Shown here: positions 1-64,000 of the stretch, piece after piece
Layout: each line of letters opens with the position of its first letter
Numbering within the stretch: position 1 is the first letter of the stretch
Origin: Sutcliffiella horikoshii
GTDB lineage: Bacteria > Bacillota > Bacilli > Bacillales > Bacillaceae_I
Reading direction: 5' to 3'
NCBI RefSeq assembly: GCF_002157855.1
Contig: NZ_CP020880.1
Span: 1,798,001 to 1,862,000 of the forward strand
DNA: 64,000 bases
Made by a program: the position numbers and the translations under genes
The notes under the pieces: model-generated
What the model was told of the DNA's origin: nothing
What the model saw: only the letters and a program-made list of their open reading frames with translations
The model's database searches: none

Positions 1-101
1 AAGGCATTCCACTGTTGCTTGATATCCATAACTCTGTCCTTCTTTCTCGAAAAGTCTACCTACATCTTAACAAGGGTGGGCAAGGAAGAAAAGAAAAATA
101 G
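1..101 (+). CDS. C-terminal end of an upstream gene, possibly ylbC (partial)
   Basis: One frame is open from the window edge to a TAG at 99-101 and encodes a hydrophobic then basic tail (about 32 residues, containing GIPLLLDIHNSVLL). The gene upstream of ylbD in B. subtilis is ylbC, a CAP-domain protein, so this may be its end. The assignment rests on gene order only; the fragment is too short to recognise a domain. Confidence 0.35.
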   Translation, partial: GIPLLLDIHNSVLLSRKVYLHLNKGGQGRKEK

Positions 102-165
102 GCGAACGCTTTTACTTTTTCGAAATAAAATAAACTAGGCATATTAACGAGAGAGGGGTGAGAGA

Positions 166-567
166 ATGGCAACCAAACAAAAACATCCTAGCATTGAAAA
201 GTTCAAAGAATTTGTAAAAAAACATCCAAAGCTTTCTCAAGAAGTTAAAAGCAAGAAAAAGACATGGCAGGAACTATTTGAAGAATGGTACTTATTAGGG
301 GAAGAGGACGAAAGTTGGAAAAGTTTCCGTGATGAGGAGACACAAGAAGGTACAACAGAAAAAACAACCAAATCCACTGATGTTATTCCTCAACTGCTGC
401 AATCAATAAAAAAAATGGATATGAACCAGATGCAATACCATCTGACAAATGTCAATTCTGCTATAGGGAATATTCAGCAGTTAATTTCACAGTTCATTCC
501 GAATTCAACAAAAGGCAGTTCCCCGACTCAGGGTGTGAAAAATCCTTTTTCGTTTCGAAAAGATTAG
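166..567 (+). CDS. ylbD: YlbD-like spore coat protein
   Basis: Small, charged, 133-residue protein resembling YlbD, a spore coat-associated protein of Bacillus. No signal peptide or membrane segment. The N-terminal third is very Lys-rich; the middle has an acidic EEWYLLGEEDESW stretch; the C-terminus is polar. The ATG is preceded by a clear ribosome binding site (GAGAGGGGTGAG). The gene is followed after 15 bases by ylbE, as in B. subtilis, so the two are probably cotranscribed and share the terminator at 833-867. Family membership is inferred from residue pattern plus the ylbD-ylbE-ylbF order; the biochemical role is not known to me. Confidence 0.85.
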   Translation: MATKQKHPSIEKFKEFVKKHPKLSQEVKSKKKTWQELFEEWYLLGEEDESWKSFRDEETQEGTTEKTTKSTDVIPQLLQSIKKMDMNQMQYHLTNVNSAIGNIQQLISQFIPNSTKGSSPTQGVKNPFSFRKD

Positions 568-582
568 GAATGGATGAGACAT

Positions 583-822
583 ATGAGAAAAGACGTCTAT
601 GAGTATATCCAAAAAAAGAAAACGTTAAAAAGCTACTTAAGAGAACAGCCGATTTGGTATCGAACCTTAACTAGAAACCCAGAAAAGCTCAATGATTTTG
701 AGTTGTCTTCCATGCACTATTATAAACAGACTATCCCCCATAAAGTGGAGAAATTCCAAAACTCTGTTCAAATGGCTTCCATGATGGTTCATATGTTTCA
801 GACAATGAAGAACATGGACTAA
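583..822 (+). CDS. ylbE: YlbE-like protein
   Basis: Small 79-residue cytoplasmic protein of the YlbE family; function unknown. Two in-frame ATGs occur at 574 and 583. The purine-rich site AGGAATGG at 566-573 is correctly spaced only for the second, so 583 is preferred. The protein is basic and aromatic-rich in the first half (WYRTLTRNPEKL) with a Met-rich C-terminus (MASMMVHMFQTMKNM). It lies 15 bases after ylbD and just before a rho-independent terminator, so it is probably the last gene of that transcript. Confidence 0.85.
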   Translation: MRKDVYEYIQKKKTLKSYLREQPIWYRTLTRNPEKLNDFELSSMHYYKQTIPHKVEKFQNSVQMASMMVHMFQTMKNMD

Positions 823-832
823 ACTCCACATC

Positions 833-867
833 AAGCGCACCGCTTTTTAGCGGGCGTTTTTTTTTCT
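833..867 (+). terminator. Terminator after ylbD-ylbE
   Basis: GC-rich hairpin with arms around CGCACCGCT and AGCGGGCG, followed by nine T residues. Confidence 0.85.
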
Positions 868-934
868 TATTCGAATAGAATATATACTCCTTTCTCACAC
901 TATAGAAAAAGCTATGAGAGAAAGGAGCAAAAAA

Positions 935-1360
935 ATGAAGAAATCAATGATAATAATAATATGCCTCGTCACACTCGCGCTTGGAGGTTGTAAAGAAGAG
1001 CAGCAAAAGCCTGAAAGCGAAGGTGTATCAGGGGGAGAAGTGATGGAGGTCCTTTCCACACATACAACGTCAGATAAGAAAGACATCTCCATGACCATTC
1101 ATCATACAGTCAAAGGTCAGGACATCTATTTAGAATGTATTATTACTCCAAATTTCGAATTTAAAGAGAGCAGAGAGACTAAAAAACAAGGGGAAGGCCA
1201 AGTAGTTGTGTACCTGGATAATAAAAAATGGGGCAACTTCGCTAAAGGGGCATTCATTCTTAAAGACGTACCAAGAGGTAAACATAACTTAACGGTCAAA
1301 TTGCTGCATAATGACTTGACGGAATATGGAATCGAACAGACAATCCAAGTAGAAATTTAA
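935..1360 (+). CDS. Predicted lipoprotein of unknown function
   Basis: 141-residue protein with a textbook lipoprotein signal: MKK, a hydrophobic stretch (IIIICLVTLAL) and the lipobox LGGC with Cys19 as the lipidation site. The mature part has a polar linker followed by a beta-rich region (VVVYLDNKKWGNF, IQVEI) that looks like a small immunoglobulin-like or FixH-like extracellular domain; this is an impression only. The start at 935 is chosen because AAAGGAG lies 8 bases upstream; an ATG at 914 in frame has no such site. The gene is inserted between ylbE and ylbF, where B. subtilis has none. LspA, encoded at 51897, would process it. Confidence 0.75.
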   Translation: MKKSMIIIICLVTLALGGCKEEQQKPESEGVSGGEVMEVLSTHTTSDKKDISMTIHHTVKGQDIYLECIITPNFEFKESRETKKQGEGQVVVYLDNKKWGNFAKGAFILKDVPRGKHNLTVKLLHNDLTEYGIEQTIQVEI

Positions 1361-1424
1361 TCCCCCCTTAGGGTATTATACATCTCTAGAAAAACATGGT
1401 ATGATGGATTTGGAGGTGTATACG

Positions 1425-1877
1425 ATGATGATTGCTACTTTTGAGCATGTTCAAATGGTTGAAAAAGCGGAAGAATTAGCGAAAATGATCTGGCAGTCCG
1501 AACTTGCGGAAGATTATCATCGCTGTTTAAATAATTTACAACATGACGAAGAAGCACAGAAGCTTATCCGTGCATTCGATTCTATAAAAGAAAAATATGA
1601 GGAAGTTCAACGTTTCGGGAAATATCATCCCGATTACCGTAAAGTAACCCTCGAAACTCGTGAGTTGAAACGTAAAGTGGATCTCCACGAAACCATTCAC
1701 GCTTTTAAACAAGCGGAAGATGCCATTCAAAAAACACTGGATGAAATAAGTGTGATGATAGGGCAGGCCGTATCGACAAATGTCAAGGTTCCAACAGGAA
1801 ACCCATTCTTCGATTCCATGTCAAGCTGCGGTGGCGGCTGCGGCTCAGGCGGCGGCTGTGGATGTAAAGCAAGCTAA
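1425..1877 (+). CDS. ylbF: YlbF/RicF, RNA-maturation and competence/sporulation regulator
   Basis: About 150-residue all-helical YlbF family protein. In B. subtilis YlbF (RicF) forms a complex with YmcA and YaaT that carries iron-sulfur clusters, works with RNase Y in mRNA maturation and promotes Spo0A activation, competence and biofilm formation. The C-terminus here ends in a cysteine/glycine cluster (CGGGCGSGGGCGC), consistent with cluster-binding cysteines. The start at 1425 is set by GGAGGTG at 1412-1418; ATG at 1401 overlaps that site and is rejected. A strong terminator follows at 1884, so it is transcribed alone or with the preceding lipoprotein gene. Confidence 0.9.
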   Translation: MMIATFEHVQMVEKAEELAKMIWQSELAEDYHRCLNNLQHDEEAQKLIRAFDSIKEKYEEVQRFGKYHPDYRKVTLETRELKRKVDLHETIHAFKQAEDAIQKTLDEISVMIGQAVSTNVKVPTGNPFFDSMSSCGGGCGSGGGCGCKAS

Positions 1878-1883
1878 ACCCAA

Positions 1884-1915
1884 CAAGAAGCTGCAAAAAC
1901 TGCAGCTTCTTTTTT
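1884..1915 (+). terminator. Terminator after ylbF
   Basis: Perfect hairpin AAGAAGCTGCA / TGCAGCTTCTT with a five-base loop, then a T run. Confidence 0.9.
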
Positions 1916-1931
1916 GAATAAGAAAATTTAT

Positions 1932-2064
1932 AGCTGTTGATTGGAGCAAATGGCGAAGACTCCTGAGGGAGATAGCGGTAGCTTGAGACCCCGCAGGCTT
2001 GCCGAGGAGGCTCTCGTCAGCCCCTAGGAAAGCGAAGCCATTTTGCGGAAATCAACTGCGGCGG
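1932..2064 (+). repeat. Dispersed palindromic repeat, copy 1 (forward)
   Basis: Starts AGCTGTTGATTGGAGCAAAT and ends with AAATCAACTGCGG. The ends are inverted repeats (GCTGTTGATT against AATCAACTGC, one mismatch). It shares most of its sequence with copies at 8719, 25670, 29725, 39501 and 41168, including the CCCCGCAGGCTTGCCGAGGA core. Non-coding and intergenic. Confidence 0.9.
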
Positions 2065-2081
2065 ATAGCCAATCAACTAAA

Positions 2082-2414
2082 TTATTTAACTCTTAACCGA
2101 ATGCAATCATCACAAAGGTTGCCACAACAGAACATCTTTTCTTGAGGTACATAAAAGCGGTGTCTGTAAACAAAAAGACCTTTATCTCTTCGCACAAAAT
2201 GCGTTTCCACCGTTACTTTCTTCTTATGCATCGCTATCTTTGAACAAACACCAATAAAGGATCTGCCCTTTTCCTCCCAACCAGAAATATGTTCAGGATC
2301 AACCTCTACATATAGAAAAGGAATACCAGCTACATGTTTTCTGAAACAGCAAATGACTATATCATGTTTATTTAGTTCTTCTAAAAACACATCCCAAATC
2401 TGTTCCAGCTCCAT
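2082..2414 (-). CDS. Hypothetical protein with C-terminal cysteine cluster
   Basis: 110-residue protein not recognised as a named family. It has no membrane segment or signal. The middle is beta-strand-like (KKKVTVETHFVRRDKGLFVYRHRFYV) and the C-terminus holds closely spaced cysteines (CCGNLCDDC), suggestive of metal or thiol chemistry but not proof. Reading on the minus strand, GAAAGGG precedes the ATG at a good distance. It is the only gene in the ylbF-ylbG interval and stands opposite to both neighbours, with a dispersed repeat just beyond its stop codon. B. subtilis has no gene here. Confidence 0.65.
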   Translation of the reverse strand: MELEQIWDVFLEELNKHDIVICCFRKHVAGIPFLYVEVDPEHISGWEEKGRSFIGVCSKIAMHKKKVTVETHFVRRDKGLFVYRHRFYVPQEKMFCCGNLCDDCIRLRVK

Positions 2415-2547
2415 GGAAAACGCCCTTTCTTTCTATTTAATGATCGAAATATTCCCTAATTGGTGTGCTTAAAGTATGTCATAATATTTCCATTCATGCT
2501 AAACTATAATAAAAACGTGGATCAATCTTCTTAAAGGGGTAAAATAT

Positions 2548-2823
2548 ATGCTATCACAAAGACAAGGCATTGTAGTGTGGCTCCATTCATTGAAGCAAGC
2601 CAAGCTGCTCAGGCGCTATGGAAATGTCATCTATATATCTAAAAAATTGAAATATGTTCTGTTCTACTGTAACAGTGAGGATACAGAAGTATTAGTGGAA
2701 AAGCTAAATAGGCAATCGTATGTAAAAAAGGTAGAAGTTTCTCATAAGCCTTCCATTAAAACTCATTATGAAAACTCCAGACCGGACAAAGCAAAAGAGT
2801 ATGACTATAAGATGGGCTTATAA
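2548..2823 (+). CDS. ylbG: YlbG family protein (DUF2129)
   Basis: 91-residue protein of the YlbG family; role unknown. The family core VVWLHSLKQAKLLRRYGNVIYISKKLKYVLFY is visible at residues 11-42. AAAGGGG sits upstream of the ATG, and a TATAAT hexamer at 2505-2510 may be the -10 of its promoter, although no good -35 was seen. The bidirectional terminator at 2824-2874 ends the transcript. Confidence 0.88.
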   Translation: MLSQRQGIVVWLHSLKQAKLLRRYGNVIYISKKLKYVLFYCNSEDTEVLVEKLNRQSYVKKVEVSHKPSIKTHYENSRPDKAKEYDYKMGL

Positions 2824-2874
2824 AAAAAGCAGTACAAACTTAAGTAATTAGGTTTTGTACTGCTTTTTTTTATT
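2824..2874. terminator. Bidirectional terminator between ylbG and the converging gene
   Basis: Stem AAAAAAGCAGTACAAA pairs with TTTTGTACTGCTTTTTTT. A-rich on one side and T-rich on the other, so it can end both the plus-strand ylbG and the minus-strand gene at 2909. Confidence 0.9.
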
Positions 2875-2908
2875 AACTAAAGATGTCCGACACTGATATG
2901 TTTCATGA

Positions 2909-3298
2909 TTACCTTAAAGCGGGAATATAATGATTTAACCGCAATATTCCAATTAAATAGTGAAAGTAAAGCTCTTTCTCTGCGAAGACTTCAGTAGGTT
3001 TTACTTCGAATTGAATGATTTCCTTATCTAACTCTTTTGCCAAAGCTTGAAAAAGATCAGCGCGTTTATTCGGTTGGAATTGGTGGTTCGGAATTCCTTC
3101 CAAACTGATGTAAAGAGCTTGGAAATCACCAGGGTTTGTTGGTTTCATCACAACAACAAAAGATGATAGTTTTCGTTCATTTTTCACTGTATGGAGCATG
3201 ATAAGATGTTGCAGTCTATTTTTATTACTTCTTGCCAGCTCCATAAGTTCATATATATCAGAGTAGCCTTCCCCGAGTTCTATAAATCGTTGTATCAT
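2909..3298 (-). CDS. DUF7147/YlbA-like conserved protein
   Basis: 129-residue soluble protein beginning MIQRFIELGEGYSDIYEL. I associate this start with a conserved Bacillus family (DUF7147, YlbA-like) that databases sometimes label methylthioribose kinase without support; it lacks kinase motifs and is far too short. The pattern is alpha/beta, with FVVVMKPTNPGDFQALYISLEGIP central. It converges on ylbG and diverges from the small membrane protein at 3393. Function unknown; the family name is from memory. Confidence 0.7.
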   Translation of the reverse strand: MIQRFIELGEGYSDIYELMELARSNKNRLQHLIMLHTVKNERKLSSFVVVMKPTNPGDFQALYISLEGIPNHQFQPNKRADLFQALAKELDKEIIQFEVKPTEVFAEKELYFHYLIGILRLNHYIPALR

Positions 3299-3392
3299 GT
3301 TACTTCTCCTCTCAACGTGCTTTACTCAAACATACTTTACCATGTTCCATTTGAAAATTGAAGAGAATATAATGCTTGAAGGAGGTATGCCG

Positions 3393-3710
3393 ATGCTTTG
3401 GTTCACCTTGATTCTAATAGCAGGTTTGATCATTTTGTATATTCATGACCATTTTTACGGGAAGAACGTTTCCCCGTCCAATAAGGGTCTACCTATTAAA
3501 GGGATGTTGGTAACAGGGATTTTATACTATCTTGTTCAAGAAGGTCTCTTAACCAAGGAAGAAGAAAAAGAATTAGAAGAAAGCAGTCTCGAAGAATTAG
3601 AAGGCTATGTTTCAGAGAAGGGCATCCTGAACCAGGACGAATGGGGAGAACTATGTTTATACCAATGTGAGACAAATGAGAATGTGTTTGATCTCGACAT
3701 GCCAACATAA
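3393..3710 (+). CDS. Small single-pass membrane protein, unknown function
   Basis: 105-residue protein with one N-terminal hydrophobic segment (WFTLILIAGLIILYI, about residues 3-17) and a cytoplasm-type acidic tail rich in Glu (TKEEEKELEESSLEELEGYV), which looks helical. The start is fixed by AAGGAGGT at 3379-3386, six bases before the ATG at 3393; the longer reading from 3297 has no such site and would overlap the divergent gene. It lies between ylbG and rsmD. I do not recognise the family. Confidence 0.7.
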   Translation: MLWFTLILIAGLIILYIHDHFYGKNVSPSNKGLPIKGMLVTGILYYLVQEGLLTKEEEKELEESSLEELEGYVSEKGILNQDEWGELCLYQCETNENVFDLDMPT

Positions 3711-3719
3711 TTATCTAAC

Positions 3720-3750
3720 AAAAAAACCCTGCTCGGATGTCCGGGCAGGG
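3720..3750 (-). terminator. Leftward rho-independent terminator before rsmD
   Basis: On the minus strand: CCCTGCCCGGACATCCGAGC then AGGG and seven T. Perfect apart from one wobble pair. No annotated leftward gene reaches it from the right. Confidence 0.75.
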
Positions 3751-3819
3751 TCCTTCCATCCCTTGAAACTAATCAAGGTTAAGAAGGCAAAGGGAGAGGA
3801 GAAACCGGAGGAAGAACTT

Positions 3820-3906
3820 ATGGGGAAACGTAAGTCTTCTCCGCGGTTGGCAACAACATCACACGAAAGGATGTTGTTAACAATAAGTATGAACCAAAAG
3901 GTGTAA
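3820..3906 (+). CDS. Possible 28-codon leader peptide upstream of rsmD
   Basis: ATG at 3820 preceded by a very good ribosome binding site (CCGGAGGAAG, spacing about 6) opens 28 codons ending TAA at 3904-3906. The peptide starts MGKRKSSPRLATTSHERM. No family is known to me. The same purine-rich bases are the complement of the pyrimidine blocks of the proposed minus-strand RNA, so the ribosome binding site may be coincidental. Confidence 0.25.
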   Translation: MGKRKSSPRLATTSHERMLLTISMNQKV

Positions 3907-4020
3907 TGCTATACACAATTGATAAAACTAAAATTGCGCCCGAGAAATGCTTTTGAAATTCATGTCGAATATGATAGGATATTGTTGATTGGTAATTTCG
4001 AAACAAAGTATGGTGAGAAA

Positions 4021-5083
<1,063 letters not shown>

Positions 5084-5086
5084 ACT

Positions 5087-5133
5087 AAAAGCTCTTATGA
5101 AAGATTTATTTAATTTTCATAAGAGCTTTTTTC
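5087..5133. terminator. Bidirectional terminator between coaD and ylbJ
   Basis: Stem AAAAGCTCTTATGAAA with TTTTCATAAGAGCTTTTTT; serves the converging genes on both strands. Confidence 0.9.
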
Positions 5134-5144
5134 TTTGTCTTAAT

Positions 5145-6383
5145 TTAAGCATGTTCGTTTTTAACTGCTCCTCTTAACAGAAGCAACAGGTATATCCATA
5201 ACATTGTAATCGTAAATATCGGACCATATGTCTGAAACAGACCAAAGGCGGTTTCCCAAAAACCTTCAGGCAAATATGGTGAAAAGACAGGAAGCTCTCC
5301 GTCAGCTGTTTCAAACCCTTTTAACTTTTGATTTAACGGGTGCCATAGAATAAAAGTAATGACTGCTGCAAAGATACCATGCAGGATACGGGCAAGAAAA
5401 AAAGGTTTAAAGCGAATATCAGACTCCGCCAGAATGCTTGCAACCTGTGCTTGAACGGAAAATCCACTGAAAGCGAGGAAAAAGCTTGTCACGATAATCT
5501 GTTCCATTAGACTGACCCCTGAAATTTCACTTGTCAGTTTTCCGCCAAGCGTTATTTCAAACAGGCCTGAAATGAGAGGATAACTAAGATCTTTTGAAAT
5601 ATCGAAAATTCCAAGTAAAACACTGATAATGGCTGCAAGTATTGCTGTAACAGAAAATAAGGAAAGCATGCTGTTTAACACCGAAAAGAGGATCAAGAAT
5701 CCCCCCACCATTAATAGTGTCTGAACAGAGGACAATACCGCATCTCCAAGTAGCTTGCCAATAGGCTTATTGTTTTTTAGACGCGTTTTGTGTAATTCAG
5801 AAAAGGCTCTTCTGATGGAAACTTTTTGAGGGGTTCTAGAAAGGTCTTCTTGACGCTTGGAAACATAGTAAGGACCATAAAATCGCATAATTAAACCGAC
5901 ACAAATATTTCCTAAATAATGGGCCGCAGCAAGTATAATCCCGACCTTAGGATTGTGGAAAAAGCCAACAGCTATAGCACCAAAAATAAATAGTGGATTT
6001 GATGAATTGGTGAAGGAAACAAGGCGTTCGCCCTCGATTTGTGTAATTTGGTTTTCCTGACGCAGTCTCACTGTTAATTTCGCTCCAGAAGGATAACCCG
6101 ACGCCATTCCCATTGCCCATACAAAACCTCCGACTCCAGGCACCCTGAAGAGTGGTCGCATTAATGGCTCTAGTATAACGCCGATAAAAGCCACAACCCC
6201 AAATCCGATCAGCAGCTCACTGATTATCAAAAAAGGTAAAAGAGAGGGGAATACTATATCCCACCACATATTAAGTCCCCTTACACTTGCTTGAAAAGAA
6301 GCTTGAGGGTTAAGAATAAGGGATAGTGTAAGCAGGGAAATAATAATAGCAAAAATAACTGTCTTGACTTTCGAATAGTCCAA
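5145..6383 (-). CDS. ylbJ: YlbJ sporulation integral membrane protein
   Basis: About 412-residue polytopic membrane protein of the YlbJ/nucleoside-recognition type, needed for heat-resistant spores in B. subtilis, where it is made in the mother cell under sigma-E. Many hydrophobic segments are visible (AIIISLLTLSLIL, IVFPSLLPFLIISELLIGFGVVAFIGVI and others) and the conserved MGMASGYPSGAKLT loop lies near residue 90. The start is taken as a TTG at 6383, nine bases after GGGGG on the minus strand; ATGs further upstream (MLMKGVNRL) lack spacing to that site. Flanked by coaD (converging) and ylbK (diverging). Confidence 0.93.
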   Translation of the reverse strand: MDYSKVKTVIFAIIISLLTLSLILNPQASFQASVRGLNMWWDIVFPSLLPFLIISELLIGFGVVAFIGVILEPLMRPLFRVPGVGGFVWAMGMASGYPSGAKLTVRLRQENQITQIEGERLVSFTNSSNPLFIFGAIAVGFFHNPKVGIILAAAHYLGNICVGLIMRFYGPYYVSKRQEDLSRTPQKVSIRRAFSELHKTRLKNNKPIGKLLGDAVLSSVQTLLMVGGFLILFSVLNSMLSLFSVTAILAAIISVLLGIFDISKDLSYPLISGLFEITLGGKLTSEISGVSLMEQIIVTSFFLAFSGFSVQAQVASILAESDIRFKPFFLARILHGIFAAVITFILWHPLNQKLKGFETADGELPVFSPYLPEGFWETAFGLFQTYGPIFTITMLWIYLLLLLRGAVKNEHA

Positions 6384-6609
6384 CCGATTAACCCCCTTCA
6401 TAAGCATATAAAACAAGTAATATATCCACTACTTCAAATTAAGAATTAGCTCTCCATTTCTTTTTTGTACAAGAATGAATGGGTTTTTGTTAGAATAATA
6501 ATAATTACCCCTTAATTGGCAACCAGGTTTGTCCCGTCACCTTACCTTTCAATATACGTAAAAGGGATGGTGGAATAGAACCTAAAATGACCCAAGTCTT
6601 CACAGTTTG
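6384..6609. other. Divergent intergenic region between ylbJ and ylbK
   Basis: AT-rich region of 345 bases in all up to ylbK. Apart from the candidate ylbK promoter at 6610 I see no coding sequence or strong hairpin. A sigma-E promoter for ylbJ is expected here from B. subtilis but no convincing match was found by eye. Confidence 0.5.
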
Positions 6610-6638
6610 TTCACCAAGAAAAAGGATTAGCGTATGAT
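6610..6638 (+). promoter_or_regulatory. Candidate sigma-A promoter of ylbK
   Basis: TTCACC (-35), 17-base spacer, TATGAT (-10), about 90 bases before the ylbK start. Confidence 0.45.
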
Positions 6639-6728
6639 ACATTATAGGAATCAAAGGATAATGGTATAGGACTTGATAATTTGGTTGCTGTAAAGCTTAG
6701 GTGGCTGTACACAGCTTGAGGTGATAAC

Positions 6729-7526
6729 TTGAAGGAACCTATAGTAGGAATAGCATTGGGATCTGGTGGGGCACGGGGTTTTGCACACCTTGGCGCACTG
6801 AAAGTATTGCAAGAAGAAAACATAAGCGTGGATCTTATCGCCGGAAGTAGTATGGGGGCACTTGTAGGAAGCTTCTATGCAATGGGACATGATATGGATC
6901 GCCTTTATAAAATTGCCACTGCATTCAAACGAAAGTATTACTTGGACTTTACTGTACCGAAAATGGGATTTGTAAGTGGAAACCGGGTGAAGGAACTTAT
7001 CCGGATGTTCACTCAAAACAAAAACATTGAAGAATTAGACATCCCCCTTTCCATCGTTACGACAGATCTGGAAAAGGCGGAGAAAGTAGTTTTAACGAGC
7101 GGTCCTATATCCGATGCCGTGAGGGCTAGTATTTCCATTCCAGGAATTTTTGTACCTGAAAAGGTAAATGGCCGTTTGCTTGTCGATGGTGGAGTGGTAG
7201 ACCGTGTTCCTGCTAGCGTAGCAAAAGAAATGGGTGCGGATATCGTTATCGCAATAGACGTTTCGCAAGTCAAAACGAATGAACCGGTTAATTCGATTTT
7301 CGATGTTATTTTGCAAACAATTGATATTATGCAAAATGAGTTGGTCAAACGAAGTGAAACAGAGGCTGATGTCATGATCAGGCCTGCTGTTGCTCATTAC
7401 AGTTCACGGGCATTTACCAACATTGAGGAAATTATCCGAATCGGTGAAGAAGCAACTAGACTGCAAATTCCCTATATTAAGAAGACGATAGAGGAGTGGA
7501 AGGAGAAACAGCAACATGAAAAGTAG
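6729..7526 (+). CDS. ylbK: YlbK patatin-like phospholipase/esterase
   Basis: 265-residue patatin-family hydrolase (NTE/RssA-like). The oxyanion loop GSGGARGFAHLG is at residues 11-22, the nucleophile elbow GSSMG near residue 42, and the catalytic Asp in DGGVVDRVP near residue 157, so the Ser-Asp dyad is complete. Substrate unknown; family members act on lysophospholipids and acyl esters. The start is TTG at 6729 behind GAGGTGA. Its last codons overlap the ylbL start by 11 bases, so ylbK and ylbL are probably translationally coupled. Confidence 0.93.
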   Translation: MKEPIVGIALGSGGARGFAHLGALKVLQEENISVDLIAGSSMGALVGSFYAMGHDMDRLYKIATAFKRKYYLDFTVPKMGFVSGNRVKELIRMFTQNKNIEELDIPLSIVTTDLEKAEKVVLTSGPISDAVRASISIPGIFVPEKVNGRLLVDGGVVDRVPASVAKEMGADIVIAIDVSQVKTNEPVNSIFDVILQTIDIMQNELVKRSETEADVMIRPAVAHYSSRAFTNIEEIIRIGEEATRLQIPYIKKTIEEWKEKQQHEK

Positions 7527-8541
7527 ATATTTTATGAGGTCCCTGTTAATTGGGATAGTGCTGGCGGTGGTCTTGAATTTTGTGACATTGCCTTATTATG
7601 TAACACGTCCAGGTGATGCACAGGAATTAAGACCACTTGTATCTGTAGAAGGCGGGGATGAAGACGAAGGAAGCTTTATGCTGACCACGGTTAAAATGGG
7701 AAAGGCCAACATTTTTACGTATGCTTTTGCAAAAGTAAGCGAATACCAAAATATCTTCCCTATTAACCAGATCCGTGCTGAGGATGAAACGGATGAAGAG
7801 TATAACTACCGCCAGTTACATATGATGGAAAGTTCCAAGGAAACAGCTATAAAAATAGCTTATGAGAAGGCCGGTAAAGAGGTCGAACTTGTTTCTAAGG
7901 GAGTATATGTTTTTAGTGTAAAAAAAGGACTAGCAGCTGAAGGTAAGCTAGATATTGGCGACCGTATTACACATATTGATGGGAAAGAAACAGCTACAGC
8001 AGAGGAACTGATGGAAGTGGTCGGGGAAAAATCCATCGGAGACACAATAGAGCTCACTTATGATCGAGACGAGGAAGAAAAAACAACTTCCATTACATTA
8101 GGAGAGCATCCGGAAGATCCAGACCGTGCTGGCCTTGGAATCAGTTTATTGACTGATTACGAAATTACGATGGATCCACCTATTACCATAAATTCCGCAC
8201 AAATTGGAGGGCCATCAGCAGGTTTGATGTTCTCCTTGGAAATATATAACCAACTTCTAGACGAAGACATTTCCAAAGGCTATGATATCGCAGGCACAGG
8301 AGCAATCAATGAAAAAGGAGAAGTGCTCCGAATCGGCGGCATCTCCCAGAAAATTGTTGCAGCCGATAACTCAGGAGTTGATATTTTCTTTGCGCCGAAT
8401 GAAAAAGGTGCAGAAGGCTCCAATTATCAAGAAGCTCTTGTAGCGGCAGAAGATATTAACACATCCATGAAAATTGTACCTGTAGATACATTTGAAGATG
8501 CGGTTGAGTATTTGGAGCAGTTGGAAACTAAAAGTGAATAA
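7516..8541 (+). CDS. ylbL: YlbL, membrane-anchored PDZ-Lon (S16) protease
   Basis: 341-residue protein with an N-terminal membrane anchor (LLIGIVLAVVLNFVTLPYYV), a PDZ domain (about residues 125-200, GDRITHIDGKETAT) and a C-terminal Lon-type S16 peptidase domain. The catalytic Ser is in GGPSAGLMFSLE and the Lys in GGISQKIVAA, so the dyad is complete. In B. subtilis YlbL is linked to recovery from DNA damage by degrading the checkpoint inhibitor YneA together with CtpA. AAGGAG precedes the ATG. The gene ends at a strong terminator. Confidence 0.95.
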   Translation: MKSRYFMRSLLIGIVLAVVLNFVTLPYYVTRPGDAQELRPLVSVEGGDEDEGSFMLTTVKMGKANIFTYAFAKVSEYQNIFPINQIRAEDETDEEYNYRQLHMMESSKETAIKIAYEKAGKEVELVSKGVYVFSVKKGLAAEGKLDIGDRITHIDGKETATAEELMEVVGEKSIGDTIELTYDRDEEEKTTSITLGEHPEDPDRAGLGISLLTDYEITMDPPITINSAQIGGPSAGLMFSLEIYNQLLDEDISKGYDIAGTGAINEKGEVLRIGGISQKIVAADNSGVDIFFAPNEKGAEGSNYQEALVAAEDINTSMKIVPVDTFEDAVEYLEQLETKSE

Positions 8542-8545
8542 AGGG

Positions 8546-8588
8546 AAAACGCCTCACCATTTTTTGGATGAGGCGTTTTTCTTTTTTT
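8546..8588 (+). terminator. Terminator after ylbK-ylbL
   Basis: Stem AAAACGCCTCA with TGAGGCGTTTTT, then a T-rich run. Confidence 0.9.
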
Positions 8589-8610
8589 AAAGATAAGGAA
8601 GTATAAAATC

Positions 8611-8680
8611 CTGTTGATTTCCGTTCCAGGCGCTTCGCTTGCCTGCGGGCGGCCCGTAAGCCTCCTCACAACGCTTATGG
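8611..8680 (-). repeat. Dispersed repeat, copy 2a (reverse, truncated)
   Basis: Begins GTTGATTTCCGTTCCAGGCG and matches the first half of the copies at 25516 and 40951, then stops after CCTCCTCAC. It is the reverse-complement end of the family. Confidence 0.8.
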
Positions 8681-8718
8681 CCACTGAAATAGTCTTTGAT
8701 GTTAGATTTTATTAAGCC

Positions 8719-8853
8719 ACCGCTGTTGATTTCCGCAAACGGCTTCGATTTCCACCGGGACTTTAAGCCTCCTCGGGCTACGCCCTGCGGGGTCTCAACA
8801 TTGTCGCTACTCCCCCGTAGGAGTCTCCGCCTAATGCTCCAATCAACAGCGGA
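8719..8853 (-). repeat. Dispersed repeat, copy 2b (reverse, complete)
   Basis: Reads CCGCTGTTGATTTCCGC at the left and CCAATCAACAGCGG at the right. The reverse complement aligns with the forward copies (GGGGTCTCAA core, CCTCCTCGG). The ends are perfect inverted repeats. Confidence 0.88.
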
Positions 8854-8867
8854 GCATTACCAAGTAA

Positions 8868-8902
8868 CTAAAAAGGACCGGGCGGTTTTTGCCCGGTTTT
8901 TC
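8868..8902. terminator. Bidirectional terminator between ylbL region and ylbM
   Basis: ACCGGGC / GCCCGGT hairpin with T run to the right and A run to the left; ends ylbM on the minus strand. Confidence 0.85.
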
Positions 8903-10147
8903 TTAGATGGACCTAGCTTCTGTTTCATCGTAGCGTATAGGCGGTTTGGAGAACTCCTGCAACATCCAATCACTCCGAGCAGGCTCTTGAAACTTCATGG
9001 CATAAGTATTTGTTGCTCGAATATCCATATCAAGCATTTCATTTTCCACACCAGAAACTTTAGAAAGTATGGGGATTTCCACTTCTTTTTTAATCTGCTT
9101 TAAATAGGCCTGTCCACGCTTTGACATCCCTAACAAACGAATATACTCACTTTGCTTAGAAGCGGAAACCTTCAGCATTGTATCTTTTTTCGTATTGGTG
9201 AGAAGATGGGTGCACATACGCTGCAGTCTTGTCCAAGTGTATCTTTTTGTTTTTAACTTTGTCATAAATTCATGGAAGGAGGAACTTTCTTTCATCGTAT
9301 GTATTAACCTATGTTCGAGACCTTCTTCGACTTCGTATACCGCTGAGAGCTCTGAGGGGGTGCTACAGAGTATGCGATATTTAAGGAGTGTAAAGTAATC
9401 CTCCCATTGATGAAAACTGCCTACATGCTGCTTATAGTGGCCTAACAGATCATAAGTAGGTTCAGGCACAAACCTTTGGACCTTCTCAATGTTCCCGCTA
9501 TTGTCAAAAAGATGTTTCCTTATGCTTGTTGCACTAGCAATGGAAGAATCATTGAATTCGGGATCATGATAGCCTGCACCGGTTCGTTCAATCGTGCAAG
9601 GTCGCATGGAACTTTTTTGCTCTTGTATCGCTTTCACATAATGAAACCCAAGGATGTTATTTGGTTTCGTCAGATCTAAAACTTTTTCCTTGTTTTCGGT
9701 CAACCTTAAGAAGGCCAAGGAAGAGGCTTTTGGAAAACTGTACCCCTGAGCGATAAATTCTTGAACAAACGTATCATATGTTTCTTTATGTTCGTTCATC
9801 AATTGAATGGTACGTTCAAAATCTTGAATATTTCCCTGTTCGCTACCAAAGCAAACATTATCGCATTTTAATCCAGACAAAATAGAAATGGAACCACTAG
9901 CAAAAACTTCTGCTTTCTGAGTAGCAAATGCGTATGGTAACTCCACAACAATGTCAATGCCGTTAGAAAGGGCCATTTTTGTGCGGGTCCACTTGGAAAC
10001 AAGTGCAGGTTCTCCCCGTTGAAGGAATTGTCCACTCATTACAGCAATAACAACTTCTGCACCTGTAAGTCTCTTTGATTCTGTCAAATGAAACAAATGC
10101 CCATTATGAAAAGGGTTGTACTCCACAATTACACCTAAGGATTTCAT
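8903..10147 (-). CDS. tmcAL: tRNA(Met) cytidine acetate ligase TmcAL (YlbM)
   Basis: 414-residue nucleotidyltransferase-like enzyme that makes N4-acetylcytidine at the wobble position of elongator tRNA(Met) using acetate and ATP. The N-terminal MKSLGVIVEYNPFHNGHLFHL carries the HxGH nucleotide-binding motif; VIAVMSGQFLQRGEPAL and VVELPYAFATQKAE are further family motifs. The start at 10147 is chosen by homology to the family N-terminus; nine extra upstream codons (MKYRWSGCE) are not family-like. It diverges from ylbN, with which it shares a compact two-way promoter. Confidence 0.95.
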   Translation of the reverse strand: MKSLGVIVEYNPFHNGHLFHLTESKRLTGAEVVIAVMSGQFLQRGEPALVSKWTRTKMALSNGIDIVVELPYAFATQKAEVFASGSISILSGLKCDNVCFGSEQGNIQDFERTIQLMNEHKETYDTFVQEFIAQGYSFPKASSLAFLRLTENKEKVLDLTKPNNILGFHYVKAIQEQKSSMRPCTIERTGAGYHDPEFNDSSIASATSIRKHLFDNSGNIEKVQRFVPEPTYDLLGHYKQHVGSFHQWEDYFTLLKYRILCSTPSELSAVYEVEEGLEHRLIHTMKESSSFHEFMTKLKTKRYTWTRLQRMCTHLLTNTKKDTMLKVSASKQSEYIRLLGMSKRGQAYLKQIKKEVEIPILSKVSGVENEMLDMDIRATNTYAMKFQEPARSDWMLQEFSKPPIRYDETEARSI

Positions 10148-10225
10148 CTCACACCCACTCCATCTATATTTCATTCTTCAATTATTTACTTGGATACTTG
10201 TTCAAAATACGTTATTATGTCTATA

Positions 10226-10254
10226 ATTATAGTGTAAAGAAAAAATATTGACAA
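10226..10254 (-). promoter_or_regulatory. ylbM (tmcAL) promoter, divergent
   Basis: On the minus strand: TTGTCA (-35, complement of 10249-10254), 17-base spacer, TATAAT (-10, complement of 10226-10231). Its -35 box overlaps that of the plus-strand ylbN promoter by five bases. Confidence 0.8.
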
Positions 10255-10276
10255 ATAAACTTGCGAAAGCTATAAT
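10248..10276 (+). promoter_or_regulatory. ylbN-rpmF promoter
   Basis: Perfect sigma-A consensus: TTGACA at 10248-10253, 17-base spacer, TATAAT at 10271-10276. About 30 bases upstream of the ylbN start. Confidence 0.88.
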
Positions 10277-10306
10277 TACTTTTGTTGCCTTGAGGTGAAT
10301 ATCTTG

Positions 10307-10822
10307 TTGAAATGGACATTATTCCAGTTAAATCAGTTACAACATAAAGGTTTAGAAATCGATGAAACAGTTGATGTAAGTGAAATTACGGCACATAGTG
10401 AAATTCGATCTGTCAAACCAGTTCACGTAACTGGAAGAGCTGATTTAAGTTCAAAAAAAGCTACGTTTCATCTAACTGTGGAAGGTAGTATGGTTTTACC
10501 ATGTTCACGTACGTTGGTTGATGTGGACTATCCTTTTACGATAAAAACAACTGAAACTTATCTTTTTCAGCCTGACGAGTATGAAACGGACGAAGAAGAG
10601 TTGCATACGGTCGAAGGAGACGTTGTCGATTTAATTCCAATTATTCGAGAAGCGATTATCCTCGAAGTGCCGATGCAAGTTTTCAGTGACTCTCCCGATA
10701 AGGAAGAGGCAGCTCCCCAATCCGGTAAAGACTGGGGCGTCATTTCAGAAGAGGAAACACAGGAAAAAGTGGATCCAAGACTTGCAGGACTGGCTAAGTT
10801 TTTTGAGAAAGACAAAGAGTAG
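10307..10822 (+). CDS. ylbN: YlbN, DUF177/YceD family protein
   Basis: About 171-residue YceD (DUF177) protein, a family encoded next to rpmF in most bacteria and linked to 23S rRNA accumulation. The conserved centre LPCSRTLVDVDYPF and the C-terminal LAGLAKFFEK are present; the middle is acidic. GAGGTG at 10292-10297 supports a TTG start at 10307 (or the adjacent TTG at 10304); the first possible GTG at 10295 lies inside that site. It lies 47 bases before rpmF under one promoter, so ylbN-rpmF is an operon. Confidence 0.92.
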   Translation: MKWTLFQLNQLQHKGLEIDETVDVSEITAHSEIRSVKPVHVTGRADLSSKKATFHLTVEGSMVLPCSRTLVDVDYPFTIKTTETYLFQPDEYETDEEELHTVEGDVVDLIPIIREAIILEVPMQVFSDSPDKEEAAPQSGKDWGVISEEETQEKVDPRLAGLAKFFEKDKE

Positions 10823-10869
10823 ACATTACATGATGTAGTAGATGCTCATTTTTTAAGGAGGTGGGAAGA

Positions 10870-11043
10870 ATGGCTGTACCTTTCAGAAGAACGTCTAAAA
10901 CTGTAAAAAGAAAGCGTCGTACACACTTTAAACTACAAGTTCCTGGTATGGTAGAATGCCCAAGCTGCGGTGAACAGAAATTATCACACCGTGTATGCCC
11001 GGCATGCGGTACTTACAAAGGGAAAGAAGTAGTAAATAAATAA
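10870..11043 (+). CDS. rpmF: 50S ribosomal protein L32
   Basis: 57-residue zinc-ribbon ribosomal protein. [19 protein letters not shown] is the usual N-terminus; [17 protein letters not shown] supplies the four zinc-binding cysteines, so this is the C+ (zinc) form. A strong AAGGAGGTGG precedes the ATG at 10870. Cotranscribed with ylbN and closed by a terminator. Confidence 0.98.
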
Positions 11044-11046
11044 TAA

Positions 11047-11087
11047 AAAAAGCATAGGGCTGATGCCTTGTGCTTTTTTTATTTGAC
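11047..11087 (+). terminator. Terminator after rpmF
   Basis: AAAAAAGCATAGGGC pairs with GCCTTGTGCTTTTTTT, including wobble pairs. Confidence 0.82.
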
Positions 11088-11180
11088 TTCCTTTCTAAGT
11101 GACTACAAATATCCCCCCACACCCGCCAATAAATAAGTTAAAATAAACACAATACTCCAAAAAAGGTGGTCCGCAAAATA

Positions 11181-11942
11181 ATGACAGAAACGAAAGTCCA
11201 CACTCACATAGATGAAGACCAATTCTTCTGGTTTACCATCAACCGTCCAGACAAACGAAATGCCATCGATTATGATGTCATGAACGAATTAATATCTTCA
11301 CTAAAGCAAGTAAGAGAAAACCATGCCATCAGAGCTTTCATCATCACGGGAAATGGAAATCAATCCTTCTGCTCCGGTGGGGACCTATCTGTATTTCACG
11401 CATTACATACAAAAGAAGAAGCCTATAGCATGCTTTCAAAAATGGGAGAAATATTATATGATCTCATGACCTTGCCGGTGCCAACCGTTGCTTTAATAAA
11501 TGGTACCGCAATTGGGGGAGGATGTGAAATTGCTGCCTCATGTGATCAGCGCTGGGCTGTTTCTCATGCAAAGCTTGGATTTGTTCAGGGAAGACTGGGC
11601 ATAACCACAGGTTGGGGAGGAGCGAGCATGTTAATGGAAAAGGTGCCACATGCGAGTGCAATCAAAATGCTGTCGTCAGCTAGTACATATACAGCAAGTG
11701 AAGCAGTGGAGTTAGGCTTTATCCAAAAAGCAGTCTCATTTTTTGATTCTCAGTCATTACGAGAGGAGTTTGCCGTTTCTTCCGCAGTATTAAGAAGCTA
11801 TAAAAAAAGTTTCATATCTAAGTGGGAACAGTCAGCTTTAAAAGAAAGAATGCTAGCTGAGATAGAGCAATGTTCTATTCTTTGGGAACAAGATGAACAT
11901 CACGATGCCGTAAAAGTGTTTCTAGAAAACAAGAAAAAATAA
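11181..11942 (+). CDS. Enoyl-CoA hydratase/isomerase (crotonase) family protein
   Basis: 253-residue crotonase-fold protein. The two oxyanion-hole segments are recognisable: FCSGGDLSVFHAL near residue 68 and GTAIGGGCEIAASCDQRWA near residue 112. The usual hydratase Glu pair is not clear: the first position falls in CEIAASCD and the second region reads LGFVQGRLGITTGWGG, where a Gln replaces a common acidic residue, so the exact reaction (hydratase, isomerase or thioester hydrolase) cannot be assigned. The ATG at 11181 follows AAGGTGG with a rather long spacing; a GTG at 11166 is possible but overlaps that site. Lies between rpmF and ylbO, where B. subtilis has no gene. Confidence 0.85.
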   Translation: MTETKVHTHIDEDQFFWFTINRPDKRNAIDYDVMNELISSLKQVRENHAIRAFIITGNGNQSFCSGGDLSVFHALHTKEEAYSMLSKMGEILYDLMTLPVPTVALINGTAIGGGCEIAASCDQRWAVSHAKLGFVQGRLGITTGWGGASMLMEKVPHASAIKMLSSASTYTASEAVELGFIQKAVSFFDSQSLREEFAVSSAVLRSYKKSFISKWEQSALKERMLAEIEQCSILWEQDEHHDAVKVFLENKKK

Positions 11943-12034
11943 GAGAATATAGGGCATTTTACTCAACGTTTAGTCTATCTTTTCTATTACACGCATATGT
12001 ATAGGGTAAAAAAGTGTGTTAGGGGGATAGCAAT

Positions 12035-12652
12035 ATGTCTACTGTTCGTCAAGATGCTTGGACTCAAGATGAAGATTTATTGTTGGCGGAAGTGGTTTTA
12101 CGATATATACGAGAAGGTGGCACCCAATTGACTGCGTTTGAGGAAGTAGGGAAAAAGCTTTCTCGAACATCTGCTGCATGTGGTTTCAGGTGGAATTCTT
12201 ATGTGAGAAAACAGTATGCAACAGGAATTGAACTGGCAAAGAAACAACGTAAAGAGCTAAAGAAAGAGCAAGCTGCTCCACAGACGGTTGCCTTTGAAAA
12301 TACTTATAATGCAATTAATAATAAATTGTATGCAGGTGATAACCTGACGATATCGGCAGTGATCGGTTATTTGAACCATCTGGAGCAACTAGAAAATGAA
12401 TATACAAAAATCAAAGAAGAGAATTGTAGTTTAAAAAAGAAAGTGGAACAGCTAGAAGCTGACCTTAAACATCTAGCAGAGGCTAAGCTGGAACTGGAAT
12501 CATCCATGAATTTGGTAGAAGAAGATTATCGTGCTTTAATTGAAATCATGGAGCGTGCCCGGAAAATGGTCGTACTGCAGGATGATGAAAAAAACAAAAA
12601 AGTGAAATTCCAAATGGATCGTAATGGAAATTTGGAGAGAGTGGAAAAATAG
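12035..12652 (+). CDS. ylbO: YlbO/GerR, RsfA-family Myb-like sporulation regulator
   Basis: 205-residue DNA-binding protein. The N-terminal Myb/SANT-like domain (RQDAWTQDEDLLLAEVVLRYIREGGTQ...SAACGFRWNSYVRKQY) is typical of the RsfA/GerR family, and a long coiled coil (about residues 125-175, LENEYTKIKEENCSLKKKVEQLE) follows. GerR is a mother-cell regulator of coat and resistance genes under sigma-E in B. subtilis. A possible sigma-E -10 (CATATGTA, near 11993) lies upstream but is weak. AGGGGG precedes the ATG; a terminator follows. Confidence 0.9.
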   Translation: MSTVRQDAWTQDEDLLLAEVVLRYIREGGTQLTAFEEVGKKLSRTSAACGFRWNSYVRKQYATGIELAKKQRKELKKEQAAPQTVAFENTYNAINNKLYAGDNLTISAVIGYLNHLEQLENEYTKIKEENCSLKKKVEQLEADLKHLAEAKLELESSMNLVEEDYRALIEIMERARKMVVLQDDEKNKKVKFQMDRNGNLERVEK

Positions 12653-12664
12653 CACCTAAAGATT

Positions 12665-12694
12665 GAGACCATCCTTAACTAGGGTGGTTTTTTC
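12665..12694 (+). terminator. Terminator after ylbO
   Basis: ACCATCC / GGGTGGT hairpin with six T following. Confidence 0.82.
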
Positions 12695-12799
12695 GGTTAG
12701 TTAATAATAATTATAGTTAAAAGGGTACATATTGAAGTATTAGTTGTATAATGAAAAAGGAATGGAATGATCTGGATGGTTCCTGAAAGGGGAGATATC

Positions 12800-13210
12800 A
12801 TGCCTGAAATTCATACTGAGCACCCTGTTCTTCTTTTTGATGGGGTATGTAATTTGTGTAATTCAATGGTGACTTTTGTGATTAAACGTGATCAAAACGC
12901 GACTTTTAAATTTGCTTCGCTTCAATCTGAAGTGGGACAAACCATTTTAATGGAGCACTCTCTCCCTTTGGACCAGTTTGATAGCTTTTATTATGTAGAA
13001 GGCAAGAAATTATATACAAAGTCTACAGCGGCTTTAAAAGTGGCAAAAAAATTAGATGGCGCGTGGAAGCTTTTCTATCCATTGATTATTATACCTAAAC
13101 CTTTAAGAGATATAGTTTATTCCTTTGTTGCGAAAAATCGATATAGATGGTTCGGAAAGAAAGATCAATGTATGTTGCCCAATCTGGAAATGAAAAAAAG
13201 ATTTTTATAG
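12800..13210 (+). CDS. DCC-family thiol-disulfide oxidoreductase (YuxK-like)
   Basis: 136-residue protein of the DCC family, named for its N-terminal motif, seen here as LLFDGVCNLCNSMVTFVIKRD with a CxxC pair. Predicted thioredoxin-like fold, reaction partner unknown. B. subtilis has a homologue (YuxK) elsewhere on the chromosome. The start at 12800 is set by AAAGGGGAG; the reading from 12767 would place that site inside the gene. It is 15 bases upstream of the next gene and probably cotranscribed with it. Confidence 0.88.
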   Translation: MPEIHTEHPVLLFDGVCNLCNSMVTFVIKRDQNATFKFASLQSEVGQTILMEHSLPLDQFDSFYYVEGKKLYTKSTAALKVAKKLDGAWKLFYPLIIIPKPLRDIVYSFVAKNRYRWFGKKDQCMLPNLEMKKRFL

Positions 13211-13225
13211 GAGAGGAAGAGAGTA

Positions 13226-13861
13226 ATGAGCACTAAAACACGATTGACAGGCTCGATATTTCTTTCGAAACTAATTACGCAATATGCATTTATTCATGAA
13301 AAGACTGTGGGGAAAACAGCCGGAGAATATATTCGCCAAATAGGATTACGAACAGGGGAATGGATCGAGGACTTTTACGGTAACAGAGAAGATGATTGGT
13401 CTGTAAACAAATATGCAGAAGTGATTGTAGATTTGAAAAATTCCATTGGTGGGGAATTCTATATCTCATCCATTACTCCTGAGTATGTAATTATAAAAGC
13501 GAACCGCTGTCCTTTTGGCGAAATGGTAAAGGATGCTCCACATCTTTGTAATATGACTTCTAGTGTTTTTGGAGGTATTGCCTCGCGAAAGTTTGGCTAC
13601 GGGAAAGTTGATTTGAAAAAACGGATAGCCGTTGGTGACCTTGGCTGTGAAGTGGTTATCTCTTTTAAAGCAAATGAATTCAGCTATGGGGATGTTTATG
13701 AAAATCTACCTCGGACACCTGAAAATGTAGACCCTTTTCAATGGGAAAATGAAACGATTGTGTTGTTAAATGAGGAGCTCCGTAAAAGTGATGAACTGGT
13801 CGTCAAGTTATTGGACGAATTGGAAAGCTTGAAAAAACAGGTGCAAACGGGAAGAAATTAA
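13226..13861 (+). CDS. Methanogen output domain 1-containing protein
   Basis: 211-residue soluble protein. I associate the pattern (TRLTGSIFLSKLITQYAFIHEKTVGKTAGEYI, then ANRCPFGEMVKDAPHLCNMTSSVFGGIA and DLGCEVVISFK) with the methanogen output domain 1 family, proposed as an output or sensor module. Three cysteines (CPFG, CNMT, GCEV) sit in positions that could hold a ligand or metal. The C-terminus is a short coiled coil (LNEELRKSDELVVKLLDELESLKKQV). AGGAGAGGAAGAG precedes the ATG. Function unknown; the pairing with a DCC oxidoreductase hints at thiol or redox sensing, but that is inference. Confidence 0.7.
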   Translation: MSTKTRLTGSIFLSKLITQYAFIHEKTVGKTAGEYIRQIGLRTGEWIEDFYGNREDDWSVNKYAEVIVDLKNSIGGEFYISSITPEYVIIKANRCPFGEMVKDAPHLCNMTSSVFGGIASRKFGYGKVDLKKRIAVGDLGCEVVISFKANEFSYGDVYENLPRTPENVDPFQWENETIVLLNEELRKSDELVVKLLDELESLKKQVQTGRN

Positions 13862-13874
13862 TTTATACCAAAGT

Positions 13875-13912
13875 AAAAGGTAATTGCCTGATTTGCGGCA
13901 ATTACCTTTTTT
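13875..13912. terminator. Bidirectional terminator before ylbP
   Basis: AAAAGGTAATTGCC / GGCAATTACCTTTT hairpin, T run on both strands; separates converging genes. Confidence 0.9.
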
Positions 13913-13915
13913 AAA

Positions 13916-14410
13916 TTAATCGGTTGTTTCCTCTTTAGTGGAGAGTCTTTCTTGAGCCTTGACTCCTTCTGGATACCACACAAGCGGGTTTTCTCCTAGG
14001 TCGCGTTCCACATCATAATGCACTGAAGTGAACCCCATGCGATTCCAGAAGTCAGCTGATTTGACACGTGGGTTCGTTTTGATTGGAAGTCCAAATCCTT
14101 TTGCGAAATCAACCAGTTCTTTTCCAAATCCTTTACGCTGGTAGTTTGATAATACTTCTAATTTCCATAACTCTAAATAATCTTGACGAGGTTCAAAATA
14201 TTTATCAAGCTCTTTGGAAACTCGGTACAGGCTCATCCTTGCCACAAGTTTTTCACCAAAATAAATACCGTAAAATGGTGATTCGCTGTCATTTTCGATA
14301 ATGTTATCTTGGAGATCTTCCAACATTGATAGTTCTTGTATGCCGTATTCCCTAAACTGTTTGAACTCTTCCAGTGTTTTATAGTTAATTGATAGTTTTT
14401 TAACAGTCAT
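13916..14410 (-). CDS. ylbP: YlbP GNAT-family N-acetyltransferase
   Basis: 164-residue GNAT acetyltransferase. The acetyl-CoA binding region reads LWKLEVLSNYQRKGFGKELVDFAKGFG (about residues 82-109), with the QRKGFG pyrophosphate loop. Target unknown. The second of two in-frame ATGs (14410) is preferred because GGGGGA lies eight bases upstream; the first (14416) is too close to it. Divergent from the carboxylase genes, with two cre-like sites in the shared intergenic region. Confidence 0.9.
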   Translation of the reverse strand: MTVKKLSINYKTLEEFKQFREYGIQELSMLEDLQDNIIENDSESPFYGIYFGEKLVARMSLYRVSKELDKYFEPRQDYLELWKLEVLSNYQRKGFGKELVDFAKGFGLPIKTNPRVKSADFWNRMGFTSVHYDVERDLGENPLVWYPEGVKAQERLSTKEETTD

Positions 14411-14436
14411 ATACATTTCCCCCTTGAATATCTCTA

Positions 14437-14451
14437 ATAGAAGCGCTTACC
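14437..14451. promoter_or_regulatory. cre-like site (weak), ylbP side
   Basis: ATAGAAGCGCTTACC matches the CcpA consensus WTGNAANCGNWNNCW at all but two fixed positions. It lies about 30 bases before the ylbP start. Confidence 0.4.
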
Positions 14452-14527
14452 ACTATACATATTAAGCAGAATGGTTTATTTTAATATTAATTATATAACA
14501 AAAAAACAAAAAATTCTGCAATAATTT

Positions 14528-14542
14528 TAGAAAGCGCTTGCA
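14528..14542. promoter_or_regulatory. cre (CcpA) site upstream of the carboxylase operon
   Basis: TAGAAAGCGCTTGCA matches WTGNAANCGNWNNCW with one mismatch and has the central palindrome AGCGCT. It overlaps a possible -35 (TTGCAA) about 90 bases before the start at 14629, the position expected for catabolite repression. Confidence 0.6.
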
Positions 14543-14628
14543 ATTAAAGAAGGAAATCGAGGAATTATGTAGAAATAGTAGTTTGTTAGGGATTTAAATT
14601 GCAAGTTCTTTAGAAAGGGGATTACTCC

Positions 14629-15972
14629 ATGCAAAAAATACTGATTGCTAATCGAGGAGAAATTGCAGAACGAATCATACGAACATGTCAACGATTAGGG
14701 GTAGAAACAGTTGCTATATATTCTGACGCTGATAAAGATTTGCCATATGTTCAGCAAGCGACAGTAGCAAGACATGTAGGTGAGGCCCCACCTCAAAAAT
14801 CTTATTTAAACGTAGAACGAATTTTGGAAATCGCGAAAGAAGAAGACGTGGATGGTGTCCACCCAGGGTACGGTTTCTTATCGGAAAATGGGGAGTTTGC
14901 ACAAGCGCTCCACGATGCAGGACTGACATTTATCGGTCCAAGTGTAGACGTCATCAAATTAATGGGAGATAAATTATCATCTCGCAGAGCCATGATTAAA
15001 GCTGGCGTCCCTGTCGTTCCTGGCTCTGAGCAGCCTGTTGAATCATTAGAGGAAGCGTTGGTTCTTGCAGAGAAGATCGGTTTCCCTGTTATGTTAAAAG
15101 CCAGTGGTGGTGGCGGTGGAATTGGAATGCACCGCTGTGAAAACAAAGAGGATATTGAAAATACCTTCGAGCAGACCAAGAAACGAGCGAAAGCTTATTT
15201 TAAAAATGAAGATATGTTTATTGAAAAATACGTTGGGAATGCCAAGCATATAGAGGTGCAAATCTTCGGAGATGCCCATGGAAATGTCGTACATATGTTT
15301 GAAAGGAACTGTTCTGTTCAAAGACGGAATCAAAAGGTAATTGAAGAAGCGCAAAGTCCTGCTATGAGTGAAGAGACTCGAAAGAAAATTTGTGAAGCAG
15401 CTGTTTTGGCTGCCAAAGAAGTAGATTATAAAAATGCAGGCACAGTTGAGTTTATCATGGATGAAGAAGAAAACTTCTATTTCCTTGAAATGAATACAAG
15501 ACTTCAAGTTGAGCATCCGATAACTGAATGCATCACTGGCCTTGATCTTGTAGAGTGGCAGCTTCAGGTGGCTGCCGGGGAAAAGCTTCCGCTGCAGCAG
15601 GAGGAAATCACAAGCACCGGACATGCAATAGAATTTCGCTTATATGCAGAAGATCCAGTCAAATTCTTTCCTTCACCTGGGCTTATTACTAAATGGCACC
15701 TTCCAAGTGAAGAAGGAGTCAGAGTGGACAGCGGTTATGGTCTGGATTTAAAGGTAACACCATTTTATGACCCTATGATTGCTAAAATAATCGTTTCAGG
15801 TGATACAAGAGAAGCGACAATTGAAAGGGCTAAAGAATATTTAACGGCTGCTTCGGTAGAAGGGATAAAAACGAATCTTCCGTTTTTAATTCGTGCCATT
15901 GAGACGAATGAATTTGTCTCGGGTCAATATCATACAGGTTTCATTCAATCGATGAATCCAATTACAACTTAA
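14629..15972 (+). CDS. Biotin carboxylase subunit of an acyl-CoA carboxylase (AccC/YngH-like)
   Basis: 447-residue ATP-grasp biotin carboxylase that carboxylates biotin on its carrier protein using ATP and bicarbonate. Pre-ATP-grasp domain: KILIANRGEIAERIIRTCQRLGVETVAIYSDAD; ATP-binding glycine loop: KASGGGGGIGMHRC (near residue 160); catalytic region: EMNTRLQVEHPITE (near residue 288). Length and domains are complete. Encoded with its own carrier and carboxyltransferase, so this is a dedicated acyl-CoA carboxylase, comparable to YngH-YngHB-YngE, and not the housekeeping fatty acid enzyme. The acyl-CoA substrate (propionyl, methylcrotonyl or other) cannot be read from sequence. Confidence 0.93.
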   Translation: MQKILIANRGEIAERIIRTCQRLGVETVAIYSDADKDLPYVQQATVARHVGEAPPQKSYLNVERILEIAKEEDVDGVHPGYGFLSENGEFAQALHDAGLTFIGPSVDVIKLMGDKLSSRRAMIKAGVPVVPGSEQPVESLEEALVLAEKIGFPVMLKASGGGGGIGMHRCENKEDIENTFEQTKKRAKAYFKNEDMFIEKYVGNAKHIEVQIFGDAHGNVVHMFERNCSVQRRNQKVIEEAQSPAMSEETRKKICEAAVLAAKEVDYKNAGTVEFIMDEEENFYFLEMNTRLQVEHPITECITGLDLVEWQLQVAAGEKLPLQQEEITSTGHAIEFRLYAEDPVKFFPSPGLITKWHLPSEEGVRVDSGYGLDLKVTPFYDPMIAKIIVSGDTREATIERAKEYLTAASVEGIKTNLPFLIRAIETNEFVSGQYHTGFIQSMNPITT

Positions 15973-16006
15973 AAATAATACAACAAGAGATCGGGAGGAA
16001 ATTAAG

Positions 16007-16219
16007 ATGAAAAAAGTAGAAGCGGCAATGGCAGGTACAGTTTGGAAAGTGTTAGTGGAAGTGGGCGACGAAGTAACAGCTGGTCAAACTGTAATCATAT
16101 TAGAGTCAATGAAAATGGAGATCCCTGTGGAAGTGATGATGGACGGTAAAGTAGCATCCATCTCAACAGCAGAAGGGGAATTCGTAAATGATGGAGATGT
16201 GTTACTGGAGTTGGAATAG
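16007..16219 (+). CDS. Biotin carboxyl carrier protein (biotin/lipoyl domain, YngHB-like)
   Basis: 70-residue single-domain biotinyl protein. The biotinylation motif ESMKMEI places the modified lysine at residue 36, with glycines (AMAGTVWK, VEVGDEV) at the usual strands. It is far shorter than AccB because the Pro/Ala-rich N-terminal part is absent, as in YngHB. Positioned between its biotin carboxylase and carboxyltransferase with GGGAGGAA as ribosome binding site. Confidence 0.93.
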   Translation: MKKVEAAMAGTVWKVLVEVGDEVTAGQTVIILESMKMEIPVEVMMDGKVASISTAEGEFVNDGDVLLELE

Positions 16220-16254
16220 TCTTTTACAACGTTGAGAAGAAAGCGGGGATTAAG

Positions 16255-17799
16255 ATGATAAAAACCACCAATGATTTAGAACAAGAGTTTCAAGAAACGG
16301 TTGAAACAATCAAGAAGGGCGGAAGTGAGAAGTATCACGAGAAATTAAAAGAACAAAACAAATTATTTGTTCGTGATCGCCTTGCTCTTTTATTTGATAA
16401 CGGACAATATGAAGAAGATGGACTTTTTGCCAATAATAAAGCAAAGGGTCTCCCAGCTGATGGTGTTGTAACGGCTATAGGAAAAATAAATGGACAAACA
16501 GTGTGTGTCATGGCAAACGATTCTACTGTAAAAGCAGGTTCATGGGGAGCAAGAACGGTAGAAAAAATTATTAGAATTCAAGAAACAGCCGAAAAACTAA
16601 TGGTTCCTATCCTTTATCTGGTTGACTCTGCCGGAGCGAGAATTACGGACCAACTTGATATGTTCCCAAACAGACGTGGAGCAGGGAAGATCTTTTATAA
16701 CCAAGTGAAGCTTTCTGGAATGGTCCCACAGATTTGTCTGTTGTTCGGTCCATCCGCTGCTGGAGGAGCTTATATTCCGGCTTTCTGTGACATTGTGGTC
16801 ATGGTAGACGGTAATGCATCCATGTACTTGGGCTCTCCTCGTATGGCAGAGAAGGTCATTGGGGAGAAGGTAACACTTGAAGAAATGGGTGGAGCGAGAA
16901 TGCACTGCTCTGTGAGTGGTTGTGGAGATGTCCTCGCTGCTACGGAAGAAGAAGCAATTCAGCAAGCCCGTAAGTACCTTGAATATTTTCCTGGCAGTTA
17001 CCAAGAGAAGTCAAAAGAAATGGATCCAGTAAGCCCTAAAGAAGGTAAGGAGCTAACGGATATCATCCCTGTAAATCAAAATGCTCCATTTGATATGTAT
17101 GAAGCGATAGATCAGCTAATTGATGCAAACAGTTTCTTTGAAATCAAGAAACTATTCGCACCAGAGTTGATAACCGGTTTTGCCCGTATGGATGGGAAGG
17201 TAGTCGGAATCATCGCTAACCAGCCAAAAGTGAAGGGCGGCGTGCTATTTGTAGATTCTGCTGATAAAGGTGCCAAGTTCATTCAGCTTTGTGATGCATA
17301 CCATATTCCATTACTGTTCCTTGCGGATGTTCCAGGTTTCATGATTGGGACAAAAGTGGAACGTGCAGGCATTATCCGCCACGGAGCTAAACTTATTGCA
17401 GCGATGAGTTCTGCAACTGTGCCGAAAATCTCTGTTGTGGTAAGGAAGGCTTATGGTGCCGGACTTTATGCAATGGCTGGCCCGGCATTTGAACCGGATT
17501 GCTGCATAGCACTTCCAACGGCACAAATCGCCGTGATGGGACCTGAAGCGGCTGTCAATGCAGTATATTCCAACAAAATTAATGAAATTGAAGATCAAAA
17601 GGAAAGAATTGCTTTTGTACAAGAAAAGCACCAAGAATATAAAGAACATATTGATATCTATAAATTAGCTTCCGAAATGATTGTAGATGATATTGTACCT
17701 GCAAAAGATTTGCGAAGTGTATTGATTAGTCGATTCCATTACTATTCAAGTAAGCAAATGACATTCAGCCATCGTAAACATCCGGTATATCCGGTATAG
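16255..17799 (+). CDS. Acyl-CoA carboxyltransferase subunit (PccB/YngE-like)
   Basis: 514-residue fused carboxyltransferase that moves the carboxyl group from biotin to an acyl-CoA. Both crotonase-like halves are present: N-terminal VDSAGARITDQ and FGPSAAGGAYIPAFCD with SMYLGSPRM; C-terminal FLADVPGFMIGTKVERAGIIRHGAK and VVRKAYGAGLYAMAGPAFEPD. FGPSAAGGAYIPA and VPGFMIG contain the Gly pairs forming the oxyanion holes. Operon with the two preceding genes; a terminator follows. The organisation fits branched-chain amino acid or propionate catabolism, consistent with the cre site, but the substrate is inferred. Confidence 0.92.
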   Translation: MIKTTNDLEQEFQETVETIKKGGSEKYHEKLKEQNKLFVRDRLALLFDNGQYEEDGLFANNKAKGLPADGVVTAIGKINGQTVCVMANDSTVKAGSWGARTVEKIIRIQETAEKLMVPILYLVDSAGARITDQLDMFPNRRGAGKIFYNQVKLSGMVPQICLLFGPSAAGGAYIPAFCDIVVMVDGNASMYLGSPRMAEKVIGEKVTLEEMGGARMHCSVSGCGDVLAATEEEAIQQARKYLEYFPGSYQEKSKEMDPVSPKEGKELTDIIPVNQNAPFDMYEAIDQLIDANSFFEIKKLFAPELITGFARMDGKVVGIIANQPKVKGGVLFVDSADKGAKFIQLCDAYHIPLLFLADVPGFMIGTKVERAGIIRHGAKLIAAMSSATVPKISVVVRKAYGAGLYAMAGPAFEPDCCIALPTAQIAVMGPEAAVNAVYSNKINEIEDQKERIAFVQEKHQEYKEHIDIYKLASEMIVDDIVPAKDLRSVLISRFHYYSSKQMTFSHRKHPVYPV

Positions 17800-17805
17800 T
17801 CAACC

Positions 17806-17846
17806 AAAACATCCAGTGTCCATTTGAGGCACTGGATATTTTTATG
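17806..17846 (+). terminator. Terminator after the carboxylase operon
   Basis: ACATCCAGTG pairs with CACTGGATAT across an 11-base loop, then five T. Confidence 0.8.
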
Positions 17847-17935
17847 GGCATGGTACTTCTGACGAAAAAGAACAGTACAATCCAAAACGATATATTGGTA
17901 CAATAAAGAAAAACAGGACTAAAGAAGGAGAACCG

Positions 17936-18853
17936 ATGAGAATTGGAATTGTTGGCGGAGGTGCTGTAGGTCTCTTATATGCCTTTCAGTTATCAAAAGT
18001 ATTTACAGTCACTCTCTATGTAAAACGGGATGAAGCATTACAAACTATAAAGAACCAAGGCATAACAATATCGAATAATGATCATAAAAAGGAAACTAGA
18101 AATGTTAATGTCATGAAGTGGGAGAGCGATGTCCCTTTAAAGGATGACTTATACATAGTGGCAACGAAACAATATGGCTTATCTGAGATCCTGCCCGTTT
18201 TGGAAAAGTGCACAAAAGATCAATCCATCCTTTTTCTTCAAAATGGGATGTCTCATATTGACATGCTAGCACACATCTCTCATGCCGAGATATTATTGGG
18301 GATAGTGGAGCATGGGGTGAAGAAGAATAATGATTGCACTATAATGTGGACAGGAAAAGGTCGTACGAAACTGGCAGGTTATCCTGAAACACAAGCTGAT
18401 TTACACGCATCTTCTTTTATAAATAAGTGGAGGGATACAATCGGTTTGGATTTTCCGATTGAAGTTTGCGAAGACTTCTATGAAATGATGATGGAAAAAT
18501 TACTTGTCAATGCCATCATCAACCCCTTGACGGCTATATTTGATGTTCGCAATGGAGAGCTGTTAACAAATCCTTATTTCCAAAAGTGTATGAAGCAGTT
18601 ATATAATGAAATAAAATTTTTGGTCCAAGTGGAGAAGAGGGAAGAAGTGTGGAATCATATCTGCTCCATTTGCGAGAAAACAGCAGATAACATCTCTTCC
18701 ATGAAGCGTGATATAAATGAAGGCAGACAAACCGAAGTCGATGCCATATTGGGATTTGTCATAAACTTGGCTAAAAAACAAGGAAAATCAGTACCGTTAA
18801 CAGAATTTATTTATGAAGCTGTCAAAGGGCTTCAAAACAATGCAAGCAGTTAA
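17936..18853 (+). CDS. panE: 2-dehydropantoate 2-reductase (PanE/YlbQ)
   Basis: 305-residue ketopantoate reductase of the pantothenate pathway, NADPH-dependent. N-terminal Rossmann motif GIVGGGAVGLLYAFQL (G-x-GxxG); LFLQNGMSHID near residue 105 is the conserved NG region; the C-terminal helical domain holds EKLLVNAIINPLTAIF with the catalytic Lys-Asn area. AGAAGGAGA precedes the ATG. Gene order ylbP ... panE ... bshC matches Bacillus. Functionally it feeds CoA synthesis, as does coaD in this window. Confidence 0.92.
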   Translation: MRIGIVGGGAVGLLYAFQLSKVFTVTLYVKRDEALQTIKNQGITISNNDHKKETRNVNVMKWESDVPLKDDLYIVATKQYGLSEILPVLEKCTKDQSILFLQNGMSHIDMLAHISHAEILLGIVEHGVKKNNDCTIMWTGKGRTKLAGYPETQADLHASSFINKWRDTIGLDFPIEVCEDFYEMMMEKLLVNAIINPLTAIFDVRNGELLTNPYFQKCMKQLYNEIKFLVQVEKREEVWNHICSICEKTADNISSMKRDINEGRQTEVDAILGFVINLAKKQGKSVPLTEFIYEAVKGLQNNASS

Positions 18854-18926
18854 TACCTCTTATGCAATTTCACCTTGCTTGTAAAATGCAAAAAATAATG
18901 AAGTAAGTGAAAAGAGGTATGATGAA

Positions 18927-19316
18927 ATGTCGGGATTTTTAGCAGGAACTTTCGCTACAATCGTTACGCTTCCTATTTTTGCGCTGATTGTGTTTTATTT
19001 TATTGCTAAAGCAGTAACAAGGAACAATAAAAGGTCCTTTCATTTGGCGATTGATTCTTCGACGCTTTTTTTTATCTTAGCTGTACACTTTATTATAATC
19101 ATAATCTGGGAAACATCGCTTTTATCGGTCATTTTAACTGTATTACTAATAATGGCGACAGTGATGGTTTTGACACACTACAAACTTAAAGAGGAAATAC
19201 ATTTTAAAAAGGTGTTCAAAGGGTTTTGGCGTTTAAATTTCCTGCTTTTTTTCCTGGCCTATTTTTGTCTAATGACATTCGGAATAATTAAACGGGTTTT
19301 TGATGCATTTGCTTAA
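18927..19316 (+). CDS. DUF3397 family membrane protein
   Basis: 129-residue protein with four hydrophobic segments (about residues 8-28, 43-60, 64-80 and 100-120) and short basic loops (KAVTRNNKRS, HFKKVFKGFW). The DUF3397 family is found before bshC in many Bacillaceae; the role is unknown. The start is preceded by AAAGAGG. No link to bacillithiol synthesis is shown by the sequence. Confidence 0.82.
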   Translation: MSGFLAGTFATIVTLPIFALIVFYFIAKAVTRNNKRSFHLAIDSSTLFFILAVHFIIIIIWETSLLSVILTVLLIMATVMVLTHYKLKEEIHFKKVFKGFWRLNFLLFFLAYFCLMTFGIIKRVFDAFA

Positions 19317-19400
19317 GCAATATTTTTTGAAACAATGGAAATCAATGCTATACTCATGGAGATATTAACACATATGAACGATTCAGAAAGGACGTACTTT

Positions 19401-21029
19401 ATGAATGTAGTAGAATTAACGCTCCCTACTATTAATAAGTTTTCCTCCGCTTATTTATCACAAAAGGAGAGCATTCTTCCCTTTTTTACATATAATCCGT
19501 TTTCTGTAGAGACATACACACAGAGAAACGATCATTTGAAAAATAGAAGCTTCAGGAGAAGAGAGCTAGCTGCACATCTTCTTGAATTTAATCAAAGGTA
19601 CCATGCAGATGAACAAACCTTACATAGCATTGAAAAATTAAATGACAGCCGGTCGGTAGTGGTGATCAGTGGGCAACAAGCTGGTTTAATGACTGGCCCA
19701 ATTTATACTATTTCTAAAATCCTCAGTACAATTAAGCTTGCCCAAGAGCAGGAGCTAAAACTTGGTATACCGGTTGTTCCTGTTTTTTGGATAGCAGGAG
19801 AAGACCATGATTATCAGGAAATCAATCATGTGAATCTACCGAAAGATAATGAAATAGAAAAACATGTTTTTCCTATGAAAGAAGCCGGCAAAAAAATGGT
19901 ATCAGAGCTTCATTATGACAAAAAAAAATTACATGCATGGTTACTTGAAACAATTAATTCCTATGGAGAAAGTCCTTATACAAGGGAGTTAAAAGAAGAA
20001 TTAGAGCATGCACTGGAGGTATCTGCCACATTTGTGGATATCTTCGCAAGCTTGATTACAAAACTCTTTAAAGGTACTGGTCTGGTATTAGTTAATGCAG
20101 CAGATCCTTCCTTGCGTAAACTGGAAACCCCTTATATGCAACAACTACTATTGAAGCATGGTCAAATTCGCAATGGAATGCTTCATTCACAAAAAGAACT
20201 CGAGGAACAAGGGTTTACACCGATGCTCGAGATTGACTCAGAATCCATGAATATATTCTTCCACCAAAACGGTGAACGCGAGCTCCTATATTGGGATGAA
20301 ACGAAGCAGATTGCTTATTTAAAGGATTCAAACCATCAGTTTACAGTGGAACATTTAAATAAGTTGATGGAAGAACAACCTGAAAACTTCTCCAATAATG
20401 TTGTAACTAGACCGCTGATGCAGGAGTTTATGTTCCCCACCCTTGCTTTTATCGGAGGTCCGGGTGAAATCAGCTACTGGGCTGAACTTGGTCGATGTTT
20501 CCGTGCCATGGATCTTGAAATGCCGCCTGTTGTACCAAGAATATCTTTGACTTTATTGGAAAGGCACATTGATCGAACATTACTCGAATTGAATGAAAAC
20601 ATTGAAGATGTGGTGGAAAAGGGGCTGGAGGAAAAAAGGAAAGCCTGGTTGTATAAGCAAGAACTTGAAACAATAGAAGCTACCTTGGCGTCTTATCGTG
20701 AACAATATGCAACTATTCATGATCAATTCCGACAAGTGGGTAATACTACGTTGCCGCATCTTCGAAAGACATTTGAGAAGAATTGGAATCTGATTGATAA
20801 ACAATTCACTTATATCCATCGTTTAATAGAGCGTTCAGCATATGAAAAACATGAAAATATGATGAACAAATATGAACGTGTCGAACTCGCAGTCTTGCCT
20901 AAAGGTATGCCGCAAGAGAGAGTATGGAATATCTATTATTTCCTTAACAAGTATGGCCTGGATTTTGTCCAAAGACTATCTGAATTGCCATTGGAGCATA
21001 ACGGAAAGCATAAAATAATAAAACTTTAA
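19401..21029 (+). CDS. bshC: Bacillithiol synthase, cysteine-adding enzyme BshC
   Basis: 542-residue enzyme proposed to add cysteine to glucosaminyl-malate in the last step of bacillithiol synthesis (YllA in B. subtilis). Conserved segments: VVISGQQAGLMTGPIYTISKILSTI, PVVPVFWIAGEDHDYQEINHV, and FMFPTLAFIGGPGEISYWAELG. The C-terminal third is a long coiled coil around RRKAWLYKQELETIEATL. The start at 19401 is chosen from AGAAAGGA and the family N-terminus (MNVVELTLP); an in-frame ATG at 19335 would add 22 unrelated residues. Followed by a terminator that isolates it from mraZ. Confidence 0.95.
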   Translation: MNVVELTLPTINKFSSAYLSQKESILPFFTYNPFSVETYTQRNDHLKNRSFRRRELAAHLLEFNQRYHADEQTLHSIEKLNDSRSVVVISGQQAGLMTGPIYTISKILSTIKLAQEQELKLGIPVVPVFWIAGEDHDYQEINHVNLPKDNEIEKHVFPMKEAGKKMVSELHYDKKKLHAWLLETINSYGESPYTRELKEELEHALEVSATFVDIFASLITKLFKGTGLVLVNAADPSLRKLETPYMQQLLLKHGQIRNGMLHSQKELEEQGFTPMLEIDSESMNIFFHQNGERELLYWDETKQIAYLKDSNHQFTVEHLNKLMEEQPENFSNNVVTRPLMQEFMFPTLAFIGGPGEISYWAELGRCFRAMDLEMPPVVPRISLTLLERHIDRTLLELNENIEDVVEKGLEEKRKAWLYKQELETIEATLASYREQYATIHDQFRQVGNTTLPHLRKTFEKNWNLIDKQFTYIHRLIERSAYEKHENMMNKYERVELAVLPKGMPQERVWNIYYFLNKYGLDFVQRLSELPLEHNGKHKIIKL

Positions 21030-21064
21030 GAAAACAGCGGGTAAAATCCTGCTGTTTTTTTATA
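21030..21064 (+). terminator. Terminator after bshC
   Basis: AAAACAGCGGG / TCCTGCTGTTTTTTT hairpin. Confidence 0.82.
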
Positions 21065-21239
21065 TTCTTTTTCTGACAATCACCAATAAAGAAGGGAGTC
21101 GTAAACGAACATATACTGAAGAATGGTAGCCTATTGTGTTTGTCCGGGGTCAAAAAGAGCCAAGTTTGACCTAAATTCGTCCTTTTGTCAAAAAATGTTG
21201 TAAAAAGATGAAAAACGAAAAAAAAGTAGGCTTAAAGGA

Positions 21240-21305
21240 TTTTCTTTTAGGGAAGAGAATAGTACAATAAAGTAAGTGGAGAGAAGTGGGGGATTGTGGG
21301 GGAAA
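21240..21305 (+). promoter_or_regulatory. mraZ promoter with MraZ operator repeats
   Basis: TACAAT at 21263-21268 is a good -10; the -35 is poor. Immediately downstream lie three direct repeats GTGGAGAGAA, GTGGGGGATT, GTGGGGGAAA at 21276, 21286 and 21296, spaced exactly ten bases. MraZ is known to bind TGGGN-type direct repeats with this period in its own promoter, repressing the dcw cluster. Confidence 0.65.
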
Positions 21306-21329
21306 GTAGAAGAAAGGTGGGAGAGCCAA

Positions 21330-21761
21330 ATGTTCATGGGGGAATATAATCATACAATTGATGCAAAAGGGCGTATGATTGTGCCTGCAAAATTCCGTGA
21401 TCATTTAGGTGAAACCTTTGTTCTTACCAGAGGCCTCGATAAATGCCTATTTGGCTACCCGCTCTCTGAATGGAAAACAGTTGAAGATAAACTGAAACAA
21501 TTGCCACTTACTAAAAAGGATGCCCGTGCATTTACACGTTTCTTCTTTTCTGGTGCTTCTGAGTGTGAATTGGACAAGCAAGGCCGAGTGAATATTGCGA
21601 CCCCACTTGTTCAGTATGCGCAGCTAGATAAGGAATGCGTGGTGATCGGAGTGTCTAATCGAATAGAAATCTGGAGCAAGGAAAACTGGAACTCATTTGT
21701 GGAAGACTCGGAAGACTCCTTCGCAGAGATTGCAGAAAACCTCGTGGATTTTGACTTATAA
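21330..21761 (+). CDS. mraZ: Transcriptional regulator MraZ
   Basis: 143-residue protein with two AbrB-like swapped-hairpin domains. [21 protein letters not shown] (first DAKGR) and [16 protein letters not shown] (second DKQGR) are the duplicated DxxGR motifs. It represses the division and wall cluster it heads, binding the repeats at 21276-21305. The start at 21330 follows AAAGGTGGGAG and matches the family N-terminus; the longer frame from 21276 would run through the operator. Confidence 0.97.
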
Positions 21762-21891
21762 AAGGGATTTCATTACATCGAATACTAAGAACAGCCTGGA
21801 TAAAACAAGATAGTCGGTGAGAAAATACCGATAGAAAAGAAATTGCAGCATCTTAGAGGAAAACAGCTTAGAGCTAGAAAGGCGGTGGAAA

Positions 21892-22830
21892 ATGTTTCAC
21901 CATGTAACAGTACTACTCAATGAAGCAGTAGAAGGTCTTAACATTAAAGAAGATGGCACGTATGTTGATTGCACATTAGGAGGTGCAGGGCATAGTTCCG
22001 AAATTGTAAAACAGTTATCAGACAAAGGAAGATTGATCGCGTTTGATCAAGATGACCATGCTCTAGAACATGCAAAGAATGTGTTACATAACTACCTGGA
22101 CCGGGTCATTTTCATTAAAAGTAATTTTAAGCATCTGAAAGAGAAATTGTACGAGCAGGGAATCACCAAAGTGGATGGAGTGTTATTCGACCTTGGGGTT
22201 TCATCTCCTCAATTGGACACACCTGAAAGAGGTTTTAGTTACCATCACGAAGCACCTCTGGATATGCGAATGGACATGAACAGTCCGCTTAGTGCTTATG
22301 ATGTTGTCAATGAGTGGCCTTATGAGAAGCTTGTAAGGATTTTCTTTCAATATGGAGAAGAGAAATTTTCCAAACAAATAGCTAGAAAAATCGAGGAATA
22401 TCGAAAATCAAAGCCGATTGAAACAACGCTTGAGTTGGTGGAAATCATTAAAGACGGCATACCTGCTCCCGCTAGGAGAACCGGCGGACATCCTGCCAAA
22501 AGAGTATTCCAAGCAATAAGAATTGCAGTAAATGACGAGTTGGGTGTTTTTGAAGATGCTATTCATCAAGCAATTGATGTCTTGAAAGTCGGGGGAAGAG
22601 TTTCTGTTATTACCTTCCATTCACTTGAAGACAGAATGTGTAAAGTAGCCTTTAAAGAGAAAAGTCAGTTGCCACAACTGCCGCCAGGACTTCCAATCAT
22701 CCCGGAAGAATTTCAACCGATACTCAAACTTATCACTAGAAAGCCGATACTACCTAGTGAAGAGGAACTAGAAGCCAATAATCGTGCAAGATCGGCCAAA
22801 CTAAGAATTGCAGAAAAAGCGAAAGACTAA
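21892..22830 (+). CDS. rsmH: 16S rRNA (cytosine1402-N4)-methyltransferase RsmH (MraW)
   Basis: 312-residue SAM-dependent enzyme modifying C1402 of 16S rRNA. The SAM loop [19 protein letters not shown] is at residues 24-42; [29 protein letters not shown] (near residue 102) is the family signature; [10 protein letters not shown] follows. The start is an ATG behind AAAGGCGGTGG. Second gene of the dcw cluster. Confidence 0.97.
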
Positions 22831-22862
22831 ATATAAAATAATGTAGACTAGGGGGAAAGAGA

Positions 22863-23222
22863 ATGAGTAACTTAGCTCACAAAATTCAGAGGCAGCATGA
22901 AGAACGCATACAACAGTCGCCAAAAAGGCAATTGGTCGTAAAGAAACGTTCGAAAATTACTCTTGGGGAAAAAATACTTGGCTATATGTTTATCGGTATG
23001 CTGGCATTTGGTTCCATCCACGTTATTACGAACCATGTAAATATCTATCATGTGAATAGCGAAATACAAACGCTTGAAGGATCCATCGAATCGCAATTAA
23101 AGGAAAATCGTGAACTTGAACTTCGGGTAGCGGAAGAAAGCAGCTATGAAGTCATTCTTGAAAAAGCGAAAAACCTTGGTCTGACATTAAACGAAAACAA
23201 TGTGAAGAACGTAGGGAACTAA
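22863..23222 (+). CDS. ftsL: Cell division protein FtsL
   Basis: 119-residue bitopic protein: basic cytoplasmic N-terminus (KRQLVVKKRSK), one membrane segment (LGYMFIGMLAFGSIHVI, about residues 39-55) and an extracellular coiled coil (EIQTLEGSIESQLKENRELELRV). Forms the FtsL-DivIC-DivIB complex that recruits and activates PBP2B at the septum. AGGGGGAAAG precedes the ATG. The stop codon abuts the pbpB start without a gap, indicating coupled translation. Confidence 0.93.
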   Translation: MSNLAHKIQRQHEERIQQSPKRQLVVKKRSKITLGEKILGYMFIGMLAFGSIHVITNHVNIYHVNSEIQTLEGSIESQLKENRELELRVAEESSYEVILEKAKNLGLTLNENNVKNVGN

Positions 23223-25451
23223 ATGAGTACCTATAACATCGTTCATAAAAAAAGAATTCACTTAGGAGCAGCAATTCTACTCGGATTTTTTGCGTTGCTC
23301 TTTTTTCTATTGATTGGGCGATTTTTTTACCTTCAAGCAACCGGAGAAGCACATGGACATAATTTATCAGCGGAGGCCAGTGAAAGATATAATGTCGATA
23401 AGACAATAGATGCAACAAGGGGGTCCATTTTTGATAGAAGTGGCGACCCGATTGCCGAAGACACACCTTCCTTCAATCTCGTGGCGGTGTTGGACGAGGC
23501 TTTGACAACAGATGATAAGAAACCTCGTCATGTTGTTGATCCAGAAGACACTGCTGCAAAATTGGCCGCTGTCTTAGAGGTTAATCAGAATGAAATCTTA
23601 GAAAAACTACAGTTAAATCGTAAACAAGTAGAATTCGGAGCATTGGGCAGAGATCTTCCCTTATCCGTCAAAAAAGAAATAGAAGACATGAAATTGCCGG
23701 GTATCGGATTTGTGGAAGGTTCCAAACGCTTTTATTTCAACGGCAAATTTTCCAGTCACGTGGTGGGTTTTGCAAGAGCAAATGATGATGGTGTAGTTTC
23801 TGGTGTAACAGGTCTTGAAAAAATGTTAGAGGATGAACTAAAAGAACAGAATGGTTCATTAGCCGTCAAAACAGATAATAAAGGGATTAAACTCTCTATG
23901 GACTCAGATGTATCCTATGTTCCTGCAATCAACGGGAAAAATGTGCATCTGACATTAGATAAGACAATACAGACATTTTTAGAAGAAGCAATGAACAACG
24001 TAGTAGAGGAATACGAACCGGAACGTATCATTGCAATTGTTGCAGATCCAAAGACAGGGCAAATACTTGCGATGGGATCTCGTCCAACCTTCGATTTAAA
24101 CACCAGAGAAGGTTTGACGGATAATTGGAATAACGATGCAATATCGTATCGCTATGAGCCAGGTTCCACTATGAAAATCTTCTCCCTGGCTGCAGCCATT
24201 GAAGAAGGAGTATACAATGGCTCTGAACTCTATCAGTCTGGTTCTTATAGTCTCCCTAAAGATCCTATTCCTGTGTACGATCACAATAGGTCAGGGTGGG
24301 GAACCATATCTTTCGATGAAGGCGTTCAGCGTTCCTCAAACGTAGCTTTTGCTCTACTTGCAGATAAGATGGGGACAGATACACTATTGGAATACATTCA
24401 TGCATTTGGGATGAATGAACCAACAGGTATAGACCTCCCAGACGAAACAACAAGTAACATTAACTACGATTATTACAGAGACCGCATCTCTACTGCATTC
24501 GGTCAAGGGTCGGCTTTTACCCCGATCCAACAAATCCAAGCCGCAACGGCCATTGCAAATGATGGGAAGATGATGCAACCGTATGTGGTGGATAAAATAG
24601 TCGATCCAAACACAAATGAGGTTGTATTAGAAAATAAACCGAAACAAAAAGGCACACCTATATCTGAAAAAACTGCTGACAAAGTGTTAGAAGTATTAGA
24701 ATCAGTTGTGAGTTCAGAGAACGGAACAGGTCGTCCATACAGTATCGAGGGATATAAAGTGGCAGCAAAAACAGGAACCGCTCAAATCCCAGGACCAGGA
24801 GGTTATTTATCTGGTCATGGCGAATACATCTATTCTATTACAGGGATGGCTCCTGCCGATGATCCCGAGTTATTGATGTATGTGGCGGTAGAAAAGCCGA
24901 AAATTGCTCAACATGAAAACGGAGCAGGTCCTGTATCGGGAGTGTTCAATTCCGTGATGCGTCGCAGCTTACAATATTTGAGCATCCAACCTGATGAGAA
25001 TCAACAAAACACTCCGAAGAAGAAAAGTGTTGGGATGAAAGTGCCTAATCTTGTCGGTAAAAATATTCAGGATGTATCTTCTGGCTCTAACGGCCCTGAA
25101 TATGTGATGGTTGGTGAGGGATCAAAGGTATTGAAACAAACCCCTCAACCAGGCCGTGAAGTCATTAAAGGCGAAAGGGTCATTCTGTTAACAGAAAAAT
25201 CTCCGGCACTCCCGGATATGACGGGATGGAGCCTGCGTGATGTTCGAAAGATATCCAACATACTCAAACTTGAAACCGAGATTATCGGAAATGGTTACGT
25301 ACTAAATCAGAATATCATTCCTGGAACCCCGGTAGAACAGGGGAACAATCTAGTTGTGGAATTGGGCTCAAACAGACCTTTACCTCAAACGGATGAGCAG
25401 GAAGAAGAAACGGAAGAAACAGAATCAGAAGAAGATTCTGAGGATAGTTAA
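23223..25451 (+). CDS. pbpB: Penicillin-binding protein 2B, septal transpeptidase
   Basis: 742-residue class B PBP that cross-links septal peptidoglycan. N-terminal anchor (LGAAILLGFFALLFFLLIGRFFYLQ), dimerisation domain (TRGSIFDRSGDPIAEDTPSFNLV), transpeptidase with SxxK in EPGSTMKIF (Ser315), SxN in SSNVAF and KTG in AAKTGTAQ, then two PASTA domains (about residues 600-725: KVPNLVGKNIQDV and ALPDMTGWSLRDV). It ends in a very acidic tail of about 20 residues, mostly Glu. No good ribosome binding site precedes the ATG, which directly follows the ftsL stop. A terminator and two dispersed repeats separate it from spoVD. Confidence 0.96.
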   Translation: MSTYNIVHKKRIHLGAAILLGFFALLFFLLIGRFFYLQATGEAHGHNLSAEASERYNVDKTIDATRGSIFDRSGDPIAEDTPSFNLVAVLDEALTTDDKKPRHVVDPEDTAAKLAAVLEVNQNEILEKLQLNRKQVEFGALGRDLPLSVKKEIEDMKLPGIGFVEGSKRFYFNGKFSSHVVGFARANDDGVVSGVTGLEKMLEDELKEQNGSLAVKTDNKGIKLSMDSDVSYVPAINGKNVHLTLDKTIQTFLEEAMNNVVEEYEPERIIAIVADPKTGQILAMGSRPTFDLNTREGLTDNWNNDAISYRYEPGSTMKIFSLAAAIEEGVYNGSELYQSGSYSLPKDPIPVYDHNRSGWGTISFDEGVQRSSNVAFALLADKMGTDTLLEYIHAFGMNEPTGIDLPDETTSNINYDYYRDRISTAFGQGSAFTPIQQIQAATAIANDGKMMQPYVVDKIVDPNTNEVVLENKPKQKGTPISEKTADKVLEVLESVVSSENGTGRPYSIEGYKVAAKTGTAQIPGPGGYLSGHGEYIYSITGMAPADDPELLMYVAVEKPKIAQHENGAGPVSGVFNSVMRRSLQYLSIQPDENQQNTPKKKSVGMKVPNLVGKNIQDVSSGSNGPEYVMVGEGSKVLKQTPQPGREVIKGERVILLTEKSPALPDMTGWSLRDVRKISNILKLETEIIGNGYVLNQNIIPGTPVEQGNNLVVELGSNRPLPQTDEQEEETEETESEEDSEDS

Positions 25452-25457
25452 CTTAAA

Positions 25458-25498
25458 TGCACTGTTAAAGGCATAGACCTTTGGCAGTGTTTTTTTAT
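25458..25498 (+). terminator. Terminator after pbpB
   Basis: GCACTGTTAAAGG / CCTTTGGCAGTG hairpin followed by seven T. Confidence 0.82.
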
Positions 25499-25515
25499 GT
25501 TAAGAAATATAAAAA

Positions 25516-25587
25516 CAGTTGATTTCCGTTCCAGGCGCTTCGCTTGCCTGCGGGCGTCTGCGCGCCTTCCACTACAATCAACAAGGT
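25516..25587 (-). repeat. Dispersed repeat, copy 3a (reverse, internally deleted)
   Basis: GTTGATTTCCGTTCCAGGCG at the left and CTACAATCAAC at the right are both family ends, but the middle is missing: GCGGGCG jumps to TCTGCGCGCC. About 72 bases compared with about 130. Confidence 0.85.
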
Positions 25588-25669
25588 AATACCATACACT
25601 GAAAGATTGATAAAATGATCTCTCACGGAGTAACTGTAAAAACATAAACATTTAGTCCATTTAATTTCC

Positions 25670-25802
25670 AGCTGCGGATTGGAGCAAATGGCGAAGACTC
25701 CTGAGGGAGATAGCGTTAGGTGGAGACCCCGCAGGTTTGCCGAGGAGGCTCCAGCAGCGCCCCTAGGAAAGCGAAGCCATTTGCGGAAAGGAACAGCGGC
25801 GA
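25670..25802 (+). repeat. Dispersed repeat, copy 3b (forward)
   Basis: Forward copy from AGCTGCGGATTGGAGCAAAT to GCGGAAAGGAACAGCGG, with the family core GACCCCGCAGGTTTGCCGAG. It carries an open frame (70 codons from 25679) that is only a by-product. Confidence 0.9.
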
Positions 25803-25969
25803 TTAACCGATTGACTAAAATTTTTACATTAAAAGATCTATGCTCGGTTTTTATTACAAATTCTGGGGTTCAAAATAAGAGCTTCTCGTGAATTACAGCC
25901 CAATACTATGTTCTAACCTCGTTCGTACAAGCATATATTACTACGAATATTAAAGGGGGTTCATAGGAT

Positions 25970-27907
25970 ATGCGGGTATCTCATGTGACGGTTCGGAGAA
26001 GGTTGACCATTGTGCTTCTTGTAGGAATTCTACTTTTCAGTATTATTGATTTACGCCTAGGATATGTTCAATTCGCATTGGGGAATATGCTAACAGACCG
26101 TGCAAAAGATTCTTGGAGCAGGAATATTCCCTTTGAACCAGAACGGGGAGAGATCCTTGATCGAAACGGGGTTCCATTGGCAACGAATATGAGTGCACCG
26201 ACGGTTCTAGTGGTACCGAGACAAATTAAAGATCCTAATGACACGGCTGAAAAACTTGCAGCTGTCTTAAATATGTCCAAAGAAAAGGTGTACAAGCTAG
26301 TAACGAAAAGTTCCTCTATGGAAAGGATCAACCCTGAAGGAAGAAAGATTTCTCATGAAAAAGCGAAAGAGATAAGAGCATTAGGGTTAAAAGGGGTATA
26401 CATTGCTGAGGACTCAAAACGCCATTATCCATTCGGTAGTTATCTTTCCCATGTATTAGGTTTTGCAGGGATTGATAATCAGGGCTTAATGGGATTGGAA
26501 CTATACTATGATGAACAATTAAAAGGAGAAAAAGGATACGTACAATTTTATTCGGATGCAAAGGGAAGAAGAATGCCGGATATACCAGATGATTATGAAG
26601 CCCCACAGGACGGTTTAGACTTGAGGCTAACGATAGACTCGAAAGTCCAGACAATCATGGAAAGAGAGTTGGATCTTGCGCAGGAATTGTATAACCCTGA
26701 TGGAATCATTGCAATAGCGATGGACCCAAATACAGGAGAAATCCTGTCCATGTCAAGCAGACCGGATTTTGATCCTGCTGAATTTCAAAATGTTGCACCT
26801 GAGATATATAACCGGAACCTGCCTGTATGGAGCACGTATGAGCCTGGATCAACGTTTAAAATTATCACCCTTGCAGCCGCCTTGGAAGAAAATAAAGTCA
26901 ACTTGAAAAATGATACCTTTAACGACAGCGGTGCAGCTATGGTTGATGGAGCACGGCTTCGTTGTTGGAAAAAAGGAGGACATGGCCACCAGACATTCCT
27001 TGAAGTGGTTCAAAATTCATGTAACCCAGGTTTTGTTGAGCTGGGCCAACGTTTAGGTACCGAAACTTTATTTAATTATATAAAGTCTTTCGGCTTCGGT
27101 GAGAAGACAGGAATCGACTTGGCTGGAGAAGGAAAGGGGATTCTATTTAAACCTGAAAAAGTAGGTCCGGTAGAGCTAGCAACTACTGCATTCGGACAAG
27201 GGGTATCGGTTACTCCGATTCAGCAGGTTGCGGCGGTTTCAGCAGCAGTGAACGGCGGAATACTCTATACTCCATTTATTGCGAAAGAGTTTGTAGACCC
27301 TATTTCAGGAGATATAGTTTCGAGAAAAACACCAGTTGAGAAGAGACGGGTTATTTCAGAGGAAACATCTTCCCAGGTCCGTTATGCACTAGAAAGCGTA
27401 GTTGCCCAAGGAACTGGTCGTAATGCTTTTGTAGAGGGCTATCGAGTTGGTGGGAAAACGGGAACCGCCCAGAAAGTTAAAGATGGTCGTTATATGGAAA
27501 ATAATCATATTGTATCTTTTATAGGTGTTGCACCTGCGGATGATCCCCAACTTGTTGTGTATCTTGCTGTCGATAATCCGAAGGGAACCGTTCAGTTTGG
27601 TGGTGTTGTAGCAGCCCCGATAGTTGGGAATATAATGGAGGATAGCCTAAATGCTTTGGGAGTAGAAAAGAGAAAAGGACAAATCGAAAAAGAATTGCAA
27701 TGGCCGGATGTACCTCTTGTAGAAGTTCCTGATTTAAAAGGTATGACAAAAAAAGAACTTCTCCAGCAACTAGTTACTCTCAAACTTGATATTAGCGGGG
27801 ATGGGGATACAGTTGTTCAGCAAGCGCCGGCTCCTGGTACAAAAGTGGAAGAAGGGTCGACTGTTAGGGTCTTCATGTCCGGGAAAAGCAAATCTGATGA
27901 AGAATAA
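25970..27907 (+). CDS. spoVD: SpoVD, sporulation-specific penicillin-binding protein
   Basis: 645-residue class B PBP required for spore cortex peptidoglycan. N-terminal anchor RLTIVLLVGILLFSIIDLRLGYVQ, dimerisation domain (ERGEILDRNGVPLATN), transpeptidase with SxxK in EPGSTFKII (Ser294), SCN in VQNSCNPGF and KTG in GGKTGTAQ, then one PASTA domain (EVPDLKGMTKKELL...). The Cys of SCN is typical of SpoVD. It works with SpoVE, encoded at 32502. AAAGGGGG precedes the ATG. A sigma-E promoter is expected; CATATATT near 25932 is a weak -10 candidate. Confidence 0.96.
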   Translation: MRVSHVTVRRRLTIVLLVGILLFSIIDLRLGYVQFALGNMLTDRAKDSWSRNIPFEPERGEILDRNGVPLATNMSAPTVLVVPRQIKDPNDTAEKLAAVLNMSKEKVYKLVTKSSSMERINPEGRKISHEKAKEIRALGLKGVYIAEDSKRHYPFGSYLSHVLGFAGIDNQGLMGLELYYDEQLKGEKGYVQFYSDAKGRRMPDIPDDYEAPQDGLDLRLTIDSKVQTIMERELDLAQELYNPDGIIAIAMDPNTGEILSMSSRPDFDPAEFQNVAPEIYNRNLPVWSTYEPGSTFKIITLAAALEENKVNLKNDTFNDSGAAMVDGARLRCWKKGGHGHQTFLEVVQNSCNPGFVELGQRLGTETLFNYIKSFGFGEKTGIDLAGEGKGILFKPEKVGPVELATTAFGQGVSVTPIQQVAAVSAAVNGGILYTPFIAKEFVDPISGDIVSRKTPVEKRRVISEETSSQVRYALESVVAQGTGRNAFVEGYRVGGKTGTAQKVKDGRYMENNHIVSFIGVAPADDPQLVVYLAVDNPKGTVQFGGVVAAPIVGNIMEDSLNALGVEKRKGQIEKELQWPDVPLVEVPDLKGMTKKELLQQLVTLKLDISGDGDTVVQQAPAPGTKVEEGSTVRVFMSGKSKSDEE

Positions 27908-28055
27908 AATGTAGCTGATTGGTTTAATTTCCCTAAATAGGATAGAATGGTGATTAAGGTAATTTATGAAAATTGTCGTTATCTTTCACCATCTATCCTT
28001 AAAGTCTTTCATTCGGCATTTAGGTCTTCAAGTAAGCCAAAGGGGTTTGATTCGT

Positions 28056-29525
28056 ATGAAACTTCAACAATTAATTCAATACCTTCACAGATATGAAGTA
28101 TCCTCAAAAGTTAACCCTGAGATATCTTCCATTGTCATGGATTCCCGTAAGGTTAGTGAAGGGAGTTTATTTTTTTGTATCAAAGGGTACACGGTAGATG
28201 GGCATCAATTCGCGCAGGAGGCAGTGAATAAAGGGGCTGTCGCCATCATCTCAGAAAAGCCATTAGATGTTGCTGTTCCGGTCATCGTTGTTCCCGACAC
28301 GATGAGGGCAATGGCTATTTTAGCGGATGTATTCTTCCAACAGCCTACACATAAACTTCACTTGATAGGTGTTACCGGTACAAATGGAAAAACGACAACC
28401 ACACATATCATAGAATCCATTTTCCAACATCATCAGAGAAAGACTGGTATGATTGGCACCATTTATATGAAAATAGGAAACAAAACATATCCTGTAAAAA
28501 ATACCACACCAGATGCATTAACTTTGCAAGACTCCTTTCACCAAATGGTTGAAAAGAAAGTAGACACTGTGGTGATGGAGGTATCCTCCCATGCACTCCA
28601 TATGGGAAGGGTGTATGGATGTGACTTTGATGTGGCGGTGTTTACCAATCTTACACAAGATCATCTCGATTATCATAAAACGATGGAAGAATATCGATAT
28701 GCCAAGTCTTTGTTATTCTCTTCATTAGGAAACTCCTATAATCTTGCAAAGCCGAAGTATGCCGTCTTGAATGCTGATGACCCTGCAAGTGATATTTATA
28801 AAAGAGCAACTGCCGCTCAAGTTATAACTTATGGAATAAACGAAACCAGCGACATCATGGCGAAAAATGTGAAGACATCGGCTAAGGGCACCACATTCGA
28901 CCTCGTGTATGATAATAAAACCGTTCCTATAAATTTGAAATTGGTCGGACAATTTAGTGTGTACAATGTTCTTGCTGCAATAAGCGCCAGTTATGTTTCC
29001 AATATCCCCATGGAGACCATCATTCCGGTGGTTGAAAATATGAGGGGGGTGCCTGGACGTTTTGAAGCTATCGAAGCAGGGCAGGACTTTACAGTAATTG
29101 TTGATTACGCTCATACTCCTGACAGCTTGGAAAATGTGCTAAAAACGACCAAACAACTTTCTCAAAACAATATATATTGTATTGTAGGTTGCGGAGGCGA
29201 TAGAGATCGTTCAAAGCGTCCGTTGATGGCTGCAGTCGCAGTGAATTATGCGAGCAAAGCTATATTCACATCCGACAATCCTCGTTCTGAAAATCCACTT
29301 CAAATCTTTAAAGATATGGAAGCTGGTGTAAAAGAGAGGCACTATGAAATTGTGGAAGATAGGCGAGCGGCGATTTTTAAAGCAATAGATCAAGCTAAAT
29401 CCGGTGATGTTGTCCTTATTGCAGGCAAAGGTCATGAAACCTATCAGGTCATAGGGGATAAAGTGCTTGAATTTGATGATAGAAAAATTGCTTTGGAAGC
29501 CATACAGTCGAAGCAAAGCTCATAG
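28056..29525 (+). CDS. murE: UDP-MurNAc-L-Ala-D-Glu:meso-diaminopimelate ligase MurE
   Basis: 489-residue Mur ligase. The P-loop [16 protein letters not shown] is at about residue 107; the amino acid specificity motif DNPRSENP near residue 405 is the meso-diaminopimelate form, so the wall is mDAP type. The start at 28056 ([10 protein letters not shown]) fits the family and has AAAGGGG upstream; the in-frame ATG at 27966 adds 30 unrelated residues. Transcribed after spoVD; a repeat of the dispersed family sits between it and mraY. Confidence 0.95.
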
Positions 29526-29724
29526 ACTGTTAAGGTGTGTATGACTTTATCCAACAATTAGACCATTGCCTAAGCCTTACAATATCCCAGAAATTTAACA
29601 GAGGATAATGAAAAAGTGTTATTTTAACAAGAAATAATAAAAAGATAAAAAAAAGTATTTTCATATCAACCAAAAACCGCTAAAATTTACTTTTGGTATA
29701 ACATTTAACTTAATGCAATTTCCT
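29526..29724. other. AT-rich intergenic stretch after murE
   Basis: No gene, strong hairpin or clear promoter seen. It is very A/T-rich near 29620-29700, leading into a dispersed repeat. Confidence 0.5.
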
Positions 29725-29914
29725 AGCTGTTGATTAGAGCACAGGGCGAAGACTCCTCGAAAATGCTACGCATTTTCTTCGTGCGATGTATCGCTGTCGA
29801 AGCTTTCCTTGTCCTGAGGGAGGTAGCGCTAGGTAGAGACCCCGCAGGCTTGCCGAGGAGGCTCGCGTCAGCCCCTAGGAAAGCGAAGCCCGGTGCGGAA
29901 ATCAACAGCGGTGG
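29725..29914 (+). repeat. Dispersed repeat, copy 4 (forward, with 58-base insertion)
   Basis: Forward copy with perfect terminal inverted repeats (GCTGTTGATT ... AATCAACAGC). After GCGAAGACTCCT, a 58-base segment at 29758-29815 interrupts the usual join to GAGGGAG. The inserted piece contains its own hairpin AAAATGC/GCATTTT and ends repeating CCT. Confidence 0.88.
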
Positions 29915-29945
29915 TTGACCAGAAAAAAATCTAAACGAAAAAACG

Positions 29946-29985
29946 GGTATTATCTGCCGGATCTAATAGGTGGATAATACCTCTA
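29946..29985 (+). promoter_or_regulatory. Strong hairpin just before mraY
   Basis: GGGTATTATCTGCC pairs with GGTGGATAATACC (13 pairs including wobbles, 10-base loop), about 20 bases before the mraY ribosome binding site. No T run follows, so it is not a standard terminator; it may be an RNA stability or processing element. Confidence 0.45.
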
Positions 29986-30016
29986 ATCATGAGATTCAAG
30001 AGAGGAGGGAATAACG

Positions 30017-30991
30017 ATGGAACAACAGGTTATCTTATTTGCTATCGTTATGTCTTTTTTAATTACTGTATTAGTATCACCAATATTTATTCCCTTCCTG
30101 CGAAGACTGAAATTCGGTCAAAGTATTAGAGAAGAAGGGCCACAATCCCACCAAAAGAAAACTGGCACCCCGACAATGGGAGGAATTATGATACTCCTGT
30201 CCGTTGCGGTAACAACTCTTGTCATCACAGGCCAATTTGCGGAAACTTCCGTTGAAACGTACCTGCTGCTTTTTGTGATGGTAGGATACGGACTGTTAGG
30301 TTTTCTGGATGATTTTATTAAAGTTGTTCTCAAAAGAAACCTAGGGTTGACTTCCTTGCAGAAGTTAATTGGACAGATCTTAATTGCAGTTATCTTCTAT
30401 TTTGTTTTTGTGCAATTTGAATTCTCCACTGCGGTCAGTGTACCGGGAACAAGCATTTCTATTGAATTAGGATTCTTCTATGTTCTCTTTCTAATTTTTT
30501 GGCTGGTTGGATTTTCAAACGCAGTCAATCTGACTGATGGACTGGATGGGCTTGTATCAGGAACTGCTGCTGTAGCTTTCGGAGCATTTGCTATTCTTGC
30601 TTGGTATCAGTCACAATTTGAAGTGTCCATTTTCGCTGTTGCAGTTGTAGGTGCGTTACTTGGATTTTTAGTATTTAACGCTCATCCTGCCAAAGTGTTC
30701 ATGGGAGATACAGGTTCACTAGCGCTTGGTGGTGCTATTGCGACTGTAGCCGTCTTATTGAAATTAGAAATTCTGCTTATTATTATCGGTGGAGTTTTCG
30801 TAATGGAAACACTCTCCGTTATTATCCAGGTCATCTCTTTCAAAGCGACAGGAAGAAGGGTCTTTAAAATGAGTCCACTTCATCATCACTATGAGCTTGT
30901 CGGTTGGTCAGAATGGCGCGTAGTTGTCACTTTCTGGACAGTCGGGCTGTTGTGTTCGTTGCTTGGAATTTATTTAGAGGTGTGGATCTAA
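30017..30991 (+). CDS. mraY: Phospho-MurNAc-pentapeptide transferase MraY
   Basis: 324-residue membrane enzyme with about ten transmembrane helices, making lipid I from UDP-MurNAc-pentapeptide and undecaprenyl phosphate. Conserved catalytic segments: [30 protein letters not shown] (Asp pair), [28 protein letters not shown] and [11 protein letters not shown] strong GAGAGGAGGGA site precedes the ATG. murD begins two bases after its stop. Confidence 0.97.
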
Positions 30992-30992
30992 T

Positions 30993-32342
30993 ATGAAGAA
31001 AATCAACCAATACGACGGAAAAACGGTTCTTGTACTAGGTTTAGCCAAAAGCGGAACTGCAACTGCAGATTTGTTACATAAGTTGGGGGCAAAGGTGATT
31101 GTCAATGACAGAAGTCCTTTAGAGGGGAACGAACAAGCTGAATATCTGCTTTCTAAAGGCATGGAAGTTGTTTGTGGTGGACATCCGACATATATCTTTG
31201 ATCAGAAAATTGATGTTGTTTTTAAAAACCCGGGCATTCCCTATCATAACCCCTTGGTACAAATTGCGACTGAAAAAGAAATTCCCGTTCTTACCGAAGT
31301 AGAACTTGCCTATCAAATCAGTGAAGCACCAATTATCGGAATTACGGGATCTAATGGGAAAACCACCACTACCACGCTGATTGACGAAATGCTAGCTGCG
31401 GATAAAAAATCACCATTAATAGCCGGCAACATCGGAAATGTATCGGTAGAAGTGGCTCAGCAAGCTACTGAGAAAGATATCATGGTTACGGAATTATCAT
31501 CCTTTCAATTGATGGGAACGGATATATTCAGACCGAAGATATCTGTCTTTCTTAATCTTTTTGAAGCCCATCTGGATTATCACGGAACCTTGGATGAGTA
31601 TGGAAAAGCAAAAGCAAAAATTTTCTTCAACCAAACCAAAGAAGATTATGCAGTAGTCAATGCTGACGATGCCCAAGTGATGAAACTTTCGGAAGGAATT
31701 CAGCCTTTCATCGTTCCATTCTCCACAAACAAAACAGTTGATGGTGCTTACTTAAAAGATAATTATGTATGCTTTAAAGATGAGAAGATTATCTCTATAG
31801 ACCAAATTGTGTTGCCAGGAAAACATAATTTGGAGAACATTCTGGCAGCTGTGGCAGCTGTAAAACTTTCAGGAGTCAGTAATGAAGCAATTATAGAGGT
31901 GCTTACGAGCTTTTCAGGTGTAAAACATCGTTTGCAGTTCATTGGGGAGCGCGACGGCAGAAGGTTTTATAATGACTCTAAAGCTACGAACATTTTAGCT
32001 ACTCAAAAAGCTCTTTCCGCATTTGAAAACAATGTAGTTTTACTTGCAGGTGGGCTTGATCGCGGAAACGAGTTTGATGACCTCCTACCTTACATGAGTA
32101 ACGTCAAAGTACTCGTAACTTTTGGTGAGACAGCGGAGAAATTGATGCGCACCGCTTCTGAAGCTGGAATAAAACAATTAAAACATGTCGATAATGTGGA
32201 AAAAGCCGTACCGGTGGCTTATGAAATGTCTGAGAGCGGAGATGTCATTTTATTGTCCCCTGCTTGTGCAAGCTGGGATCAATATAAAACATTTGAGCAA
32301 CGAGGAGACATTTTTATAGACGCCGTGCATAAGCTTAAATAA
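30993..32342 (+). CDS. murD: UDP-MurNAc-L-alanine:D-glutamate ligase MurD
   Basis: 449-residue Mur ligase. N-terminal [20 protein letters not shown] binds UDP-MurNAc; P-loop [16 protein letters not shown] at about residue 112; [17 protein letters not shown] and [15 protein letters not shown] in the C-terminal part; [21 protein letters not shown] is the family end. Starts two bases after mraY, behind GAGGTG. Confidence 0.97.
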
Positions 32343-32363
32343 GGGCTTGGCCACATGTTCAAG

Positions 32364-32425
32364 AGGCTTTGTTCTGATAGCTTCCCTACTTAAATGTAGG
32401 GAAAGCATACGGACAGAGCCTTTTT
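32364..32425 (+). terminator. Long hairpin/terminator between murD and spoVE
   Basis: Outer stem GGCTTTGTTC / GGACAGAGCC (10 pairs) encloses an inner stem TTCCCTAC / GTAGGGAA with a six-base loop, then five T. At about 60 bases it is unusually long, so it may act as an attenuator or dampener inside the cluster. Confidence 0.7.
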
Positions 32426-32501
32426 CTGGCTATTGGCATGAACGTTTCTTTAACGTTTAGGCTCCATCTGCCCTAATTTTTGTAGTAGAGGTGTTTTCAC
32501 G

Positions 32502-33602
32502 TTGGCAAACAAGCGATCAACTCCGGACATAATATTAATTTTAACCACACTAACCTTGCTTGCAGTGGGACTTATCATGGTCTACAGTGCAAGTGCGGTA
32601 TGGGCTGATTACAAATTTGAAGATACATTCTTCTTCGCCAAAAGGCAGATGCTATTTGCTGGACTCGGTGTAGTTGCGATGTTTTTTATCATGAACGTCG
32701 ACTATTGGACATGGAGAACTTGGTCGAAATTAATTATTCTGGTATGTTTTTTCTTGCTTGTCATCGTTTTGATTCCTGGTGTCGGAATGGAGCGGAATGG
32801 TTCTAGAAGTTGGATTGGAGTTGGAGCGTTCTCGGTACAACCATCAGAGTTTATGAAAATAGCCATGATTGCATTTCTAGCAAAATACTTAAGTGAAAAT
32901 CAAAAAAAGATTACTTCCTTCAAAAAAGGACTGGTTCCGAGTCTTTCACTCGTATTTTTGGCTTTTGGAATGATTATGTTGCAGCCCGATCTAGGGACAG
33001 GAACTGTAATGGTTGGAACGTGTATTGTCATGATCTACGTTGCAGGTGCGAGGATCAGTCACTTTGTTGGTTTAGGCCTTGTCGGTGTAGCCGGATTTAT
33101 TGTTTTGATTCTTTCGGCACCATACCGGATAAAACGAATCACTTCCTTTTTGAATCCATGGGAAGATCCATTAGGAAGCGGCTTCCAGATCATTCAATCC
33201 TTATATGCAATTGGGCCAGGCGGATTGCTTGGATTAGGACTTGGTCAAAGCAGGCAGAAGTTCTTTTATTTACCTGAACCGCAGACAGACTTCATTTTTG
33301 CTATATTGGCAGAGGAACTCGGGTTTATCGGAGGCACATTTGTTGTTCTACTATTTGCATTGCTACTATGGAGGGGAATTAGGATTGCACTAGGTGCCCC
33401 TGATTTGTACGGCAGCTTCTTAGCGGTGGGAATCATCGCCATGATTGCTATCCAGGTCATCATAAATGTAGGAGTAGTAACCGGCCTGATGCCAGTAACT
33501 GGAATCACTCTCCCTTTCCTAAGTTATGGAGGCTCTTCGTTGACCTTGATGTTGCTAGCCGTCGGTATCCTCTTAAACATAAGCAGATACGCGAAATACT
33601 AA
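32502..33602 (+). CDS. spoVE: SpoVE, sporulation lipid II polymerase (SEDS family)
   Basis: 366-residue SEDS protein with ten predicted membrane segments. The sequence follows B. subtilis SpoVE closely (GLIMVYSASAVWADYKFED, MNVDYWTWRTWSKL, NGSRSWIGVGAFSVQPSEFMK, LPEPQTDFIFAILAEELGFIGG). The catalytic-type Asp lies in the conserved loop around APYRIKRITSFLNPWEDPLGSGFQ. It partners SpoVD in cortex synthesis. The start is TTG at 32502 with GAGGTG upstream. A terminator follows at 33605. Confidence 0.96.
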   Translation: MANKRSTPDIILILTTLTLLAVGLIMVYSASAVWADYKFEDTFFFAKRQMLFAGLGVVAMFFIMNVDYWTWRTWSKLIILVCFFLLVIVLIPGVGMERNGSRSWIGVGAFSVQPSEFMKIAMIAFLAKYLSENQKKITSFKKGLVPSLSLVFLAFGMIMLQPDLGTGTVMVGTCIVMIYVAGARISHFVGLGLVGVAGFIVLILSAPYRIKRITSFLNPWEDPLGSGFQIIQSLYAIGPGGLLGLGLGQSRQKFFYLPEPQTDFIFAILAEELGFIGGTFVVLLFALLLWRGIRIALGAPDLYGSFLAVGIIAMIAIQVIINVGVVTGLMPVTGITLPFLSYGGSSLTLMLLAVGILLNISRYAKY

Positions 33603-33604
33603 CA

Positions 33605-33640
33605 AAAGCCGAAATCAGCACCCACTGGTTTCGGCTTTCG
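33605..33640 (+). terminator. Hairpin terminator after spoVE
   Basis: AAAAGCCGAAA pairs with TTTCGGCTTT; the T run is short and interrupted (TTTCGTGTTG). Confidence 0.7.
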
Positions 33641-33688
33641 TGTTGTGTAAGAAATTTTAAACTAATCGGATTGTGGAATAGTCTTCTT

Positions 33689-33960
33689 GGTGATTCTTTA
33701 TCGTCGTGATGAAGGCCTTAGTGACGAAGAAAAAATAGAAGAGAAGTCCTCATGGCTGTTATGAAAACCCAAGTGACAAGGAAAAAGGACGAGAGAAGTC
33801 TTCATCGCTGTTATGAAGACGCCAGTGACAAGGAAAAAGGACGAGAGATGTCTTCATCGCTGTTATGAAGACCCCAGTGACAAGGAAAAAGGAGGAGAGA
33901 AGTCTTCATCGCTGTTATGAAGATATCAGTGACAAGGAAAAAGGAGGAGAGAAGTCTTCA
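33689..33960. repeat. Tandem array A, 52-bp period, about 5 units
   Basis: The box GAGAAGTC (or GAGATGTC) starts at 33741, 33793, 33845, 33897 and 33949, exactly 52 bases apart; a degenerate unit precedes at 33689. Each unit contains the palindrome GTCTTCAT-CGCTGTT-ATGAAGAC followed by AGTGACAAGGAAAAAGGA. 52 is not a multiple of three and the units abut without spacers, so it is neither coding nor CRISPR. Confidence 0.93.
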
Positions 33961-34479
33961 TTTATTAGAGAATGTAGCGCAAAGGCAAGCTCCTGCCTAT
34001 AATTCAAAGCATATGGGACCATGATTAAATTCTGGCAGTTACCAGAGTAAGTGCTTTTGTGTTACATATCAGGACATAATATGACAAAAAATAAAAATTT
34101 GATTACAATAACTAATATTCGTTGCACATCTTTAACAAGGGATATACTATTAAAGTATTGTGTTAACACTGTCTGCACAACTACATTTCATAACAAATAC
34201 TTACACCAAAGAAAAATATGCAGATGACAAATAATAACAGGTTTATAATCCAATAACATTAGGGTATGTAAACATAGTCCATTTTTAAATGAATTACATA
34301 ATTGTCATGAACCAAACTTTAAACCTTCAATGTGATGGGCCGGTGTACCGATATATGCCGAAATGCATAGTATATTAATAATCAATTTTGGGCCTACATC
34401 ACGATTTTAATGAAGGAATATTTGCTACTTAAAAAGGTTATGGAAAATGTTATATGAACGTGGATTTAGGAGGATTTAT

Positions 34480-35388
34480 ATGGAAGCTTTATTAAAGGAA
34501 CTACAAGAGAAAGAAGTGGGCAAGGTACTCCCTAATGAACCACTTGCAAATCATACGACGATGAAAATTGGCGGTCCAGCAGATGTACTTGTGGAGCCCA
34601 AAAGTTTAGAAAAACTTCAAGAAACAATGGAGACCATCAATAAATACAAGGTGAAATGGACGGCAATTGGCCGAGGATCCAATCTATTGGTCTCAGATCT
34701 TGGTATTGAAGGGGTCGTAATAAAACTCGGGAACGGAATGGATCACCTTGAACTAGAAGGTGAGGAAGTGCATGTTGGAGGAGGATATTCCTTAATCAAG
34801 CTCGTTACCATCATCAGTAAAAAAGGATTGACAGGTCTTGAATTTGCTGGAGGAATACCTGGCTCAGTAGGTGGCGCAGTCTATATGAATGCAGGCGCTC
34901 ATGGATCAGACATGTCTAAAGTATTAAAAAAGGCCCATATCTTGTTTGAGGATGGAAAGATGGAGTGGTTGACTGCAGATGAACTGAACTTCTCCTATCG
35001 AACATCGATTCTTCAAAAAGAGCGACCGGGAATTTGCTTAGAGGCAGTTTTAAATGTAGAACAAGGTAATCGCGAAGAAGTAGTCGCACAGCTTCAGAAA
35101 AATAAAGATTATCGTCGTGATACTCAGCCGTTTTCTTACCCATGTGCCGGTAGTATCTTCCGGAATCCACTTCCTGATTATGCTGGACAGCTGATTGAAA
35201 AAGCCGGATTAAAAGGACACAAAATTGGCGGCGCGAAAGTTTCTGATATGCATGCAAACTTCATTGTAAACGATGATGGCGCAAAAGCTCAGGATGTATT
35301 GGACCTAATTGAATACATTAAGGAAACGATCCTTGAGAAATACAATATCCAATTAGAAACGGAAGTTGAAATTATAGGAAGAAAATAG
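34480..35388 (+). CDS. murB: UDP-N-acetylenolpyruvoylglucosamine reductase MurB
   Basis: 302-residue FAD enzyme completing UDP-MurNAc synthesis. FAD-binding segments: [55 protein letters not shown]; catalytic Ser in [10 protein letters not shown]-terminal [15 protein letters not shown]. This is the type II (shorter) form usual in Bacillus. The start at 34480 has an excellent TTAGGAGG; the in-frame ATG at 34447 does not. Separated from spoVE by the murG-less gap. Confidence 0.96.
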
Positions 35389-35419
35389 TAGTTTTTTTCC
35401 GTTTTTTTCACCCCACATA

Positions 35420-35428
35420 TGATATAAT
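35420..35428 (+). promoter_or_regulatory. Extended -10 promoter upstream of divIB
   Basis: TGATATAAT (TG, one base, TATAAT) about 60 bases before the divIB start; no good -35, as is tolerated by extended -10 promoters. Confidence 0.5.
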
Positions 35429-35496
35429 TATGCTAGAAAATCATTGTAAATTACATGCGTAGCTTCAAGGCGCGCGGTGGGGTGAAATTGTTTTTA

Positions 35497-36288
35497 ATGG
35501 AAAAAGGGAAAGTAGTGACGCTAGAAGACCGTGTACCTAAAATCAAACAACAGAGAAAGCAAAAAGCTAACAGAAGATTAATCATATATCTTTCATTATT
35601 CTTCATTATGTTGTTTTTGATCATTTACTCGCAATCTCCACTTAGTAGGGTTTCTGGCTTAACTGTAAGCGGTAATTTACATGTAACAGATGAGGAAGTC
35701 ATAACATTAAGTGGTGTGACCAAAGAGACAAGCATCTGGCGTGTGAACGAAGAAAAAGCAGCTGAACTAATTCAGCAACACAAAGAAATTGCATCAGTGG
35801 AAGTTCAGAGAATCTTTCCTAACAGTGTTGAGATCACGATCGATGAATTTAAGCGGATAGCATATATATATGAAAATGGAAACTATTACCCTGTCATGGA
35901 AAATGGCAAAATGCTCTCTGTTTTGGATGAAGAGGATTCTTTGCCTGATGATGCTCCACTCATGTTGAATTGGAAGAATGGGGAGATGGTGGAGAATTTT
36001 ATTGTCGAATTAATAAAATTACCTGAATCCATTATCTACTCTATTTCAGAAATACATCATACACCAACAGACATCGATCCTTACCATATAACCATGTTCA
36101 TGAATGACGGTTATGAAGTAAGTGCAACGATCAGAGATTTCTCGGACAAGATGGCCGCCTATCCTTCCATTGTGGAACAGTTGGATCCAGAAGTTAAAGG
36201 TGTTATTAACTTGGAAGTAGGTACATTCTTCAAACCGTACGATACAGGTGGAGAGGAAGAGGAAGAAACAGATGAAAGTGACAGGTAA
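35497..36288 (+). CDS. divIB: Cell division protein DivIB (FtsQ)
   Basis: About 263-residue bitopic division protein: basic cytoplasmic start (EDRVPKIKQQRKQKANRR), membrane segment LIIYLSLFFIMLFLIIY, POTRA domain (LSRVSGLTVSGNLHVTDEEVITLSG...), beta domain, and a short acidic tail ending ETDESDR. It stabilises FtsL-DivIC at the septum. The start is uncertain: ATG 35497 fits the family N-terminus, but TTG at 35488 also lies behind GGTGGGGTG. Its end overlaps ylxW by 17 bases. Confidence 0.93.
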   Translation: MEKGKVVTLEDRVPKIKQQRKQKANRRLIIYLSLFFIMLFLIIYSQSPLSRVSGLTVSGNLHVTDEEVITLSGVTKETSIWRVNEEKAAELIQQHKEIASVEVQRIFPNSVEITIDEFKRIAYIYENGNYYPVMENGKMLSVLDEEDSLPDDAPLMLNWKNGEMVENFIVELIKLPESIIYSISEIHHTPTDIDPYHITMFMNDGYEVSATIRDFSDKMAAYPSIVEQLDPEVKGVINLEVGTFFKPYDTGGEEEEETDESDR

Positions 36289-36958
36289 ACATGTTGTCTT
36301 GTCCTTTGTTTGTCTAGTCCTTGGATTTATCGTCTCTTACTCGTTTCAACTTACAAGCGAGGAAGAAGTCGTAGGTACAGACAGACAATGGCAACGTGAT
36401 AGGGCAATTAGGGAAACCTTAATCAGAACAGAAGAACGAAACCTGGAATTGCAAAATGAATTACAAGAAAAACAAGAAGCGATTCAAACCATAGAAGAAG
36501 AGCTTGCAGAAGGTGAACAGCTTTTATTTAACTTGGTCGAAGATGTGGAAAAACTCCGCATGTTCAATGGAAATGTTAAAGTCCAGGGAGAAGGGGTGGA
36601 GGTTACCTTAGCAGACGCCTCTTATGTTCCTTCCGAGGAGAATATCAATAATTATATCGTGCATGAAAGTCACGTGTTTAAGGTAATGAATGAGCTGTTT
36701 ATATCAGGTGCTGCAGCGATAGCAATAAACGGACAAAGAATTACTAAAGACTCCTATATCATTTGCAATGGTCCTGTTATAACCATTGATGGAAATCAAT
36801 ATCCTGCGCCGTTCGTCATAACTGCAATTGGAGACTCTGAGGTGCTCATACCTGCACTCAGTATCCTAGGCGGGGTGAAAGATCAACTGGTTGCTGATAA
36901 TATTACAGTGAAGATGCAAAAAAAAGATCAAGTAGTTCTTGACCCTGTTATTCAATAA
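36272..36958 (+). CDS. ylxW: YlxW, DUF881 membrane-anchored protein
   Basis: 228-residue DUF881 protein: one N-terminal membrane segment (VVLSFVCLVLGFIVSYSF), a coiled coil (TEERNLELQNELQEKQEAIQTIEEELAEGEQ) and the conserved DUF881 C-terminal domain (VKVQGEGVEVTLADAS, AAAIAINGQRITKDSYIICNGPVI). Extracytoplasmic; function unknown, but always near divIB and ftsA in Bacilli. The start at 36272 follows GAGGAAGAGGAAG; it overlaps the divIB end. Confidence 0.92.
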   Translation: MKVTGKHVVLSFVCLVLGFIVSYSFQLTSEEEVVGTDRQWQRDRAIRETLIRTEERNLELQNELQEKQEAIQTIEEELAEGEQLLFNLVEDVEKLRMFNGNVKVQGEGVEVTLADASYVPSEENINNYIVHESHVFKVMNELFISGAAAIAINGQRITKDSYIICNGPVITIDGNQYPAPFVITAIGDSEVLIPALSILGGVKDQLVADNITVKMQKKDQVVLDPVIQ

Positions 36959-36997
36959 GGCTGAATGCATGCTTTGTGGTGAGGTAAGGTGTTCAAG

Positions 36998-37714
36998 ATG
37001 GACAAACGCAAATTTAGTTTTACCATTATTACAATTATTGTGGGATTGATGATTGCCATTCAATTTCAAACCGTACAGCAGCCAATCATCCGTGATACGC
37101 GCGATACATGGCAACTTAGAAGCGATTTGAATCAGGAGCAAGAAATACAATCACAAATTATCAAAGAAATAAGAAAGTATGACAAAATACTTGAAGACTA
37201 TTCCAAAGAACGTGATGAATCTAAAGAGACTATCGTTCGGGAAACGTTGGAAGAACTAAAAGTCAAAGCAGGGCTAACAGAAATGAAGGGACCGGGCATA
37301 AAGTTGACAGTCAAACCATTGTTTGACGAGGATGTCCTAGGTAATATACAGGAAAATATATCTGCAGATCTCCTCAGGAGGTTTGTTAATGAATTGAATT
37401 CCTATGGAGTGGAAGAAATAAGTATTGCCAACCAGCGGATTGTCAGCAATACGATAATTAGAGAAATAAATGGTAGGACGAAGGTAAACAATGCGTGGAT
37501 ACCTAATGCAAACTTTGAAATCATCGTAATTACAAGTGACCCGACGAAGCTTTATAATCGCCTGCAAGTATCCCGGGCAATGGATGAATTTGCGATAGAA
37601 AACCTATTGCTAGAAGTTTCCACACCAATTAATGAAGTAACCGTTCCGGCTTATGACGAACAGATACGTGTAAAGCATTTGGAACCGGTAAAAACCGGGA
37701 AGGAGGGGAACTGA
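36998..37714 (+). CDS. ylxX: YlxX, DUF881 membrane-anchored protein
   Basis: 238-residue paralogue of YlxW with the same layout: N-terminal membrane segment FSFTIITIIVGLMIAIQF, coiled coil, DUF881 domain (GPGIKLTVKPLF, GVEEISIANQRIVSNTIIREING). The two adjacent genes look like an old tandem duplication. ATG 36998 is preferred: AAGGTG at 36986-36991 is well spaced for it. Three bases separate it from sbp. Confidence 0.92.
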   Translation: MDKRKFSFTIITIIVGLMIAIQFQTVQQPIIRDTRDTWQLRSDLNQEQEIQSQIIKEIRKYDKILEDYSKERDESKETIVRETLEELKVKAGLTEMKGPGIKLTVKPLFDEDVLGNIQENISADLLRRFVNELNSYGVEEISIANQRIVSNTIIREINGRTKVNNAWIPNANFEIIVITSDPTKLYNRLQVSRAMDEFAIENLLLEVSTPINEVTVPAYDEQIRVKHLEPVKTGKEGN

Positions 37715-37716
37715 TC

Positions 37717-38079
37717 ATGTGGCTTCCTCTTCTGGGCTTGATTGTGGGAATTGTTTTGGGGCTATATTCCGAGATACGGGTTCCTGATGAATATTCCAAT
37801 TACTTATCGATTGCGGTGCTTGCTGCACTTGATACATTGTTCGGTGGAATTCGTGCTCATCTACAAAACAATTATGATGATAAAGTATTTGTATCCGGTT
37901 TTTTCTTTAATATCCTACTTGCAGCAAGTTTAGCTTTTCTAGGCGTACATCTTGGTGTAGACTTATATTTAGCTGCAGTTTTTGCTTTTGGAGTAAGGCT
38001 ATTTCAGAACATAGCAGTGATAAGAAGAATATTATTGTCAAAATGGTCGCTTTCTAAAGAAAAAAACGAAAAAAAATGA
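37717..38079 (+). CDS. sbp: Small basic protein Sbp (DUF1290)
   Basis: 120-residue integral membrane protein with about three hydrophobic segments and a Lys-rich C-terminus (LLSKWSLSKEKNEKK). The motif SIAVLAALDTLFGGIRAHLQ is the family core. Unknown function, conserved before ftsA in Bacilli. GGAGGGGA overlaps the ylxX end and serves as its ribosome binding site. Confidence 0.92.
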   Translation: MWLPLLGLIVGIVLGLYSEIRVPDEYSNYLSIAVLAALDTLFGGIRAHLQNNYDDKVFVSGFFFNILLAASLAFLGVHLGVDLYLAAVFAFGVRLFQNIAVIRRILLSKWSLSKEKNEKK

Positions 38080-38086
38080 TTTTAAA

Positions 38087-38115
38087 AAAGGGAAAACATC
38101 ATATTTGTGGAATAC
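38087..38115 (+). promoter_or_regulatory. Sigma-H-like promoter upstream of ftsA-ftsZ
   Basis: AAAGGGAAA (consensus RNAGGAWWW, one mismatch), 11-base spacer, GTGGAATAC (consensus RNNGAATWW, one mismatch). B. subtilis ftsAZ has a sigma-H promoter (P2) that raises FtsZ at the start of sporulation. A TATAAT at 38123-38128 may be part of a separate sigma-A promoter. Confidence 0.55.
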
Positions 38116-38191
38116 TTTCTAATATAATATGTTTTTCAAGTGTTGTTCTTAAATAATTGGTTTTTTTAGGAGTAGAAGGAGGTGCCATAGA

Positions 38192-39484
38192 ATGAACAGC
38201 AATGAAATATACGTCAGTTTGGACATCGGTACATCCAGTGTTAAAGTAATCATTGGAGAAATGGTGAATGATACTTTAAATATTATTGGAGTCGGTAATG
38301 TAAAATCAACAGGTTTAAGAAAAGGATCTATAGTAGACATAGATGAAACTGTTCATTCCATCAATAAGGCGGTTGAACAGGCTGAGAGAATGGTAGGGAT
38401 GCCAATTAACAGAGTGGTCGTTGGTGTCACCGGAAACCATGTACAACTTCAAGATTGCCATGGAGTGGTAGCAGTTTCAAGTGAAAACAGGGAAATTGGG
38501 AACGAAGACATCGCTAGGGTAATAGATGCCGCGCAAGTCTTTTCCATCCCTCCTGAGAGAGAAATCATTGATTGTATTCCAAAACAGTTCATCGTTGATG
38601 GATTGGATGAAATTAATGATCCGCGTGGAATGCTTGGTGTTCGCCTAGAGATGGAAGGTACCCTTATCACCGGGTCAAAAACAGTCTTACATAACTTACT
38701 GCGTTGTGTAGAGAAAGCTGGTTTGGAAATAACGGATATCTGCTTGCAGCCACTTGCTTCTGGTTCGATTGCACTGTCTAAGGACGAACGCAATTTAGGG
38801 GTGGCACTTGTGGACATTGGTGGAGGTTCAACTACCATTGCCGTATTTGAAGATGGATTCCTAAAGGCAACAAGTGTCTTACCTGTTGGCGGAGAGTACA
38901 TCACTAAAGACATTTCCATAGGTTTACGTACATCCACAGAAGACGCAGAAAAAATCAAACAAAAACATGGACATGCCTTTTATGACCATGCATCCGATGA
39001 AGAAGTATTCAGTGTACCGATTATCGGAAGTGATCAGCATCAACAATTCAGTCAACTTGAAATCTCTGATATTATAGAAGCAAGAATGGAAGAGATCTTT
39101 GAGCTTGTACAACACGAGATTAAAAGATTAGGTGTCCGGGAGATTCCTGGAGGCTATGTATTAACTGGCGGTGTAGTAGCAATGCCAGGTGTCCTGGAAT
39201 TGGCACAGTTGATACTTAACAATAATGTAAGGAAAGCTGTTCCGGATTATATAGGCGTAAGAGAGCCTCAATATACTACAGGAGTAGGTCTTATCCAATT
39301 TGCATACAAAAATGCAAAACTGCAAGGCAGAAAAATTGAAACTACATCAGCACCTAGCGAATACCCGGAAAAACGTAGTGGAAAACAAACTCAACAAAAA
39401 GTAAAGCAAGCAAAGCAACCAGTAAACGAAGAAGAAAAAGTAGGCAACAAAGTAAAAAAATTCTTCGGACTATTCTTTGAATAA
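38192..39484 (+). CDS. ftsA: Cell division protein FtsA
   Basis: 430-residue actin-like ATPase that tethers FtsZ to the membrane. Phosphate loops VSLDIGTSSVKVIIGE and GVALVDIGGGSTTIAVF, adenosine motif VLTGGVVAMPG, and a C-terminal amphipathic helix (NKVKKFFGLFFE) for membrane binding after a Gln/Lys-rich linker. AGAAGGAGGTG precedes the ATG. A repeat copy now separates it from ftsZ by 205 bases. Confidence 0.97.
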   Translation: MNSNEIYVSLDIGTSSVKVIIGEMVNDTLNIIGVGNVKSTGLRKGSIVDIDETVHSINKAVEQAERMVGMPINRVVVGVTGNHVQLQDCHGVVAVSSENREIGNEDIARVIDAAQVFSIPPEREIIDCIPKQFIVDGLDEINDPRGMLGVRLEMEGTLITGSKTVLHNLLRCVEKAGLEITDICLQPLASGSIALSKDERNLGVALVDIGGGSTTIAVFEDGFLKATSVLPVGGEYITKDISIGLRTSTEDAEKIKQKHGHAFYDHASDEEVFSVPIIGSDQHQQFSQLEISDIIEARMEEIFELVQHEIKRLGVREIPGGYVLTGGVVAMPGVLELAQLILNNNVRKAVPDYIGVREPQYTTGVGLIQFAYKNAKLQGRKIETTSAPSEYPEKRSGKQTQQKVKQAKQPVNEEEKVGNKVKKFFGLFFE

Positions 39485-39500
39485 GAATAAGGAATAACAT

Positions 39501-39632
39501 AGCTGTTGATTGGAGCACAGGGCGAAGACTCCTGAGGGAGATAGCGCTAGGTGGAGACCCCGCAGGCTTGCCGAGGAGGCTCCAGCAGCGCCCCTAGAAA
39601 AGCGAAGCCCAGTGCGGAAATCAACAGCGGTG
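39501..39632 (+). repeat. Dispersed repeat, copy 5 (forward) between ftsA and ftsZ
   Basis: Complete forward copy with perfect 10-base terminal inverted repeats (GCTGTTGATT ... AATCAACAGC). It occupies most of the ftsA-ftsZ gap and ends about 55 bases before the ftsZ start. Confidence 0.93.
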
Positions 39633-39689
39633 TTTTAACAGTTACTAGCTTTAGCTTGCAAGTACTTTCGAGAAATAGGAGGAACAGTC

Positions 39690-40859
39690 ATGTTAGATTT
39701 TGATAACAGTATCGATCAATTAGCTACCATAAAAGTAATCGGAGTTGGTGGAGGCGGAAACAACGCTGTAAACCGTATGATAGAGCATGGTGTTCAAGGA
39801 GTAGAGTTCATCGCTGTTAACACGGATGCTCAAGCTCTTAACCTATCAAAAGCAGAAGTAAAAATGCAAATCGGAGGCAAACTTACTCGTGGACTTGGAG
39901 CAGGTGCAAATCCTGAAGTAGGGAAAAAAGCTGCCGAAGAGAGTAAAGAGCAGTTAGAAGAAGTACTTAAAGGTGCAGACATGGTATTTGTCACAGCTGG
40001 TATGGGCGGAGGTACCGGTACTGGTGCAGCTCCTGTAATCGCACAAATTGCACGTGATCTTGGTGCATTGACTGTCGGTGTTGTAACAAGACCGTTTACT
40101 TTCGAAGGTCGTAAGCGTGCTACTCAAGCAGCTGGCGGTATTGCTTCCATGAAAGAAGGAGTAGATACGTTAATCGTTATCCCTAATGATCGTCTTCTTG
40201 AGATTGTTGATAAAAACACTCCAATGTTAGAAGCGTTCCGTGAAGCAGATAACGTCCTTCGTCAAGGTGTACAAGGTATCTCTGACCTGATTGCTACTCC
40301 AGGTTTAATCAACCTTGACTTTGCTGATGTGAAAACAATCATGTCCAACAAAGGTTCTGCATTGATGGGAATTGGTGTTGCTACAGGTGAAAACCGTGCA
40401 GCAGAAGCAGCGAAAAAAGCTGTATCTTCTCCTCTACTTGAAACTTCTATCGACGGAGCTCAAGGTGTATTAATGAACATTACAGGTGGCACTAACCTAA
40501 GCTTGTATGAAGTACAGGAAGCTGCAGACATCGTGGCATCTGCTTCTGATCAAGAAGTGAACATGATTTTCGGTTCTGTAATCAATGAAAACCTTAAAGA
40601 CGAAATCGTTGTAACGGTTATCGCTACAGGGTTCAGCGAAGCAGAAATTAATCATACAAAACAAGGTGCACGTCCAGTGTTCGGCGCTCAAAAAGCTCCG
40701 GCGCAAAAGCCACAACAACCGCAACGCGAAGTTAGACGTGAAGAGCCTGTTCAACAACAACAGGAACAACAAGAGCCACGTCGCCAGCAACAACCACAGC
40801 AACAAGAAGAAACGTTGGATATCCCAACATTCTTACGAAACAGAAATCGCCGCCGCTAA
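39690..40859 (+). CDS. ftsZ: Cell division GTPase FtsZ
   Basis: 389-residue tubulin homologue. Nucleotide-binding loops [15 protein letters not shown] and the tubulin signature [11 protein letters not shown] (near residue 105); T7 loop region [11 protein letters not shown]. The linker after residue 315 is dominated by Gln, Pro and Arg (runs of Q), and the C-terminal peptide [14 protein letters not shown] is the binding site for FtsA, SepF and others. AGGAGGAA precedes the ATG. Followed by a terminator. Confidence 0.98.
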
Positions 40860-40884
40860 TTTTCATTAGCTCCAGGCTAAACCC

Positions 40885-40929
40885 AAAGCATCAAACCATT
40901 GAAAGTGAAAATGGTTTGGTGCTTTTTTA
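40885..40929 (+). terminator. Terminator after ftsZ
   Basis: AAAGCATCAAACCATT pairs with AATGGTTTGGTGCTTTTTT over a nine-base loop. Confidence 0.9.
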
Positions 40930-40950
40930 TTATTAAGGAAGTATAGGTAC

Positions 40951-41080
40951 GGTTGATTTCCGTTCCAGGCGCTTCGCTTGCCTGCGGGCGGTCCGTGAGC
41001 CTCCTCAGGCTTCGCCTTCCGGGGTCTCACCTGTCCCTTCCTCCCGCGGGCGTCTTCGCGCCTTCCACTCCAATCAACTA
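40951..41080 (-). repeat. Dispersed repeat, copy 6a (reverse, complete)
   Basis: GGTTGATTTCCGTTCCAGGC to CTCCAATCAAC; the full-length version of the truncated copies 2a and 3a. Confidence 0.9.
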
Positions 41081-41167
41081 GGGGACTTCATTCATTTAAG
41101 GGTTTATGAAAAAGCATCTTACCGAGTTAACATTGGATAAGCATTAACTTAACATCTACTTAATTTT

Positions 41168-41300
41168 AGCTGTGGATTGAAGCAAATGGCGTAGACTCCA
41201 GCGGGGGAGTAACGGTAGGTTGAGACCCCTGAAGCGTTGTGAGGAGGCTCAAGCACCGTCCCGAGGAAAGCGAAGCCGTTAGCGGTTAGGAACAGCGGTG
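41168..41300 (+). repeat. Dispersed repeat, copy 6b (forward, diverged)
   Basis: AGCTGTGGATTGAAGCAAAT to AGGAACAGCGG; the core is more diverged (GACCCCTGAAGCGTTGTGAG) than in other forward copies. It faces copy 6a across about 87 bases. Confidence 0.85.
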
Positions 41301-41352
41301 TTAAACCAAACAACAATACTTTACAACATCTTTCCTATCTCTAAGTATCCCC

Positions 41353-41361
41353 TCCGACAAA
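41353..41361 (-). promoter_or_regulatory. Candidate Spo0A box upstream of spoIIGA
   Basis: Minus strand TTTGTCGGA, close to the 0A box TTTGTCGAA, about 50 bases before the -35 region of the spoIIG promoter. Confidence 0.5.
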
Positions 41362-41406
41362 TAAGCAAAAAAACCTTCAAAAATTGTATTCTACCATCGG
41401 CAGGAA

Positions 41407-41439
41407 CTGACAGACTTTCTAATAGTAGTGATTTATACT
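41407..41439 (+). promoter_or_regulatory. spoIIG promoter with long spacer
   Basis: CTGACA (-35-like) at 41407-41412 and TATACT (-10) at 41434-41439 with a 21-base spacer. The B. subtilis spoIIG promoter is known for its abnormally long (22-base) spacer and dependence on phosphorylated Spo0A with sigma-A. Confidence 0.6.
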
Positions 41440-41477
41440 AGTTTCAAACATAAAAAGGTATAAATGAGGGACTAAAC

Positions 41478-42407
41478 TTGACCGTATATTTAGATGCGAT
41501 CTGGCTATTGAATTTTGGGTTTGATTTCCTGCTTTTAAAGATTACTGGTATCATCCTGAAACGAAAAATGGTGTCTTGGAGACTAATGCTGGGGGCATTT
41601 TTGGGTTCTTTAATTGTAGTACTCATGTTTACCCCACTACAGTCAATTGTTGCAAATCCATTCGTCAAAATGCTTTTCTCCCTCACGATTATACTCGCTG
41701 CATTCGGGTTCCATAGGCTCAGGGTATTTATAGAAAATCTAATTGTATTCTATGTTACTACCTTTTCTGTAGGCGGTGGTATGCTGGCAGTTCATTACGC
41801 CTTGCAAGTGGATCAACGTTTCGCCAATGAAACAGTTCAAAGCTTGACCACTGGACTTGGTGATCCTATTTCATGGATGTTCGTCCTCATCGGTTTTCCG
41901 GCCCTTTTATACTTATCAAAAAAGCAATTCCATGCAGTAGAAACAAGAAGATTTAAATATGATCAATTGGCCACTATCTCTATTACTGTTGAAAAGGAAG
42001 TGATTTCGTTACCAGGTCTTTTGGACAGTGGAAACCAGCTGTTAGATCCTATTACCAAAACCCCGGTCATGATTGTAGAGGTGGACTCTCTTCATGCATT
42101 TATCCCTCAAGAAATAATACAAGCCATGGACTCCATTGAACAAACACAAGGTTGGCCGACATTCTCAGAAGAGACGAAGTGGGTGGAGAGAATAAGAATC
42201 ATTCCATATCGTGCAGTTGGAAAAAGCACCAGCTTGATGCTTGCAATTAAGCCGGATAAAGCTGTCATTCACCATGATGGCAAACAGTATGAAACAAGTA
42301 AATTTCTGCTGGGGCTGACAAAAACAAAACTCTCTTCCGAAAGGGATTATGTATGTATCCTCCATCCGAAAATGCTACAGGGGGAAGTAGTTGAGCAGGT
42401 TTCATGA
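41478..42407 (+). CDS. spoIIGA: SpoIIGA, membrane protease that activates pro-sigma-E
   Basis: 309-residue aspartic-type protease: five N-terminal membrane segments (about residues 1-160) then a cytoplasmic protease domain with the catalytic motif LPGLLDSGNQLLDPITKTPVMIVE. VLMFTP, GLGDPISWMFVLIGFPAL and RIIPYRAVG are conserved with B. subtilis. It cleaves pro-sigma-E on a signal from SpoIIR. The start is TTG at 41478 behind GAGGGA. First gene of the spoIIG operon; sigE follows after 48 bases. Confidence 0.95.
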   Translation: MTVYLDAIWLLNFGFDFLLLKITGIILKRKMVSWRLMLGAFLGSLIVVLMFTPLQSIVANPFVKMLFSLTIILAAFGFHRLRVFIENLIVFYVTTFSVGGGMLAVHYALQVDQRFANETVQSLTTGLGDPISWMFVLIGFPALLYLSKKQFHAVETRRFKYDQLATISITVEKEVISLPGLLDSGNQLLDPITKTPVMIVEVDSLHAFIPQEIIQAMDSIEQTQGWPTFSEETKWVERIRIIPYRAVGKSTSLMLAIKPDKAVIHHDGKQYETSKFLLGLTKTKLSSERDYVCILHPKMLQGEVVEQVS

Positions 42408-42455
42408 AGCTATGCCAGAAATTCAGACATGAATTAGAAAAAGGGAGGAATTACT

Positions 42456-43175
42456 TTGGGGAAACTAAAGATTAAGGTTACTTATTTATGGTATAAATTA
42501 TTAATCAAGCTCGGATTGAAGACAGATGAAATTTATTATATAGGAGGAAGTGAAGCACTACCTCCTCCATTATCAAAAGAAGAAGAGGCACACCTGCTCA
42601 TCAAACTGCCTAATGGGGATCAAGCTGCAAGATCCATCTTAATAGAACGAAACTTGAGACTTGTTGTGTACATCGCAAGAAAGTTCGAAAACACGGGCAT
42701 AAATATTGAAGATTTGATCAGTATTGGAACAATTGGGCTTATTAAAGCGGTAAATACATTCAATCCTGAGAAAAAAATCAAACTTGCAACTTATGCTTCC
42801 CGCTGCATCGAGAATGAAATTTTAATGTATCTGCGCAGGAACAATAAGGTTCGTTCAGAAGTATCATTTGATGAACCTTTGAATATCGACTGGGATGGGA
42901 ATGAATTGTTGCTATCTGATGTGTTAGGAACTGAGGAAGATATCATCACAAAAGATCTGGAAGCAAATGTTGATCGAAAACTTCTATTGAAAGCTTTAGA
43001 ACAATTAAATGATAGGGAAAAACAAATTATGGAACTACGCTTTGGACTTATTGGCGGTGAAGAAAAAACGCAAAAAGATGTGGCAGATATGCTAGGAATT
43101 TCGCAATCATATATATCCCGTTTAGAAAAACGTATTATTAAAAGACTTCGAAAAGAATTCAACAAAATGGTGTAA
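42456..43175 (+). CDS. sigE: Sporulation sigma factor SigE (pro-sigma-E)
   Basis: 239-residue mother-cell sigma factor made as a precursor. The N-terminal pro-sequence ([29 protein letters not shown]) matches the B. subtilis one cut by SpoIIGA near residue 28. Regions 2 ([36 protein letters not shown]) and 4 ([18 protein letters not shown]... [20 protein letters not shown]) are complete. TTG start behind GGGAGGA. Confidence 0.97.
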
Positions 43176-43230
43176 AAAAATTTTTTTAATGAATAATGCC
43201 AGCAGTGATAAGGAATGACATTATTTGTCA

Positions 43231-43260
43231 GAATAGATAGATTACTGCATATGCATATTT
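43231..43260 (+). promoter_or_regulatory. Candidate forespore (sigma-F/G) promoter of sigG
   Basis: GAATA, 18-base spacer, CATATTT; near the sigma-F/sigma-G pattern and about 60 bases before sigG. Judged by eye only. Confidence 0.35.
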
Positions 43261-43262
43261 TT

Positions 43263-43312
43263 CCCTCCTGAGGAGATACTTAACTCTGAACAGCAACTCC
43301 TGTTAGGAGGGG
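43263..43312 (+). promoter_or_regulatory. sigG leader that can sequester the ribosome binding site
   Basis: The ribosome binding site AGGAGGGG (43305-43312) is complementary to two upstream pyrimidine boxes: CTCCT at 43297-43301, forming a tight hairpin with loop GTT, and CCCTCCT at 43263-43269, forming a long-range stem. The second box can also pair locally with GAGGAG at 43270-43275. Alternative pairings fit the known translational damping of sigG in B. subtilis. Confidence 0.55.
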
Positions 43313-43317
43313 AAAGA

Positions 43318-44097
43318 ATGACACGTAATAAGGTAGAGATTTGTGGAGTAGACACCTCTAAACTTCCCGTTTTGAAAAATGAAGAAATGAGGAAGTTGTT
43401 TCGCGAAATGCAAGGTGGTGAGCTTTCTGCTCGTGAAAAGCTTGTGAATGGTAATTTAAGGCTTGTATTAAGTGTTATTCAACGGTTTAACAACCGTGGA
43501 GAATTTGTCGATGACTTATTTCAGGTAGGATGTATTGGATTAATGAAATCCATTGATAACTTTGATTTAGGTCAGAATGTTAAATTTTCTACATATGCAG
43601 TACCGATGATCATCGGGGAAATCAGACGTTATCTTCGTGACAATAACCCAATTAGAGTATCAAGGTCGTTACGTGATATCGCCTATAAAGCACTGCAAGT
43701 GAGAGAAAGATTGATGAGTGAAACATCCAGAGAGCCAACAGCTGAAGAGATTGCAAAGGTATTAGAAGTGCCTCACGAAGAGATTGTTTTCGCCCTAGAT
43801 GCTATCCAAGATCCTGTATCATTGTTTGAGCCAATTTACAATGATGGAGGAGATCCTATCTATGTTTTAGATCAGATTAGTGATGAAAAGAACAAGGATA
43901 TCCAATGGATAGAGGAGATTGCGCTTAAAGAAGGAATGAGACGCCTGAATGACAGGGAAAAGCTTATTTTGAGAAAACGTTTCTTTCAAGGAAAAACACA
44001 GATGGAAGTTGCTGATGAAATCGGAATTTCGCAAGCTCAAGTATCTCGACTGGAAAAGGCGGCAATCAAGCAGATGAATAAAAATATTCAAAGCTAA
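43318..44097 (+). CDS. sigG: Sporulation sigma factor SigG
   Basis: 259-residue late forespore sigma factor. N-terminal MTRNKVEICGVDTSKLPVLKNEEM is characteristic of sigma-G and contacts anti-sigma Gin/SpoIIAB. Region 2 (RLVLSVIQRFNNRGEFVDDLFQVGCIGLMKSIDNFD), region 3 and the region 4 helix-turn-helix (MEVADEIGISQAQVSRLEKAAIKQM) are complete. Translated from a strong but possibly masked ribosome binding site; terminator after the gene. Confidence 0.97.
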   Translation: MTRNKVEICGVDTSKLPVLKNEEMRKLFREMQGGELSAREKLVNGNLRLVLSVIQRFNNRGEFVDDLFQVGCIGLMKSIDNFDLGQNVKFSTYAVPMIIGEIRRYLRDNNPIRVSRSLRDIAYKALQVRERLMSETSREPTAEEIAKVLEVPHEEIVFALDAIQDPVSLFEPIYNDGGDPIYVLDQISDEKNKDIQWIEEIALKEGMRRLNDREKLILRKRFFQGKTQMEVADEIGISQAQVSRLEKAAIKQMNKNIQS

Positions 44098-44115
44098 TGC
44101 AGTAAAATATAAAAA

Positions 44116-44162
44116 TAAAAGTGCCAGTGTCCAATTATAAACGGATCACTGGTTCTTTTTTT
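44116..44162 (+). terminator. Terminator after sigG
   Basis: GTGCCAGTGTCC pairs with GGATCACTGG, then TTCTTTTTTT. Confidence 0.8.
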
Positions 44163-44265
44163 GGACAAGTATGTAATATCAATTAAAACTTTTTTCTTTT
44201 CCCTTCATGAAGACTGGTACACATATCATATAGTTAAGTATGATAGACAAAATGGAGGAATGAAA

Positions 44266-44526
44266 ATGGTGAAAATATCTGATTTTCAAACGAAAGATGT
44301 TGTTAGTGTTTCTGATGGGAAAAAACTAGGTAATATTGGTGATATAGATATAAATCTAACGAATGGGAAAATTGAAGCGATTATCATTACCGGTGGTGGA
44401 AAAATGCTTGGTTTTTTCGGAAAGGATGAGGAAGTCGTAATCCCTTGGCGTAATATTGTCAAAATTGGTGCAGACGTCATTCTTGTGCGTTATCAAACAA
44501 AGGTAGAGACAACATATGAGGAATGA
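44266..44526 (+). CDS. ylmC: YlmC/YmxH family PRC-barrel-like protein
   Basis: 86-residue protein with a PRC-barrel-like fold pattern (MVKISDFQTKDVVSVSDGKKLGNIGDIDINLTNGK, VVIPWRNIVKIGADVILVR). Its family is sporulation-associated (YlmC/YmxH) but the mechanism is unknown. ATG 44266 is chosen: TGGAGG at 44253-44258 fits it better than ATG 44260. It stands between the sigG terminator and the ylmD promoter, probably as its own unit. Confidence 0.9.
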   Translation: MVKISDFQTKDVVSVSDGKKLGNIGDIDINLTNGKIEAIIITGGGKMLGFFGKDEEVVIPWRNIVKIGADVILVRYQTKVETTYEE

Positions 44527-44560
44527 TACGCGAAAATTACTGTCGAAAGGGACAATATAA

Positions 44561-44590
44561 TTCAAAGTTAGTAGAAAAATGTGGTACAAT
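44561..44590 (+). promoter_or_regulatory. Candidate promoter of the ylmD-ylmH operon
   Basis: TTCAAA, 18-base spacer, TACAAT; about 40 bases before ylmD. Confidence 0.4.
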
Positions 44591-44630
44591 ATGAAAGAAT
44601 ATGAGTGTAAGAATAAAGAAGGTGTCATAA

Positions 44631-45464
44631 ATGACGGAGCCATTTGTTCTGGAAAAAGAACAAGCACTGTCCCTCCCTGCTTGGAAAAAGGAAAATTCCA
44701 ACCTTATTGTCGGATTTACGACGAAAAATGGAGGAGTCAGTGAAGGACAATTCAGTACATTGAATATGGGGTTGCATGTCAATGATTCAGTCGAAGCTGT
44801 TTGTCAAAATAAAGAAATTTTGGCAAGTATGTTTAATATGCCTACAGAGAATTGGGTAGGATGCGACCAAACACATGAAGATAAAATCATTAAAGTAGAC
44901 AGCAATGATAAGGGAAAAGGTGTTTGCTCTTACAACACTACTTTGGCAGGAACGGACGGCATTTATACAGATTGTGAAGACATTTTATTAACACTATGTT
45001 TTGCTGATTGTGTGCCATTGTACTTTTATTCTAAGGAGCATTCGCTTGTTGGAATTGCTCATGCCGGCTGGAAGGGTACCGTGAAAAATATTGGCGGTCA
45101 CATGATCAACAGATGGGTGGAAGATGGCGTTAACATGGATACCATTCAAGTAGCCATTGGACCAGCCATATCGGCACAAGCATATATTGTAGATGATTAT
45201 GTTATTAATAGAATAGTGGATGCACTTCCTGCTGTAGAAAAGGAAAAATACATGAAAGAAGTTTCAAGCGGGCAGTATGCTCTTGATCTTAAAAAAGTCA
45301 ACTACGAACTTCTTTTACAAGCTGGTGTGAATAAGAATAACATCCTTTGCAGCTCTTTTTGTACAAGCTCTGATGAATCCTTATTCTTTTCCCATCGTCG
45401 GGATAAAGGGAAAACAGGAAGAATGATGAGTTTTATCGGTTTGAAAGGAGCGGATTTTGCATGA
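44631..45464 (+). CDS. pgeF: Peptidoglycan editing factor PgeF (YlmD), multicopper oxidase-like
   Basis: 277-residue YfiH/DUF152 family protein. Conserved metal ligands appear in GCDQTHEDKI, CFADCVPLYFYS and GIAHAGWKGTVKNIGG (His, Cys, His). The E. coli homologue removes mis-incorporated serine from wall precursors; other members act on purine nucleosides. The ATG is in a region with GAAGGTGTC upstream. Its end overlaps ylmE by four bases (ATGA), so the two are coupled. Confidence 0.93.
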   Translation: MTEPFVLEKEQALSLPAWKKENSNLIVGFTTKNGGVSEGQFSTLNMGLHVNDSVEAVCQNKEILASMFNMPTENWVGCDQTHEDKIIKVDSNDKGKGVCSYNTTLAGTDGIYTDCEDILLTLCFADCVPLYFYSKEHSLVGIAHAGWKGTVKNIGGHMINRWVEDGVNMDTIQVAIGPAISAQAYIVDDYVINRIVDALPAVEKEKYMKEVSSGQYALDLKKVNYELLLQAGVNKNNILCSSFCTSSDESLFFSHRRDKGKTGRMMSFIGLKGADFA

Positions 45465-46147
45465 ACCAACCATCAGTCGAATCAAATCTTTCCGAAATTC
45501 AACAAAATATCAGAGATGCCTGTCACAATGTCAATCGTTCAGTAGAAGAGGTTAAGATTATTGCCGTAACAAAATATGTATCAACAGAGCGTGCCCAAGA
45601 GGCCATAAACTCTGGTGTAAAACATCTTGGTGAAAATCGGGATGATGGCTTTTTAAAGAAATGGGATGCAATTTCCAATGAGGCAACGTGGCATTACATT
45701 GGTACTTTACAATCTAAAAAAGTGAAAAATATCATCGGTAAAGTTGATTATATTCACTCCTTGGACCGCAAGTCCCTAGCAGAAGAAATACATAAGAGGG
45801 CAGAAAAAGCCGTTAAATGCTTTATACAAGTAAATGTATCAGGGGAAGATTCTAAACATGGGCTAGCGCCAGAAGAAGTCCCGGGTTTTATAAAAACGAT
45901 CTCAGACCTTCATAACATTCAAATCGTCGGTTTAATGACCATGGCCCCTTTTACAGAGGAAGAAGAACTATTACGAAATTGTTTCCGCGGATTGAAGTCT
46001 CTGCAACAAGAAATTCAATCGATGAACCTTCCGTTTGCGCCATGTACAGAGTTGTCCATGGGGATGTCCAATGACTACAAGATTGCCATTGAAGAAGGTG
46101 CAACATTTATCCGAATCGGAAGTGCACTTGTAGGAAACGAACAATAA
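45461..46147 (+). CDS. ylmE: YlmE, pyridoxal phosphate homeostasis protein (YggS family)
   Basis: 228-residue single-domain PLP protein with alanine racemase-like barrel. The PLP lysine lies in IIAVTKYVSTERAQEAI; GENRDDGFLKKWD and WHYIGTLQSKKVKNII are the next conserved segments; ELSMGMSNDYKIAIEEGATFIRIGSALVG is the phosphate-binding end. Note GENRDDGF where many homologues have GENRVQE. Controls vitamin B6 and amino acid balance. Overlaps ylmD by four bases. Confidence 0.94.
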   Translation: MNQPSVESNLSEIQQNIRDACHNVNRSVEEVKIIAVTKYVSTERAQEAINSGVKHLGENRDDGFLKKWDAISNEATWHYIGTLQSKKVKNIIGKVDYIHSLDRKSLAEEIHKRAEKAVKCFIQVNVSGEDSKHGLAPEEVPGFIKTISDLHNIQIVGLMTMAPFTEEEELLRNCFRGLKSLQQEIQSMNLPFAPCTELSMGMSNDYKIAIEEGATFIRIGSALVGNEQ

Positions 46148-46163
46148 TTTGGAGGTGTGAGGT

Positions 46164-46631
46164 ATGACAATAAAATCAAAATTCAAAAGTTTTTTTGCCT
46201 TAGATGATGAAGAATATGAGTACAAAGAATCGGAAGTATACGAGGAAGAAGAAGTGGTAGAGGAGCCAAGAAGAACAAGATCCGGCACCACACAACAACC
46301 TGCTTCTAGACAGAACGTTGTCAGTCTGCAAAGTGTACAGAAGACATCTAAAGTGGTACTTTATGAACCTAGATCCTATTCGGAAGCACAAGACGTTGCC
46401 GACCATTTAAAGAACCGCCGCGCCATCATCGTCAACTTGCAGCGAATTGATATGGATCAAGCAAAAAGAATTGTAGATTTCCTAAGTGGCACCGTATACG
46501 CCATCGGTGGAGATATCCAGCGCATTGGACAGAATATCTTCCTATGCACTCCAGACAACGTGGATGTATCCGGGTCTATTTCTGAAATTATGCAGCAAGA
46601 ACAGGAAGAATATACAGACAAGAGGTGGTAG
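46164..46631 (+). CDS. sepF: Cell division protein SepF
   Basis: 155-residue protein that forms rings and aligns FtsZ filaments. N-terminal membrane-binding amphipathic segment ([10 protein letters not shown]), an acidic linker (about residues 13-35) and the C-terminal SepF domain ([33 protein letters not shown]...[15 protein letters not shown]). GGAGGTG precedes the ATG. Cotranscribed with ylmE and ylmG. Confidence 0.95.
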
Positions 46632-46637
46632 ACTAAC

Positions 46638-46907
46638 ATGGATGTTTTTTTTAGGTTATTGAACGATTTAGTTTTTATTTACACGATAGCTTTAATCATC
46701 TATATTTTTATGTCTTGGTTCCCAGGAGCAAGGGAATCATCATTTGGGAGGATCCTAGGAAGGATATGTGAGCCTTATCTTGATATGTTCCGCCGCATCA
46801 TTCCGCCGCTAGGAATGATTGATATTTCTCCAATTGTGGCTATTTTCGTATTACGATATGCTGTCTTAGGGCTTGCAGCATTATTTAGAATGCTGGGATT
46901 ATATTAA
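46638..46907 (+). CDS. ylmG: YlmG, YggT family membrane protein
   Basis: 89-residue protein with two membrane segments flanking the family motif ([40 protein letters not shown]). YggT proteins are linked to division or osmotic balance in bacteria and to nucleoid partition in chloroplasts. Six bases after sepF. Confidence 0.93.
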
Positions 46908-46973
46908 TACTAAAGCAGGGAATCTCGACTTTAACGGGTTTCCCTTCTTATCTTTTTGTAAGAGTAGAGTGAT

Positions 46974-47750
46974 ATGATGAGTATTTATCAACATTTTCGT
47001 CAAGAAGAGCATGATTTTATTGATCAAGTCTTGGAATGGAAGGATACCGTTATAGAACAGTATGCCTCCAAACTCACGGATTTTCTTGATCCCCGTGAGC
47101 AAGAAATTGTGAAAAGCGTTGTAGGCAATCATGAGGATGTTAAGCTTGCTTTTCATGGTGGAGCGGAAGGTGCCGAAAGAAAGCGCGCCCTCTTGTATCC
47201 TCCATACCTCGAACCCACTGCAGAAGATTTCCAATTAAAAGCGTATAATCTTTCCTATCCGGAGAAGTTTGTGAAAATAGAACACCGCCAAGTGCTTGGG
47301 TCCTTGATGGGGATTGGTCTAAAAAGAAGCAAATTTGGTGATATCTATTTTCACGATAGTAGTATCCAAATAGTACTAAGCGCAGAAGTGAGTGCTTTTG
47401 TTGAGATGCAATTACAAGAAGTGGGGAAAGTGAAGGTTTCCTTAAATGAGTTGCCTCTTGAGGAAATAACATCTACAGTAACAAGCTGGGAAGAGGCTTC
47501 TACGACGGCTGCATCCCTGCGGTTGGATGTTATGATCGCCTCCATCTACAATCTTTCCAGACAAAAGGCGCAATTATTGATTGGTGGCAAGAAGGTGAAG
47601 ATTAACTGGAAGCTTGTTGAACAGACAGCCTTTGAATGCCAGGAAGGGGACATCCTTTCTGTAAGGGGATTTGGAAGAAGTAAACTTTTAACTGTAGATG
47701 GAAAAACCAAGAAAGATAAATGGAGAATTATTGTAGGAAAACAAAAATAA
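46974..47750 (+). CDS. ylmH: YlmH, S4-domain RNA-binding protein
   Basis: 258-residue protein ending in an S4 RNA-binding domain (RLDVMIASIYNLSRQKAQLLIGGKKVKINWKLVEQ, about residues 183-217). The family includes a ribosome-associated quality control factor that can sustain alanine-tail synthesis on stalled 50S subunits. Two adjacent ATGs (46974, 46977) share a poor ribosome binding site (AGAGTGAT). Last gene before divIVA. Confidence 0.93.
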   Translation: MMSIYQHFRQEEHDFIDQVLEWKDTVIEQYASKLTDFLDPREQEIVKSVVGNHEDVKLAFHGGAEGAERKRALLYPPYLEPTAEDFQLKAYNLSYPEKFVKIEHRQVLGSLMGIGLKRSKFGDIYFHDSSIQIVLSAEVSAFVEMQLQEVGKVKVSLNELPLEEITSTVTSWEEASTTAASLRLDVMIASIYNLSRQKAQLLIGGKKVKINWKLVEQTAFECQEGDILSVRGFGRSKLLTVDGKTKKDKWRIIVGKQK

Positions 47751-47761
47751 TTTTTTGTTCG

Positions 47762-47790
47762 GCAGGAAAACAAGAGAGTATGTCGAATAA
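47762..47790 (+). promoter_or_regulatory. Sigma-H-consensus promoter upstream of divIVA
   Basis: GCAGGAAAA fits RNAGGAWWW at every position; 11-base spacer; GTCGAATAA fits RNNGAATWW at every position. It begins just after the ylmH stop, 40 bases before the divIVA start. Confidence 0.65.
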
Positions 47791-47829
47791 TGTTAAGTAA
47801 CAGTAGAGATTTTAATGGAGGTGGCATCA

Positions 47830-48330
47830 ATGCCCTTAACACCACTTGATATTCACAATAAAGAGTTTAACAAGGCTTTTCGCGGTTACGATGAAGATGA
47901 AGTAAATGAATTTCTTGACCAGGTAATCAAGGACTATGAAATGATTCTGCGTGAAAAGAAAGAACATGAGGAAAAGGCCAAAGAGTTGAATGACCGATTG
48001 TCTCACTTTAACACGATTGAAGAAACGTTAAATAAGTCCATTCTAGTGGCACAAGAATCCGCAGAGGATGTCAGAAGAAATGCCCAGAAAGAAGCAAAAC
48101 TGATTATCAAGGAAGCGGAAAAAAATGCTGACCGTATTATTAATGAATCTTTATTAAAGTCAAGAAAGCTTCAAGTGGAAATAGACGAATTGAAGAAGCA
48201 ATCAAAGATCTTCCGCAACCGTTTCAAGATGCTTGTTGAAGCGCAGTTGGAACTAATCGACAATGATGACTGGGAACATTTAATGGAATATGAAGAAAAA
48301 GATAAAGAATTAGAAGAAAGTGGAGTATAA
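47830..48330 (+). CDS. divIVA: Cell division and polarity protein DivIVA
   Basis: 166-residue curvature-sensing coiled-coil protein. [37 protein letters not shown] is the membrane-binding N-terminus (with Phe17-type and Arg18-type tip residues in KAFRG), followed by long coiled coils to the end. Positions MinJ/MinCD and, in sporulation, the chromosome origin via RacA. The start at 47830 follows GGAGGTGG. Confidence 0.97.
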
Positions 48331-48332
48331 CC

Positions 48333-48362
48333 TTGACGATATAAGGTTATATTCAGTATAAT
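48333..48362 (+). promoter_or_regulatory. ileS leader promoter
   Basis: TTGACG, 18-base spacer, TATAAT; begins three bases after the divIVA stop and precedes the T-box leader. Confidence 0.7.
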
Positions 48363-48434
48363 AACGAAACAAATCAAAGTTTTTTCATACAATAAATAAA
48401 TGCACTTATTTTTTATAAAACATATTAAAGCGTT

Positions 48435-48684
48435 GATAGGGACAGTAGTTTCTCTTACCACTTATGATAGCGAACCGGGGACGGTGAAAGCCCGGTATAA
48501 GAAGAGAAGTGAAAATCACCCTAGAGCATGGGACTGAACGCATAATGCCTCTAAGTCTTGTCGTCACATTCACGTTACGAATGCTAAAGCGGACTGAACC
48601 TGCCTTCAAGCAGCTAAGTCAATTTAGGGTGGTACCACGGGAGATCCTCTCGTCCCTTTCATGGGATGAGGGGATTTTTTTATT
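48435..48684 (+). promoter_or_regulatory. T-box riboswitch controlling ileS (specifier AUC)
   Basis: Stem I carries the AGTA box (48444-48447) opposite GAAA; the codon that follows GAA-A is ATC at 48515-48517, an isoleucine codon. The T-box AGGGTGGTACCACGG lies at 48626-48640, followed by the terminator hairpin GATCCTCTCGTCCC / GGGATGAGGGGATTTTTTT ending at 48684. Uncharged tRNA-Ile would favour the antiterminator. Confidence 0.95.
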
Positions 48685-48728
48685 GTTATTTATGAAAAAA
48701 CAAAAATGTGAAAGTTGGAGGAAAGACC

Positions 48729-51497
48729 ATGGAATACAAAGATACGTTACTAATGCCTAAAACCGAATTCCCAATGCGCGGAAACCTACCAAACCGCGAA
48801 CCGCAACTACAACAAAAATGGGACGAAATGGATATCTACAAAAAAGTGCAAGACCGCACAAAAGATCGCCCAATGTATGTCTTGCACGACGGACCTCCAT
48901 ATGCAAACGGAGACATCCATATGGGTCACGCACTCAACAAAGTCCTAAAAGACTTCATCGTCCGCTACAAATCCATGAGCGGTTACCATGCGCCATATGT
49001 TCCAGGTTGGGATACACACGGTCTGCCAATTGAAACAGCTCTTACAAAAAACAAAAAAGTAAAACGCAAAGAAATGTCCGTAGCAGACTTCCGTAAATTA
49101 TGTGAAGAGTATGCATATGACCAAGTAGATCGCCAACGTGAGCAATTTATGCGCCTAGGTGTACGTGGTGACTGGTTCAATCCATATATCACATTAAAAC
49201 CTGAATATGAAGCACAACAGATTAAAGTGTTCGGAGAAATGGCGAAGAACGGATTAATCTATAAAGGCTTAAAGCCGGTTTATTGGTCTCCTTCCAGTGA
49301 ATCTGCACTTGCAGAAGCGGAAATCGAGTATCAAGATAAGCGTTCTCCTTCCATTTATGTAGCCTTTAAGGTAGAAGACGGAAAAGGTGTACTAGATGGT
49401 TCTGAGAGCTTCATCATCTGGACGACCACTCCATGGACCATTCCTGCTAACCTTGGAATTGCGGTGCATGCAGATCTAGATTATAGTGTAGTCGAAGTAA
49501 ATGGCAGCAAGTTCATCATCGCTGCAGAACTGTTTGAAACGGTATCTAGCACACTTGAGTGGGAAGATGCGAAAGTTGTGAAAACACTTAAAGGGGCAGA
49601 ACTTGAGCATGTAGTTGCTAAACACCCTTTATATGACCGTACTTCGTTAGTAATGCTTGGTGAACATGTAACGACTGACGCAGGAACAGGCTGTGTTCAC
49701 ACTGCTCCAGGTCACGGGGAAGATGACTTTATCATCGGAAAGAAATATGGCCTTGATGTATTATGTCCGGTTGATGCAAAAGGAAATATGACAGAAGAAG
49801 CACCAGGCTTTGAAGGACTTTTCTATGATGAAGCTAACAAGCCAATCACAGAAAAACTTCAAGAAGCAGGCGCGCTGTTAAAATTAAACTTTATCACGCA
49901 CTCCTATCCACATGACTGGCGTACAAAAAAGCCGACTATTTTCCGTGCAACAGCACAATGGTTTGCTTCCATCGATAAAATCAGGGACCAATTGCTGGAA
50001 GCAGTAGCAGAAACAAAGTGGGTACCAGCATGGGGAGAAACTCGCCTTTACAACATGGTTCGTGACCGTGGAGACTGGTGTATCTCTCGTCAACGTGCAT
50101 GGGGTGTTCCGATTCCTGTGTTCTATGCAGAAAACGGCCTGGAAATTATCACAGACGAAACGATCGATCATGTATCTGCTCTGTTCAGAGAGCATGGATC
50201 TAATATCTGGTTTGAAAAAGAAGCGAAAGACTTGCTTCCAGAAGGTTTCACACATGAAGGAAGCCCAAATGGTACTTTCTTTAAAGAGATGGACATCATG
50301 GACGTATGGTTTGATTCCGGTTCGTCCCATCAATCCGTTCTAGAAGAAAGAGATGACCTGCAACGTCCTGCTGACCTTTACCTTGAAGGTTCTGACCAAT
50401 ATCGAGGATGGTTCAACTCTTCTTTGACGACAAGTGTAGCAGTAACAGGAAAGGCTCCTTATAAAGGAATCTTGAGTCACGGTTTCGCACTTGATGGTGA
50501 AGGGCGCAAAATGAGTAAATCACTAGGTAACGTAGTTCTTCCATCTAAGGTAATGAACCAACTTGGTGCAGATATTCTTCGCTTATGGGTAGCTTCCGTT
50601 GATTATCAATCTGACGTGAGAGTGTCTGATAATATCTTAAAGCAAGTAGCCGAAGTGTATCGTAAAATCCGTAACACTTTCCGCTTCCTGCTTGGTAACC
50701 TAGCTGACTTTGATCCAACCGTAAATGCGGTGGATGTAAAGGATCTTCGCGAAGTGGACCGTTACATGATGGTCAAACTTAACAACTTAATCACGAAAGT
50801 GAAAAAGTCCTATGAAGATTACGAGTTTGCTGGCATCTATCATGCTGTACACAACTTCTGTACGATTGAATTAAGTTCCTTCTACCTTGACTTTGCGAAG
50901 GATATTCTTTACATCGAAGGAAAAGATCAGCATGACCGCCGAGCTATCCAGACCGTTCTTTATGAGACATTGCTTGCACTTACAAAACTTGTAACACCAA
51001 TACTTCCTCATACAGCTGACGAAGTATGGTCACACATCGATTTTGTAAAAGAAGAGAGTGTCCAACTTGTTGATATGCCGGATGTATTGCCTGTTGACGG
51101 TGCAGATGCGATTGAAGAAAAATGGGATAAATTCATGGCATTACGTGACGATGTGTTAAAAGCGTTAGAGGTTGCCCGTAACGAAAAAGTTATCGGGAAA
51201 TCCCTTGCTGCAAAAATCACTTTATATCCGAATGCGGAAACTAAGGCTTTGCTAGATTCCATCGAAGAAAATGTTCAGCAATTGTTCATCGTTTCCGGTT
51301 TGGAAGTTGCTGGCGTGAAAGAAGAAGCTCCAGAGAGTGCTCATGTGTTTGAAGGAGTAGCCATTTCGGTTACGCCTGCTGAAGGTGAAACATGTGACCG
51401 CTGCTGGGTTGTCACACCGACAGTTGGAGAAGATAAAGATCATCCAACACTTTGTGTTCGCTGTGCAACTGTAGTGAAAGAAAATTATAGTGCTTAA
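48729..51497 (+). CDS. ileS: Isoleucyl-tRNA synthetase
   Basis: 922-residue class I synthetase. The HIGH-type motif is [10 protein letters not shown] (near residue 65), KMSKS lies in [14 protein letters not shown] (near residue 595), and the editing domain includes [18 protein letters not shown]. The C-terminal zinc finger has CDRCWVV...CVRC. Its length and motifs place it with the usual bacterial IleRS1. The start at 48729 follows TTGGAGGAA. Controlled by the T-box upstream. Confidence 0.98.
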
Positions 51498-51506
51498 TAC
51501 TTTTAA

Positions 51507-51550
51507 AAAGACCTGCGCTGACAAATGTTGGCGCAGGTTTTATTATTATA
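51507..51550 (+). terminator. Terminator after ileS
   Basis: GACCTGCGC / GCGCAGGTTT hairpin with an AT-rich tail. Confidence 0.82.
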
Positions 51551-51577
51551 TTTTAATTAAGTTTTGCATTAGCACTA

Positions 51578-51823
51578 GGTAGTCATACAGGATGAACGAG
51601 GACAATGTTTTACACTTTTCAGTGGGGAAGGTAGTCATACGCTTTGAACGAGGACAATGTTTGGCACTTTTACATGGGGAAGGTAGTCATACGCTTTGAA
51701 CGAGGACAATGTTTTACACTTTTCAGTGGGGAAGGTAGTCATACGCCCAGAATGAGGACAATGTTTCCCAAAATTCAAAGTCACAGGTAGTCATACGCTC
51801 TCGATGTAAGGATAATGTTTACT
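51578..51823. repeat. Tandem array B, 52-bp period, about 5 units
   Basis: GGTAGTCATAC begins at 51578, 51630, 51682, 51734 and 51786, exactly 52 bases apart. The unit continues GCTTTGAACGAGGACAATGT; the last copies diverge. Non-coding, between ileS and lspA (where B. subtilis has ylyA). Confidence 0.93.
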
Positions 51824-51896
51824 ATCAGCTTTATTTACCACCCTCTATTTGCTATAATTCTAAAGTACATATAAAAACCTGGGGGTACGTGTTAAG

Positions 51897-52364
51897 ATGT
51901 ATTATCTTATTGCACTTGGAATTATCATTGTCGATCAACTAACAAAATGGTTGGTAGTAAGATATATGGAAATTGGAGAAAACATTCCGATCATACATAA
52001 CTTTTTGTACTTGTCTTCCCACCGCAACAGAGGTGCTGCATGGGGGATACTTGAAGGCCAGATGTACTTTTTTTACATTATTACAGTTGGTGTTGTTATT
52101 GGACTTATCGTATACCTGCAAAAGCTTCCAAAAGATCAGCCATGGATGAAACTTGCATTAAGCCTGATGCTTGGTGGCGCGATAGGGAACTTTATCGATC
52201 GTTTATTGCACCAAGAAGTAATTGATTTTATCAACACATTCATCTTCACCTACGATTTCCCTATTTTTAATGTAGCCGATTCTGCATTAGTAATAGGCGT
52301 TGGGATTATATTAATCCTAACGATACTTGAGGGCAAGAAAGAGAAGGAGTTATCAAAAAAATGA
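51897..52364 (+). CDS. lspA: Signal peptidase II (lipoprotein signal peptidase) LspA
   Basis: 155-residue membrane aspartic protease with four membrane segments that cleaves prolipoproteins such as the one encoded at 935. Catalytic Asp residues sit in [12 protein letters not shown] and [25 protein letters not shown] is the conserved Asn-Arg loop. A possible -10 (TATAAT, 51853) is upstream. Overlaps ylyB by four bases. Confidence 0.97.
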
Positions 52365-53275
52365 CAGAAACAATGACGATTCAGATTGATGAATCACAAA
52401 AAAATGACCGTATCGACAAGGTACTTTCCACTCAAAATGAAGAGTGGTCCCGTTCACAGGTCCAACAATGGATCAAAGAGGGGCAAATCCTTGTTAACGG
52501 AGAGAAAACAAAGCCAAATTATAAATTTAGTGTTGGTGATAATATAACGGTCACCATTCCGGAACCGGAGGCATTGGATGTCGTGCCGGAAGAAATGGAT
52601 CTCGATATTTACTACGAAGATGCGGACGTTATTGTGGTTAATAAACCTCGCGGGATGGTTGTTCACCCTGCTGTTGGCCATGCAACAGGAACACTTGTGA
52701 ATGGCCTTATGGCACATTGTAACGATCTTTCAGGTATCAATGGTGTATTAAGACCGGGAATTGTTCACCGTATTGACAAGGACACTTCAGGGTTATTAAT
52801 GGTGGCAAAAAATGATTTTGCTCATGAAAAGCTTGTTAATCAACTAGTTGCCAAGACAGTTACAAGAAAGTACCAGGCAATCGTTCACGGTGTTATTGCG
52901 CATGATGTAGGCACGGTAGATGCGCCAATTGGACGTGATAAAAAAGATCGCCAAGCCATGACAGTAACAAATGAAAACAGCAGGAACGCTGTGACACACT
53001 TCCGCGTGATCGAACGGTTCAAAGACTTTTCGCACATTGAGTGCCAGCTTGAAACAGGACGAACGCATCAAATCCGCGTGCACATGAAATATATTGGTTA
53101 TCCTTTAGCAGGTGACCCGAAATACGGTCCGAAGAAATCACTCGATATAGAGGGACAAGCTTTACATGCAGGTATCCTTGGATTTATTCATCCCCGTACG
53201 GAAGAGTACATGGAATTTGAGGCGCCTAATCCGCCAGAATTCGAGCGCGTTTTAAAACATTTAAAAAACCATTGA
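52361..53275 (+). CDS. ylyB: RluD-family 23S rRNA pseudouridine synthase (YlyB)
   Basis: 304-residue RluA/RluD-family enzyme. N-terminal S4 domain ([31 protein letters not shown]), catalytic Asp in [19 protein letters not shown] (near residue 140), [27 protein letters not shown] near the C-terminus. Overlaps lspA (ATGA). Its stop codon lies inside the -35 box of the pyr promoter. Confidence 0.95.
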
Positions 53276-53300
53276 CAGATTAATATTATTTTGAGATAAT
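53272..53300 (+). promoter_or_regulatory. pyr operon promoter
   Basis: TTGACA (53272-53277), 17-base spacer, GATAAT (53295-53300). The TGA stop of ylyB is within the -35 box. Confidence 0.85.
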
Positions 53301-53328
53301 CATTCTAGTTGAATAAGACCTTTAAACG

Positions 53329-53443
53329 ACAGTCCCGTGAGGCTGAGAAGGTAACGGCATATGCGAATGGAGCAGCTATATCTATAGCCATCCCTCTATT
53401 TTCGTGTACAAAAACCTCTCATCATACGGTGAGAGGTTTTTTG
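53329..53443 (+). promoter_or_regulatory. PyrR attenuator 1 (before pyrR)
   Basis: PyrR-binding loop CAGTCCCGTGAGGCTGAGAA at 53330-53349, then a terminator hairpin AACCTCTC / GAGAGGTTTTTT ending about 53443. UMP-bound PyrR stabilises the binding loop and lets the terminator form. Confidence 0.93.
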
Positions 53444-53482
53444 TTTCTCGTTACAAGTAAAGGCAAGAAAGGGTGAAAATAA

Positions 53483-54025
<543 letters not shown>

Positions 54026-54041
54026 ATAGACCCTTTTAATT

Positions 54042-54154
54042 GCAGTCCCGTGAGGCTGGCAAAGGGGTGAATTGGTTTTAGAATCCGCTGCTGGCGGATT
54101 TCCTGGAGCCTCTCTACCTCTTTGTGCCATCACGCTGCACAAAGAGTTTTTTTA
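54042..54154 (+). promoter_or_regulatory. PyrR attenuator 2 (pyrR-pyrP)
   Basis: Binding loop GCAGTCCCGTGAGGCTGGCA at 54042-54061; terminator CTCTTTGTGC / GCACAAAGAG with seven T at 54118-54154. Confidence 0.93.
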
Positions 54155-54179
54155 TGGGAAAATACGGGAGGTTAACCTT

Positions 54180-55499
54180 ATGAGAGAGAAACCAGTTTTA
54201 GACATACACGAAGTACCAAGTAAACCCAAGTGGTTGATTTTAAGCCTGCAGCACTTATTCGCAATGTTTGGCGCAACCATCCTCGTTCCGCTTTTAGTGG
54301 GCTTAAGTCCAGCAGTAGCATTAGTATCAAGCGGACTCGGGACACTCGCATACCTGCTCATTACCAAAGGGCAAATACCGGCATACCTTGGTTCATCCTT
54401 TGCCTTCATCGTACCAATCGTTTTAGCAACTGAAATTGGCGGGCCTGGTGCTGCCATGATCGGAAGTTTCATGGCAGGATTAGCATACGGAATTGTTGCA
54501 TTGTTAATCAAACAACTTGGACATCAATGGATTATGAAACTTTTGCCACCTGTTGTAGTAGGACCGATTATCATCGTTATCGGTTTAGGTTTAGCTGGAG
54601 TGGCGGTAGATATGGCCATGTATGAAAACCCGGGAGCGCCGGAATCTGAGTTAATCTACAGCGTGAAGCACTTGCTGGTGGCGATGGCCACTTTAGCCAT
54701 CACCATCGGAGCAATCATATTCTTAAAAGGAGTCTTCAGCCTGGTCCCTATCCTGATCGGAATAGTTTCCGGATACTTGATAGCCTATTTTACAGGCTTG
54801 GTTGACTTAACACCTGTTAAAGAAGCAAGCTGGATTCAAGTACCAGACTTTATTATCCCATTTGTCAGCTACACACCAAGCTTCAATGCATCGATCTTCT
54901 TCATCATGGTGCCGGTTGCCATTGTAACCTTATCAGAGCATATCGGTCATCAAATGGTATTAAGTAAAGTGGTAGGCAGACCTTTCATCCAAAAGCCGGG
55001 CCTTCACCGCTCCATTCTTGGAGACGGAGTAGCAACGATGCTTGCAGCAGTACTAGGAGGACCTCCTAATACAACATACGGGGAAAACATCGGTGTTCTT
55101 GCGATAACAAGAGTGTTCAGTGTGTTTGTAATCGGAGGAGCGGCAGTGATTGCCATCACATTCGGGTTCATCGGTAAAATCGCAGCATTGATCAGCACAG
55201 TACCAAGTGCAGTCATGGGGGGAGTAAGCATTCTACTCTTCGGAATTATCGCATCAAGCGGATTAAGAATGTTAATTGATAATAAAGTAGACTTTAATAT
55301 AAAAAGAAACTTAATCATTGCGGCTGTCATTACAGTCATCGGAATCGGCGGGGCATTCATCAAGATTGATAACTTCCAAATTCCTGCAATGGCAATGGCA
55401 GCTATTATCGGAGTGGTATTAAACCTTGTCTTGCCACAAGATGAACAAGAAAAAACAGAGCAAAAAAAATACGAAGAAAAACAAAATACAGTAGCTTAA
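54180..55499 (+). CDS. pyrP: Uracil permease PyrP (NCS2 family)
   Basis: 439-residue uracil-proton symporter of the NCS2 family with about 14 membrane segments. Features: PKWLILSLQHLFAMFGATILVPLLVGL, LGSSFAFIVP (family QxxS-like region), VTLSEHIGHQMVLSKVVGRPF, GGPPNTTYGENIGVLAITRV (signature). The C-terminus is charged and cytoplasmic. The start at 54180 lies behind GGGAGG; the longer frame from 54072 overlaps the attenuator and is rejected. Confidence 0.97.
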   Translation: MREKPVLDIHEVPSKPKWLILSLQHLFAMFGATILVPLLVGLSPAVALVSSGLGTLAYLLITKGQIPAYLGSSFAFIVPIVLATEIGGPGAAMIGSFMAGLAYGIVALLIKQLGHQWIMKLLPPVVVGPIIIVIGLGLAGVAVDMAMYENPGAPESELIYSVKHLLVAMATLAITIGAIIFLKGVFSLVPILIGIVSGYLIAYFTGLVDLTPVKEASWIQVPDFIIPFVSYTPSFNASIFFIMVPVAIVTLSEHIGHQMVLSKVVGRPFIQKPGLHRSILGDGVATMLAAVLGGPPNTTYGENIGVLAITRVFSVFVIGGAAVIAITFGFIGKIAALISTVPSAVMGGVSILLFGIIASSGLRMLIDNKVDFNIKRNLIIAAVITVIGIGGAFIKIDNFQIPAMAMAAIIGVVLNLVLPQDEQEKTEQKKYEEKQNTVA

Positions 55500-55508
55500 C
55501 CTTTTAAT

Positions 55509-55648
55509 AGAAGTCCAGAGAGGCTGAGAAGGGTGCAAGGCGAACACTTAGTAAACAAGGAAGATTCGGCAGTACTAGTACTACCCACTTGTTTACCTAA
55601 GTTTGAGCAAAACACCCTTCCGGCAACATGGATAGGGTGTTTTTTTAT
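55509..55648 (+). promoter_or_regulatory. PyrR attenuator 3 (pyrP-pyrB)
   Basis: Binding loop AGAAGTCCAGAGAGGCTGAG at 55509-55528, an antiterminator stem TTAGTAAACAAG / CTTGTTTACCTAAG, and the terminator AACACCCT / AGGGTGTTTTTTT ending 55648. Confidence 0.92.
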
Positions 55649-55666
55649 GAAATGGGAGGGATGGAA

Positions 55667-56593
55667 ATGAGACACTTACGAACGATGAGTGATTTGGCAA
55701 ACGAAGAGATTATGGCACTGATTGTAGAAGCAATAGAATTTCAACAAGGAAAACAATGGACACCAGAAAAACAGACATTCGTCGCCAACCTCTTCTACGA
55801 ATCAAGTACCAGAACGAAATGCAGCTTTGAAGTGGCAGAAAGAAGGCTAGGTCTTCAAGTACTGCCATTTGAAGTGAGCACATCAAGCGTCAACAAAGGT
55901 GAAAGCTTGTACGATACAGCGAAAACATTAGAGTCCCTTGGCGTAAGTGCACTTGTCGTTCGCCATCCTGAAGAGGAATATTTCAATCAGTTACATACTA
56001 TCGATGCAGCGATCATCAACGGAGGCGATGGTTGTGGCAATCATCCAACCCAGTCGTTATTGGATCTGATGACAATCTACCAAGAGTTTGAGCACTTCGA
56101 GGATTTGAAAATAACCATCATTGGTGATATCCGCCATAGCCGAGTGGCTCGATCCAACGCACAAGTACTGGAGCGACTGGGTGTAAAAGTAAGATTTGTC
56201 GCACCTGATGAATGGAAGGATAACAGCTACCCAAAAGAAGCTTACATCACGATGGATGACGCAATACAAACAAGTGATGTGGTGATGCTCTTAAGAATTC
56301 AGCATGAAAGGCATCACAGCGGTAAAGCAGGATTGGATGATTACCATGAGCAGTACGGTATGACAATCCAACGAGAAAAAGAAATGAAGCCGAATAGCAT
56401 CATTATGCATCCGGCACCAATCAACCGCGGGGTGGAAATTGCTTCAGAGCTTGTGGAATGCGAGCGCTCAAGAATTTTCAAACAGATGGAAAATGGCTTA
56501 TACATGAGAATGGCTGTACTGAAAAGAGCATTAACAAACAATGAAGGAGGAAAAGAGCATGACAACATTATTAAAGAATGGGAAATGGCTTAA
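55667..56593 (+). CDS. pyrB: Aspartate carbamoyltransferase catalytic chain PyrB
   Basis: 308-residue transcarbamoylase making carbamoyl-aspartate. The carbamoyl phosphate motif reads [12 protein letters not shown] where most homologues have FEPSTRTRxSFE; the core STRT is kept. [13 protein letters not shown] and [15 protein letters not shown] (aspartate side) are present, and [15 protein letters not shown] is conserved. The start at 55667 follows GGGAGGGA; ATG 55661 is too close to it. It overlaps pyrC by 35 bases. Confidence 0.95.
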
Positions 56594-57848
56594 TTCTGAA
56601 GGTGAAATGGAAAAGGTGGATATCCTGATTGAGGGTAAATACATCAAAAGCATCGCCTCCAACATTGAAGATATAGGGATAAAGGAAGTAATCGATCTAG
56701 ATGGAAATCTTATATCCGCAGGTTTTATTGATGTACATGTACACTTAAGGGAACCTGGCGGGGAAAAGAAAGAAACCATTGAAACAGGAACGTTGGCTGC
56801 TGCTAAGGGAGGCTTCACCACCATCTGCGCAATGCCTAATACAAGACCGACGCCTGATACGAAAGAACAGCTAGATTGGCTGAACAATAGAATCGCAGAA
56901 ACAGCAAGTGTTCGTGTCCTTCCATATGCTTGCATCACGACAAGGCAGCTTGGTCAGGAGCTTACCAATTTTGCCGAGTTAAAAGAAGCGGGGGCATTCG
57001 CTTTTACCGACGATGGGGTTGGCGTGCAGGATGCCTCAAAGATGCTTGAAGCAATGAAACAAGCGGCTGCTCTAGATATGGCGATTGTTGCTCACTGTGA
57101 AGAAAATACACTGATAAACAAAGGAGCTGTCCATGAAGGGACGTTTTCCAAGGAACATGGGTTAAATGGGATTCCATCTGTATGTGAATCTGTTCATATC
57201 GCACGCGACATTTTGCTTGCGGAAGCTTCAGGATGTCACTATCATGTCTGCCATATCAGTACAAAAGAATCGGTCAGAGTGGTAAGGGACGCAAAGCGAG
57301 CTGGAATTAAAGTGACCGCCGAAGTCAGCCCGCATCACCTGCTATTGTGTGAAGAAGATATTCCGGGACTTGATCCGAACTTCAAAATGAATCCGCCATT
57401 AAGAGGAAAAGCGGACCAAGAAGCACTAATAGAGGGCTTGCTAGACGGAACCATTGATTTCATTGCGACAGATCATGCTCCACATACTGCTGAAGAAAAA
57501 GCAGAAGGCATGGAAAAGGCACCATTCGGAATTGTAGGACTAGAAACTGCCTTTCCGTTACTCTATACAAACTTTGTGGAAACTAAGGAATTCACACTAA
57601 AGCAACTGTTGGATTGGCTGACTGTTAAGCCGGCGGAAGTGTTCAAACTGCAAAGTGGAATAATAGAACAAGGAGCTACAGCAGACCTTACCATTATCGA
57701 TTTAAATAGCTTCTCTACTGTGAATCCAGAGAGCTTCCTTTCTAAAGGAAAAAACACACCTTTCACAGGTTGGGAATGCAAAGGATGGCCAGTAATGACA
57801 TTAGTAGAAGGAAAACTAGTTTGGCAGAAAGGTAGTGTTCAAGTATGA
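56559..57848 (+). CDS. pyrC: Dihydroorotase PyrC
   Basis: 429-residue zinc amidohydrolase that closes carbamoyl-aspartate to dihydroorotate. Metal ligands in [38 protein letters not shown] and [15 protein letters not shown]. The start at 56559 follows GAAGGAGGAAAAG, inside the pyrB C-terminal codons; ATG 56541 overlaps that site and is rejected. Four-base overlap with pyrAA. Confidence 0.96.
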
Positions 57849-58942
57849 ATCGACAACTAATTTTAGAAGACGGCACTTTCTTTGTAGGAAAGGCGTTTGG
57901 CAGCTTAAAGGACTCTATTGGCGAAGTGGTTTTTAATACAGGAATGACAGGTTATCAAGAAATTTTATCTGATCCGTCTTACTGCGGGCAGCTTGTGACT
58001 CTGACTTACCCGCTGGTTGGGAATTACGGTGTGAACAGAGATGATTTTGAATCCATACACCCTGCCATCCACGGATTTATTGTAAAAGAAGTGAGTGATT
58101 ATCCTTCCAACTTCCGTAATCAATGGACACTGGATGAGTTTTTCAAAGCGAAAGACATTCCAGGAATTGCAGGTATTGATACGAGGAAACTGACAAGAAT
58201 CATTCGTCAACATGGAACATTAAAAGGTGCTCTATGCGGACTTGATGTAGATCGCGAAGAAGTGATTCAACAATTGAAAACGACAACGCTTGCCACCAAC
58301 CAGGTACATCAAGTGTCCACGAAGACAGCCTATCCTAGTCCTGGGCGTGGCTACAGAGTAGTACTCGTTGACTTCGGCATGAAGCATGGTATTTTACGAG
58401 AGTTGAACAAACGTGGATGTGACGTAGTAGTGGTTCCATACAACATCACTGCAGAAGAAATCATGCAGCTTAGCCCGGACGGTGTGATGCTGTCCAATGG
58501 ACCTGGAGATCCAAAAGACGTACCTGAAGCCATCACGATGATTCAAGGCCTGCTTGGAAAAATACCAGTCTTCGGCATCTGCCTTGGACACCAGCTTTTT
58601 GCCCTTGCATGTGGAGCGGACACGGAGAAAATGAAATTCGGTCATCGAGGATCCAATCACCCGGTGAAAGATTTGAAAACAGGAAAAGTGGCACTAACTT
58701 CCCAAAACCATGGCTACACCGTGACCGAAGAGTCATTAGGGAATACAAGACTCGAAGTAACGCATATCGCATTAAACGACAGTACGGTAGAAGGTGTCAA
58801 ACATAAAGATTATCCAGTATTCACGGTCCAATACCACCCGGAAGCAAGTCCAGGACCAGAAGATGCAAACTACTTATTTGATCAATTCATGGAACTTATC
58901 AAGGAAGCGAAAAAGGAGGAACTTGTATGCCAAAACGTCTAG
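57845..58942 (+). CDS. pyrAA: Carbamoyl phosphate synthase small (glutaminase) chain, pyrimidine-specific
   Basis: 365-residue glutaminase subunit. N-terminal CPSase small-chain domain ([27 protein letters not shown]) and C-terminal class I GATase with nucleophile Cys in [14 protein letters not shown] (near residue 244) and the His/Glu of [15 protein letters not shown]. Supplies ammonia to PyrAB. Overlaps pyrAB by 16 bases. Confidence 0.97.
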
Positions 58943-61900
58943 ACATCCAATCCATCTTAGTAATCGGGTCCGGTCCAATCGTGATCGGCCAGGCAGCAGA
59001 ATTTGATTATGCAGGTACGCAAGCGTGTATTGCACTTCGAGAAGAAGGGTACCGCGTTATATTAGTAAACTCCAATCCTGCAACCATCATGACAGACCAA
59101 GAGATGGCGGACAAGGTATACATGGAGCCATTAACCGTAGAATTTGTGAGTAGAATCATTCGTAAGGAACGACCTGATGCCATCCTTCCAACTCTTGGTG
59201 GTCAAACAGGTTTGAACCTTGCTGTGGAATTGGCGGAAGCAGGTGTATTAGAAGAATGTAACGTTCAGATTCTTGGTACTAAGTTATCTGCCATCCAAAA
59301 AGCAGAGGACCGCGACCTGTTCCGCACCTTGATGAATGAGTTGGGAGAACCTGTCCCACAAAGTGAAATTATTACAAATCTTGAAGAAGCTTTTGAGTTT
59401 ATAAAAGAAGTAGGATACCCGGTAATCGTAAGACCTGCTTATACGCTTGGCGGTACAGGCGGAGGAATTTGTTCGGATGAAGAAGAATTGATTGAGATTG
59501 TGACTAGCGGTCTGAAAAATAGTCCGGTAACACAATGTCTACTCGAAAAAAGCATCGCAGGATTTAAGGAAATTGAATACGAAGTGATGCGTGACAGTAA
59601 TGACAATGCAATTGTGGTCTGCAACATGGAGAACATCGACCCGGTTGGTGTACATACCGGAGACTCCATCGTTGTCGCACCAAGTCAGACGCTAAGCGAC
59701 AGGGAATACCAGTTGTTACGAAATGTCTCCTTGAAAATCATACGTGCCCTGGAAATTGAAGGCGGGTGTAACGTACAGCTTGCGCTTGATCCACACAGTT
59801 TCAACTACTACATTATTGAAGTAAACCCGAGGGTAAGCCGTTCATCTGCACTTGCTTCTAAGGCAACAGGTTATCCAATTGCGAAGCTTGCAGCGAAAAT
59901 AGCGGTAGGTTTGACGCTCGATGAAATGATGAACCCTGTCACAGGAAAAACATATGCATGCTTTGAGCCAGCACTTGATTATATCGTAACAAAAATCCCT
60001 AGGTTCCCATTTGATAAGTTCGAATCCGCCAACCGACGACTTGGAACTCAAATGAAAGCAACCGGAGAAGTAATGGCAATCGGAAGGACGTTTGAAGAGT
60101 CTCTTCTTAAGGCCGTTCGTTCATTAGAATCCAACATCTCCTACCTTGAGCTTGAAGGAAGCGAAGGGTTTTCAGATGAACTAGTGGAAAAAAGAATCAG
60201 AAAAGCTGGAGATGAAAGATTGTTTTATATCGCTGAAGCAATAAGAAGGGGCGTTACCATTCAAACTATCCATGACTGGTGCGAAATCGACCTGTTTTTC
60301 CTGCAAAAGTTGCATAAAATTTTGGCGATGGAAGAGTTCATCACTAGCAATAATGGTTGCCTCTCCACGTTGATTGAAGCAAAAGAAATGGGATTTAGCG
60401 ACGAGACGATCGCTAAACTATGGTCTACAACCGAAAGAGATATCTATGAACTACGTCTTCAAGAAACAATAGCACCTGTATACAAAATGGTGGATACTTG
60501 CGCGGCTGAGTTTGAATCCAGTACCCCTTACTACTATGGGACGTATGAAGATGAGAATGAGTCAGAAGTTACCGAAAAAGAAAGCATCGTCGTACTGGGC
60601 TCTGGTCCAATCCGAATCGGCCAGGGAGTTGAGTTCGACTATGCAACAGTCCATTCAGTTTGGGCCATTAAGGAAGCGGGTTATGAAGCAATCATCATCA
60701 ACAACAACCCAGAAACAGTATCAACAGACTTCAGTATTTCTGACAAGCTTTATTTTGAGCCGTTAACAATCGAGGATGTCATGAATATCATCAATCTCGA
60801 AAAGCCAAAAGGCGTCGTCGTGCAATTTGGCGGCCAAACGGCAATCAACCTTGCAGCGGAATTAGAAGCAAGAGGAGTAAAGATACTTGGTACTACATTA
60901 GAAGATTTAGATCGTGCAGAAAACCGAGATAAATTCGAACAAACTTTAAACACCCTTGAAATACCACAACCTAAAGGGAAAACAGCCATCTCTATCCAAG
61001 AGGCAATTGCAATTGCCGAGGGAATCGGCTACCCAGTGCTTGTGCGTCCATCCTATGTCCTGGGCGGTCGTGCGATGGAAATCGTCTACAAGTCGGAAGA
61101 ACTTTTACACTATATGAAAAACGCGGTAAAAATTAACCCTGAACATCCTGTACTGATTGATAAATACATGACAGGTAAAGAGATTGAAGTTGATGCGATC
61201 TCAGATGGAAAAGATGTATTCATTCCAGGAATCATGGAGCATATCGAACGCGCCGGTGTTCACTCAGGTGACTCAATTGCGGTTTATCCTCCGCAAACAT
61301 TGAGTGAGGCTATTAAAGAACAAATCATCGACTATACAAGAAGGTTGGCACAAGGCCTGAACATTATTGGATTACTAAACATTCAATTTGTCATCTATAA
61401 AGAGGAAGTCTATGTAATCGAAGTAAACCCAAGATCAAGCCGTACCGTTCCATTCTTAAGCAAAATAACCCATGTGCCGATGGCCAAAGTAGCAACCAAG
61501 ATTATCTTGGGAGAAAGTCTTGCAGCTCAGGGCTACGGTTCTGGACTTCAACCAGAAACAAAAGGAGTTTTCGTGAAAGTGCCGGTGTTCTCATTTGCAA
61601 AACTACGGAATGTCGACATCACGCTTGGACCAGAAATGAAATCTACTGGGGAAGTCATGGGGAAAGACATTACTCTTGAAAAAGCACTATATAAAGGTCT
61701 CGTCGCATCAGGAATATCCATTAAAACTTACGGCTCTGTGTTGTTCACCATTGCCGACAAGGATAAAGAAGAAGCACTTCAACTGGCAAAAAGATTCCAC
61801 CGTATCGGGTATAAACTTTTGGCAACAGCCGGAACTGCCGAGTTCTTTGGCGAGTCGGACATCCCGGTAACGGTTGTTAATAAAATTGGTGGAGAATCAC

Positions 61901-62141
61901 CAAACCTGATTGATGTGATCAGAAAAGGGCAAGCACAATTTGTTATCAACACGTTGACAAAAGGAAAGCAGCCAGCACGAGACGGATTCAGAATCCGCCG
62001 AGAGTCAGTGGAAAACGGGATCCCTTGCTTGACTTCACTTGATACAGCAAAAGCAATCCTGAGAGTACTAGAATCGATGACTTTCTCCATCGAATCGATT
62101 GAAACGTTAGAAAGCACAGAAAAAGAGGCGGTGTACAGCTA

Positions 62142-62142
<1 letters not shown>
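58927..62142 (+). CDS. pyrAB: Carbamoyl phosphate synthase large chain, pyrimidine-specific
   Basis: 1071-residue synthetase with two homologous ATP-grasp halves (N-terminal half about 1-400, with [19 protein letters not shown] and [12 protein letters not shown]-type loop; C-terminal half about 550-935, with [19 protein letters not shown] and [18 protein letters not shown]), and the C-terminal allosteric domain ([35 protein letters not shown]). GGAGG lies before the ATG inside pyrAA. pyrK starts on its last base. Confidence 0.98.

Positions 62143-64000
<1,858 letters not shown>

Follow-up and report, generated by a model that had tools for sequence, protein, structure and literature searches.

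A murG-less spoVE-murB junction in Sutcliffiella horikoshii, a second type of MurG encoded outside the dcw cluster and a family of polarised 52-bp repeat arrays

MurG is an antibiotic target and is commonly regarded as one conserved enzyme. In the genome of Sutcliffiella horikoshii (G000; 4.30 Mb) the interval between spoVE and murB contains no murG gene, and a tandem array of 52-bp units is located there. This raises the questions of which enzyme performs the lipid II synthase step in this bacterium, how old the loss of the cluster gene is, and whether the array is a trace of that loss. An initial annotation, made from the nucleotide sequence of a 64,000-nt stretch of this genome (C1:1798001-1862000; referred to below as the window), had interpreted the gap as the place from which an essential gene was lost or moved, a case it called unusual, with the repeat array marking the scar.

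We designate the MurG type of the dcw cluster MurG1 and the NF009102/PRK12446 type MurG2 (both names were coined in this analysis). The following samples were compared: (i) 16 genomes of the genus, including G000, and two more genomes that represent one each of the other two genera in the family, (ii) the best 30 of 41 genomes by MurB, G000 included (fetched set), (iii) 80 loci of named relatives (L codes), among which eight of the 16 genus genomes recur as L061-L068, and (iv) an even sample of 199 Bacillales genomes (order sample). Sets (ii) and (iii) overlap.

The spoVE-murB junction

The interval between spoVE and murB (33603-34479) comprises 877 bp, with a G+C content of 35%. Neither MurG1 nor MurG2 queries gave a tblastn match within it at E ≤ 1e-3, the flanking SpoVE and MurB being detected, and any ORF inside it is shorter than 80 aa, which bears out the initial annotation that murG is missing from this place. 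The features of the region are presented in Table 1.

Table 1. Features of the spoVE-murB region and of a second array of 52-bp period (positions in the window)
Feature	Position	Strand	Basis and remarks
spoVE	32502..33602	+	Last gene before the gap; ORF; NCBIfam spoVE 595 bits (cut-off 449)
Intrinsic-terminator-like hairpin	33605..33638	+	14 pairs; directly 3' of spoVE
Extra segment of ~419 bp holding the array	33634..34052		Six-gap alignment; exact borders alignment-dependent
52-bp tandem array	33695..33961	+	TRF, 5.1 copies, score 373; member of a dispersed, polarised family
murB leader, conserved across the genus	34053..34479	+	Gap alignments
Conserved block TTGCACATCTTTAACAAGGGATATACTATTAAAGTATTG, TTGCAC...TATACT	34122..34160	+	Pattern in 14 of 16 genus gaps
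Putative sigma-B-like promoter	34241..34267	+	Hexamer-pair pattern GTTTAT-N15-GGGTAT
murB	34480..35388	+	NCBIfam murB 351 bits (cut-off 144.5); AGGAGG site upstream
Second array of 52-bp period	51577..51799	+	TRF; different unit; directly behind the hairpin-plus-T run of another gene

The junction is devoid of murG in all 16 genomes of the genus and in both genomes representing the other genera of the family, so that an assembly fault confined to G000 does not account for the gap. An intact murG is also absent from the junction at 24 of the 30 fetched loci (G000 included; the remaining six carry the gene) and at 21 of the 80 named loci (L061-L068 among the 21; 59 carry the gene), the two sets being overlapping ones. 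Since several assemblies have the same murG-less junction, it is scarcely conceivable that an assembly error or collapsed sequence conceals the gene; the tandem repeat in the gap might arouse such a suspicion, but most murG-less junctions contain no tandem array, and a match of MurG1 level is absent from the whole G000 genome. The initial annotation, which took the loss to be recent, had also noted that a murG-less cluster shared by relatives would make it an old lineage trait, and the relatives do share it. We regard the junction as the result of an old and real gene replacement within a known enzyme family and not of a recent accident.

The terminator-like hairpin is one of two found by a scan of the region, against 0.6 expected from shuffled sequences, and its arms are kept in five aligned relatives. 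The segment that holds the array is missing from four of these relatives (G001, G004, G007 and G009), while in the fifth, G012, the corresponding place is occupied by extra sequence unrelated to it. In G000 the segment is bordered by near-identical 11-mers, GCTTTCGTGTT (at 33634) and GCTTTTGTGTT (at 34053). The five tandem units that had been read in the gap were recovered by TRF. The accompanying figure of about 480 AT-rich bases falls somewhat short in length, the sequence between the end of the array and murB being approximately 518 bp.

The other 15 gaps of the genus are 363-905 bp long (441-471 bp in ten of them), and TRF detected a 52-bp array in none of these. Within the leader of murB we searched for hexamers resembling the sigma-B consensus. 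A sigma-B-like pair is located 189-286 bp upstream of murB in all 16 genus gaps, which are related and not independent sequences, and any such pair occurred in 429 of 4800 shuffled gaps. Judged by this pattern, the putative promoter may place murB and the downstream genes under stress control. No Rfam family was found in the gap at its gathering score; the sole match, to a plant snoRNA (19.6 bits, gathering score 50), was rejected as a chance similarity.

MurG2 and its distribution in Bacillales

A search of the whole genome for MurG, which the initial annotation had proposed as a check, revealed a single full copy (C1:2860168-2861187, minus strand), situated 1.0 Mb from the junction. The next match reached 48.9 bits, far under the cut-off. 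The encoded protein (i) is a full member of NF009102 (515 bits; cut-off 339), (ii) passes the cut-off of the MurG equivalog TIGR01133 (277 bits; cut-off 250.25) and (iii) contains both GT28 domains, PF03033 (148.9 bits) and PF04101 (121.6 bits). Among solved structures it comes closest to MurG from P. aeruginosa (3s2u; 7.9e-40) and from E. coli (1f0k; 4.8e-39). The NF009102/PRK12446 type is a family already annotated, and names like murG2, used in UniProt for proteins of the B. cereus group, are taken here to denote its members.

A quick tree built from 60 MurG2 rows and 22 of the available MurG1 rows (82 in total) separates MurG1 from MurG2 by a branch with the value 100* and places the protein of G000 on the MurG2 side. 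Being in the wrong clade and not encoded between spoVE and murB, it does not qualify as an orthologue of MurG1. The expectation that a copy of murG must lie elsewhere was therefore justified, although that copy is a paralogue of a separate clade and not the relocated cluster gene. The idea that the cluster murG itself has recently moved, leaving a repeat scar behind, could appeal to the presence of one MurG gene 1.0 Mb away; it is rendered highly improbable by the clade of that gene, by the murG-less junctions throughout the genus, by the absence of the array from all 15 other genus gaps, and by the occurrence of MurG2 together with the cluster murG in six of the 27 murG-bearing named genomes that were examined.

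The amino acid sequence identity between MurG1 and MurG2 is 31-36% (six loci). MurG2 is encoded outside the dcw cluster, and its grouping inside the genus largely follows that of the species. Its neighbourhood is mostly variable, as judged from 20 neighbourhoods representing 17 families: neighbours are common to the three genomes of the window's own family (f1); beyond these, a series of four genes recurs in G034 and G043, three gene families in G023 and G029, and only single families in the others. A conserved operon around MurG2 was considered and rejected, there being no general one in this sample.

In the order sample, MurG1 was called at 309 bits or more against TIGR01133 (the next score down being 285) and MurG2 above the NF009102 cut-off. 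MurG1 was found in 91 and MurG2 in 128 of the 199 genomes; 71 genomes have MurG1 only, 108 MurG2 only, 20 both and none neither, where independence would predict about 39 genomes with neither. A Fisher test on this co-occurrence takes no account of relatedness, and a tree-aware pairs test, in which the six available pairs (too few for significance; median p 0.25) showed the expected direction 3.2 times on average and the opposite direction never, points the same way. Among the named relatives, MurG2 presence was scored in 48 of the 80 loci, comprising all 21 without murG at the junction and 27 of the 59 with it; MurG2 is present in 20 of the 21 and in six of the 27, and no further match above 35 bits was found in the 21 murG-less genomes. 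The exception, S. deserti (L066, taken as G011), has neither an NF009102 nor a TIGR01133 match, and this absence may be an assembly gap, as the assembly is rated 80% complete.

The state of the junction changed at least seven times on a quick tree of SpoVE, MurB and DivIB (81 rows, from the window and all 80 named loci), six of these changes being forced by starred, well-supported branches. The three proteins are dcw proteins, encoded beside the trait being traced, and the count is blind to loss versus gain, the direction being directly visible only in L140. Near-sister species differ in their complement: Bacillus suaedaesalsae has MurG2 only and B. pinisoli both types, and the same holds for Metabacillus indicus (MurG2 only) and M. 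idriensis (both). In L140 (Bacillus sp. FJAT-27445), whose genome encodes MurG2, the spoVE-murB junction contains a disrupted remnant of murG1 (2398-2691 of the locus), matching MurG residues 19-117 in tblastn with 37% identity (66 bits). This locus represents a loss of murG1 caught midway.

Two further observations concern the distribution of the two types. MurG1 matches with one in-frame stop, reflecting either overrun of the match or decay, were seen in G037, G056, G095, G104, G151, G183 and G200, and the four with a TAG stop all belong to genus g42. In a sample of the phylum (149 genomes), MurG2 exceeded the cut-off in 15, i.e. G000 and 14 genomes from outside the class (e.g. G265, G271 and G291); 11 of the 14 have it as their only NF009102 match.

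We also compared the residues of 61 MurG2 rows (59 distinct) and 82 MurG1 rows (72 distinct), some genes having been entered twice, at positions of the cleft whose list and E. coli numbering are in part our assumption. Ten of these positions (H19, H125, E126, N135, S192, N199, R261, E269, Q288 and N292) are kept in all 61 MurG2 rows and are the same in 80 to 82 of the 82 MurG1 rows; the donor chemistry of MurG2 should therefore be that of MurG. Other positions distinguish the two types. Y106 is replaced by F in all 59 distinct MurG2 sequences, while all 72 distinct MurG1 sequences have Y; Q127S and N128D are likewise fixed (59 of 59 MurG2), and G17 has become A in 57 sequences and T in the other two. 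At position 16, S (36 distinct MurG2) and T (23) both occur, and all 64 MurG1 rows that reach it have T. Such fixed differences lie around the acceptor. In a review (PMC4790310), T16, H19 and Y106 are described as critical for the binding of lipid I and invariant among MurG homologues. Of this triad, MurG2 keeps H19 (59 of 59), with Y106 and often T16 changed, and its Y106F substitution contradicts the invariance of Y106 stated there.

It is by necessity that MurG2 can be assumed to make lipid II, since 108 of the 199 order genomes have MurG2 and no MurG1. One may ask whether MurG2 mainly serves another role, e.g. in the synthesis of another polyprenyl-linked glycan, with an unrecognised enzyme making lipid II. 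The fixed acceptor-side changes (Y106F, Q127S, N128D) and the 20 genomes in which MurG2 accompanies MurG1 would fit such a role, but we consider it improbable in view of the strict complementarity of the two types (no genome of the 199 lacks both), the score of the G000 protein above the TIGR01133 cut-off with both Pfam domains, and the weakness of the only other MurG match in that genome.

The 52-bp array family

By DNA search, matches to the 52-bp unit, whose length is close to five helical turns, were detected in eight of 11 Sutcliffiella genomes and in none of six other genomes (17 in all). G000 contains at least 90 of them, as obtained by scoring 40 of 50 candidate places, and they form at least 36 arrays. 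With this number of related arrays along the chromosome, and with no array in the other murG-less gaps of the genus, the array at the junction is not the scar of murG loss that it had been taken for.

The arrays of G000 are distinctly polarised: the 14 arrays on the plus strand reach no further than 2.049 Mb, and the 22 on the minus strand are confined to positions from 2.232 Mb onwards. The dnaA gene is found at the start of the contig, and the cumulative GC skew has its maximum at 2,096,836, within the 2.05-2.23-Mb stretch, with sampled skew positive before this point and negative after it. Taken together, these data indicate that 36 of 36 arrays found by this search point with the replication fork. 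A mere echo of gene direction was rejected as the cause of this orientation, since only 161 of 201 sampled ORFs of at least 120 aa are leading, and 15 arrays lie in convergent or divergent gaps. The gaps holding the arrays, labelled from mechanical ORF calls that may err in individual cases, comprise 21 leading co-directional, 11 convergent, four divergent and no lagging co-directional ones, while sampled gaps of at least 150 bp comprise 44, 11, 15 and six, respectively. A single array of the 36 runs into an ORF of at least 100 aa. On the strand of the array and within 220 nt, a terminator-like hairpin is located upstream of 23 and downstream of nine of the 36 arrays, compared with 2 of 180 shuffled sequences.

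The strands of the arrays were also compared in two further genomes. In G001, 96 of 106 rows correspond to at least 38 arrays, 20 of them on the plus strand below 1.95 Mb and 18 on the minus strand above 2.25 Mb; the sampled GC skew switches sign between 2.06 and 2.15 Mb, and the arrays may be partly orthologous to those of G000, so that the two genomes are not independent samples. In G002, 54 of 79 rows correspond to at least 30 arrays, 22 on the plus and eight on the minus strand, with one odd minus array (2,590,960) among the plus arrays, which speaks against strict polarity; these are counts of array strands. Six more arrays of the family were identified by TRF in stretches read for other reasons and were oriented by identity to the consensus. 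Two (2,196,178 and L279) agree clearly with the polarity and two (2,214,568 and L260) narrowly, whereas those at 2,169,029 and 2,170,712, which lie 72-74 kb beyond the terminus, depart from it in reading better in plus orientation (0.59 vs 0.49 and 0.61 vs 0.56, respectively). The second 52-bp-period array of the window (Table 1) has a unit whose identity to that of the first is 0.40, the maximum for shuffled sequences being 0.39. A dif site with up to three mismatches to the Firmicutes consensus was found in none of three genomes. A dif-like candidate with seven mismatches (C1:2,096,916), 80 bp from the GC-skew maximum of G000, is too weak to be claimed.

The position of the array between terminator and leader, along the direction of transcription, might suggest that it took the place of murG as a working element in the regulation of the murB operon. 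We regard such a role as very unlikely, given that four near relatives keep the leader without the array, that TRF detects the array in none of the other gaps of the genus, that G000 contains at least 35 sister arrays elsewhere, and that 11 of the 36 arrays lie in convergent gaps.

Proposed history and comparison with known systems

In our opinion it is very probable that MurG1 was lost before the split of Sutcliffiella and its sister genera and that MurG2 took over the lipid II step, that such replacement was repeated in Bacillales, and that the array was a later and separate event. MurG1 would have disappeared from the spoVE-murB junction before these genera diverged, a loss that could be tolerated because MurG2, encoded alone elsewhere, would supply the lipid II synthase step, i.e. 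the transfer of GlcNAc from UDP-GlcNAc onto lipid I. Replacement would have occurred several times in Bacillales, presumably passing through genomes with both genes, followed by in-place decay of murG1. After the loss, murB would have been left behind the spoVE terminator with its own conserved leader, and the 52-bp array would have been inserted later and independently between the two, as a member of a dispersed family that often lies beside terminators and is oriented with replication. The data establish the absence of the gene, the identity of the paralogue, the phylogenetic pattern, one relic, and the array family with its polarity; the activity of MurG2, the time of the loss, the function of the promoter and the gain of MurG2 ahead of the loss of MurG1 are inferences.

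A broader reading has two parts, and we offer it tentatively, as one that is rather less probable than its negation. It holds that MurG2 constitutes a further class of lipid II synthase, divergent at the acceptor site, by which MurG has been displaced time and again in Bacillales (108 of 199 genomes being without MurG proper), and that the 52-bp arrays are replication-polarised landmarks seeded behind leading-strand terminators, either as composite orienting signals for a translocase of the SpoIIIE/SftA type or as products of fork-coupled insertion. If a second class has replaced MurG several times, the rules of lipid I recognition (Y106, N128) and ideas on the stability of the dcw cluster would need revision, and MurG inhibitors may fail to reach species with MurG2 only. 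The series of MurG1 only, both types, relic and MurG2 only would make the replacement of an essential gene directly testable, and a genus-specific repeat that is oriented with the fork in almost every case offers a handle on the origin of chromosomal sequence polarity.

Among open-licence papers, judged mostly from titles and abstracts, we found no description of murG loss, of an NF009102-type MurG as sole lipid II synthase or of repeated replacement of murG by this type, and the open-licence papers likewise provided no match, as far as their accessible text goes, for the 52-bp repeat. The accessible portions of PMC8992544, PMC5039524 and PMC3110155 contain nothing about murG loss or the repeat.

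The arrays may be compared with two known types of chromosomal element. They are similar to REP/BIME elements in being dispersed and intergenic, with a hairpin-prone unit. REP/BIME elements associated with RAYT (Y1) transposases are defined as repeats flanking the Y1 transposase gene. A Y1 match is present in all 11 Sutcliffiella genomes (one in nine of them and two in G003 and G008; that of G006 is a 24-bit fragment), and in G000 it corresponds to an IS200-like transposase (L302, 1273-1965; G000:C1:4006055-4006390). The 52-bp unit was found within 1.5 kb of none of the 12 Y1 loci, and G003, G006 and G010 have a Y1 match and no array match; a RAYT origin of the arrays is thus unsupported. The second type is the SpoIIIE recognition sequence (SRS), given as GAGAAGGG in PMC5869595. 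The exact octamer is polarised on the G000 chromosome (10 leading and no lagging occurrences in 304 kb). The consensus of the 52-bp unit does not include this octamer and contains, across the join of adjacent units, GAGAAGTC, which corresponds to six of its eight bases; the arrays also differ from the SRS in being much longer and almost all intergenic. Because the unit holds GAGAAGTC and the exact octamer GAGAAGGG is polarised, a translocase-orienting role of the arrays is possible on the basis of these motifs.

MurG2 resembles the canonical dcw MurG (TIGR01133; B. subtilis, E. coli) in its PF03033 and PF04101 domains, in most cleft residues and in scoring above the equivalog cut-off. It differs in clade, in its low identity, in the substitutions Y106F, Q127S, N128D and mostly G17A, and in its location outside the dcw cluster. 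A comparable protein is MglA of Kitasatospora viridifaciens, described in PMC8092295 as a distant MurG homologue encoded outside the dcw cluster and able to replace MurG, with the canonical murG kept in all strains surveyed for MglA. By this description both proteins are distant MurG types encoded away from the cluster; murG is retained alongside MglA, whereas it has been lost from the genomes with MurG2 only.
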